Shown here: in pieces, positions 1 through 48,499 of the stretch
Layout: every line of letters starts with the position of its first letter
Position numbering within the stretch: the first letter of the stretch is position 1
From: Leptolyngbya sp. DLM2.Bin15
GTDB lineage: Bacteria; Cyanobacteriota; Cyanobacteriia; RECH01
Length of the DNA stretch: 48,499 nucleotides
Direction: 5' to 3'
NCBI GenBank assembly: GCA_007694125.1
Contig: RECH01000287.1
Span: 1 to 48,499 of the forward strand
The notes under the pieces: model-generated
Seen by the model: the letters and a program-made list of their open reading frames with translations, nothing else
What the model was told of the DNA's origin: nothing
Database searches by the model: none
Made by a program: the position numbers and the translations under genes

Positions 1-2
1 AT

Positions 3-1238
3 GTGTTGCCGACCGGCCGCAACTTCTACTCCGTAGACATTCGCGGCATTCCCACGGAAAGCGCCTGGGCCGTGGGTCGCAACGCCGCCGAGCTCCTGAT
101 CGAACGCTATACCCAGGAAGAAGGCAACTATCCCCGCACCCTGGCCCTCTCCGTCTGGGGCACCTCCACCATGCGCACCGGCGGCGATGACCTAGCGGAG
201 GCCCTGGCCCTACTTGGGGTTCGCCCGGTGTGGGACGGCCCCTCCCGGCGAGTCGTGGATTTTGAAATCTTGCCCTTGGAAATCCTGGGGCGATCGCGCG
301 TAGACGTCACCCTACGGATTTCTGGCTTTTTCCGCGATGCCTTTCCCAATTTAATCGAGCTCTTTGACCAAGCCGTGCAGGCGATCGCTGCCTTGGATGA
401 ACCCCCAGAATGGAATCCCCTGGCCGACCAAGTGCAGCAGGAAACCCAAGCATGGATCGACCAAGGGCTGACGGCTGAGCAGGCCAGCGATCGCGCCAGT
501 TATCGTATCTTTGGCTCCAAACCCGGAGCCTACGGAGCTGGCCTTCAGGGTCTGATCGAAGCCCAGAATTGGTCAGACGACGATGACCTAGCCCGCGCCT
601 ACATCAACTGGAGCAGCACCGCCTACACCGGCGGCCGCAACGGTCGTGCCCCCCAGTCGCTCTCCGCCCCCGCCGCCTTCGAGCAGCGCCTCAGCCAGCT
701 ACAAATTGTGCTGCACAACCAAGACAACCGCGAGCATGACCTGCTCGATTCCGATGATTATTACCAATTCCAGGGCGGTCTGACGGTGGCAGCTCGATCG
801 CGGGGCCAGTCCCCCAAGCTCTACTTCGGCGACCATTCCCGCCCCGAAACCCCCAAGGTGCGATCGCTCTCCGAGGAACTGACGCGGGTCTATCGCTCAC
901 GGGTGGTGAATCCTAAATGGATTGCTGGCGTCATGCGTCACGGCTATAAGGGAGCCTTCGAAATGGCCGCCACCGTGGATTACTTATTTGCCTATTCCGC
1001 CACCACCCACTGCGTTGAGGACTTTATGTATCAGGGCGTTGCCGAGGCCTATATCTTCGACGACGCCGTGCAGCAGATGGTGCAAGAGGTCAATCCCTGG
1101 GCGTTGCGGGATATGGCCGAACGGTTGCTGGAAGCCCACCAGCGCCGTCTCTGGTCATCCGCTAGCCCCGAAACCCTCGATCGCCTCCGGGCCGTCGTCA
1201 ACCAAGCAGAGGGAGCGATCGAGCAACAGTCGAGCTAG
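3..1238 (+). CDS. cobN: Cobaltochelatase subunit CobN, C-terminal part (5' truncated by window edge)
   Basis: Protein resembles the CobN/BchH C-terminal region (LPTGRNFYSVD, SVWGTSTMRTGGDD, WIAGVMRHGYKGAFEMAATVDYLFAYSATT); ORF open at window start. Confidence 0.9.
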   Translation: MLPTGRNFYSVDIRGIPTESAWAVGRNAAELLIERYTQEEGNYPRTLALSVWGTSTMRTGGDDLAEALALLGVRPVWDGPSRRVVDFEILPLEILGRSRVDVTLRISGFFRDAFPNLIELFDQAVQAIAALDEPPEWNPLADQVQQETQAWIDQGLTAEQASDRASYRIFGSKPGAYGAGLQGLIEAQNWSDDDDLARAYINWSSTAYTGGRNGRAPQSLSAPAAFEQRLSQLQIVLHNQDNREHDLLDSDDYYQFQGGLTVAARSRGQSPKLYFGDHSRPETPKVRSLSEELTRVYRSRVVNPKWIAGVMRHGYKGAFEMAATVDYLFAYSATTHCVEDFMYQGVAEAYIFDDAVQQMVQEVNPWALRDMAERLLEAHQRRLWSSASPETLDRLRAVVNQAEGAIEQQSS

Positions 1239-1350
1239 TGCAAGATGGAAGAACGAAGATAGAAGAACGAAGACAGAAAAACGACAAGGACGTCCAGGAT
1301 ACACAAGGATTCCTGCCTCAGGAAATAGGCGGGTTACTTCCATCTCAGAG
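1233..1350 (+). repeat. Dispersed repeat B, copy 1 (begins at the cobN stop codon)
   Basis: Same text as reverse complement of 16972-17078 (GAAGAACGAAGACAGAAAA..CCAGGA.ACACAAGG..ATAGGCG.GTTACTT..CTCAGAG); contains 2x ~14-bp GAAGAACGAAGAYA. Confidence 0.75.
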
Positions 1351-1371
1351 TACTAGGCGTCCTTCCAAGCG

Positions 1372-2730
1372 TCAATCCAAGCGCTCAGACACCTGCACTG
1401 CTTGGCGCTGTGGGGCAGCAGAGGGCAGACGTTGAGCATGGCGCGATCGCCCGGCACTGCGGCAGATCACCTGGGCATAGTGCTCAGCGATAATGTCTGG
1501 CGTAAAGTGATGCTCTAGGTAGGTGCGTCCCGCCTGGCCCATGGCTTCCACCCGCTGCGGGTTGGCCATCAAATGCAGGATAAACGCCGCTAGCCCTTCG
1601 CGATCGCCCTGCTGAAAAGCCTCACCACACTCCGCCTCCGTCACCAAATCCTTGAGATAGGAGCGATCGTCACAAATCACCGCCACGGGTCGCCCTGCCG
1701 CCAGGCAACCGTAGAGCTTACTGGGGGCCAACAGTCCCTCCATGCCGCGACTGAGGGACACTAACGATAAATCGCAGGCGGTCAGAGAATAGGGCAGATC
1801 TTGCTTATCTTGATAGGGCAAGAATGAACAGTTCTGCAATCCATACTCCTGCGCCATTTGCATACAGAGCGATCGCTTGGCCCCATCTCCCACAAAGACG
1901 AATCGCACCTGTTCATGCTGAAGCAGTTTTGCCGTAGCCATCACAGTTTCCAGATCATGACAGCGCCCCATATTCCCAGAATACAAAACCGTGAAGGTGC
2001 GATCGAGTCCATGGCGCTGGGCGAACCAGTTATCTGACTTCGGTCGAGGTACAACTAAGCTAGGATCGGCCCAGCTATGAATCACAGAAATGCGATGGGC
2101 AGGAATTCCGTAGTTCTGAACGATGTGATCTCGAATGGTCGAACTCAGGACAATAATTTGCTCAGCTCGGCTCCAGACTTTACAGTTAATCCACTGCCAA
2201 AGCTTGGTTAATCGATGACTAGGCTTAAGGACGCCCAAGCGTACCGCAACGTCCGGATACAGGTCATAGACAAGGCAAATGTAACGCAGCCCCAACAGAC
2301 GGCGAGCAAAGTATCCCAACACGGGTAAATAAGGCGGTGCCGTTGTTAACACAGCAATATCATGGTGCATCGCTGCCCGCACCATATGCAAGACAGCCCG
2401 CAGGCAGAATAACAGACCATTCAGGGCTTTACCGCGAATGCGTTGAGACCAGAGTCGAGAAATTTGCGATCGCTGAATCGAAAGCTGATGAATCTGTTCA
2501 TGCTTCGGTGCAGAGGCGGTAGAAAATGCGTAGCCTGGCTGTCCTGTGAAGACATGAACCTTAAACTCTTTTTGGCTCAGTTTAAGGGCTAATTCTTCAA
2601 TGAGTTGACCCGTTGCAGCGTAGTCGGGTGGATAAAACTGCGTAATAATCAGCAGACGAATACGAGCGTCCAAGTCATGATGATAGTGATGCCACATGAG
2701 AGTCCAAATATTATGTGGATTTGGCTGCAT
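1372..2730 (-). CDS. Glycosyltransferase family 4 (WcaI-like)
   Basis: LLIITQFYPPDYAATGQLIEELA N-terminus, LYSGNMGRCHDLETV, PSKLYGCLAAGRPV motifs typical of GT4. Confidence 0.85.
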   Translation of the reverse strand: MQPNPHNIWTLMWHHYHHDLDARIRLLIITQFYPPDYAATGQLIEELALKLSQKEFKVHVFTGQPGYAFSTASAPKHEQIHQLSIQRSQISRLWSQRIRGKALNGLLFCLRAVLHMVRAAMHHDIAVLTTAPPYLPVLGYFARRLLGLRYICLVYDLYPDVAVRLGVLKPSHRLTKLWQWINCKVWSRAEQIIVLSSTIRDHIVQNYGIPAHRISVIHSWADPSLVVPRPKSDNWFAQRHGLDRTFTVLYSGNMGRCHDLETVMATAKLLQHEQVRFVFVGDGAKRSLCMQMAQEYGLQNCSFLPYQDKQDLPYSLTACDLSLVSLSRGMEGLLAPSKLYGCLAAGRPVAVICDDRSYLKDLVTEAECGEAFQQGDREGLAAFILHLMANPQRVEAMGQAGRTYLEHHFTPDIIAEHYAQVICRSAGRSRHAQRLPSAAPQRQAVQVSERLD

Positions 2731-3109
2731 TCAACATGCAGACTCAATTGGCAAATAACACCCGGATCACCCTGAAAATGAAGAAGCTACTTATTTTTGG
2801 CTTAAACTTAGATACGTGACGTAGGGGAAGATCCCTAGGTTCCATTTCATCAAACGTTCTTCCCGACATGAGCGTCTATCGTTCGGTAGAGCCCATGCAT
2901 CACCACAGCCTATTGAGGCCTTCCATCCCAACATCGTCCTCCACTCCAACACCTATCTCCCCCACCCCTTACGTCAAGAGCATCAATGGGTTACTTCTAG
3001 AGAATATACGGAGTATCAGGACAAATATGAACTAATCCTAGGAGTTCCATCAGGAAATTTCGATGATGATGTGCTCACGCCAGCACTCCCATCGCCCCAT
3101 AACAACATC

Positions 3110-3141
3110 AGCGCTAGAGAAGCGATCGCCCCTCTAGCGCT
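3110..3141 (-). terminator. Perfect 10-bp hairpin downstream of the PRC-barrel gene, HIP1 site in loop
   Basis: AGCGCTAGAG-aagcgatcgccc-CTCTAGCGCT; no clear U-tract. Confidence 0.45.
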
Positions 3142-3168
3142 GGATGGGTGGTTACAGATGTGCAGGTC

Positions 3169-4155
3169 TTAGTAGTCGATTTCCTCTTCATACTCCGCCA
3201 CTTTCTGCCGATCGGGCAGGTTGAGCTTCGGCGGCGTATAGGGTTTGGGCTTGTCTGCATCTGCCCAAGCATCTCCGGTCACCTCTACATCCTCATACTG
3301 AGCCTCAGGATAGGGAGCAGGGGATGGAGGCGCGGCATAGTCTTCATCCACATAGGCCACCTGCTGCTCATAGGTCTCATTCCCCCAGTTGGCTTCTTGG
3401 TAGTAAACCGGCTCGGGTTCAGCTTGGCGCAGGGGTTCGGGCATGATGCGTTCTTGGGGCTCGTTCCAGTTATCCTCATCCCAGGTTTCTTGAGCCGTAG
3501 GCATCACCGTTTGCAGCGGTTGGGCAGCCGGTAAGCCTGTTCCTAGCTGGTTGGACGTTGAGGTAGGCATCACGTAGTAGTCATCCACCCCCCGATCCCA
3601 AGAGGGACGACCGATACCCAGGCGTTCTAACACCCCCACCGTCATCTGCACCATCTTCTCCTCTGCCCCTTCGAAGACAATCAGGCGATCGGGGCCGCTA
3701 CTGACGACTTCCTCAATGGACAGTTCATAGGTGCTGATCACTTGATCGGGAATCAGAGGGATGCCGAGGGAGGCGATCATCAAGGATTCAACCTTGCCAT
3801 CATTAATGTTGAACTTAAATCCTCGCACTTTGCCCAGCAATTCGCCGGTCTCTGTGACCACTTCACTGTTGATGAGAATGCTGTAGGGGTCGGTATCAAA
3901 CGCATCTTCGACCGCGTTGTCGTCATCGACCAAAATCACATCACCAATTTGGCGGATGTTGCTCAACAGCATAATCTCTTGCGTGCCCGACAAGACTCCA
4001 GACAGCACGCTTTCCCGTAAGCCAAAGGCCACAACTTCACGACGATCGATGTCTACCCAGATCTGACTGACGACGCCGAGGCGCTTGCCAGTGTCTCGGG
4101 TAATAATTTGAGTTCCTAGGAGGTCGGCTCGTTGGCAGTACTGTTCAAAAGTCAT
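3169..4155 (-). CDS. PRC-barrel domain protein with acidic/proline-rich C-terminal tail
   Basis: Two PRC-barrel-like segments (GTQIITRDTGKRLGVVSQIWVDIDRREVVAFGL; GELLGKVRGFKFNINDGKVESLMI), then low-complexity tail. Confidence 0.8.
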   Translation of the reverse strand: MTFEQYCQRADLLGTQIITRDTGKRLGVVSQIWVDIDRREVVAFGLRESVLSGVLSGTQEIMLLSNIRQIGDVILVDDDNAVEDAFDTDPYSILINSEVVTETGELLGKVRGFKFNINDGKVESLMIASLGIPLIPDQVISTYELSIEEVVSSGPDRLIVFEGAEEKMVQMTVGVLERLGIGRPSWDRGVDDYYVMPTSTSNQLGTGLPAAQPLQTVMPTAQETWDEDNWNEPQERIMPEPLRQAEPEPVYYQEANWGNETYEQQVAYVDEDYAAPPSPAPYPEAQYEDVEVTGDAWADADKPKPYTPPKLNLPDRQKVAEYEEEIDY

Positions 4156-4447
4156 GGGTGGATTTTTGTCTCGAAAATGGTCGAGAGAGCGAAATTGGCA
4201 GCAATGGTGTCAGCGATTCGTCAATGGTAACGCTAACGATGGCTAGAACAAATCATAAACCGGATGGGGAAAGTTCCAACGAGACCGTAGGAAATCCAGT
4301 GAACGGCGGGGGGTAAACGGCGGATGGGTGAAACCAGTGGCGTGAGGCGTGGCGGCAACGAAAGGATTGTAGGGTATTGAGCAAGCTGTGGGCAGGGTCT
4401 CAAGCCAGTTTTTTAGGTAGAACGATGGCTGATCTTGGAGGCGATCG

Positions 4448-7400
4448 CTACCCAGAAATCCGTCCCTGGAGATCAATACCCAGCACCTGCGTGTAGGCTC
4501 CTCGGGCTTGGGTTACCCCAATGGTGCGCTGAGCAGCTTCAATCATCGGACGTCGCAGGCTCACGACGATGAACTGTGCCTGTTGAGTCTGATGTTTAAT
4601 CATTCTAGCTAATCGTTCTACATTTGCCCCGTCAAGGAACATATCCACCTCGTCAAAGGCATAGAAGGGGGAGGGGCGATAGCGCTGCAGGGCAAAGATG
4701 AAACTAAGGGCCGTAAGGGACTTTTCTCCCCCAGACATGGAGGCGAGGCGGCGGACGGGTTTGCCCTTGGGATGGGCGACTAGATTGAGTCCGCTGGAAA
4801 AGGGATCGTGGGGATCATCAAGCTGCAGGTAGCCGTCCCCATCGGAGAGTTCAGCAAAAATGGTTTGAAAGTTGCCATTCACTGCGTCAAAGGCTTCCTT
4901 GAAGGCCCGCTGGCGCAGGGTGGTGAAGTTTTCGATGCGCAACAGCAGTTCGCTACGTTCTTCCGCCAAGGTGGACAGCTTTTGGCTGAGTTCATCCAGA
5001 CGCCCCTGGGTGCGATCGTGCTCTTCTAGGGCCAGCATGTTCACCGGCTCCATGGCCTGCATCCGCCGCTGCAGCGATCGCACCTGTTGCTGGAGTTGCT
5101 CTAGCCCTAGCTCGTCGGGAATCTGCGGCAGAGGATCGGGCAATTCGGCCTGCTGGGCCACCAGTTGCTCCTGCAGGGCCGCCAAGTCTTGCTGACGCGC
5201 CTGCTGGGTTTCGAGGGTATGCTGACGTTTCAGCTCCGTTTGCTGATGCAGGGTTTGGCGATCGCGTAATTGCCGCTCCACCCGATCGCGCTCTTGCTTC
5301 TCCGCCGATAGGGTGTGCTCTAGGGTGGCCAAGGCGGTTTGAATCTCCGCAATCTCGCGGTTGAGGGCATCCTGCTGGCTGCTGCCGGAGGTACGCTGGC
5401 TGAGCTGGCTAGTCTGCTGCTGCCGGTACTCCTGCACCCGCTGCTGGGCCTGTTCAATCTTTTCCTGAAGCCGCTGGCGCTGCATGTCCATCTCACTACA
5501 TCGCTGCTCGGCGGCGCGCAGGGCCAGTTGGCGATCGCTGAGGGTTGCTTCCTGCTGCTGAATCAGGTTCTGGGCCTGCTGCCATTCGCTATGGGCTTGG
5601 GATTGTTCCAACTCCGTCAACTGCTGGCGATCGCGGGCCACCTCGGCTTCCTGCTGCGGTAGCGCCTTCTCCAGGGTCTTGAGACGGGTTTGGGCCTGAC
5701 CCAGTTCTTGGGTATGCTGGGACAACTGGGCCCGCACCTGCCCTTCTTGAGACACCAGATGGGCAAGCTGTTGCTGCAGTTGCTCTGCCTTGAGATGGGT
5801 TTCGCGCTCCAGTTGTCGAGCATCCATCAGGGCTTGAGACTGGGTTTTGAGGCTAGCGCTAGCCTGGTGAATTTCCCGCTGACAGCGATCGAGGATGTGG
5901 TCAATTTCCTGGAGGCGATCGCGCAGACCCGTCACCTCCGCCGATTCCCCGGTCTCCCCCACCCCAAAGTGCAGGGATCCTTGACGGCTGGCCGTGCTGC
6001 CCCCGGTCATGGCACCGCTAGCATCGAGCAGTTCTCCATCCAAGGTGACAATGCGGTACTTGCCAATGTGGGGGCGAGCATCCTGAAGATTGGAAAACAC
6101 CACGGTATTGCCAAACACATGGGCAAACACCACCCGATAGCGATCGTCACAGTCAATCAGCCGACTGGCATAGTCAATAAAGCCACGGGGCTGTTGGGCA
6201 GGATTGATCGGCGACAGGCGCGGCGCACGGATTTTGTTCAACGGCAAGAAAGTCGCCCGACCTGCCCGCTTTTGCTTGAGCAGTTCAATCCCCGCTGCGG
6301 CGATGCCATCATCTTCCACCACTAGATGCCCCAAGCGACCCCCAGCAGCAATTTCCAGCGCCAGTTGATACTCCGCCTCCACCCGACCCAACTGAGCTAC
6401 CAGCCCGCAGATCCCCGGCAGGTTAGCTTGGGTGAGTAGGCGCGTGGCTCCCGTTCCATGGGCATCCTGCATGGCCTGCATCTGGGCCTCTAGGCGATCG
6501 AGCTGGCGTTGTTTGTCCCGCTGTTCTCGCAGCAGGCGATCGCTGGTTTCCTGCTGTAGCTTCAGTTGGGCCTCGGTAGCGCTCAGAGCCTGGGCCTGCT
6601 GCTGCACCTGCTGGCGTTGCTGTTGGTGTTCGGCTTGTAGACTGGTCTGCTGCTGCTGGTGCTCAGCCAAATCGGCAGCGATCGCCTCTAGGGTTTGCCG
6701 ATGCTCTTGAATTTTTTGCTGGAGTTGATGCACCCGTTCCTGTAGCGTTGCCTGCTCCCGCCGCCCCGGCTCTAGCTCCTGCAGCCGTGATTCAATCCGG
6801 TGCCGCAGCTCCGTTTGCTGCTGAATCCAGGCGGCAGAGGCAGAAGCGATCGCCTGGGCCGACTCCCGACTCGCCTCTAGGGTTTGCTGGGCAGCATCCC
6901 GCGCTTGCCGTAGCTGCACCAACTCTTGCGTATCGAGCACTTGCTGATCTGCCTGCAGGGCCTGCAGGGCCTGGCGGTGGTCATGTAGCTCCCGCTGGGT
7001 ACGACCCAGTTGCGTCGCCGTCTCTTGGCTGGCTGTGATCAGCGCTTGCTCCTGTCGCTGAAGCTGCCGCAGTTCCGCCTGCCGCGTCGCGAGAGTTGCC
7101 TGTAGTCCTAGCTGCTCATCTTCCCCCAGGGCTTTCACCCGCCGGTTCAACTCCTCCAGGGACTCCGTCGCTTGGGCAATATCCACTGCCAAAGCCTGAA
7201 GCTGGGTACTGTAGTCAGCGAGGGCTTGATGGCTGGTTTCAAGCTGCTGCTGGAGCTGCTCCGCCTGCCGTTGGCGATCGCGCCAATGGAGCACCGCCTC
7301 CCACTGACTTTTATCCTGAAACTCCGCGCGTAGGGCCTGGTACTTCTCCGCCTTAATTCGATCTTGGGCCAGGCGATCGCGCTGGGCAATCAACTCCCGT

Positions 7401-8224
7401 TCCACGATGCGAAACTGCTCCTCCCGCTCCTTCACCGCATCCAGCTTGCCCGTCGCTTGAATAATTTTGCGATCGAACGCAGCCACCCCCGCCAGCTCGT
7501 CAATAATCTCGCGGCGTTCCCGAGGGTTCATGGAAATAATGCTGGTGACGTCCCCCTGCAGGACAACGTTGTAGCCCTCGGGATACACGTGAAAGCGGTG
7601 CAGGTGGTCGTGAAGCTGGGTGAGGGTACAGGGCTGATCGTTGATGTAGTAATTGGAGGTGTAGGTACCCTGGGGCGTCACCCGCAGCTTCCGGGTCACC
7701 CTCCATTCCCCCGTCGCCAAAATCTCCTGCAGCAGTGGATCGGGCTCGTCCTCAAAGGCGTAGCGATCCTGCTCAGGAGGTGTCTCAGGCGGCGTATGCC
7801 CATTACGCTCTGACCCATTGAGATCTGACCCATTGGGATCTGCATCGAGCCCCTGGGCTTCAGGATTCTCCCCTATAGACTCGTCAGGCACCTCGTTGGG
7901 AGATTCAGGAGATGGCTCTGGTGGGGCAGCGATCGCCCTCGAACCCACAGCATCCTCCGGCTCCATCTGAAACGTCACGGTGACACTAGCTTCCACCGTA
8001 GAGCGACTGCGGCTCGAATGATTTTGGTTGACCAAATCGGGCAACCGCTCTGCCCGCATCCCCTTGGAGCCAGACAGGCCTAGGGCAAACAGCAGCGCAT
8101 CTAAAATGTTGGATTTTCCCGACCCATTGGGGCCAGAAACAACGGTGAACCCAGGCAGCAACGGGACTGCCGTTGTCCCACCAAAGGACTTGAAGTGAGA
8201 GAGTTCAACCCGCTTAATGAACAC
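4448..8224 (-). CDS. smc: Chromosome segregation protein SMC
   Basis: Walker A GPNGSGKSNILDALLFALGL, long coiled coils, hinge (GYL/GGRLGHLVVED..), signature MSGGEKSLTALSFIFALQRYRPSPFYAFDEVD. Confidence 0.97.
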   Translation of the reverse strand: MFIKRVELSHFKSFGGTTAVPLLPGFTVVSGPNGSGKSNILDALLFALGLSGSKGMRAERLPDLVNQNHSSRSRSTVEASVTVTFQMEPEDAVGSRAIAAPPEPSPESPNEVPDESIGENPEAQGLDADPNGSDLNGSERNGHTPPETPPEQDRYAFEDEPDPLLQEILATGEWRVTRKLRVTPQGTYTSNYYINDQPCTLTQLHDHLHRFHVYPEGYNVVLQGDVTSIISMNPRERREIIDELAGVAAFDRKIIQATGKLDAVKEREEQFRIVERELIAQRDRLAQDRIKAEKYQALRAEFQDKSQWEAVLHWRDRQRQAEQLQQQLETSHQALADYSTQLQALAVDIAQATESLEELNRRVKALGEDEQLGLQATLATRQAELRQLQRQEQALITASQETATQLGRTQRELHDHRQALQALQADQQVLDTQELVQLRQARDAAQQTLEASRESAQAIASASAAWIQQQTELRHRIESRLQELEPGRREQATLQERVHQLQQKIQEHRQTLEAIAADLAEHQQQQTSLQAEHQQQRQQVQQQAQALSATEAQLKLQQETSDRLLREQRDKQRQLDRLEAQMQAMQDAHGTGATRLLTQANLPGICGLVAQLGRVEAEYQLALEIAAGGRLGHLVVEDDGIAAAGIELLKQKRAGRATFLPLNKIRAPRLSPINPAQQPRGFIDYASRLIDCDDRYRVVFAHVFGNTVVFSNLQDARPHIGKYRIVTLDGELLDASGAMTGGSTASRQGSLHFGVGETGESAEVTGLRDRLQEIDHILDRCQREIHQASASLKTQSQALMDARQLERETHLKAEQLQQQLAHLVSQEGQVRAQLSQHTQELGQAQTRLKTLEKALPQQEAEVARDRQQLTELEQSQAHSEWQQAQNLIQQQEATLSDRQLALRAAEQRCSEMDMQRQRLQEKIEQAQQRVQEYRQQQTSQLSQRTSGSSQQDALNREIAEIQTALATLEHTLSAEKQERDRVERQLRDRQTLHQQTELKRQHTLETQQARQQDLAALQEQLVAQQAELPDPLPQIPDELGLEQLQQQVRSLQRRMQAMEPVNMLALEEHDRTQGRLDELSQKLSTLAEERSELLLRIENFTTLRQRAFKEAFDAVNGNFQTIFAELSDGDGYLQLDDPHDPFSSGLNLVAHPKGKPVRRLASMSGGEKSLTALSFIFALQRYRPSPFYAFDEVDMFLDGANVERLARMIKHQTQQAQFIVVSLRRPMIEAAQRTIGVTQARGAYTQVLGIDLQGRISG
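7809..7838 (-). repeat. Tandem 15-bp duplication inside smc
   Basis: tctgacccattgaga / tctgacccattggga; encodes NGSDLNGSE in the SMC head insertion. Confidence 0.7.
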
Positions 8225-8495
8225 TAGGGATTGCCGCGATGCGCTTCAGTACGAATATACTACATCCATGGAGATGTCGCCCATGGAGGGATCAACAACC
8301 GTGCCTCAATCCTAATGCACTGGGTTGATATCCACCTAGGATTGCCGCAACACCCATGGGTGACGTAGTCGCATTATAGGCAATGATCGGAAAATAACGC
8401 TAAATGTAGCGTATTGTCTCAAAGGTTACCCCTAGGTTCGAGACACAACGCCATGACAGCCCCATGGATAAGTTCCGAGGCTGATGTCTCGGAAG

Positions 8496-8556
8496 GCGCA
8501 AATCCTCGGTGTTTGCCTGAGGTAGCCCTGGGGTAACTGGCACCGGAGATTTGCGC
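8496..8556. promoter_or_regulatory. Long imperfect stem-loop downstream of ntcA
   Basis: GCGCAAATCctCGGTG ... CACCGgaGATTTGCGC (14/16 pairs); adjacent hairpin TTCCGAG-gctgatgt-CTCGGAA. Confidence 0.5.
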
Positions 8557-8583
8557 AAACCCATGCCAGGCGCGATCCCAGGA

Positions 8584-9273
8584 CTAGGTAAACTGCTGGC
8601 TGAGGGCCACGGGGTTATGCACCGTAATCCGCTTTTTGTGAATGGAAATCATGCCCTCTTGGCGCAGATCTCCCAGCAATCGGGTTACAGTTACCCTGGT
8701 TGAGCCAATGGCCTCAGCGATCGCTTGGTGGGATAGCTTCAGGTCAATGGTGATGCCCTCTTGACTGGGGACGCCAAAGTCGCGGCAGAGAATCAGCAAA
8801 AAGCTCACCAACCGCGATCCCATATCCCGGTGAGCTAGGGTCTCGATCATCATCTCGGTTTGCAAAATCCGAGACGACAACCCCCGCAGCATAATCATCG
8901 AGAGTTCAGGATTTTCGTGAAAGGCTTTTTCAACCTGGTCAATCGGCAGCGACAGCAGCTCCACCGGTGTGAAGGCCACCGCATGGTAGAAGCGATCGGA
9001 ACGATGTCCCGTAATCAGCGACAGTACCCCAAATACACTGTTTTCCCGAAGCAAAGCCACAGTGATTTCTTCGCCCGCTTCATAGACTCGGGAGAGCTTA
9101 ACCGCTCCACTGAGTAGGAAGTAGACGCGCTCCGCTGGATCTCCTGGAAAGAAGATGGTCTTGCCACGCTCAAAGGTCTCGACCATCGGTGGAAATGCAC
9201 CTCCGCTAATCTGGCGGAATACATTTGCCAACGGCTTGTCTTGTGTTACTACCATAGCCCTCGCCCTACCCAA
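8584..9273 (-). CDS. ntcA: Global nitrogen regulator NtcA (CRP/FNR family)
   Basis: [68 protein letters not shown] and [28 protein letters not shown]. Confidence 0.95.
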
Positions 9274-9803
9274 TCCCCTAAAGAGTTCTCGTTCACTGTT
9301 CGAGCAAGTTACCTAAGCCCATAAGTCCATAGGCTGAACCAGATTTTGCAACTAAACGTTGACCTTACATCACTAAAACTTAACTTATGGGTGCTTTTTT
9401 GTGCTCCATGCTACATATTTTTTGAGTCTTTGAGAAAGAAGATGTTGAGTTTAGCAAAGGAGGGGGGGCGATCGCTAGGAATAGCAAGGATTTTCGCTCC
9501 ATAGCCATCAGCGTCAACACTAAGCCTAGCGTTAATGTTTGTATCTATACCCTACCAATAGGTTGCTGACCGGGCATCAGGTACGCCAATCGCTCACCCA
9601 GCAATTCTTGGGATTGTCCTCTATCTTTATGTCCCCATTTTTCAGTATTCTCCTAATGGCGATCGCATCTAGCCTGTTCCTCAGTTTGGGCCAAGCAAAC
9701 TAACGTTATGAGGTGACTTGGGAGCAGCATTGCGAAATCCTTGGCTGCCTCTCCCATCCCTGCGATCGCCACCTGGAATCTTTAAAGCTGTAAATCAACT
9801 GTC

Positions 9804-10580
9804 ATGCTGAACCTGACCGGAAAAAATGCCCTCGTAACCGGCATTGCCAACAATCGTTCCATTGCCTGGGGCATCGCTCAGCAACTGCATCAAGCGGGTG
9901 CAAACCTCGGCATCACCTACCTCCCAGACGATAAGGGGCGGATGGAAAACAAGGTGGCTGAGTTGGTTGAACCCCTACAACCCAGCTTATTCCTGCCCTG
10001 TAACGTCCAAGATGACGAACAGATCGAGACGCTGTTTCAAACGGTGCAAGAGCAATGGGGCAAGATCGACATTTTGATCCACTGTCTAGCCTTTGCCCGA
10101 CGAGATGACCTCACCGGCAACTTTAGCCAAACCTCCCGCCCAGGGTTCACCACGGCGTTGGATATCAGCACCTACTCCTTGGTCAAGCTTAGCCAGGGGG
10201 CAGCAGCGCTGATGAGCGAGGGAGGCAGCATCGTCACCCTCACCTACCTCGGGGGCGTCAAGGTGATACCCAACTATAATGTAATGGGGGTGGCCAAGGC
10301 GGCCCTAGAGATGAGCGTGCGCTACCTAGCAGCGGAACTGGGCCCTCAGAACATCCGCGTCAATGCCATTTCAGCCGGCCCGATTCGCACCCTAGCTTCA
10401 TCGGCGATCGGCGGCATCCTCGACATGATCCACCACGTGGAAGAAATCGCGCCACTACGACGCACCGTCACCCAAACGGAAGTGGGCAACACCGCCGCCT
10501 TCCTCTGTAGCGATCTGTCCAGTGGAATCACAGGGCAGGTGGTCTACGTGGATGCGGGCTACGAGATTATGGGCATGTAG
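9804..10580 (+). CDS. fabI: Enoyl-[acyl-carrier-protein] reductase (NADH) FabI
   Basis: SDR fold, [16 protein letters not shown]-x6-K type motif ([12 protein letters not shown]). Confidence 0.93.
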
Positions 10581-10624
10581 GCAGGGGCAGCAGCTCGGTT
10601 CAATCGTTACACAGGGGTAGGGAT

Positions 10625-11266
10625 ATGCAAACACGCGATCGCCAACAGTTGGAAGGATCGGGGGGGCTAGAGTTTCCCTTGCGCACCGCGTCGGTGAGTC
10701 GCGCAACGCAGGAAACCAATGTCCAGGTCAGTGTCAATGTGGATGGGCAAGGGATCGCCAACGTGGATACGGGCATTCCTTTCCTTGACCATATGCTGCA
10801 TCAGATCTCCTCCCATGGACTGCTGGATCTGGATATCCAAGCCCAGGGCGACATTGAAATTGATGATCACCACACCAATGAAGATGTGGGCATTACCCTA
10901 GGGCAGGCGCTGCACCAGGCCTTGGGCGATCGCAAGGGCATTGTCCGGTTTGGCCATTTCATCGCCCCCCTCGATGAGGCCTTAGTGCAGGTGAGCCTTG
11001 ATTTTTCAGGACGCCCCCACCTTAGCTATGGCCTAGAGATTCCCACCCAACGCGTGGGCAGCTACGACACCCAGCTCGTGCGAGAGTTCTTCGTTGCCGT
11101 GGTCAACCACAGCCAAATGACGCTACATATTCGCCAACTGGATGGCATCAACTCCCATCACATCATCGAAGCCACCTTCAAGGCCTTCGCCCGCGCCATG
11201 CGCATGGCCCTGGAGATCGATCCCCGCCGAGCGCATTTGATTCCTAGCTCCAAGGGTGTTTTGTAG
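10625..11266 (+). CDS. hisB: Imidazoleglycerol-phosphate dehydratase
   Basis: [44 protein letters not shown] and C-terminal [20 protein letters not shown]. Confidence 0.97.
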
Positions 11267-11280
11267 GGCAAGGACATCCT

Positions 11281-12111
11281 ATGCCAGAAGGGCCAGAAAT
11301 TCGCCGAGCAGCGGATGCGATCGCTGCTGCCGTGGTCAACCAACCCATTCAAGACCTGTTTTTTGCCTTCGATCGCCTCAAGCCCTACGCTGAATCCCTA
11401 GCCCGCCAGCGGATTACCGCCGTGCAGACCAAGGGCAAGGCAATTCTCCTCCGGTTCGACCATCGGCTCGCGATTTATAGCCACAACCAGTTGTATGGGG
11501 TGTGGATGATTCGGCGTGCCTACGCCTTTCCCAACACAAAACGCCAGCTTCGCCTAGCCATTCACACCGCCACCACATCCGCCCTGCTCTACAGCGCCTC
11601 AGACATTGAGGTGCTCACCGACCATGAGATCGATCACCATCCCTTCCTCAGCAAGCTAGGGCCCGATGTATTGGATGCCAACACCACCATCGAACAGGTG
11701 GGCGATCGCCTCCTTGATGCAAAATTTCGGCGACGGCGCTTGGGCTCTCTCCTGCTCGACCAGCATTTTCTCTGCGGTCTAGGCAACTACCTGAGAAGCG
11801 AAGTCCTATTTGTAGCCGGGCTACATCCCAGCCATCGCCCCATGGATTGCCCCAAGGATGCCCTGTATCGGCTAGCCGAGGCAGCGATCGCCCTCTCCCG
11901 CCGCTCCTACGAAACCGGCGGCATCACCAACGACCTAGAGCGAGCCCAGCACCTCAAGCAACAAGGCCATCCCCGCCGCGACTATCGCCACTACGTCTTT
12001 GCCCGCAGCGGTAAGCCCTGCTACACCTGCGGCACCAGTATTGTGAAAGACATTGCCGGAGGGCGGCGATATTACGCTTGCCCCACCTGCCAGCCTGGCC
12101 CATATCCATAG
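11281..12111 (+). CDS. nei: Fpg/Nei family DNA glycosylase (endonuclease VIII-like)
   Basis: N-terminal MPEGPEIRRAADAI and C-terminal zinc finger CYTCGTSIVKDIAGGRRYYACPTCQ. Confidence 0.9.
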   Translation: MPEGPEIRRAADAIAAAVVNQPIQDLFFAFDRLKPYAESLARQRITAVQTKGKAILLRFDHRLAIYSHNQLYGVWMIRRAYAFPNTKRQLRLAIHTATTSALLYSASDIEVLTDHEIDHHPFLSKLGPDVLDANTTIEQVGDRLLDAKFRRRRLGSLLLDQHFLCGLGNYLRSEVLFVAGLHPSHRPMDCPKDALYRLAEAAIALSRRSYETGGITNDLERAQHLKQQGHPRRDYRHYVFARSGKPCYTCGTSIVKDIAGGRRYYACPTCQPGPYP

Positions 12112-12234
12112 CAAAACCTGTCCCCAACCCATCCGGTGCTGAGAACAGATTCATGGACATGATCATAAAAACTCCGGGACAAGAGATTCAAGCACTCTCA
12201 AGGATCTCATCGCCGCAGTCTGATCGCCGAATCG

Positions 12235-12717
12235 TTAGGAAGACTTTTTAGAACTGCGCCAGGCCTCGGTCATGCGCCCGAAGTTGAGGCGAAACTCACC
12301 CCAGCCCAAGCGACTGCCCGCCGAGTCTTCATCCCAGGATGCCGACAGCACTCCATAGCTCAGGCCCACAACGCCTAGACCGAAAAACCCTAAACTGACC
12401 AGCAGCACCGCTGTTGGAGGCAGCTTAAAGAGGTCTTGGGTCACCACCACATAGCTGACAATAAATGTGGATATCCCCAGCACCGTCGGCACACCGCAAA
12501 ACAGCGCCATGCGTCGAATCATGCGGCGGCTGACCACCTCGGGGATGGCCGAATTAGCGCTGGGCGATCGCTTAGCAGTCGATGCTGCCGATGCAGACGA
12601 GGCAGGACGGCTTGTTGCAGCCGGGGCAGGCTTTTTCTCCGTCTTTTTGCGGTTGCTAGACGGCTCAAACGGAAGGCGATCGGCGTCGGTCGATTTGTCG
12701 TTTGACTTAGACCCCAT
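12235..12717 (-). CDS. pam68: PAM68-family photosystem II assembly protein (DUF3464)
   Basis: Low-complexity N-terminus, two TM helices; AIPEVVSRRMIRRMALFCGVPTVLGISTF; next to rpsO as in other cyanobacteria. Confidence 0.85.
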   Translation of the reverse strand: MGSKSNDKSTDADRLPFEPSSNRKKTEKKPAPAATSRPASSASAASTAKRSPSANSAIPEVVSRRMIRRMALFCGVPTVLGISTFIVSYVVVTQDLFKLPPTAVLLVSLGFFGLGVVGLSYGVLSASWDEDSAGSRLGWGEFRLNFGRMTEAWRSSKKSS

Positions 12718-12722
12718 GGCGC

Positions 12723-12992
12723 TTAACCGCGAATGCCAAGACGGGTAATCAGGGCGCGATAGCGGTCTTGATCATGCTTGAGAATGTAGGCGAGGAGCCG
12801 TTTCCGGTGACCAATAATTTTCAGCAAGCCACGCCGGGAGGAGTGATCCTTCTTGTTGACCTTTAGGTGGGCACTGAGCTGGTTAATGCGCTCGGTGAGC
12901 ATGGCCACCTGTACATCGGCCGATCCGGTATCGGTTTCGTGGACTTGGAAGTCGGTGATAATCTTTTGTTTTTGCTCTTGAAACAAAGCCAT
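12723..12992 (-). CDS. rpsO: 30S ribosomal protein S15 (start at MALFQEQKQ)
   Basis: [52 protein letters not shown]-type sequence. Confidence 0.97.
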
Positions 12993-13090
12993 GGGTCGTC
13001 TGTTCTCTATCAACGCAGTCGAAGCTACTCATCATATCATAGCCGGTCATGCTGCTGGAAGGGTACCTTAGCAGCCGGACTCCAACCTAG

Positions 13091-13720
13091 CTAGTCACGG
13101 CTCAGCCAGGCGATCGCTTCCCGAATCCACAGCTCCACATCCGTACTTTTCGACAGCGTGGAATAGTGCCCCACCGTCCGCAGGGCTTCCATAATCTCTT
13201 GGGGGCTGTAGCCCAAGGCCATCAGGGTAATTTCCACATCTTCCTGCACGGCAGGCACAGGAGCGGCATCAGGAGCACTGGTCATCAGCCCCGATTGATG
13301 TCGCCACTCGGCTAATTTACTGCGCAATTCCAAGGAAATCCGCTCCGCCGTCTTTGCCCCCACACCGGGCGTGCGGGACAGCATTCGGATATTGCTGGAC
13401 ACGATCGCTTGCACCAGATCTTGAATGCCTAGGGTATCCAGCAGCGCTAGGGCAAGCTGAGGGCCAATGCCGCTCACGGCAATCAGTTGACGAAATAAAT
13501 CGCGCTCTGCCGGCGAGAGGAAGCCAAAGAAACTTTGCTGATCATCGCGCCAGTGCAGATGGGTGAACACCTGCGCCGATGTACCGAGGGTGAAGGTGCT
13601 GAGGCTACGCGGCAGAATTTGCAGCTCATAGCCAATGTGGTTCACCTCCAAAATCAGCAGCCAGCGGTTATTGGGCAGGGCTTGCAGGGCAGCAACGGTG
13701 CCCGTGAGGTAGCTAATCAT
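13091..13720 (-). CDS. ruvA: Holliday junction DNA helicase subunit RuvA
   Basis: MISYLTGTVAAL..., FRQLIAVSGIGPQLALALL, RTPGVGAKTAERISLELRSKL. Confidence 0.96.
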   Translation of the reverse strand: MISYLTGTVAALQALPNNRWLLILEVNHIGYELQILPRSLSTFTLGTSAQVFTHLHWRDDQQSFFGFLSPAERDLFRQLIAVSGIGPQLALALLDTLGIQDLVQAIVSSNIRMLSRTPGVGAKTAERISLELRSKLAEWRHQSGLMTSAPDAAPVPAVQEDVEITLMALGYSPQEIMEALRTVGHYSTLSKSTDVELWIREAIAWLSRD

Positions 13721-14476
13721 TCAACTGGGATCTAAAAAGCCAAAATGGTGGAGTCCTTGCAGAATACCACCGGCACAGGGGCGATCGGCGAGAAAGCGAT
13801 CGCTAGATGGATGGTGATGATGCCAGGTGATTAACTCCGGCTTTGCATTACCGACAATAATGCCCTTCGCCTCAGCATGGTCATACATGGCCCGGTCATT
13901 CCCCGAATCACCACAGACCACCGTGCGCTCCGGCGGCATCTGGAACATCCGCTGCAAGAACTGCACCGCCGCCCCCTTATTGCCGTGGCGCGGCAGTAGA
14001 TCCAGATCCACACCACTGCTGTAGACCACCTGCACCGCTAGCCCCGCCTGCTGAAAGGCAGATTGGAGCAACAGCAGCAGGCGATCGCCCTCCTCGGATT
14101 CAACATAGTAGCTCAGCTTATGGGGCAATTGTTCCGACGCGGGCTGAGGCGTTAACTCAGAATAGCGGGCGGCGATCGCTGCCACCTGGTGACGATCCCA
14201 ACCTTGGTTAAGATGCTCGACCCACCCCGGATCCGGGGTGGAACTCTTGCCGACATAAATCTCGGTGCCCACCGCCAACACCCGCACATCCGGCTCCAGC
14301 AACGCCACCTCACGGGTGAGTTGGTCATACCGGGTAGGCGATCGCCCCGTGGAATAGACCAGGATAGTACCGTAGCGATCGCGATGCTGGGCCAGGCAAT
14401 GGTTCAAGTAAGCCAACGCTACAGGATCACCGACCAGAGTTCCATCTAAATCTGTGATGAACAAAAAGGGAGACAC
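13721..14476 (-). CDS. Sucrose-phosphate phosphatase-like HAD hydrolase
   Basis: FITDLDGTLVGD HAD motif I; GNKGAAVQFL; VVCGDSGNDRAMY; stop abuts the ruvA start (TGAATG). Confidence 0.85.
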   Translation of the reverse strand: MSPFLFITDLDGTLVGDPVALAYLNHCLAQHRDRYGTILVYSTGRSPTRYDQLTREVALLEPDVRVLAVGTEIYVGKSSTPDPGWVEHLNQGWDRHQVAAIAARYSELTPQPASEQLPHKLSYYVESEEGDRLLLLLQSAFQQAGLAVQVVYSSGVDLDLLPRHGNKGAAVQFLQRMFQMPPERTVVCGDSGNDRAMYDHAEAKGIIVGNAKPELITWHHHHPSSDRFLADRPCAGGILQGLHHFGFLDPS

Positions 14477-14636
14477 CAGATTTCCTCAACACAACAACCA
14501 GGCTTCAAGAGCTACGTTACGAAAGCGAGTTGCTGAGGTCAAGCGGTTACCCCAACATTTCTCCCGCCAATCACAATCCCCACAAAATCACCGCAAAATA
14601 TTGCCCCTTGCAGTGTAGACCGCCGATTACACCGCT

Positions 14637-14735
14637 GACAAAACTCCTGCAATCCTGATTCCCTCGTAGGCTGGGCTAGCGTCAGCGTAACCCAACAGAA
14701 TCTAGGCCAATACTGGGTTTCCCGTTGCTCCACCC
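14637..14735 (+). repeat. Dispersed repeat A, copy 1 (diverged)
   Basis: GACAAAACTCCTGC...CTCGTAGGCTGGGCTAGCGTCAGCGTAACCCAACAGAATCTA...ACTGGGTTTC.CGTTGCTC shared with 16858-16968 and 47570-47680(-). Confidence 0.8.
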
Positions 14736-14847
14736 AGTCTGCGCAACTTGGTCAGTCAACCAGCTCATGAATTCAGCGCGCAAAAAAAGCGCCCCTGTCT
14801 GTTGACAGCGACGCTCCTAGTACACGAGAACTTTTTGGGAGGCTCGA

Positions 14848-15123
14848 TCAGCCGCCCGCCACCGCTGGCACAATGCTGACTTCATCACCATCCTGCAGAA
14901 CCGTACCGGCCCCATCCAGGAAGCGAATATCTTCGCTATTGACGTAGAAATTGATGAAGCGCCGCAATTCGCCTTGGTCATCACAGAGCCGCGCCCGAAT
15001 GCCAGGGTAGGCTTGCTCCAGAGCATCAAGCAATTCGGTAATCGTGCCGCCATTGCATTCAATGGTGGCTTGATCGCGGGTAAATTTTTGGAGCGGAGTT
15101 GGAATCAGTACCTTAACAGCCAT
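14848..15123 (-). CDS. MoaD/ThiS family ubiquitin-like sulfur-carrier protein
   Basis: 90-aa beta-grasp-like protein ending ...[14 protein letters not shown] (C-terminal Gly-Gly); downstream of thrC on the same strand. Confidence 0.88.
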
Positions 15124-15197
15124 AGTTCAGTGAATGTGAATCGTTCCTGTGAATTGCCTGGACATTAAACGTCGGACTAACCTAGTCTACGACTGGT

Positions 15198-16505
15198 CTA
15201 GACCAAAACTTGCTGCCACTCCAAGCGATCCAGAGTGCGCGATCGCTCTAGGGCACGCTCAAAGCTTTCTAGCTTCGGCTCGATGGTGAAGGGCTCGCCC
15301 ACGCAGCCCTGGACAGCTTCTTGGGTCTTGAGACCATTGCCGGTGATGTAGACAACGGTGGTTTCTTCAGGGTCAATCTTGCCAGCTTCCACCAGCTTCT
15401 TCAGCACAGCAATGGTGGTGCCGCCAGCGGTTTCCGTGAACACACCTTCGGTTTCTGCCAGCAGGCGGATACCGTCGATGATTTCTTCATCCGTGACCGA
15501 CTCAATGTTGCCGTTAGTCTTCCGCGCCACTTCCAGAGCATAGACACCATCCGCAGGATTACCAATCGCGATGGACTTAGCAATGGTGCTGGGTTTCACA
15601 GGATTGATGAAGTCCCGTCCTTCTTCAAAGGCTTGGGCAATGGGAGAGCAGCCTAGGGCTTGAGCGCCGCTAAACCGCACCGCCTTGTCTTCTACTAAGC
15701 CCACATTGATGAACTCTTGGAAACCCTTATAGATCTTGGTGAACAGGGAGCCCGATGCCAGCGGCGCAACGATGTGATCCGGCAACTGCCAGCCTAGCTG
15801 TTCTGCAACTTCATAGCCCAGGGTCTTGGAACCCTCGGAATAGTAAGGACGTAGGTTGATGTTCACGAAGCCCCAACCTTGGGTGTTGGCCACTTCAGAA
15901 CAGAGGCGATTGACTTGGTCGTAGTTGCCCTTCACCGCCATGACCGTGGGGTTGTAGATCAGGGTGCCCAGCACTTTGCCGGCTTCTAGATCAGAGGGAA
16001 TGAATACACAGCAGTCTAGACCTGCATGGGCAGCGATCGCCGCCGTGGAGTTGGCCAAGTTGCCGGTGCTGGCGCAGGATACGGTGGAGAATCCTAGCTC
16101 CCGGGCCCGGGTCAGCGCCACAGACACCACCCGATCCTTGAAGCTCAGGGTCGGCATGTTGACCGCGTCATTTTTAATATAGAGACGCTTAAGACCTAGA
16201 CGACGAGCCAAGCGATTCGCCTGCAGCAGCGGCGTCATGCCCGTACCCACATCAATCGGATTGTCTGAGGTGACCGGCAAGAAATCGCGGTAGCGCCAGA
16301 TGGAGTTGGGGCCAGCTTGAATCGTCTCCCGCGTGACGGTGCGGCGGAGAAAGTCGTAGTCGTAGGTGACTTCTAGAGGGCCAAAACAAACATCTTCGCA
16401 AACGTGCAGCGCCTTGAGGTCATATTCTTCGCCACATTCTTTACAGCGAAGCGCCTTGATGGCGGTGGAACGGGTAGAACGGGGTGGTGCCTGAGTCATG
16501 GACAT
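15198..16505 (-). CDS. thrC: Threonine synthase (PLP-dependent, N-terminal zinc ribbon)
   Basis: CKECGEEYDLKALHVCEDVCFGPLEV; LSFKDRVVSVALTRARELGFSTVSCASTGNLANSTAAIAAHAGL. Confidence 0.92.
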   Translation of the reverse strand: MSMTQAPPRSTRSTAIKALRCKECGEEYDLKALHVCEDVCFGPLEVTYDYDFLRRTVTRETIQAGPNSIWRYRDFLPVTSDNPIDVGTGMTPLLQANRLARRLGLKRLYIKNDAVNMPTLSFKDRVVSVALTRARELGFSTVSCASTGNLANSTAAIAAHAGLDCCVFIPSDLEAGKVLGTLIYNPTVMAVKGNYDQVNRLCSEVANTQGWGFVNINLRPYYSEGSKTLGYEVAEQLGWQLPDHIVAPLASGSLFTKIYKGFQEFINVGLVEDKAVRFSGAQALGCSPIAQAFEEGRDFINPVKPSTIAKSIAIGNPADGVYALEVARKTNGNIESVTDEEIIDGIRLLAETEGVFTETAGGTTIAVLKKLVEAGKIDPEETTVVYITGNGLKTQEAVQGCVGEPFTIEPKLESFERALERSRTLDRLEWQQVLV

Positions 16506-16857
16506 TCTCGTTGAGTACTAGGGTCTAAGCATTGGATGGTTCAGCGCTCACATTGGGGACTCACCAAGGTGGATAACCTCTAGGAGCGATCGCTCTACCT
16601 CAGATGAAATGGGCGATCCAGCAAGTTGCTTTCACCAAACTAGACCAGATAGTATCACGGGGCAAAACCACCGTCAAACAAAGCCGACTTTTTATGTCGG
16701 GATTCAAAAACATGAGAATTATCAGTGGTTTCAGCCATTACAAGAGAGTTGTCGCTGGTCTAAGGGCAAAAAAGAGAGCAGAGATTTTTGCACCGCATCT
16801 CCAGGCAACTTGCACCGACCGAAGATGGGAAGCTCTCCCAGGGCAAGATGCATCAGT

Positions 16858-16968
16858 CCTGATTGACAGACAAAACTCCTGCGATCTGGATCCTCTCGTA
16901 GGTTGGATTAGCGTCAGCGTGACCCAACGGAATCTAAGCTGGTACTGGGTTTGACGTTGCTCAACCTA
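16858..16968 (+). repeat. Dispersed repeat A, copy 2
   Basis: Near-identical to reverse complement of 47570-47680; core hairpin GTTGGATTA-gcgtcagcg-TGACCCAAC. Confidence 0.88.
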
Positions 16969-16971
16969 ATG

Positions 16972-17078
16972 CTCTGAGGCGTAAGTAACTCGCCTATGTG
17001 CTGAAGCGAAAAACCTTGTGTGTCCTGGAATTCCTTTTCGCTTTTCTGTCTTCGTTCTTCTGTCTTCCAGTACTAGCT
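16972..17078 (-). repeat. Dispersed repeat B, copy 2 (adjacent to repeat A copy 2)
   Basis: Reverse complement aligns to 1233-1350. Confidence 0.75.
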
Positions 17079-17808
17079 GTCCCATTAGCTTTTTGAAGGC
17101 ATCAAAGCAACGGATCAAACTCTCATCAAGTCTTGCTTCATTAATCGTTAGAAAACCCTGAGCACCTGCCATTTTATGGCGTGATTTCTTTATGGTATTC
17201 AGGAGTACATTATGCGATCGCCCTCGTCTTCTTTTACACCCATAAACAGTAGCGAATATTTCATTTTTAGGACTTTTATGAGCATGTCTTTTATGCATTG
17301 CTGAAAATTGATACCCATTGTAAAGCTCACGACCGATCTACCCCGTTACATATCGAAAATATGCGATCGTAAATTTTTAATTCTATAAACCTTGCCCGAT
17401 CGGCTCAAATCTAGGCAGGAATGGCCTGATCCCAGTTTTCACCTCTTTAAGCTGAGGGTGTAAGTCTCTCATATTTTGTCTACACTGTAGGTAGTAGAGA
17501 TCGCAAAAGATAGAGAATCATCTAGAAAAATGATAATTCCGTTTCTTCATTTTTTTAGACTTCTTCTACTCTCATAAAGCCTTAATCGAAAATCAATCTC
17601 ATATCTTTACACACCTTGATGAAAAGAGAAGGGAGAAATACCCAGAAATTAGGTAGCTTACCGAATTGTGGAGCACCCTAAGTTCTGACAGGATTAAAGC
17701 TAGATACTTTACGAACATCAAACCCGATTTAGTCTATGCCCGCCTTAAACACAAGCTTTAGTGGCTGTCACGCTCATTTACACGCACTCAGAAAGGTTAA
17801 ATACGTTT

Positions 17809-18003
17809 ATGAATACTTGTCCCTGTTGCTCTGAACCACTTCTCCGTCATGCTCGCCGAGGTGGCGTCTACTGGTTTTGCCCGCACTGCCGCCAAGAAAT
17901 GCCCAACCTCGCCTCTGTTGTTATGGGCTATCACCACTCCGTTGAGATCATGTCTGTTTCCACGTCCCTACCACTGCCGACCGAACTCGTTGAAGCCTGC
18001 TAA
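17809..18003 (+). CDS. Small zinc-ribbon protein (two CxxC), function unknown
   Basis: MNTCPCCSEPLLRHARRGGVYWFCPHCRQEMPNL; ORF in track begins at 17761 but internal ATG at 17809 fits better. Confidence 0.75.
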   Translation: MNTCPCCSEPLLRHARRGGVYWFCPHCRQEMPNLASVVMGYHHSVEIMSVSTSLPLPTELVEAC

Positions 18004-18486
18004 AACCTTTCTAGCCTGCTACGCAACGACCGCATCATGAGTCCTGCAGCCCATTGAGTTCATCCTGTTGAAACCACTATCCAACCCTTAACTACAGCAT
18101 TTCTGATCACCATTCCTGGGTATCTGAAACCCGCATTCTCAAGGAACGAGTCATCCCTTGCATGGCGATCGCCACCCGAACTATTGGCCCTTCCCCTGAT
18201 TCACCGATGCCCATGGACTAACCTGCGCAAGACTCTACCCATCTACGCTGAGAATGGCCCTTGAACGATCTAAGCTATTCCCCCGGACTCTAGCCCCTCT
18301 TCCCACCCTGGAATGAGGGGTTTGCCGTAGGGTAGATCTCCCCAGCCTCAGATATGGAGACCGATAGCAGCCCCTTCAACCATCCTTGCCCACAGGTTTA
18401 CCTAGGGTAGATCTCCCCAATTGACAACCCGCCACAAGGACTACGACGATTCCTGAGGGTTTGAGATAAGATGCTCGTGATATAGG

Positions 18487-19044
18487 TTGGGCAAGCCATG
18501 GATGGAAGCAACAAAATCTTCAACACCGTCTCCCTTGATGCGATATTGTCCCGCCTGCGGACAACCGACCTTTGCACCCAATTCGCCCAAGTCCTATCAC
18601 TGCTCTAGCTGTGAGTTTGTGCTCTTTTTAAATCCATCGGCGGCGGTGGCTGTCATTGTTGAGTGCGATCGCCACCTGCTGATGGCGGTGCGCGGGGCCG
18701 CGCCGGGCCAAGGCATGCTGGATCTTCCCGGCGGCTTTGTAGATCCCCAGGAAACAGCAGAGCAGGCCCTAGCGCGGGAACTCCAGGAAGAATTAGGGCT
18801 CACTGGCGTTCAACCTAGGTATTTTGCGTCTTTTCCCAATGTCTATCCCTATCGAGGGATTGTGTATCAAACTACTGATTTGATTTACACCCTAGCCTTG
18901 AGCGATCGCCCCTACCTAGAGGCCGCGGATGATGTGGCCCAGGTGGCATGGATCCACCGCGATGCATTGGTGATGGACCAGATTGCCTTTCCTTCCATTC
19001 GCCAAGCTGTGGGGGCATACCTCAAGCAGGCTTGTCCAGTCTAA
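18487..19044 (+). CDS. NUDIX hydrolase with N-terminal zinc ribbon
   Basis: YCPACGQPTF...YHCSSCEFVLF and Nudix box GGFVDPQETAEQALARELQEELGL. Confidence 0.92.
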   Translation: MGKPWMEATKSSTPSPLMRYCPACGQPTFAPNSPKSYHCSSCEFVLFLNPSAAVAVIVECDRHLLMAVRGAAPGQGMLDLPGGFVDPQETAEQALARELQEELGLTGVQPRYFASFPNVYPYRGIVYQTTDLIYTLALSDRPYLEAADDVAQVAWIHRDALVMDQIAFPSIRQAVGAYLKQACPV

Positions 19045-19618
19045 GGGCGATCGCCTGCTGGAGACGCTCGATACTGGCATTGGGCTCTAAGAAAGAAAAT
19101 AAATGACGAAAGAGCAACCGCCCTTGGCGATCGATCAAAAACTGGGCGGGTAGGGGAGCGCCTAGCGCTTGCCCCACGTGGTAGGCCCGAAAAACGCGAC
19201 AGCCTGGATCGCTCAATAGCGGCATGGTTAACCCCAAATCCTGCTGTACCTGCTGGCTTTGCTGTGGATCGGTGCTGGTGATCATCAACAGGGCCACCCC
19301 TTGGCGAGCCCAGGCTTCGGCTACCTGATTCACCGCCACGATATGGGGGAAACAGAGAGGGCAGTATTGTTTTTCGGTAAAAATGCGCGTGAAGTAGAGC
19401 AGCGTTAGGCGATGGGGAGCCTCTGCGGGGGCTTGGTGGGTATAGTCGGCTAAGCGCAGGGTGCGATCGCTGCCTGCTTCGGGCAATTCAAACGGCGGCA
19501 CCAAACTGCCAACCTGGATGCGGTTAGCTGCGGGCAACGGCAGCAGGTTCTTGAAAAATCGACGGTTGACTAACCCACGAAAGTCTGTAGACGTCAGCAG
19601 CGCCATAGGGATAACCAC
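19022..19618 (-). CDS. AhpC/TSA (peroxiredoxin/thioredoxin-fold) family protein
   Basis: GSLVPPFELPEAGSDRTLRLADY; CPLC motif; SDPGCRVFRAYHVG; ends overlap the NUDIX gene by 23 nt (convergent). Confidence 0.8.
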   Translation of the reverse strand: MVIPMALLTSTDFRGLVNRRFFKNLLPLPAANRIQVGSLVPPFELPEAGSDRTLRLADYTHQAPAEAPHRLTLLYFTRIFTEKQYCPLCFPHIVAVNQVAEAWARQGVALLMITSTDPQQSQQVQQDLGLTMPLLSDPGCRVFRAYHVGQALGAPLPAQFLIDRQGRLLFRHLFSFLEPNASIERLQQAIALRLDKPA

Positions 19619-19729
19619 CCAAAAAATATCCTCTCCCTCACCCTAGCGCACCTTGCATACCCTAGGGCAGCAGCAACGGTTGGGAAAGGCAGAGGAAGAA
19701 TGCGTACAGCGTCAAACCCATGGGGTAGA

Positions 19730-20326
19730 CTACACAGCGGCGAAGAATTCCTTCGATTTCACCGGATCCGGCGTCATGGTTTTTTCGCCCGGCTGCCAGC
19801 CTGCAGGGCAGACTTCATCAGGATGGCTTTGCACATATTGAATGGCTTGGAGCGTCCGTAGGGTTTCGTCTACGCTGCGACCAAAGGATAGGTTGTTGAT
19901 GGTGGAGTGCTGAATCACACCGTCTTTATCGATGAGAAACAGACCTCGCAACGCCACACCAGCATCCGGCTCTAGGACGTTGTAGGCCAGGCTGATTTCC
20001 TTCTTAATATCAGAAACCAGCGGATAGTTGAGGTCACCTACGCCCCCGGCTTTGCGATCGCTCTGAATCCAGGCGAGGTGCGAAAATTCGCTATCCACCG
20101 AGACGCCAAGAACTTCCGTGTTGAGCGTCTTGAACTCATCGTAGCGATCGCTGAAAGCCGTGATTTCAGTCGGACAGACAAAGGTAAAGTCTAGGGGATA
20201 GAAAAACAAAACAACGTATTTCCCCTTGTAATCGGAAAGTTTAATGGTCTTAAACTCTTGATCGATTACGGCTGTTGCGGTGAAGTCCGGTGCCGGCTGA
20301 CCAACTCGAAGGCATCCTTCCGTCAT
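19730..20326 (-). CDS. 2-Cys peroxiredoxin
   Basis: [38 protein letters not shown]. Confidence 0.96.
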
Positions 20327-20661
20327 ATCGTTAATCTCCTTGAATCTGAACGTGCATCATCGCTTGCTAAACAGGACTGCCAGACTGCGCTTTCATCCTA
20401 ACAATCCCAACACTGAGACGGCTCCCCAGAACCTTGGCGATCGCCCCGGTAGACCACGACGCAAACGTTACGAACCGTTACAAATATATCATAGTCATAA
20501 CGATTTTGAGTAAAGCCTAGGCGCGCTCGATCCGAGGGAGACCTCAGCCATCCCTTCAGGGATGTCATAGCAGGAAACCCTGACGTGAAAAGGATTAGGC
20601 CAAAGACTCAAGCGTTTGTTAGCGTTGTATCTTGTATCCATATACCCGCATCTAGAAGCCT

Positions 20662-22074
20662 GTGAACTTTACGATTCAGAATGTTCTCATCCTTGATGGC
20701 CCAGGATATCAAACGGTTGATGTTCAGGTCGCCGTATCTGACGAGGGCGCATCTTCCATTGTGGCGATCGCTCCTAATCTTGAACCCATGGGCAGGCTGA
20801 TTGATGGCCGACACAAACTGTTGTTGCCTGGGTTTGTCAACGCCCACACCCATTCCTCGGAGATGTGGCAGCGGGGTATTATCCCACCCTACCCCCTAGA
20901 ACTGTGGATTGCTGAACTTTATGAATTTACGCCCCTCAAGCCACACCAAATCTACCTGAGCGCCCTAGGTACCGCCGTTGAAACCCTGCTCTCCGGCGGC
21001 ACCACCGTGGTCGATCACTTGGTGATTATTCCAGGGCTGGAGAAAGAATCCGTCAAGGCTGCCATTCAAGGCTATCGGGAGGCCGGCATTCGCGCCTTCG
21101 TCGGCCCTCTGATCCAAGATGAGGCCCTCGGGGCTAGCTTGCCCACCGGCGGCACATCGGTAGACCTTGCACCGCACTACCACGGCACACCTGAGCTGCT
21201 GCAACTGATGGAAGAACTGGTGCAAGACTACCATCGCCCCGAGGAGGGCATCCACATCATGACCGCCCCCACCGGGCCGCAGCTCTGCTCCGATGCTCTA
21301 TTTGAAGGGTGCGCAGACCTCAGCGATCGCTACCAGCTTTGTCGCCATACCCACCTCCTGGAAACCCGCGCCCAAAACATGCTAGCCCATGAGAAATATG
21401 GCTGCAGCGTCGTCAAGCATCTGCAAGATGTGGGGTTCTTGGGCGATCGCACCTCCCTGGCCCACTGTGTATGGCTTGAGGATGAAGACATTCAGCACCT
21501 AGTTGACACTCGATCCACCGTGGTTCATAACCCCTTAAGCAACCTACGCTTGGGTAGTGGTATTGCCCCAGTGTTGAAATACCGCCAAGCCGGCGTTAAT
21601 GTCACCTTCGGCTGCGATGGTTCTGCCAGCAATGACTCCCAAGATCTCCTCGAAGCCATCAAAATCGGCACCATCCTACACAACCCCACCGATTTAGACT
21701 ATCGCCATTGGATCACCCCCAGGGAAGCGATCGCCATGGCCTCCCTCGGCGGCGCAACCGGTCTGGCCCTGCAGGACCAGATCGGCTCCCTAGAGGTGGG
21801 CAAGCAAGCAGATTTTGTGCTCTATGACCTCACCAGCCTGTCCTTGCTGCCCCGCACCGATCCGGCAGGGCTATTGATTTTAGGACGACCCACCCAAGCC
21901 GTGGATAGTGTCTGGGTGAATGGACGGCAGGTGGTGGCTGATGGACAACCCACCCAGGTCAACGTCAAAACTCTACGGCAAGATCTGTTCGACCACAGCG
22001 AGTGGGCCACCAACCGCACCTCAACCATGGCCAGCGAGTTTGAAATCCGCTACCGAGCTGTGATGGGTCTTTGA
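20662..22074 (+). CDS. TRZ/ATZ-type amidohydrolase (chlorohydrolase/deaminase-like)
   Basis: LLPGFVNAHTHSSEMWQRG, H..HLLETRAQ, SLAHCVWLEDEDIQ, TFGCDGSASNDSQDLLEAIK; GTG start. Confidence 0.88.
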   Translation: MNFTIQNVLILDGPGYQTVDVQVAVSDEGASSIVAIAPNLEPMGRLIDGRHKLLLPGFVNAHTHSSEMWQRGIIPPYPLELWIAELYEFTPLKPHQIYLSALGTAVETLLSGGTTVVDHLVIIPGLEKESVKAAIQGYREAGIRAFVGPLIQDEALGASLPTGGTSVDLAPHYHGTPELLQLMEELVQDYHRPEEGIHIMTAPTGPQLCSDALFEGCADLSDRYQLCRHTHLLETRAQNMLAHEKYGCSVVKHLQDVGFLGDRTSLAHCVWLEDEDIQHLVDTRSTVVHNPLSNLRLGSGIAPVLKYRQAGVNVTFGCDGSASNDSQDLLEAIKIGTILHNPTDLDYRHWITPREAIAMASLGGATGLALQDQIGSLEVGKQADFVLYDLTSLSLLPRTDPAGLLILGRPTQAVDSVWVNGRQVVADGQPTQVNVKTLRQDLFDHSEWATNRTSTMASEFEIRYRAVMGL

Positions 22075-22096
22075 CGAGGTTTCAGCCGTGGCGGTA

Positions 22097-22115
22097 GGGC
22101 GGGCATTGCCCGCCC
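22097..22115. terminator. Short perfect GC hairpin between convergent genes
   Basis: GGGCGGGC-att-GCCCGCCC. Confidence 0.55.
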
Positions 22116-22194
22116 AGGACTTCACGTTGATTGAGAAATGTCTGTAAACATCGATAACCATCAATACCTAGATGATGGGAGCTACTGAGGCGGC

Positions 22195-22827
22195 TCACGG
22201 AATCACCGTCACCGGCATTCCTGGATACACGCTGGCATAAAGGGCTTCCACATCGTCATTGTGCATCCGCAAGCATCCGTGGGACACGGCTTCACCAATC
22301 AAGTCAGCTTCATTGGTGCCATGGAATCCAAAAGCATTTCTGTCTTCGCGCCAAAACTCAATCCAGCGGGTGCCAATAGGGCTGTCTGGGCCTGGCTCAA
22401 TCACCTCTCTGGTAATCGGATGCCGCCATGTGGGATTTTCCACCATGCGGGTCACGTAAAACTCTCCAGAGGGCGTCTCCCAGCCATCTTGGCCAATAGC
22501 CACCGGGTAGGTCGCCAGCACCTCATCCCCCATTTGCAAACGCACCTGGCGATCGCTGAGGCTAACCACCAAAAACTTGGGCAGGTGACGAGCAGCCATG
22601 GCGACCATCTCGTCTGATGAACTCACTTGGGCTGGAGCAGCGAGGGGGGGCTGCAGCATGGAGCGCAGAGCGTCTTGGGCAGTTTTGATCCGCGAAGGGG
22701 AGGAGGAGACAGTGGCGTCACCATTAGCAACCGGGTTAGACCGAGCTTCATCTTGCCCCTGAGATGCCATCAAAAATCCGGCTCCAGCAAAGCACAGCAG
22801 CATAGCGATGGTTCGATTACTGATCAT
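22195..22827 (-). CDS. L,D-transpeptidase (YkuD domain)
   Basis: FGFHGTNEADLIGEAVSHGCLRMHNDDVEALY catalytic HGT..SHGCxR motif; N-terminal signal-like segment. Confidence 0.92.
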   Translation of the reverse strand: MISNRTIAMLLCFAGAGFLMASQGQDEARSNPVANGDATVSSSPSRIKTAQDALRSMLQPPLAAPAQVSSSDEMVAMAARHLPKFLVVSLSDRQVRLQMGDEVLATYPVAIGQDGWETPSGEFYVTRMVENPTWRHPITREVIEPGPDSPIGTRWIEFWREDRNAFGFHGTNEADLIGEAVSHGCLRMHNDDVEALYASVYPGMPVTVIP

Positions 22828-22842
22828 GGCTCAGATCTCATG

Positions 22843-22878
22843 CAGCAAATGGTCATCTGTCAGCAAATGGTCATCTAT
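22843..22878. repeat. 18-bp tandem duplication upstream of the L,D-transpeptidase start
   Basis: cagcaaatggtcatctgt / cagcaaatggtcatctat. Confidence 0.75.
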
Positions 22879-23037
22879 TCAAGACAATCATCCTGTCCTA
22901 GACTATCTCAATCCTACTAGCTGACAGGAAACGTTAGGGATCATCCATCGGGAACCTTAGGGGCGATCGCTGCGTCTTCAAGCCACATCGTGGGCTGAAA
23001 CCCTTGGTAAACCCTATAGACGTCCAAAAAGTCCCCA

Positions 23038-23069
23038 AATAAAAACCCCCGAGCCTACTGGACCGGGAG
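23038..23069 (-). terminator. Rho-independent-type terminator downstream of gltA
   Basis: On minus strand: CTCCCG...CGGGGG followed by TTTTTATTT. Confidence 0.6.
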
Positions 23070-23167
23070 CTGGAGTTCCTGAAAATCGTCACTGCATTTA
23101 ATGATAGCGATCGCTGCAAATGTTACAAGAGGGGTCTCACCCATCATTTGCAAAATTACGCCTGCCC

Positions 23168-24349
23168 TTACTCAGTGATCAACCCTGTTAACTGGTCTTG
23201 ATCGTTGGCATTGGGTCGTTCACCTATGGGAATATACGGTTCGCCATGGGTGCCGGTATAGATTTGAGTGGGGCGAAAAATGCGGTTTTCACTGAGTTGT
23301 TCTTTCCAGTGCGCTAACCAACCAGCCACACGGGCGATCGCGAAAATGGGCGTAAACAAATCCGTAGGAATGCCTAGCTTCCGATAGACCAACCCAGAGT
23401 AAAAGTCTACATTTGGGTAAATTCCCTTATGCCCGAGGCGATCGGATACCACCCGCTCTAGTTCAAGGGCTACATCGTAATATTCATCCGCCCCAAACTT
23501 TTCAAACAACTGCTCCGCCAAGCTCTGCAAAATAGTGGCCCTTGGATCCTTCACCTTATACACCCGGTGACCAAAGCCCATAATCTTCGTTTTCTGCGCA
23601 ATGCAGCCATCGAGATAGGGCACCACATTATCCACCGAGCCAATTTCCTCCAGCATGGTGATCACCTCCTCATTGGCTCCACCATGGAGAGGGCCAGCCA
23701 AGGTACCCACGGCTGATGCCACTACCGCATAGGGGTCGGTGAGGGTAGACGCCGTCACCATGGCGGAGAAGGTGGACGCATTGATCGTGTGCTCTGCATG
23801 GAGCGTTAGACACACATCAAACACACGAGCTGCTAACGGATCCGGCTCTCGCTCATTGAGCATGTAGAGAAAGTTGGCAGCATAGTCGAGATCATCTCGG
23901 GGCTGCACCGGGTCATTTCCCTTACGCATGAGCTGAAACGCCGCCACCATGGTGGGTAGCTTCGCCAACAGTCGCACCACCGCCGCGCGGATATAGGCAG
24001 GGTCATCGAGGGCCCGTCGGGAATAGAACAAGCCTAAAGCCGCCGCACAGGCCTGCAGAGCATCCATGGGATGACCGCTTTCGGGAAAACACTTCATCAT
24101 GTCGCGGATACGGTACTTGAGGCGACGATGGTAGCGAATTTCCCGTTCAAAATCCGTCAGTTCTTCTTGGCTGGGTAGGGTTCCCCAAATGAGCAGGTAG
24201 GCCGTCTCTAGGAAACTACCATGCTTGGCTAACTCTTCAATCTGAATGCCACGGTACTCTAAGATGCCCTGGTGCCCATCCACAAAGCTAATGCTGGACT
24301 GCTTCGCAGGAATTCCTTCTAAACCTGGCTTGTATTCGCAAACCGTCAT
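23168..24349 (-). CDS. gltA: Citrate synthase (start at MTVCEYKPGLEG)
   Basis: LHAEHTINASTFSAMVTAST, GALAGPLHGGANEEV-like TLAGPLHGGANEEVITML, GFGHRVYKVKDPRA. Confidence 0.95.
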   Translation of the reverse strand: MTVCEYKPGLEGIPAKQSSISFVDGHQGILEYRGIQIEELAKHGSFLETAYLLIWGTLPSQEELTDFEREIRYHRRLKYRIRDMMKCFPESGHPMDALQACAAALGLFYSRRALDDPAYIRAAVVRLLAKLPTMVAAFQLMRKGNDPVQPRDDLDYAANFLYMLNEREPDPLAARVFDVCLTLHAEHTINASTFSAMVTASTLTDPYAVVASAVGTLAGPLHGGANEEVITMLEEIGSVDNVVPYLDGCIAQKTKIMGFGHRVYKVKDPRATILQSLAEQLFEKFGADEYYDVALELERVVSDRLGHKGIYPNVDFYSGLVYRKLGIPTDLFTPIFAIARVAGWLAHWKEQLSENRIFRPTQIYTGTHGEPYIPIGERPNANDQDQLTGLITE

Positions 24350-24379
24350 GACTTTACTACTCGCCAAAGTAAACAATGT

Positions 24380-24660
24380 GACATTGTCCAGACAGCACCC
24401 CGGAGGGGTACAGTACTGGCTTCCCAAGATCGCTCCTGAGAGTTTCCTGCTTCATCCGCCCTCCCAAGAATGGTGCCATTCCCGGCAAAGGATACGTCCA
24501 CAGGCATCTTGACCATGTGTCCCACGGCTGACTTGCACGGTTGATGTCTTCCCCGAACTTCAGGAGTGGGGATTCTCAACAGCCGGTCTGTTTGTTCTGG
24601 TTCATCCACACCCCTGAGACCAACAGGTTGCCCCATGTCGCCAGCGGTGTTCATGTCCCT
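24380..24660 (-). other. Possible remnant of a mobile element (tentative IS200/IS605-type 3' tail) upstream of gltA
   Basis: Reverse-strand ORF (MNTAGDMGQPVGLRGVDEPEQTDRLLRIPTPEVRGRHQPCKS...) resembles tails I associate with cyanobacterial tnpB/orfB ends; no intact transposase. Confidence 0.3.
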
Positions 24661-25011
24661 AGACCTGTAACTCGGTGATCGGGATGCAACGGGTTACGCA
24701 ACTGTTTCTATGGTTCAGCTTCTATGGTTCAGCCATTTTCCATGCCTAGCAGCCCCCATATCAGACGCAAACTCCTTTGCCCAGACATCTGGCGATCGCT
24801 GATTGCGGAAAAGCTTCCACCTAGACTGACATAAGTCTAAAGTGTGATTCTGTCAGCAGTGACTCAATCTTGATTATTATCGCACCTCCCTCGATCGGGT
24901 TGAATCCACCCTTGCTCTGGATTGGATCACCCTGTGATGCTGCTCATGACGATGGGGGCAGATCTCCCATGGCCTTCATCCATCAGACTAGAACTGCCAT
25001 AAAACCCACGC

Positions 25012-25236
25012 TCAGGAACAGCTAGGGGTGCAATCGTCAGCCCCTGGAGCCGTTTCTAGCCAACTAAAAATTCGATCGAGCTGCTCCAAGGTCACCAACC
25101 CATATTGCCAGAGCACCATGGGCAGCAAATGTGGCGTTTGCCCTTCCGGATGGCGGAGAGCCGTGGCGATGGAGTTGTGTGGAATGCGGAGTTCTTGCTG
25201 CAAGAACTCAATTAGGCGCATTTGGAGACTTGACAT
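25012..25236 (-). CDS. DUF2949 family small cyanobacterial protein
   Basis: LIEFLQQELRIPHNSIATALRHPEGQTPHLLPMVLWQYGLVTLEQLDRIFSWLE. Confidence 0.82.
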   Translation of the reverse strand: MSSLQMRLIEFLQQELRIPHNSIATALRHPEGQTPHLLPMVLWQYGLVTLEQLDRIFSWLETAPGADDCTPSCS

Positions 25237-25441
25237 GGGCCTTGTAGACGCGGTATGCGTGCCAGTATACGCGCCCGTTTCCCAAAGATCATCCGAAACA
25301 CATTTTTTAAAAAGAGTTAGACGCCTCTTGCCAAGCCACTTTGAGGGCTTTAGCAGCTCTCATAACTGTTATAAATCCCTATAATTTGTCACCCTTCAGA
25401 ACATTGTTACAGGTATAGACTGGCCAACCATCAAGCCATCG

Positions 25442-26356
25442 TTACACAGAGGGGGCGATCGCCTGTTTCTGGCTGATCCAATCGTGCAGCAGCGGAGCGA
25501 TCACCTCCGGCACTTCATCCTGGGGACAGTGCCCCGCCTGCTCTAGAGGAATGAAGGCATCCACACAGTCAAACTCAGCCAGCCGTCGCCCTAGATCAAT
25601 GGGCTCCCAAGGATCTGCAACCCCCCAGAGGATCAGCGCTGGGCAGGGCAAGATCGCCAGGAGATCCTCCGGCAGCGGCCCCTGGGAATAGCGGGTAAAG
25701 GCCAGGAACACATCCGCAGCTCCTACATCGGCCGCTGGGGTCATCAGCATGGTCACCAAGTCATCGGTGACGGCTGCCGGTTGGGCATAGGCCTGCAGCA
25801 AAATCCGGCGAACCGTCTTGGGCTTGGCGATCGCTTGGAAGAACTGCCGCCCCAGCCATTGGACACCCAACATGCTCTGCATCATGCCCGCCCCCGTGCG
25901 TCGGAACCAAGGCAGCGTGCTGCGATAGCGATCGTGCAGGAGCCGCAGGGAACAGTTGATCAACGCCACGCCACGCACCCAGTCGGGATAATCCACCGCT
26001 GTTTGCATAGCCACCACACAGCCAATGGAATTGCCCACCACCGTTGCAGGAGCCTGCACCACCTCCCGGCAAAAGTCGCCCACGAGGGCTCCCCAGGTCT
26101 CAAAGGTATAGGCGATCGCCTCCCCAGGTGCGGGTTTGGCAGAGGCTCCAAATCCCAGAAGATCCAAGGCATAGACCTGGTAGCGGTCTGCTAGTAATGG
26201 CATGAGTTTGCGCCAGTGTCCCCAGGACGCTCCAAAGCCGTGAACAAGGACGATGGCCGGCCCCTGGCTCCCCTCTTGGACGTAGGTAATGGGGTAGGTG
26301 CGCCAGGTCCAAGTGTGAACCATAGTTGGGGCAGAAGTTGGAGGAAGAGTGGTCAT
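25442..26356 (-). CDS. Alpha/beta-fold hydrolase
   Basis: IVLVHGFGASWGHWRKLMPLLADRYQVYALDLLGFGASAKP, VVGNSIGCVVAMQTAVDYPDWV, EQAGHCPQDEVPE. Confidence 0.92.
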   Translation of the reverse strand: MTTLPPTSAPTMVHTWTWRTYPITYVQEGSQGPAIVLVHGFGASWGHWRKLMPLLADRYQVYALDLLGFGASAKPAPGEAIAYTFETWGALVGDFCREVVQAPATVVGNSIGCVVAMQTAVDYPDWVRGVALINCSLRLLHDRYRSTLPWFRRTGAGMMQSMLGVQWLGRQFFQAIAKPKTVRRILLQAYAQPAAVTDDLVTMLMTPAADVGAADVFLAFTRYSQGPLPEDLLAILPCPALILWGVADPWEPIDLGRRLAEFDCVDAFIPLEQAGHCPQDEVPEVIAPLLHDWISQKQAIAPSV

Positions 26357-26808
26357 GGGTGGAGTAAAAGGCGATGGATCTAGTTCTAGTATTACAAATT
26401 ATGAAGCAAGCATCTTGGCTTAAGAAGAGGCGATCGCTGCAGGAAGCCGGGGAACTCAGCCAAGACATGCAGATCTCGTCGTCACCCATGACTGAACGAT
26501 TAGACCCAGATAGCCTCAGCAATTAAATACCGTCGATGGTGCGGCAGGGTGTCATTGCACTTCCGCCCATCCCCACCAGAATCCGAAGCAGGAATGGTAT
26601 AAATGATGTTAGAAATATTAAGCAATGCAACTACAACCCGTGGCGCGATCGCAGACCAATCCTCACGCACTGGATCGATGCTCGGGCCATTGCATTGACA
26701 TCCATTCCGATGAAAGGTCGGATCATCCTGCTCATTTGCCAAACGGTAGAAGGATGATCAACGGCATTCGGTTGTCCCACTTGGAAGTAGAACGAGAGGT
26801 TTAGCTCT

Positions 26809-27090
26809 GTGTCAGTCGAAACCCTTGAACGGAGTTCAACGGTACGGAAGCCTGCGCCCCGCTACCGGGTTCTTCTCCACAATGATGATTACAACTCCAT
26901 GGAGTATGTCGTGCAGACCCTCATGCAGACCGTGGCCAGTTTAACCCAGCCGCAAGCGGTCGATATCATGATGGAGGCGCATACGAACGGGTTGGCCCTG
27001 GTGATTACCTGCGCCCAAGAACATGCGGAGTTTTATTGTGAAACGCTGAAAAATCATGGATTGATCAGCACCATGGAACCCGACGAATAG
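26809..27090 (+). CDS. clpS: ATP-dependent Clp protease adaptor ClpS
   Basis: PRYRVLLHNDDYNSMEYVVQTLMQ, A..HTNGLALVITCAQEHAEFYCETLKNHGL; GTG start. Confidence 0.94.
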   Translation: MSVETLERSSTVRKPAPRYRVLLHNDDYNSMEYVVQTLMQTVASLTQPQAVDIMMEAHTNGLALVITCAQEHAEFYCETLKNHGLISTMEPDE

Positions 27091-27147
27091 CTTGAATACC
27101 TACTGTTTTTTGAGGATAGGGTTCTGTTGAAGGGTACCCCTACGCTC

Positions 27148-27972
27148 ATGCGCCATCAGTCTGCCCCCCGTCGCCTGATTACATTCTTGATCTGGCTGGC
27201 GATCGCTTGGCTGCCCTTTGCCGCCTTAGGGTATTGGCTGATTCCCGATGCCAACACCCGCACGATTGTGGTGATGGTGATTTTAGGTGTGGAGTTTGTG
27301 ACCCTGGTACGTCTCTGGGGTTGGTCGGTGCATGGCTATCCGCGTCCCTTGCAGCACTATGGCTTGAGTGGTTCGCTCAGCAATCGCCTGCAGTTGCTGG
27401 CGGGCTTGCTGGTGGGTCTACTCAGTCTCATGGCGCTCTATGGTCTGGAAAGCTTGCTGGGCTGGGTGACCTGGCGATCGCCCTCTTGGTCATTGCTGCT
27501 AGTCACCCTAGAGGGATTACTGATCGGTCTTGGGGTCGGTGTGGCGGAAGAACTGGTGTTTCGAGGCTGGCTGCTGGATGAGCTAGAGCGAGACTATCGC
27601 CCCGCCGTCGCCCTGTGGAGCAGTAGCGTGATCTTCGCCATGTTGCATTACCTAAAGCCGCCTGCTGAGATCCTGCGCACCCTCCCCGGCTTCCCCGGCT
27701 TGGTGCTGCTGGGGTTAACGCTCGTGTGGGCCAAGCGATCGACGGCCACCTGGCGGGGGCTCACCCGACGCGGCCAGTTGGGACTGCCCATCGGTCTCCA
27801 TGCGGGGCTGGTGTGGGGATCCTATGTGCTGCACGTAGGCGAATGGATTGACTATGGCGATCGCGTTCCCGAATGGGTCACGGGTATTGATCAAAATCCC
27901 TTGGCGGGGCTGATGGGCATAGGCTGTTTGGGTCTGATTGCCGCTGTCATGGGATGGCGATCGCGTCATTGA
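27148..27972 (+). CDS. CPBP family intramembrane metalloprotease
   Basis: GVGVAEELVFRGWLLDEL (EExxxR) and FAMLHYLKPP, GLHAGLVWGSYVLH; track ORF starts at 27127 (TTG), ATG at 27148 preferred. Confidence 0.88.
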   Translation: MRHQSAPRRLITFLIWLAIAWLPFAALGYWLIPDANTRTIVVMVILGVEFVTLVRLWGWSVHGYPRPLQHYGLSGSLSNRLQLLAGLLVGLLSLMALYGLESLLGWVTWRSPSWSLLLVTLEGLLIGLGVGVAEELVFRGWLLDELERDYRPAVALWSSSVIFAMLHYLKPPAEILRTLPGFPGLVLLGLTLVWAKRSTATWRGLTRRGQLGLPIGLHAGLVWGSYVLHVGEWIDYGDRVPEWVTGIDQNPLAGLMGIGCLGLIAAVMGWRSRH

Positions 27973-28070
27973 TGGGAGTGCTAGAATCTGGGGGCAGATG
28001 AGCAAGGCGGGCAATGCCGTCTAGCCGTCTAGCTTTTTAGTCATTGCCCAGCGTCTATTAAAGTGAATGC

Positions 28071-30308
28071 ATGGTGAAGCTATTCAAGGAAACACCGGGT
28101 AACGTCGCTCTAGCCCTGGGAGCAGGAGCGATCATCCTAGCGTTGGGCGGTGCAATTACCGCATTTCGTGTGCCAGGTCTGTTGGATCATCTCCCCCTGG
28201 TAGGGCAATCGGAGGTTACCCCCGAGGATCTATTTACCAACCAAGACCTTGATGCCAACCGCGAGTCGGCGGTGCTGGCTTTGGTATCCTTGCCTGCGGA
28301 AGCACGCCAAGCTGACCTCGAAGCGATCGCCAACCAAGCCGAAGCCTCCTTAGAGCGGAGTCGGGCTCGCTACCTCCTGGCCACAGACCTGCTCAACCAA
28401 CGGCAGCCCCAAGAGGCCCTCCGGTGGCTCCAAGGCCTGGAGGCAGAGTATTCTCCCTTCGCGCCCTACGTGCTGTATCAAAGAGCCCGTGCTTACCAAG
28501 CCTTGGATCAACGGGCTGAAGCGCTACAAACCTGGCAGCAGTTGGCCAATGATTATCCCGACGATCCGGTATCCGTAGAAGCGCTCTATGCCATCGGCAC
28601 CACCAGCAGCGACACCCAATATTGGGATCAAGCGATCGCCAACTTTCCCTCCCATCCCCGCACCCTCGATATGGCCCAAGCCCGGCTCACCAGCAATCCA
28701 GGTCAGGTCGATCTGCTGATGATTCTGGCCCGCTACGGGCTGCACCTACCCAACAGCGGCGCGGTGCTGAATGAGTTAGTCGAAGACCATGGCGCAGCGT
28801 TGACGCCAGAAGACTGGGAAGCCATCGGCTTTGGCTATTGGGAAAAACAAATTTATGGCCGGGCTGGTCTTGCCTATGCCCTCGCCGCCGCCACCCCGCG
28901 CAACCTTTACCGAGCTGGCCGGGGCGCACAGTTGGGCGATCGCACCCAAGATGCCATCCAGGCCTATCAGCGACTATCTGAAACCTTCCCCGAGGCCTCC
29001 GATACAGCCCAGGGTTTGATTCACCTAGCATCCCTGACATCATCCCCGCAACAAGCGATCGCCTATCTGGATATCGTGCGGGAAAACTTCCCCGATCGCG
29101 CCGCTGATGCCCTCCTAGCCAGGGCCAGTCGCTTAGAAGATCTCCGCAGCGCCGAGTCTGCCCAGCAGGCCCGCCAATCAGTGCTGACCCAGCACAGCTC
29201 CTCGAAAGCGGCAGCAACCCTGCGTTGGCAACAGGTGCAGCGAAATTTACAGGCCAATGATCGCGAGACAGCCCAGGCCTGGGCCAAACAACTGCTTGAG
29301 GAAAACTCCGACAGCGACTATGCCCCCGAAGCAGCCTTCTGGGTTGCCCGCATCAACCAACAGTCTGGCAATAGCCAAGCCGCCCAAGCCGCCTACGAAA
29401 CGATTCTCAGAAACTATCCCGACTCCTACTATGCCTGGCGGGCAGCGATCGCCCTCGGGTGGGATGTGGGCGACTTCACCAGCACCCGCCAGAAAATGGT
29501 GCCCATTCAAATTCCGCCCCGCCACCAAACACCCCTGGATGGCTCTGAGGTGCTGCAGGAACTCTACTGGCTGGGGCAGGATCAAGATGCCTGGACTCGC
29601 TGGCAAGTGGAATTTCGCGATCGCATGGAGCCAACGGTCACCCAACAGTTTACCGATGGCGTCATGCGCTTGGGCGTGGGCGACAACCTAGAAGGCATCT
29701 TCATGGTGGAAAGCTTGGCCTGGCGCGAGGATCCAGAAGAACAGCAGCAATATCGAGCCCTGCGCCAACAGTCTGCCTATTGGCAAGCCCGCTATCCGTT
29801 CTTATACGACGATCTGATTCAGGCTTGGTCGAGCGATCGCCAGTTGAACCCCCTGCTGGTGGTCTCGCTGATTCGCCAAGAGTCACGCTTTGAACCCAAG
29901 ATTGAATCAGTCGCCGGGGCCCTAGGTCTAATGCAAGTGCTGCCGGAAACAGCGGATTGGATCGCCGCCCAGTCCGACGACATCGGCGAGTTCACCATGA
30001 CCGATCCCAATGACAATATCAAATTGGGCACCTGGTATCTGGACTATACCCATCGAGAATATGGCAACAATTCCCTGTTGGCGATCGCCAGCTACAACGC
30101 CGGGCCGGGCAGCGTAGCCAACTGGCTCGATCGCTTTGGCTTCAGTGACCCCGACCTCTTTGTGGATCAAATTCCCTTCCCAGAAACCAAGGGCTATGTC
30201 GAATCTGTCTTTGGCAACTATTGGAACTACCTGCGGGTTTATAATCCTGACTTAGCGCGTCGCTTAGCGAGCTATTCCGACGAACAAGCTGCCATGCTTG
30301 ATCCCTAA
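28071..30308 (+). CDS. Lytic transglycosylase (SLT domain) with N-terminal TPR-like repeats
   Basis: VVSLIRQESRFEPKIESVAGALGLMQVLPETADWIA ... LAIASYNAGPGSVANWLDRFG. Confidence 0.93.
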   Translation: MVKLFKETPGNVALALGAGAIILALGGAITAFRVPGLLDHLPLVGQSEVTPEDLFTNQDLDANRESAVLALVSLPAEARQADLEAIANQAEASLERSRARYLLATDLLNQRQPQEALRWLQGLEAEYSPFAPYVLYQRARAYQALDQRAEALQTWQQLANDYPDDPVSVEALYAIGTTSSDTQYWDQAIANFPSHPRTLDMAQARLTSNPGQVDLLMILARYGLHLPNSGAVLNELVEDHGAALTPEDWEAIGFGYWEKQIYGRAGLAYALAAATPRNLYRAGRGAQLGDRTQDAIQAYQRLSETFPEASDTAQGLIHLASLTSSPQQAIAYLDIVRENFPDRAADALLARASRLEDLRSAESAQQARQSVLTQHSSSKAAATLRWQQVQRNLQANDRETAQAWAKQLLEENSDSDYAPEAAFWVARINQQSGNSQAAQAAYETILRNYPDSYYAWRAAIALGWDVGDFTSTRQKMVPIQIPPRHQTPLDGSEVLQELYWLGQDQDAWTRWQVEFRDRMEPTVTQQFTDGVMRLGVGDNLEGIFMVESLAWREDPEEQQQYRALRQQSAYWQARYPFLYDDLIQAWSSDRQLNPLLVVSLIRQESRFEPKIESVAGALGLMQVLPETADWIAAQSDDIGEFTMTDPNDNIKLGTWYLDYTHREYGNNSLLAIASYNAGPGSVANWLDRFGFSDPDLFVDQIPFPETKGYVESVFGNYWNYLRVYNPDLARRLASYSDEQAAMLDP

Positions 30309-30378
30309 GCTCACAGCCCCAAGATGAGTAGGAAAACGTCATGAATGGTGCAAGATGTCGTTCGATGTCGATCAATGC

Positions 30379-30450
30379 TCAAACCTGATGAGAAGAGGGT
30401 TGAGCGCCGTCGAAACCCGGCAAGCCCCATGCACTGAGTCCGCCTACTGC
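30379..30450 (+). repeat. Dispersed repeat C, copy 1
   Basis: TCAAACCTGATGAGAAGAGGGTTGAGCGCCGTCGAAACCCGGCAAGC.CCATG..CTGAGTCCGCCTACT matches reverse complement of 45028-45099. Confidence 0.8.
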
Positions 30451-30485
30451 AGGTCACGATCTAGACTACGGATGCATACCGTTGA

Positions 30486-31565
30486 ATGGTAAACCCTTGC
30501 CGATCGCTTCATCTTTTATTAGTTTCCACGCCCGTTGGCCCCTTGGGCTCCGGACTGGGCGGTGGCGTCGAACTCACCCTCCACAATATCGCCCAGGCCC
30601 TCACCCAGCGCGGCCATCAGATCACCATCCTGGCTCCCACGGGCTCCAGCCTGGGGAACTTCGACGTCATACCGGTCGCGGGCAAGCTGCAGCCCCTGGC
30701 CCAAAACCAGGAACGGGATGCGGCCATTACCCTACCCGCCCAGTCCGTCCTCGGTGCCATGTGGCATCAAGCCAAGCTCTTGGCACCCCAGTATGATGTG
30801 CTGGTGAATTTTGCCTACGATTGGCTACCCTTTTACCTCACCCCCTGGTTTGATCGCCCCATTGCCCACTTGGTGAGCATGGCCTCCCTCACCGACGCCA
30901 TGGATGACGCGATCGCCCAGATCATCACCCACTATCCCCACACCGTTGCCGTCCATAGCCTGGCCCAGGCAGAAACCTTTAGCTTTGGCGATCGCTGCCG
31001 CTGCTTGGGCAATGGTCTTGATTTATCGCACTATCGCTTCGTGGCAGAGCCGGACACCTACCTAGGTTGGGTCGGACGCATTGCTCCCGAGAAGGGTATT
31101 GAAGATGCGATCGCTGCTGCGGATCAAAGCCATCTCTCCCTGAAAGTCTGGGGAGCCATGCCCGATCCCGACTATTGGCAGCAGGTCTGTCGTACCTATC
31201 CCAATGCCGATGTCAGCTACCAAGGATTTCTCTCCACCGCCGAGTTACAGGCCCAACTGGGTCAATGTCGAGGTCTATTGGTGACGCCGCGCTGGGTGGA
31301 AGCCTTTGGCAATGTGGTGATCGAAGCGCTGGCCTGTGGCGTGCCGGTGATTGCCTATCGGCGGGGCGGCCCAGCGGAAATTGTCAGCCATGGGCAAACG
31401 GGATGGGTGGTAGAACCAGATTCCGTGGATGCCTTGGTGGAAGCGATCGCCCGTCTGCCAGAGTTGGATCGTCACCGCTGCCGCCAAGCTGCTGAAGAGC
31501 ATTATTCCCTCGCGGCCCTGGGCGCACGGGTGGAAGACTGGCTGCAAACTATTCTTGAAAGTTGA
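30486..31565 (+). CDS. GT4 glycosyltransferase, UDP-glucose:tetrahydrobiopterin glucosyltransferase-like
   Basis: VSTPVGPLGSGLGGGVELTLHNIAQALTQRGHQITILAP; VGRIAPEKGIEDAI; VTPRWVEAFGNVVIEALACGVPVIAYRRGGPAEIV. Confidence 0.75.
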   Translation: MVNPCRSLHLLLVSTPVGPLGSGLGGGVELTLHNIAQALTQRGHQITILAPTGSSLGNFDVIPVAGKLQPLAQNQERDAAITLPAQSVLGAMWHQAKLLAPQYDVLVNFAYDWLPFYLTPWFDRPIAHLVSMASLTDAMDDAIAQIITHYPHTVAVHSLAQAETFSFGDRCRCLGNGLDLSHYRFVAEPDTYLGWVGRIAPEKGIEDAIAAADQSHLSLKVWGAMPDPDYWQQVCRTYPNADVSYQGFLSTAELQAQLGQCRGLLVTPRWVEAFGNVVIEALACGVPVIAYRRGGPAEIVSHGQTGWVVEPDSVDALVEAIARLPELDRHRCRQAAEEHYSLAALGARVEDWLQTILES

Positions 31566-31634
31566 AGGATAACGGCTGATCGTCACCATCCTGCCAGCGT
31601 CACCATCATCCATAAAGCATCGAGTCGAATCTAG

Positions 31635-32540
31635 ATGAAACCCTGCACCCCGCCACCGCCGCTACAACCAGGCGATAAGCTCTGTGTCGTGTCTCCCAGC
31701 GGAGCCCTACGAGAAACCGCCGCCTTCCACGCCGGACTTGATCTCTGGCGATCCCAAGGCTATCGCGTGGAGCCGGTGCCCGGCTACGATGCCCGCTGGG
31801 GTTACCTGGCCGGCACCGATGCTCAACGGCGGCAGCAGCTATGGCAGGCCCTCGATGATCCAGACTGCCGAGGTATCCTCTGTGCGCGAGGTGGCTATGG
31901 GGGAGCGCGGCTGTTGGAAACCTGGCAATGGCCCAGCAGCCTGACGCCCAAATGGTTGATTGGCTTTTCCGATATCACCGCCCTGCTCTGGAGCCTGGCC
32001 CGGCAGCAGATGTCTGGCGTCCATGGGCCGTTGTTGACCACCCTAGGATCGGAGCCCGCCTGGGCCGTCGATCGCCTCTTCGACTGGGTACGGGGCGGCA
32101 GCCTACTGCCCATCCACGGCCAGGGCTGGGGCGGCGGCGTGGCGAAAGGATTACTGCTGCCCGCCAACCTCACCGTGGCCACCCACCTGCTGGGAACCGC
32201 CGTGCAGCTCGATCTGTCAGGCGTCATTCTGGCGCTGGAGGACGTATCAGAAGCGCCCTACCGCATCGATCGCATGTTGACCCAGTGGCGGATGATGGGT
32301 TTGCTATCCCAGGTCAAGGGCATTGCCCTGGGTCGCTTCAGCCAATGTGATCCCCCGCCCACCATCCCCAGCTTCACCGTTGCTGAAGTGCTGCGCGATC
32401 GCCTCGGTGACCTAGGCATTCCCATCGTTTCAGACCTGCCCTTTGGTCACGATGGCGAGAATGCGGCCTTGCCCGTGGGCCTCCCCTGTCATCTGGATGG
32501 CGATCGCGGCCAGTTAACCATCCTGAGCACCGAGGATTAG
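31635..32540 (+). CDS. LD-carboxypeptidase (peptidase S66)
   Basis: CVVSPSGALRE, GILCARGGYGGARLLE, LIGFSDITALLWSL, GALEDVSEAPYRIDRMLTQ-type motif. Confidence 0.9.
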   Translation: MKPCTPPPPLQPGDKLCVVSPSGALRETAAFHAGLDLWRSQGYRVEPVPGYDARWGYLAGTDAQRRQQLWQALDDPDCRGILCARGGYGGARLLETWQWPSSLTPKWLIGFSDITALLWSLARQQMSGVHGPLLTTLGSEPAWAVDRLFDWVRGGSLLPIHGQGWGGGVAKGLLLPANLTVATHLLGTAVQLDLSGVILALEDVSEAPYRIDRMLTQWRMMGLLSQVKGIALGRFSQCDPPPTIPSFTVAEVLRDRLGDLGIPIVSDLPFGHDGENAALPVGLPCHLDGDRGQLTILSTED

Positions 32541-33262
32541 CCTGGATTCGACGCCCCATCGTCAGCAGCCGTCGTGATCAGCTGATCCAATTCACCGCTC
32601 TCTCGCCAGCGCCGCAGGGCAATCATGGCCGCCGTGGCCACATTGGTATGGGTATCTCGCTCCAGATATTGCAACGCCGAGACGCTCTTGGGCGTGGGCA
32701 GATTCCCCAGCGCTTCCGCCAACCGTTGACGCAGCAGCCAGTCTTCCGACTGCACAAAGTCCAGCAGCCGATCCACCGCACTCAGGTCGCGAATCTCACC
32801 CAGGGCAGCGATCGCCGCCTGTTGCAAGACAATTTCGTGACTCGACAGCGCCTGCATCAAAACATCATGGGCCCGAGGATCCTTGAGATTGCCTAAGGAC
32901 ACCGCCGTACTAAACCGCACCAGCCAATCGGTATCTTCATAAAAGGTACGCATCAGCGGTTCAAAGGCTCGGGGATCTTCCAGGTAACCCAGGGCTCCCG
33001 CCGCCGCCGCCCGAATGCTGTAGTCGGGATCGGTTTCCAACATCCGCACCAAAATGGGGAAACATTCCTCGGTGTGCTTAATGCCCAGAGCAAACACGGC
33101 CATGGAACGAATTTGTAGATTTTGATCTGCCAATACTTTTTTGATCAGAGGCACCGCCAACTCCGCATCCACCGTCCGCAAGCTGGCCAGTGCCACCATG
33201 CGATCGCGGGCATTGTCACTATCCAAATGCTCAGAAATTTGCTCTAGGCTAAGCTGACTCAT
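32537..33262 (-). CDS. HEAT-repeat protein (NblB/phycobilisome lyase-like)
   Basis: Tandem HEAT repeats (DYSIRAAAAGALGYLEDPRAFEPLMRTF; DWLVRFSTAVSLGNLKDPRAHDVLMQAL). Confidence 0.85.
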   Translation of the reverse strand: MSQLSLEQISEHLDSDNARDRMVALASLRTVDAELAVPLIKKVLADQNLQIRSMAVFALGIKHTEECFPILVRMLETDPDYSIRAAAAGALGYLEDPRAFEPLMRTFYEDTDWLVRFSTAVSLGNLKDPRAHDVLMQALSSHEIVLQQAAIAALGEIRDLSAVDRLLDFVQSEDWLLRQRLAEALGNLPTPKSVSALQYLERDTHTNVATAAMIALRRWRESGELDQLITTAADDGASNPG

Positions 33263-33420
33263 AAATATCCACCAATTGTTACAAATCTACACATAGTTAT
33301 GGTGATCATTGTAACCATTTTTTCTTGTCCTCGCCGGAAGCGATCGCCCTTGGGGATCAGAGCGCACTTCCCTAAGCTAGGCCGGGGTCTAAGATGTAGA
33401 TATATGAAGCAAGGAGCATC

Positions 33421-34368
33421 ATGCAGACCCTAACACTTGGTTCCACCCCGATCACCGTGCCGGCCCTCGGCATTGGCACCTGGGCCTGGGGCGATCGCTT
33501 TTTTTGGTCCTACGGCAACGACTACGATGACGGTCAGCTACGAGACGCCTTCAAGGCGGCCGTACAGGCGGGCATCAATTTTTTTGACACCGCTGAAATC
33601 TATGGCTTTGGTGAATCGGAACGGCTGCTGGGGCAATTTATCCAAGAGATCGACCAGCCCGTGTATGTGGCCACCAAATACTTTCCCCTACCCTGGCGCT
33701 TCAACGCGGGATTTGTCGCCGATGCCCTCACCGCCAGTCTCAAGCGCTTGCAGTTGCCCACGGTAGATCTCTATCAGGTTCACTGGCCCTTCGACTTTCT
33801 CATGGGACAACCCACGCTCATGGATGCCCTAGCGGATGAGGTACAGCAGGGACGCGTTAAGGCCGTGGGCGTGAGCAACTATTCTGCCGAGCAACTGAAG
33901 CAGGCCCAAGAGTTATTGGCCAAACGGGACGTACCCCTCGCCGTTAACCAGGTGCAGTATTCCCTCCTGGCCCGACAGATTGAGCAAAATGGCGTCATGG
34001 CCACAGCTCAGGATCTCGGGATCACCATCCTGGCCTACAGTCCCCTAGCTCAAGGACTGCTCACCGGCAAGTACGCTACGGATACCGATGCCAAACCTCT
34101 CGGGGCACGTCGCATCGATCCGCGCTTTAGCCCCAAGGGGTTAGCCAAACTCGATCCGGTCGTGGCCGTATTGAGAGAGATTGCCCAGAGCAACGATCGC
34201 ACCCCGGCCCAAGTCGCCCTCAATTGGCTGGTTGCCCAGGGAAATGTGGTGCCGATCCCCGGTGCCAAAAATGCTCAGCAGGCCCAGCAAAATGCCGGAG
34301 CCCTAGGCTGGCAGCTCAACGAGAGCGATCGCCAACGTCTAGCAGAGGTGACTCAGGATTGGGCATGA
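33421..34368 (+). CDS. Aldo/keto reductase
   Basis: INFFDTAEIYGFGESERLLGQF, VDLYQVHWPFD, VKAVGVSNYSAEQLKQA, AYSPLAQGLLTGKY. Confidence 0.95.
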   Translation: MQTLTLGSTPITVPALGIGTWAWGDRFFWSYGNDYDDGQLRDAFKAAVQAGINFFDTAEIYGFGESERLLGQFIQEIDQPVYVATKYFPLPWRFNAGFVADALTASLKRLQLPTVDLYQVHWPFDFLMGQPTLMDALADEVQQGRVKAVGVSNYSAEQLKQAQELLAKRDVPLAVNQVQYSLLARQIEQNGVMATAQDLGITILAYSPLAQGLLTGKYATDTDAKPLGARRIDPRFSPKGLAKLDPVVAVLREIAQSNDRTPAQVALNWLVAQGNVVPIPGAKNAQQAQQNAGALGWQLNESDRQRLAEVTQDWA

Positions 34369-34470
34369 TCCCCAGGTTCTACGGCTCTTTCACCCTGTTT
34401 TCAACGATCTTCAACGATCGATAGATCTCAACTTAGTTCACAGAGGGGCGATCGCCCCAGGAGGCTAGTT

Positions 34471-34971
34471 ATGAAATTCTTCACAGACTGGGGCTTCACA
34501 GCAGAAAGCTGGCGAGGAAGGCGGGGTGAATATTGGGTGCTGATGCAGGGTCTGCTGATGGTGGGCTTTGTCCTCGTGCCCGTCTATGGGCCAACCCTTC
34601 CCCCAGCCCTGAGTCTTGGCCTCGACGCGATCGCCCTTGGTCTTGCCCTGTTCGCCTTGGTGCTCTTGGGAAAAGGGCTCGTGGACTTGGGGCAAAGCCT
34701 CACCCCCCTGCCCTACCCTCGCGAGGATGGACAACTGATCCAAACCGGCATGTATAGCATCGTGCGCCATTGTTTATATAGCGGCATTGTGCTGCTGGCG
34801 ATCGCTTTTACCCTATGGCAAGGCAGTCTGTCCCATCTAGCGGCTACTCTAGTGCTCTTCTTCTTTTTTGACTTCAAGGCTCGCAAGGAAGAAACCTGGT
34901 TGACTGATAAATATCCTGACTACCCGGCCTATCAACAGCGAGTGAAGAAACTATTGCCTTGGATCTACTAA
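34471..34971 (+). CDS. Isoprenylcysteine carboxylmethyltransferase-like integral membrane methyltransferase
   Basis: TGMYSIVRHCLYSGIVLLAIAFTLW ... FFDFKARKEETWLTDKYPDYPAYQQRVKKLLPWIY. Confidence 0.85.
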   Translation: MKFFTDWGFTAESWRGRRGEYWVLMQGLLMVGFVLVPVYGPTLPPALSLGLDAIALGLALFALVLLGKGLVDLGQSLTPLPYPREDGQLIQTGMYSIVRHCLYSGIVLLAIAFTLWQGSLSHLAATLVLFFFFDFKARKEETWLTDKYPDYPAYQQRVKKLLPWIY

Positions 34972-35156
34972 CCCCAACTCGTCTTCTGGTACTAGTCTTT
35001 TAGGCAGATCTAGATTCAACCTGAATCAAAGATGATAGAAGGAACGTCACCTTATCCTCATGTTCAAACCACGATGCATCTCAAGCTCAGAAATCCAAAC
35101 TAGGATAACGATAAGATGACGCCTCCTTACAATACTCATGCTTCAGGTATAACCCT

Positions 35157-35960
35157 ATGGGACAGTCTGTCATTCAGGTTGATGCATTTACCGATACCCC
35201 CTTTCAAGGCAATCCAGCGGCAGTGTGCATCTTGTCTGCACCCCAAGACGATCAGTGGATGCAGGGGATTGCCAAGGAAATGAACCTCTCAGAAACAGCG
35301 TTTCTGATCCCCAAGGGCACCGGCTTCCATTTGCGCTGGTTTACGCCCACCATGGAAGTACCGCTCTGTGGTCATGCGACCCTAGCCAGTGCCCATGTCC
35401 TTTGGTCGGAGGGATATCTCGATCCATCCTTATCAGCAGAGTTTTACACTCAAAGCGGCACCTTGACCGCCCGTAAGCTAGACAACTGGATTGAACTCAA
35501 CTTTCCAGCCAATCCATTAAAACCCCTGATCCGTATTCCAGCCGGTCTAGAGGACGCTCTGGGGGCCGCCGTCCATACGGTCATGAAAAATACCTCGGGA
35601 GGCTATCTCGTGGAGGTTGCCTCAGAAGCGGCGGTGCGCCAGCTCCACCCAAGCGCCAGCCATCTGCTGCAGGCCAGCATTTCCGACGTGATCGTCACCA
35701 GCCAAGCCGATCCCGACTCCGGCTTTGATATTGTCTCTCGCTACTTTGCACCAGGGCTAGGCATTGATGAAGATCCGGTCACCGGTTCGGCCCACTGCTG
35801 CCTAGCTCCCTACTGGCGCGATCGCCTCCAAAAAGACACCCTCTTGGCCTATCAAGCTTCGGCGCGGGGGGGCATCGTCAAAGTCCACTACGACGGCAGC
35901 GATCGCGTGCAGTTGCTGGGCCAGGCCGTCACCGTGCTGCGCGGCGAGTGGTCTATATGA
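35157..35960 (+). CDS. PhzF family protein
   Basis: VDAFTDTPFQGNPAAVCIL, MNLSETAFL, LRWFTPTMEVPLCGHATLASAHVL, DEDPVTGSAHCCLAPYW. Confidence 0.94.
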   Translation: MGQSVIQVDAFTDTPFQGNPAAVCILSAPQDDQWMQGIAKEMNLSETAFLIPKGTGFHLRWFTPTMEVPLCGHATLASAHVLWSEGYLDPSLSAEFYTQSGTLTARKLDNWIELNFPANPLKPLIRIPAGLEDALGAAVHTVMKNTSGGYLVEVASEAAVRQLHPSASHLLQASISDVIVTSQADPDSGFDIVSRYFAPGLGIDEDPVTGSAHCCLAPYWRDRLQKDTLLAYQASARGGIVKVHYDGSDRVQLLGQAVTVLRGEWSI

Positions 35961-36021
35961 CATCTTCCCGACGCTCACCCTAACGGGTAGACGCTTCGTA
36001 CATCTGTTGCAGTAGATCTGT

Positions 36022-36933
36022 TTAGAATGACTGCAGTTGGGCAGGCGAGAGCATCGACTCGGCAGGCTCTAGAGCCTGGATCGTCAGGTCATAGCTCATG
36101 TCCACCTGGGCCTGAAAACCGGGTTGGAGAGCGCCTGCCACGGGTGCAGCTTCCTGGGGAAAAGGGGCCGCGGCTAGGGCAATATAGCGATCGCCCACGG
36201 CCAGTCCATAGGTTGGGTCATAGCCCCGCCAGCCCGCGCCCGGTAAATACACCTCCGCCCAAGCGTGCAGATGGGCATCGGGATTCTCGGGATCGCCTTC
36301 GTGATAGCCACTGACAAACCGCGCCGCCAACCCCACCGATCGACAAACCGCCATAAACAGCACCGTCAGATCCCGGCAGGAGCCCAGCTTTTTCTGCCAG
36401 GTGACGCTAGGAGGATAGGGATCCCCCGTTTCCCGCAGGATATAGCTGCTGTGGTGGTAGATGCGCTGATTCAGCTCGGTCAAAAAGTTGATGGTATTGC
36501 CTTGGGTCATCTCCCAGATGGACTGCCCTAGCTCCGTTGCCATGGGATCAAGGATGCCGGGGGTGGGAATAAAATGCCCGACCCAGTAGGGCTGAAGCTG
36601 GCTGGACAAGCGGCTAGGGTAGTTAATGGGCAAGGATGCCGCCCAGGGTTCTAGGATAAAGTTGAAGGGATTATCGCGATAGGTTTCCACCACCGATAGG
36701 GTCTGTAGCTCTAAGCGATGGATAGGTTGATCTGAAAACCAAGCCTTGAGACTCGAATGTCCATCGAGGTCAAGATTGTCGGAAAGACCAACGGGGTGAG
36801 GCGTGATCTCCAGCGAAAACTGGGTGAGGCTTTGGGCAGCATCCGTGCGGGGGCGCAGCCGGACAATGTGGGGATCCAGCCGCACGGGGCGATCGTAGGT
36901 GTAGGTGGTGAGATGGGTAATTTTGTATCGCAC
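36022..36933 (-). CDS. Transglutaminase-like family protein
   Basis: GSCRDLTVLFMAVCRSVGLAARFVSGYHEGD, DAHLHAWAEVYLPGAGWRGYDPTYGL (Cys/His/Asp triad). Confidence 0.93.
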   Translation of the reverse strand: MRYKITHLTTYTYDRPVRLDPHIVRLRPRTDAAQSLTQFSLEITPHPVGLSDNLDLDGHSSLKAWFSDQPIHRLELQTLSVVETYRDNPFNFILEPWAASLPINYPSRLSSQLQPYWVGHFIPTPGILDPMATELGQSIWEMTQGNTINFLTELNQRIYHHSSYILRETGDPYPPSVTWQKKLGSCRDLTVLFMAVCRSVGLAARFVSGYHEGDPENPDAHLHAWAEVYLPGAGWRGYDPTYGLAVGDRYIALAAAPFPQEAAPVAGALQPGFQAQVDMSYDLTIQALEPAESMLSPAQLQSF

Positions 36934-36972
36934 AGAGATGGCTCAGATAGGGCTTGGGGGCGAACAGCAGCT

Positions 36973-38190
36973 CTAGAGCGGTGGATGGTGCAGTCCTTGC
37001 AGGGGCTGTTGGCGCTCAACATCGGTCAGACCCTTACTTTGGATCAAAACACCGAAGTTGCCCAGCCCCATAGGATTCATTAAGGCGTGCAGGGCTTCGC
37101 GACGCTGAAATAGGGTCTGCACGTCGGGCACAGTGGCTGGGTTGGAGAGCAGGGCAAGGCGATCGCCCAACCCCAACGCCATCAACAACAAACCTTGTTG
37201 GGTAAATCCTAGCTTGGAAAGACCAACGGTTTCACCGTGGCGCTCTAGATCCGTAAAGTTAACATGGGCGGTGAGATCCTGCTGTCCAATATAACGATAG
37301 GGGTCGGAATGGTGGGCGTGGTGGTAATAGCATTGCAAGGTGCCGCCGGTGCGGGTGGGAGCGTAGTAGCGCTGGGCAGTGTAGCCATAGTCAATCGTCA
37401 ACAGATAGCCGCGCTGTAACCGTTGAGCCACGGTATGCAGCCAGTCTTGAGCGACTAGGTTCACCTCCGTGCGATACCCATCAGGATAGGGTGCATGGGT
37501 GATGTCGATCCCCAAGGTCTCGAAGTAGGTACAGAGGCGATCGCTGGATAGGTCACCGAGCTGTTCCACAAACTGGGGTAGGTCATCGGTCGATGGCCCT
37601 AAGGTAACGTAGACTTCCCGTAGCTGCTGCTGCTGGGTTTCAACTAGGTGTACCGGGAAGGCATCAACGAGCTCATTGGAAAAACAGCAGCCGACCAGGG
37701 ACTGGGAAGGAATCTGATCCCAGGTATACCAGCGCACGGTACCAGAGGAGGCGATCGCCCCTAGCCGCTGCCGCTGTTCGGCGATCAGTGCCGGCGATTT
37801 TTCCACAATTCCGTACTCCAACACCTGGAAGCAATCCGGGTGGTGATCGGCGAGATACCGTAAAACATCATGGGCTAGTAAACCCTGACCCGCACCCATT
37901 TCTAAGAGGTGAAACGGCTGAGGGCGATCGAGATGATGCCACAGTTGCACCATCTGCACCGCCAAGAGTTCGCCAAAGTCCCGACCCATGTGGGGAGAGG
38001 TGACAAAATCACCCTGGGCACCAATTTTTTCCGCATAACGGCTGTAGTAGCCATGCTGGGGATGGTAGAGCACCCAGTCCATATAGTCAGCAAAGGTGAT
38101 CCGCTGCTGAGGACTCGCCAGAATATGGTCTGCAAGCAGGTGTACGAGCTGGGGATTGGAGGAGAGATGGGGTTGGGGAGAAACAGACAT
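36973..38190 (-). CDS. MidA/NDUFAF7-family SAM-dependent methyltransferase (COG1565-type)
   Basis: ITFADYMDWVLYHPQHGYYSRYAEKIGAQGDFVTSPHMGRDFGELLAVQMVQLW, HLLEMGAGQGLLAHDVLRYL, CCFSNELVDAFPVHLVE. Confidence 0.88.
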   Translation of the reverse strand: MSVSPQPHLSSNPQLVHLLADHILASPQQRITFADYMDWVLYHPQHGYYSRYAEKIGAQGDFVTSPHMGRDFGELLAVQMVQLWHHLDRPQPFHLLEMGAGQGLLAHDVLRYLADHHPDCFQVLEYGIVEKSPALIAEQRQRLGAIASSGTVRWYTWDQIPSQSLVGCCFSNELVDAFPVHLVETQQQQLREVYVTLGPSTDDLPQFVEQLGDLSSDRLCTYFETLGIDITHAPYPDGYRTEVNLVAQDWLHTVAQRLQRGYLLTIDYGYTAQRYYAPTRTGGTLQCYYHHAHHSDPYRYIGQQDLTAHVNFTDLERHGETVGLSKLGFTQQGLLLMALGLGDRLALLSNPATVPDVQTLFQRREALHALMNPMGLGNFGVLIQSKGLTDVERQQPLQGLHHPPL

Positions 38191-38323
38191 AGTGAGTATT
38201 GAACAGGCAGGTGTAAAACGACAGCCATCTCAGACGGCAGCCAGGGCCCAAAAAAGCAGGTCAAGACGACCTGCTCATAGGATCACAGTCGTGAAACTGT
38301 GTCTTTCAATAACCTAGCGATCC

Positions 38324-39514
38324 CTAGCGATCAACCGATCCCATAATCACGTCGATGCTGCCCAAGATAGCCATAATGTCTGCCACCTTCACGCCCTTGA
38401 GCAAGTGGGGCAAGATTTGTAGGTTATTGAAGTCCGCCGCCCGGATCTTCCAGCGCCACGGAAAGACGTTGTCGTCCCCGATGATGTAGATCCCCAGTTC
38501 GCCCTTGCCGCTTTCCATGCGAACGTAATGTTCACCAGCAGGAATCTTGAAGGTAGGGGGAATTTTTTTACCAATAAATTGATAGTCAAATCCATTCCAT
38601 TCAGATTTGGGGCCTTCAGCAATCCGCTTGGCTTCTAGGTTTTCATAGGGGCCACCCGGCAAGCCCTTAAGAGCTTGGCGAATGATCTTCACGGATTCTC
38701 GCATTTCCCGCACGCGGATTATGTAGCGGGCAAAGCAGTCTCCAGCGGTTTCCCACTGCACGTCCCAATCAAAATCGTCGTAGCATTCGTAGTGATCCAC
38801 CTTACGCAGATCCCACTTCACACCCGACCCGCGCAGCATCGGCCCAGAGAGACCCCAAGCGATCGCTTCATCCCGCGTGATCGTACCAATACCTTCAATC
38901 CGGCGACGGAAAATGGGGTTGTTGGTAATCAGGCGTTCGTACTCGTCTACCTTGGGCAGGAAGTAATCGCAAAAGTCTTCGCACTTATCAACCCAACCGT
39001 AGGGCAAGTCCGCCGCTACGCCGCCAATGCGGAAATAGTTGTTGTTAATCAACCGCATTCCGGTGGCGGCTTCCCACAGGTCATAAATCATCTCCCGCTC
39101 ACGGAAGATATAGAAAAAGGGCGTCTGAGCACCCACGTCAGCGAGGAAGGGGCCAAGCCAGAGCAGGTGGTTGGCAATCCGGTTCAGCTCCAGCATGATC
39201 ACCCGGATGTAGCTGGCTCGTTTGGGTACTTCAATATCGGCCAAGCGCTCCGGCGCATTCACCGTAATGGCTTCATTGAACATCCCCGCCGCGTAGTCCC
39301 AACGACTGACGTAGGGCACAAACATGACGTTGGTGCGGTTTTCTGCGATTTTTTCCATGCCTCGGTGCAGGTACCCAATCACGGGTTCGCAGTCCACCAC
39401 GTCTTCACCGTCCAGGGTGACAATGAGGCGCAACACCCCGTGCATAGACGGATGGTGGGGCCCCATGTTGAGCACCATGGGTTCGGTTTTCGTTTCGATC
39501 ATTGCCATGTGCAA
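38324..39514 (-). CDS. ndhH: NAD(P)H-quinone oxidoreductase subunit H (49-kDa subunit homologue)
   Basis: [45 protein letters not shown] ... [14 protein letters not shown]. Confidence 0.98.
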
Positions 39515-39948
39515 GCAATCTCCTGATTACAACGCTGCAAACGAGTTTGCCAATTTGCCTTATGCGGTTTGCCGTTGTGGATCATGGGGCAACCGATATC
39601 CTTCTCGAACGCAACCCCTAGGATAGCGGCTTTCCTCATCAAACCCGGCACAATCATGCAGGACTATATCGCCACCGTCCCCTCACGATGAGGCCTTGCC
39701 GCGTAGGTCGTATAGCTTTGAGTTTTGTTGCGCTGCTTCTATTATATTTGCAGAAGGGTGGCTTGCTGAGCGACTTTGGGGCGATCGCTTAAGAATTTCT
39801 GAAGACAGCAATTAGCCGAAAGCTTTGAAATGTTGACTCTAGCTTCATCGAGAACTTACCGTATCTTCACGGAGACATGGCGGAACATGTACGACTTGCC
39901 AGAATAGTGCAGCAGTACAGTCTAAATGTCTGAATGAGGGAACGAGTC

Positions 39949-40098
39949 ATGTTGCAAGGATCTATCCAGTCTCCAGCCCCCAATCTGCCAGCGCCTGCGC
40001 CCGTCCTGACGCTACAACCAGGGATGGTGTGTTTGGTCTATCCTGATGGGCAGATTGTAGTATCCGTTCATACCGAGCCGGAGCATACGCCGGAGTAG
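39949..40098 (+). CDS. Small 49-aa ORF, unknown function (below ORF-track cutoff)
   Basis: ATG...TAG: MLQGSIQSPAPNLPAPAPVLTLQPGMVCLVYPDGQIVVSVHTEPEHTPE; upstream GAGGGAACGAG could act as SD. Confidence 0.5.
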   Translation: MLQGSIQSPAPNLPAPAPVLTLQPGMVCLVYPDGQIVVSVHTEPEHTPE

Positions 40099-40257
40099 TT
40101 TGCGATACAGGACAAGAGAAGTATGCACCTGTTACGACAAATTACGCACTTCGGAAGGGATAACTTCCGAGATCTGGCCGAAGAACTTCATCGATTCTGA
40201 AACGATAATAGATGTAATGAAGCTTGAGATCTTTGGGGGCTACAGATCTCACAGAAG

Positions 40258-40283
40258 AACCCGGTGATTTCGCCGGGTTTTTT
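40258..40283 (+). terminator. Rho-independent terminator
   Basis: AACCCGG-tgatttcg-CCGGGTT followed by TTTTTT. Confidence 0.85.
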
Positions 40284-40352
40284 ATTGGGCCAAGATAGCC
40301 AGATGGCCTCTGCTCCGCTAGAGTAGCGATCGCAGCACGTTGAAGAGCAGGG

Positions 40353-41258
40353 ATGCCGACGACCATGGACGCGATGAATGACCCAGGAGCTGAGACTCCT
40401 GATTTTATGCATATTCCCGTGTTGAGTCGGGAACTAATCGAAGGGATCGGCGTGCAGGCGGGTGGGCATTATTTAGATGCGACCGTGGGCGGCGGCGGCC
40501 ATAGTCAACTCATCCTTGCGGTACCCGAAACCCGCGTGACCGGCATTGATCAAGATGCCCAAGCGATCGCCGCCGCCCAGGAACGATTAGCCGAGTACGG
40601 CGATCGCTTTCAGGTTTGGCACGGCAACTTTGCTCAGTTTGATCCTGGAGACCTGCAGTTTGATGGCATCATTGCCGACCTTGGGGTGAGCTCTGCCCAG
40701 TTTGATATTCCCGAGCGCGGCTTTAGCTTTCGCCATGCAGCTCCCTTGGATATGCGCATGGATCAACGGCAGTCTCTCACGGCGGCCGAGATTATCAACA
40801 CCTGGGATGAAAAGCCGCTGGCCAATGCCATCTATCTCTATGGAGAAGAACGGCGATCGCGCCAAATTGCCCGCCGAATTGTCGAGCGCCGCCCCTTTGA
40901 AACCACCACAGAACTGGCCGAAGCGATCGCCTACTCCGTCCCCAAAGCCTATCGCTACGGTCGTATCCACCCTGCCACCCGCACCTTTCAGGCCCTGCGG
41001 ATTGTGGTGAACCGAGAACTAGAGTCCTTGGAAACCTTGCTGGCGATCGCTCCCCACTGGCTAAAACCCGGCGGACGCATCGGCATCATCAGCTTCCACA
41101 GCCTAGAAGATCGGCTGGTGAAACATACCCTGCGCAACACCGAGAGCCTGAAGGTGCTCACCAAAAAACCAATCATTCCCCAGGAGGATGAAGTGGAGGT
41201 AAACGTGCGATCGCGGTCTGCCAAGCTACGTCTCGCCCAGAAGCAAGTGATGGCGTAA
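40353..41258 (+). CDS. rsmH: 16S rRNA (cytosine(1402)-N(4))-methyltransferase RsmH
   Basis: [73 protein letters not shown]. Confidence 0.97.
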
Positions 41259-41291
41259 GTTCGATAGAGATCATCCGTCTCTGCGTTCATC

Positions 41292-41334
41292 CTGAGCTAG
41301 GCGAAGAAGCAGGGATGGGCTTCGCCTAGCTCAG
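41292..41334. terminator. Perfect 15-bp hairpin between convergent rsmH and recA
   Basis: CTGAGCTAGGCGAAG-aagcagggatggg-CTTCGCCTAGCTCAG; no U-tract. Confidence 0.65.
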
Positions 41335-41402
41335 CCCGAGCGGTATCGGTCAAAGCCCAGGGGAATCTGCTGGAGCCATAACGTCACCAAGCTCACGGGA
41401 GG

Positions 41403-42539
41403 CTACTTCTTTTTTGAAGAGCGACTAGACGCCGCCTTACCGTTTTCTGCCACCCCAACCTCATCGGGCAGATCCGGCTGATCCGTGTCTTCCACCACAG
41501 CCACAACCGGCTCTGTAGACTGCTTTTTGTCCGCCTGATTAATTTCTAGGTGCTGGCGCAATTGCAGATCCAAGCTCTTGGCGAAGTCAGGATTGTCTTC
41601 CAAATACTTGATCGCATTGTCTCGACCTTGGCTGATGTTGTCACCGTTGTAGCTATACCAAGCACCACGCCGGGTCAGGATATTGTTCTCCTCCGCCAAA
41701 TCCACCAAGCAGCCTAGGGCCGAAATTCCCTGCCCGAAAATAATGTCAAACTCCGCAATTCGGAAAGGCGGAGCCACTTTATTCTTAGCAATCTTCACCT
41801 TGGCACGGATGCCATACTCCTCTGTCCCCTTCTTCAAGGTTTGGATGCGACGAATGTCCATGCGCACGGAGGCATAAAACTTCAGCGCGTTCCCCCCTGT
41901 GGTCACCTCAGGGTTACCGTAGGAGATACCAATTTTTTGGCGTAACTGGTTGAGGAAGATCACCGTGCAGCCCGTCTTGCCAATACTGCCCGTAATTTTA
42001 CGCAGCGCCTGACTCATCAACCGGGCCTGGAGACCCACATGGGCATCCCCCATTTCCCCTTCAATTTCAGCCCGAGGCACGAGAGCAGCCACGGAATCCA
42101 CCACCACTAGGTCAACCGCGTTGGAGCGCACCAGCTGATCGACAATTTCTAGCCCAGCTTCCCCGGTATCGGGTTGGGCGACGAGGAGATTATCAATATC
42201 GACGCCTAGATTTGAGGCATAGATGGGATCCAGGGCATGTTCTGCATCCACAAAGGCAGCAATGCCACCCTGTTTTTGCACTTCAGCCAACACATGCAGC
42301 GCTACGGTCGTCTTACCGGAGCTTTCTGGGCCATAAATCTCAACGACCCGCCCTTTGGGAATACCACCGCCTAGAGCCAGATCTAGGGTCAATGCCCCAC
42401 TGGGAATGGTTTCCACCTTCATACGGGCAGCATCGCCCAACCGCATGATCGCGCCTTTCCCAAAGCTGCGCTCGATCTGGGTCAGCGTAATGTTTAAAGC
42501 TTTAAGTCTTTCGGAGCTTTCGTCAGGAGTTTTGGCCAT
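41403..42539 (-). CDS. recA: Recombinase RecA
   Basis: [68 protein letters not shown]. Confidence 0.98.
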
Positions 42540-43398
42540 GAGCGCCTCGTTTCGGGTTGCTGTACTTCAGAAGAATACTAGATTTTTTTTTGATGCAGGA
42601 AGACCACTCATCCTCCTCATCCATCCAAGACTCGGCTTTTCGCTGGGGGCGATCGCTGTCACTGAGCAACACTGACTCACCGGTACAGCCCACAGCGTAG
42701 GGTGATTAAGAGAATAGACAACACTGTAAATTCAACTAACTTTTTAGAGGATGACGTGACAGGGATGCCAGCCGGAGCATCAGAGCAGTCTCTATACCTA
42801 TCAAGCAGACCTATCAAGCAGTCTCACCTTTACACCCATTGCCATCCCACTGCCTCGGCAGACTCTCCTAGCTAACCTTAAGCTAGCTGGAGCAAGGGAC
42901 AACGATTGAATACAATTGTACTATATTTATAACTAAATGACTACCCCTGCCCCCCTGATCCTGGGCATCTCGCAACCTTCCCGTGGGTGATTCAACCCAT
43001 GACTCTATGCGGAAAATACGGTTGCCCTCCATCAAACTTTATACGCTTAGCGACACCATACCCATACGTTTGTTGACAATTCGAGGTGCAACATCCGTGT
43101 TATTGCGATTGGGCTCTATGAATATTTAGGCTAATAATGACGTGCAGATATACAGAGTCAGGGTAAGCATTTGCAGTGGCTAAGGTGCAAATTTAAATGC
43201 TATTTCTTTGCCACAAACTTCATCCTCATACGTCTATCGATTAAAGGATTAGTCGAGTTAGATTCAGCCATAGATATCCTTCTTAGGATGGATGTCTGGT
43301 ACTATCAAACCGTGCTAATTTTTACAAGCTAAACACGGGCATCTTTACGACATTCTAAGCAATGCGCTTACACTAAACTGAACCTATACAGGTCTGCA

Positions 43399-44352
43399 AT
43401 GAAACATCACGATCCTCTCAGTGCTCCCTGTTTTTTGGTGGGGGCTGAGCGCTCCGGAACAACTATGCTGAGGCTAATGTTGGATAGCCATCCTCAGTTA
43501 GCCTGGTGTAGCGAGTTTGAGTTTATAGTTGATCATTTGACCGAACCAGGAGCTTGGGTTGATCTCCAAAACTATTACAAGATCCTAGACACCGATCGCA
43601 TTTTTCAGCACTATAACTTGCGCATAGATCATCAGTTAAGCTACCCGGATTTAGTGGCGGACTTCATGCGACAAAAGCAGGTGCGCGATCGCAAAGAACA
43701 GGTGGGTGCAACGGTGCATCGTCACTTTGATCGGCTTCTATGGATTTGGCCCAAAGCACGCTTTATTCATCTCGTCCGTGATCCTAGAGATGTGGCACCA
43801 TCCTGCATTAGCATGGGCTGGGCTGGCAATGTTTGGACGGGAGTGGAGCGCTGGCGGGAAGCAGAAGAGTTGTGGACAACCCTCAAATCTAAGCTAACCA
43901 GCGATCGCTACCTTGAAGTGCGCTATGAGCTGCTGTTGCAAGACCCCGAAAAAGCGCTCACCGAAATGTGTCAGTTTCTCGGGTTATCCTACAGCGCCCA
44001 AATGCTCAGCTACCCAAACTACACCACCTACGATGCCCCGGATGCTCGCTACGCTCAGAAGTGGAAGCAGACGATGAAAAAGAAAGATGTGCAGTTGGTG
44101 GAAGCCAAAGTTGCTCACCTCTTGGTAGAGCGCGGCTATCAGCTCAGCGGCCATGAGATTCCTACACCGTCCTCGCTGCAGAAAAAAGCGCTCCAAGTGC
44201 AAGACCGCCTAGCGCGGATCCAGGCACGCATCAAGTCCATGGGGCTGTCGTTGTTTGTCGCTGACTACATTGTACGTCGCCTTGGTGTTGAGCCGTGGCA
44301 ACGGGCTATGAGACTGCGGTTGAATGAGGTAGAGCAGGCTGCTCTCAAGTAG
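43399..44352 (+). CDS. Sulfotransferase family protein
   Basis: CFLVGAERSGTTMLRLMLDSHPQL (PAPS-binding P-loop), FIHLVRDPRDVAPS, YELLLQDPEKALTEMCQFLGL. Confidence 0.9.
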   Translation: MKHHDPLSAPCFLVGAERSGTTMLRLMLDSHPQLAWCSEFEFIVDHLTEPGAWVDLQNYYKILDTDRIFQHYNLRIDHQLSYPDLVADFMRQKQVRDRKEQVGATVHRHFDRLLWIWPKARFIHLVRDPRDVAPSCISMGWAGNVWTGVERWREAEELWTTLKSKLTSDRYLEVRYELLLQDPEKALTEMCQFLGLSYSAQMLSYPNYTTYDAPDARYAQKWKQTMKKKDVQLVEAKVAHLLVERGYQLSGHEIPTPSSLQKKALQVQDRLARIQARIKSMGLSLFVADYIVRRLGVEPWQRAMRLRLNEVEQAALK

Positions 44353-44407
44353 TTCTCCATTCACCCTTGCACTCTCATAGCTAACTCTCAACCACAACCA
44401 CACCCTA

Positions 44408-44959
44408 CTAGCCCTCAAATCGCTGGATACCAGAGCAGCCACACTGCTGCAACAGATGGGCGATCGCCTGTCCGGTGGCGGGATCGATCCAGTCTCCAGC
44501 GATTTCGGCTAGGGGTACCAGCACAAAGGCGCGATCGCCCATACGTGGGTGAGGAATTTGTAGCGTCGGCGTCTGCAGGCAGCGATCGCCGAAGAGCAGT
44601 AAATCTAGATCCAGCAGGCGTGGCCCCCAGCGCTCTCGCCGCACGCGGCCAAACTGGGCTTCGATCATCAACAGGGTGCTCAGCAACGCCTCGGGGGTCA
44701 AGCTGGTTTCCAGAATCGCGCAGGCATTGAGATAGTCAGGTTGGGGTGGGCCAACCGCTGCGGTTTGGTAGATCGACGACCGGGCCACCAGAGACACATG
44801 GGGTGTCTGGGCCAGGGTATCGAAGGCCGCCTGCAGAATTTGGTAGGAATCACCCAGGTTACTACCCAGAGCGATCGCGCTTGGGGTGGTTGGTTCGGCC
44901 CGGCTTAGGATTGGCGAGGTTGGCGCTGCCGGTTGCATACCCCGTCCGAGATGAGACAT
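44408..44959 (-). CDS. folK: 2-amino-4-hydroxy-6-hydroxymethyldihydropteridine diphosphokinase
   Basis: AIALGSNLGDSYQILQAAFDTLA, FGRVRRERWGPRLLDLDLLLFGD, PHPRMGDRAFVLVPLAEIA. Confidence 0.95.
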   Translation of the reverse strand: MSHLGRGMQPAAPTSPILSRAEPTTPSAIALGSNLGDSYQILQAAFDTLAQTPHVSLVARSSIYQTAAVGPPQPDYLNACAILETSLTPEALLSTLLMIEAQFGRVRRERWGPRLLDLDLLLFGDRCLQTPTLQIPHPRMGDRAFVLVPLAEIAGDWIDPATGQAIAHLLQQCGCSGIQRFEG

Positions 44960-45027
44960 AGTGCATCAAACCTTTCAACATATATATGTCGGGCGATCGA
45001 GAAGCTGCAGCAACGTGAGTTCGACGA

Positions 45028-45099
45028 AGTAGGTGGACTCAATTCCATGAAGCTTGCCGGGTTTCGACTCCGCTCAACCCTCTTCCCATAAGGTTTTGA
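45028..45099 (-). repeat. Dispersed repeat C, copy 2
   Basis: Reverse complement aligns to 30379-30450 (GAAGAGGGTTGAGCGNNGTCGAAACCCGGCAAGC). Confidence 0.8.
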
Positions 45100-45185
45100 T
45101 GCATTGCGGCTGCGCCTCACGCATCCTACCTATCCACCCTGAGCAGACCACGAGCTGCTAAAGAAGCGATCGCTGCTTATGTAGC

Positions 45186-45425
45186 CTACCAGGTTGGGTC
45201 TACCATGAGGTTGATGGTCAAGTCTGCACAATCCGGCGGCACAGCGGAGATACAGGAACAAATCACCCGACCGTCCTCCAGTTCCACCTCACAGGCATGA
45301 CAGGAACCCATAAGGCAACCGGTGGGAATGCTGATGCCAGCCCGTTCAGCCACTTGCAGCAACGGTTCACCAGCTTCGGCAGCGATCGCAATATTATCAG
45401 GCAGAAAACGAACTTGAACAGTCAT
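45186..45425 (-). CDS. 2Fe-2S ferredoxin-like protein
   Basis: CLMGSCHACEVELEDGRVICSC (Cx4Cx2C...C) in a 79-aa protein. Confidence 0.9.
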   Translation of the reverse strand: MTVQVRFLPDNIAIAAEAGEPLLQVAERAGISIPTGCLMGSCHACEVELEDGRVICSCISAVPPDCADLTINLMVDPTW

Positions 45426-45531
45426 AAACAGAAGATAGATGATGAACTGAAGCTATAACCCGGCAACGCTGTTCCCCTGGTTCAGGCGATTCTAGGGTAG
45501 AGAAGCGGGCTGAGCCGGGAAGGCGATCGCG

Positions 45532-46125
45532 TTAACGAATGGCGGTACTGGGCATATTGGCACCCCGCAAATCGGCTTTATCCAGGATCGTATGTTCAAA
45601 AATGGCATCGTGGAGGTTGGCCCTACAGAGGCGAGCCCCAGTCAGGTCGGCTTTACTTAAGTCTGCCCGTTTGAGAATGGCATCCGTCAAGTCGGCAACC
45701 CCCAAGTCTGCCTCCGTCAACACGGCACGGCTGAGGTTGGCATCACTGAGATCGGTGGCACTGAGATCCGCCCCATGGAAAATGGCGCGATTACAGTTGG
45801 CTTCACTGAGATCCGCCGCCCCCAGTTGGGCATAGGTGAGGTTGGCACGGCTGAGATTAGCAGCACTGAGATCCGCCGCTAAAAGCTGGGCTCCAGTGAG
45901 ATTAGCGCGGCTGAGGTTCGCCTCACTTAAATCGACCCGTAACAGAACCGCTTCAAATAGATCGACTCCACTGAAGTTAATGCCGCCGAGGCTAAGTTCA
46001 CTGAGGTTGACCCCACTGAGGTCAACCTTAGAAATACAGGATTCTTGTCGCCAACGATTCCAAAAATCAATGCCCTTTTTGAGGGTAGCAAGATGCTCTG
46101 GATCTGCCATAGGGATTGCAATCAC
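45532..46125 (-). CDS. Pentapeptide repeat protein
   Basis: Repeated A(D/N)LSxAxL pentapeptides over most of the protein. Confidence 0.95.
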   Translation of the reverse strand: MIAIPMADPEHLATLKKGIDFWNRWRQESCISKVDLSGVNLSELSLGGINFSGVDLFEAVLLRVDLSEANLSRANLTGAQLLAADLSAANLSRANLTYAQLGAADLSEANCNRAIFHGADLSATDLSDANLSRAVLTEADLGVADLTDAILKRADLSKADLTGARLCRANLHDAIFEHTILDKADLRGANMPSTAIR

Positions 46126-46294
46126 GTTCCAGGTTGCAAGGGACGATAAGCTTTGGTGAGTTAGAGCTACAGCCTCATGCCAAGTCTTGTCACCGGTTGA
46201 CTAGCAAGGACAACATGTTAGATCTAGGCTAACTTGCATAAAGTATACTCCGAACGGACAGAAGCCGCTGTTCTTCCGGCAATCAGTGCCACAC

Positions 46295-47467
46295 CTAGAA
46301 GAAGTCGGGCATCCAGGGAGAACCGGTGGCAAACATCTGGGTGGCGATCGCTACGGCCTGATCACTCCCCTCCAACCAGCGCATCCAGCGTAGTTGGGTT
46401 GGAGAAAATAGACCGGTATAAAGCGCTGCCAGCCCCTGAATTGAGAGCGACAGCCCCTCCCCTGCCTGACGGGTCACCTGTCCTTGCCCGTTGGCGACGG
46501 CGAGCCGGAAGGTGTCGGTATTAGCCGACAATAGATCATCCTGCACCGTGAGGTAGAGATCCGCCGTGAGGTCTAGGGGATAGCCGCGACATTCTAAAGC
46601 CCGCACAACATCGACAATGCGCACCATCCAGCGATCGCCATCCCCTGGTCTGGCCTCCTGGTCTGGCAACCCCAGGGCGAGCGGATCAATTAATCCACTG
46701 CGCCACTGCACTTGATCAATTTGCGATCGATGGGAGCCCAGAAAAGCCCAGAGCGTTTTCAGAGCAGCGGGACTGGTGACCACCCAATCTACTACATCAA
46801 GTTGGGAGCGATCGCCTTGACGACCTTGGTGAAATGCTACGTAGCCCTGGGGCTGATCCGTGGGGCCAAACTGATAGAGGAAAAGCGCTTGTTTCGACAT
46901 GTCGAGGAGGTCGTTCCAGAGAACTGGGGCGCGATCAAGATGGCCGCTGTGATAGGCAGCCTGCTGCTGCTGGAGCGATCGCAGCCTGTCTATATCAACC
47001 GCCATGGGACTCACCGGCAAGGGCGGATCAGTCACCCGGATGCGATCGCAATCGATATGCCACCGATAGCGCGTACCGCCTTGCTCATAGCCCACCTGAC
47101 GATAAAGACGCTGCACGGCTGGATACAGCGTCGAGATGGGTACATGGCGATCCTGTAGCTCCCGCAACGTCTCTTGCATGAGCACCAACGCGGCCCTTTG
47201 CCCGCGCCATTCTGGAGCCACCGACACCGCCGCAATCCCCACCATGGGAACCAGCTTGCCTCCAAACCACTGTCCCATCGGCAGGGTTGCCAGCCCGCCC
47301 ACAAGCTGCGATCCCTGGTGCAACACCCGCATATTGTCTAGCCCAATCCGCTGAAGATAGCGGGCTTCACGATCAACCGGGGTCACAAAACATTGATAGA
47401 CCAAGGCATTAAATTGAGCAGCATCCGACTCTTGAAGTGAGCCAAGTTGAAAGGTCATAGAGTTCAT
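46295..47467 (-). CDS. GNAT N-acetyltransferase, Eis-like with SCP2-like C-terminus
   Basis: GIAAVSVAPEWRGQRAALVLMQETLRELQDRHVPISTLYPAVQRLYRQVGYEQGGTRYRW. Confidence 0.88.
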   Translation of the reverse strand: MNSMTFQLGSLQESDAAQFNALVYQCFVTPVDREARYLQRIGLDNMRVLHQGSQLVGGLATLPMGQWFGGKLVPMVGIAAVSVAPEWRGQRAALVLMQETLRELQDRHVPISTLYPAVQRLYRQVGYEQGGTRYRWHIDCDRIRVTDPPLPVSPMAVDIDRLRSLQQQQAAYHSGHLDRAPVLWNDLLDMSKQALFLYQFGPTDQPQGYVAFHQGRQGDRSQLDVVDWVVTSPAALKTLWAFLGSHRSQIDQVQWRSGLIDPLALGLPDQEARPGDGDRWMVRIVDVVRALECRGYPLDLTADLYLTVQDDLLSANTDTFRLAVANGQGQVTRQAGEGLSLSIQGLAALYTGLFSPTQLRWMRWLEGSDQAVAIATQMFATGSPWMPDFF

Positions 47468-47569
47468 ACACCCTAGAAATCATCATCGCAAAACGCCCAC
47501 TCCCCAGATTAGAGGAGTAGGCGCTAGTCTGTGAAAACCTGGTTGACTGACAAATCTTCTTGCCTAGGC

Positions 47570-47680
47570 TAGGTTGAGCAACGTCAAACCCAGTACCAGC
47601 TTAGATTCCGTTGGGTCACGCTGACGCTAACCCAACCTACGTGAGAATCAAGATCGCAGGAGCTTTGTCCGTCAATCAGG
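47570..47680 (-). repeat. Dispersed repeat A, copy 3
   Basis: Reverse complement nearly identical to 16858-16968; enclosed by 12-bp inverted repeats 47559-47570 / 47708-47719 (CTTGCCTAGGCT / AGCCTAGGCAAG). Confidence 0.88.
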
Positions 47681-47710
47681 AAGCTAACTCAACCTTAGTG
47701 GCTGGTCAGC

Positions 47711-48238
47711 CTAGGCAAGACTACCCTTGTTCACCAAATGGGCTTCGAGGAACCAGAGGCGCTTGTCGATGGTGCGGGAGATTTCGGTATAGAGATCGGC
47801 GGTGTCGGCATCACCCGCATTGTCGGTGATGTCGATCGCTTCCCGCACATGGGCAGCATAGAGGGCAAATCGTTCAGCCAACGCCGTCACATGCTCAACG
47901 CCTTCCACAATCTCTGTGGGGTATTCGGGCAGGATGGAGTTGCTCGCCGCCATGCGGGCTGTGCCCAACGCGGTGCCCCCCAGGGCCGTGATGCGCTCGG
48001 CCACCATATCCACATACTCGTTCAATTCGCCTGCCATTTCGTCAAACAGTTCATGGAGCTGATAAAAGTCCATACCTTTGACGTTCCAGTGGGCTTGCTT
48101 GGTCTGAGTTTTTAGATCCAACGTGGCAGCCAGAGTTTTGTTGAGCAAGTCTGCAACCTGCGATCGCACCTCCATGGCCAGATCAATCCGGGTGGGATAA
48201 AAGCGTCCAGTTGTTGCGCGAGAAGTCGTAGCTGTCAT
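47711..48238 (-). CDS. dps: Dps family ferritin-like DNA-protection protein
   Basis: QTKQAHWNVKGMDFYQLHELFDEMAGELNEYVDMVAERITALGGTALGT ferroxidase-centre motif. Confidence 0.93.
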   Translation of the reverse strand: MTATTSRATTGRFYPTRIDLAMEVRSQVADLLNKTLAATLDLKTQTKQAHWNVKGMDFYQLHELFDEMAGELNEYVDMVAERITALGGTALGTARMAASNSILPEYPTEIVEGVEHVTALAERFALYAAHVREAIDITDNAGDADTADLYTEISRTIDKRLWFLEAHLVNKGSLA

Positions 48239-48499
48239 ACGTTATGTCTCCTGATATGTCGTTTGTGAATGAACCGGGAAAGATCGGGCAAATCTTAGGG
48301 ATCGCCTAGCCTGCCTTAACCTCTTCCGTGCTTGCGGCGGATTGGGCAGCGGATCGGGTCTTGGTAACCAGCGTGGGTGTCAACACCAACCTAAGCGATC
48401 GCTCTCGAACTTCTATATCATACTCGTAATGAGTTCGACTTAGCAATCCCTCCTTGGGTAGAGTTGTGCTGTGGGGGATTTTCTATAATCAGGACTACT

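Follow-up and report, generated by a model that had tools for sequence, protein, structure and literature searches.

The ndhH-midA locus

The window analysed here is the whole stretch of 48,499 nucleotides of contig RECH01000287.1 of Leptolyngbya sp. DLM2.Bin15, from a cyanobacterial genome of 5.0 Mb. On its minus strand the open reading frame at 38324-39514 encodes NAD(P)H-quinone oxidoreductase subunit H (ndhH). A profile search matched it to the NCBIfam model PRK07415 ('subunit H') at 860 bits with a cut-off of 583, which bears out the initial annotation of the gene, and comparison with PDB sequences gave 824 bits to the NdhH of cyanobacterial NDH-1 (6hum). Judged by these comparisons the product is a standard cyanobacterial NdhH. 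The PRK07415 model begins at residue 3 of the ORF and we therefore regard ATG 39508, giving a protein of 394 aa, as a more likely start than TTG 39514.

Downstream on the same strand lies midA (36973-38190, 405 aa), previously read as a COG1565/MidA-like gene 133 bp 3' of ndhH. This reading was upheld, with a PF02636 match of 253 bits (cut-off 23.3) covering profile positions 1-249 of 249 and a gap running from 38191 to 38323. A genome-wide profile search found one PF02636 member in the source genome. Its solved relatives in a PDB sequence search were the bacterial COG1565 proteins 4f3n and 1zkd and Dictyostelium MidA (5ztz, E 7e-18). An AlphaFold2 model, computed from an alignment of 25 family members, had a mean pLDDT of 91.7; its six best PDB fold matches were all COG1565/MidA structures (E 1e-26 to 1e-32), the next family appearing only at E 4e-7, and superposition on Dictyostelium MidA (5ztz/5zu0) gave a TM score of about 0.77. 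The S-adenosylmethionine (SAM)-binding motif I, EMGAGQG (residues 97-103; 37882-37902, minus strand), and the family-conserved NELVDAFPVH (residues 172-181; 37648-37677, minus strand) are both intact. E97, G99 and G103 of the former are invariant in the 25 aligned members, as are N172, E173, D176, P179 and H181 of the latter, which fit the family pattern NE-x-x-D-x-x-P-x-H. The full-length profile match, the modelled fold and the invariant motif residues together identify the product as an NDUFAF7/MidA-family SAM-dependent methyltransferase without sign of decay, and it is predicted to be a protein arginine methyltransferase.

The description of midA as lying directly downstream of ndhH holds as far as the common strand and the 133-bp gap are concerned, but the gap (38191-38323) contains a terminator-like hairpin. 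The hairpin, GAGCAGGTC-GTCTT-GACCTGCTTTTTT, was recognized by eye and by folding at about 38276-38249 and is followed by a T6 tail; it was absent from the output of a pattern scanner. Given this element we do not claim an ndhH-midA operon for the window. On the other side, 39 bp 3' of midA, a transglutaminase-like protein is encoded (36022-36933, minus strand; PF08379, PF01841). This gene was considered as the true partner of midA and rejected, as it does not recur within roughly 1.5 kb to either side of other midA genes.

The predicted target arginine

NDUFAF7 is the enzyme that methylates an arginine of NDUFS2 in human cells (PMC3829151), and in the published mapping the modified residue, Arg85, was placed by fragmentation within the peptide KCDPHIGLLHRGTEK (PMC3750175). 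The equivalent position is also modified in human, Pichia and Paracoccus denitrificans and is unmodified in E. coli (PMC3750175). In the window NdhH, the arginine of GYLH-R-GMEK aligns with NDUFS2 Arg85 in KCDPHIGLLH-R-GTEK and is thus equivalent to bovine Arg85, Yarrowia Arg121 and P. denitrificans Arg65. It is Arg51 of the ORF, or Arg49 in the 394-aa numbering, and is encoded by the CGA codon at 39362-39364 (minus strand). The source organism thus has the arginine that the enzyme would require within an HRGXE motif, here HRGMEK (39350-39367, minus strand), a motif that lies beside Fe-S cluster N2 (PMC8042128). Yarrowia Arg121 is 3.7 A from N2, which is lost when this residue is mutated, and Thermus thermophilus has a threonine at the equivalent position (PMC8042128). 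What methylation contributes next to N2, apart from the arginine itself, is described there as unresolved (PMC8042128).

The initial annotation had placed the matching arginine codon at 39428-39430 (minus strand), which is the wrong residue. This codon specifies Arg29 in GVLRLIV. Arg29 is likewise conserved in cyanobacterial NdhH, so that MidA might in principle act on NdhH at this or another residue. We consider this highly improbable and reject Arg29 as the target, since fragmentation maps the modification to the HRG site (PMC3750175) and since GVLRL is kept in MidA-less cyanobacteria carrying HRS in place of HRG, so its presence is not tied to that of MidA as the HRG site is.

Genomic association of midA with complex I genes

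The positions of PF02636 members and NdhH were compared in 194 genomes of the phylum. In total 17 close midA-ndhH/nuoD pairs were recorded, each spaced within 2.1 kb and sharing one strand; 15 are from cyanobacteria, representing seven families, and two from non-photosynthetic relatives. In the first sample of Cyanobacteriia midA lay downstream of ndhH, within 1.6 kb and on the same strand, in 12 of 93 genomes (families f1, f3, f4, f7, f11 and f15), against a chance expectation that we estimate at about 0.1-0.2. One or more unrelated ORFs separate the two genes in four of these 12, each a member of family f7 or f11. In three Gloeobacter-like genomes one of the ndhH copies is closely preceded by midA (gap of 36 bp in G332), and in the two non-photosynthetic relatives (G016, G023) midA directly precedes nuoA, followed by nuo genes to nuoI, the names of which we assigned from ORF sequences and order. 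The linkage thus recurs but it is not general, as the 12 of 93 show; in most MidA-bearing cyanobacteria the genes are far apart.

This minority status would suit a different explanation, in which MidA methylates another protein or a nucleic acid, the ndhH neighbourhood is due to chance or to shared expression, and the pairing with the motif follows from ancestry. A further point in its favour comes from Wolbachia MidA which, expressed in E. coli, methylated DNA in a 2025 report that its authors call 'preliminary' (PMC12455994), so that other MidA substrates are possible. Against it, midA recurs in three different arrangements, before ndhH, after it and as the first gene of a nuo operon, the strand being shared in every case, and the human homologue methylates exactly the HRG motif (PMC3829151, PMC3750175). 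Moreover, in the phylum sample each of the 94 genomes that carry MidA also has NdhH/NuoD, and the 101 genomes checked for both include no case of MidA without NuoD/NdhH. We therefore hold a different substrate to be unlikely, and favour NdhH.

Two observations from the survey concern individual genomes. In G043, a member of the Cyanobacteriia with a 3.8-Mb genome on one contig, ndhA is present and profile searches gave no match to ndhH or midA; their joint absence may reflect a common loss or an assembly gap, and G542 of the same genus has MidA. Partial PF02636 matches in two other genomes (G031:C18, G039:C18) lie inside open frames of 5,000-9,750 aa; these are probably large synthases with a methyltransferase domain that has nothing to do with the function of MidA.

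Pairing of MidA with the HRG motif

In the first sample every one of the 90 MidA-bearing Cyanobacteriia carries HRG in NdhH (77 by exact DNA pattern and 13 read individually), while two with NdhH and without MidA have HRS. The second sample comprised 389 Cyanobacteriia, 355 with MidA and 29 with HRS, the non-Gly pattern being blind to Ala, Val, Asp and Glu codons in its MidA-bearing genomes beyond the 90 that were read. The 34 MidA-less genomes divide into 27 with HRS, two with HRA, four with HRG and one without ndhH. We also scanned about 85,000 species genomes for YLHR-x-MEKIAEN with x non-Gly (codons not starting with G). This returned 36 genomes, all HRS, namely 26 cyanobacteria, including Pseudanabaena, Gloeomargaritales and one Gloeobacterales MAG, and 10 Omnitrophota, Zixibacteria and Planctomycetota. 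None of the 36 has a family-size MidA, two giving partial matches of 20-25 bits. The two samples and the scan partly overlap.

Two genomes, G332 and G339, appeared to be counterexamples in combining HRS with MidA. Reading both of their ndhH copies resolved the matter: together with G346 they carry two ndhH genes each, the midA-adjacent copy having HRG in all three and the distant copy HRS, HRS and HRA in G332, G339 and G346, respectively. HRS and HRA are thus confined, among the MidA-bearing genomes read, to second copies distant from midA, and otherwise to MidA-less genomes. That only the HRG copy adjoins midA in genomes with both forms again speaks against a substrate other than NdhH. At one Gloeobacter-like locus (L169) the stretches 3909-5090 (plus strand) and 12606-15041 (minus strand) hold two NdhH genes, one HRS and one HRG, with the HRG-type ndhH 36 bp from midA and ndhK- and ndhJ-like ORFs between the two copies.

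The same Gloeobacter-like genomes, with two NdhH forms of which one is linked to midA, could also suggest that MidA and HRG-type ndhH spread as a linked cassette, the association reflecting gene transfer more than a current need of enzyme for substrate. A cassette without functional coupling would probably break up, and most MidA-bearing cyanobacteria keep the pair though the genes are far apart, which counts against this explanation. We find it very unlikely as an account of the association; as a history it is compatible with methylation of NdhH by MidA, which we continue to prefer.

The converse pairing is looser. HRG occurs without MidA in G341, G446, G451, f34, f35, G001 and G164 and in E. 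coli, and a strict rule of HRG if and only if MidA had to be rejected; the glycine is therefore not enough to infer methylation. The firmer claim runs the other way: among those read, no MidA-bearing genome lacks an Arg-Gly NdhH/NuoD.

Some further genomes deserve mention. G457 (1.6 Mb, 20 contigs, with the genus code of several very small genomes) has an HRG NdhH and gave no MidA match; an assembly gap is likely here, because the related draft G598 has its midA truncated at the edge of a contig. In G005 (L051-L053) pieces of ndhH lie at the ends of contigs in three places, and two of these pieces are N-terminal and differ slightly from each other; an interrupted gene was rejected, the fragments being contig ends, and they probably stem from two copies of ndhH at which the assembly broke. 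Chloroplast NdhH (PDB sequences 9grx, 7wfg and 7eu3) has a long signature in common with MidA-free cyanobacterial NdhH, yet has HRG.

Planctomycetota and phylogenetic tests

Outside this phylum we turned to 98 Planctomycetota, seven of which have a family-size MidA, with HRG in the NuoD of all seven. The 18 MidA-less genomes with a readable motif have HTG (10), HSG (3), HRS (2), HRC (1) or HRG (2). Fisher's exact test, comparing the five MidA-bearing Planctomycetota found by pattern with 17 others, gave p 8e-4, a value that ignores ancestry. In most MidA-less Planctomycetota with a readable motif (L156-L168) the arginine of the NuoD motif is itself replaced by threonine or serine (HTGFEK, HSGFEK), as in Thermus. 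Profile searches of the control genomes of E. coli and Thermus composti found no MidA match.

On the NdhH/NuoD tree the MidA and motif states are clustered by descent, with seven changes of MidA, and this clustering is a point for the explanation by another substrate and shared ancestry. Among six independent pairs the motif changed in the same direction in two to three and in the opposite direction never; the sign test is not significant, six pairs being too few. A quick tree had hinted at two clean NdhH clades, MidA-type and MidA-free. The careful NdhH tree did not uphold them and the cyanobacterial sequences of the two types were not split into two clades.

Discussion

Taken together, the gene family, the modelled fold, the intact motifs, the recurrent linkage and the pairing with HRG point to the midA gene beside ndhH as the cyanobacterial counterpart of NDUFAF7/MidA, most likely dimethylating the arginine of the NdhH HRGMEK motif, and we put the probability of this reading at roughly 80%. 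The earlier proposal that MidA modifies NdhH thus gains from the recurrent same-strand linkage, from midA heading a nuo operon and from the pairing with HRG, including that in two-copy genomes, while the residue it named was misidentified. We propose that MidA would use SAM to dimethylate Arg49 of HRGMEK (codon 39362-39364) symmetrically, that newly made NdhH would be modified before docking with NdhK, and that the modified side chain would then pack, at the plastoquinone site, next to Fe-S cluster N2. That the arginine is methylated at all, that this happens symmetrically, at what stage it happens and how it bears on NDH-1 assembly are all points that we infer. After loss of MidA the residue following the arginine, or the arginine itself, would be free to change, and one may speculate that a serine could partly occupy the room that the absent methyl groups would have taken. 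If the glycine is kept mainly for the enzyme, then Ser, Ala or Gly after the arginine, or loss of the arginine, is what would be expected in MidA-less lineages.

The family, the reaction and its occurrence in bacteria are already known. With the mitochondrial complex I assembly factor NDUFAF7/MidA the window MidA has family and fold in common (TM about 0.77 to 5ztz, the Dictyostelium protein being 22% identical in the fold alignment), the substrate subunit is orthologous to NdhH and the HRG target motif is kept. Unlike NDUFAF7, the window enzyme is predicted only, its partner is the photosynthetic NDH-1 and its gene adjoins that of the presumed substrate. The closest solved structures, with 25-32% identity, are the COG1565 proteins of Rhodopseudomonas palustris (1zkd) and Burkholderia thailandensis (4f3n/4g67); the partner of such alpha- and betaproteobacterial proteins is respiratory complex I, and Paracoccus complex I carries the dimethylated arginine (PMC3750175). 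The complexes of E. coli and Thermus thermophilus, whose NuoD/Nqo4 is homologous to NdhH, resemble the MidA-less state, with an unmodified arginine in the former (PMC3750175) and threonine instead in the latter (PMC8042128). A literature search lacking most subscription journals found no paper treating NdhH and NDUFAF7 together, which for that reason is not proof of novelty, and two structure reports on cyanobacterial and spinach NDH make no mention of a methylated arginine.

A wider possibility, to which we would give even odds, is that cyanobacterial NDH-1 exists in methylated and unmethylated forms. MidA would then accompany only HRG-type NdhH, Gloeobacter-like genomes would encode both forms, and Pseudanabaena, Gloeomargarita and possibly chloroplasts would have dropped the modification, releasing the residue after the arginine from constraint. 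The MidA-less HRS and HRA lineages, together with the genomes carrying both NdhH forms, offer natural controls, and if both forms of the complex exist they would amount to a natural experiment on arginine methylation beside N2. For the chloroplast NDH our data raise the question of its methylation state. Methylation of the arginine next to cluster N2 has been described in mitochondria, in yeasts and in a single alphaproteobacterium. If it holds for the photosynthetic NDH-1 as well, the modification would no longer be confined to the line of proteobacteria and mitochondria, and would extend to genetically tractable strains in which MidA can be removed.
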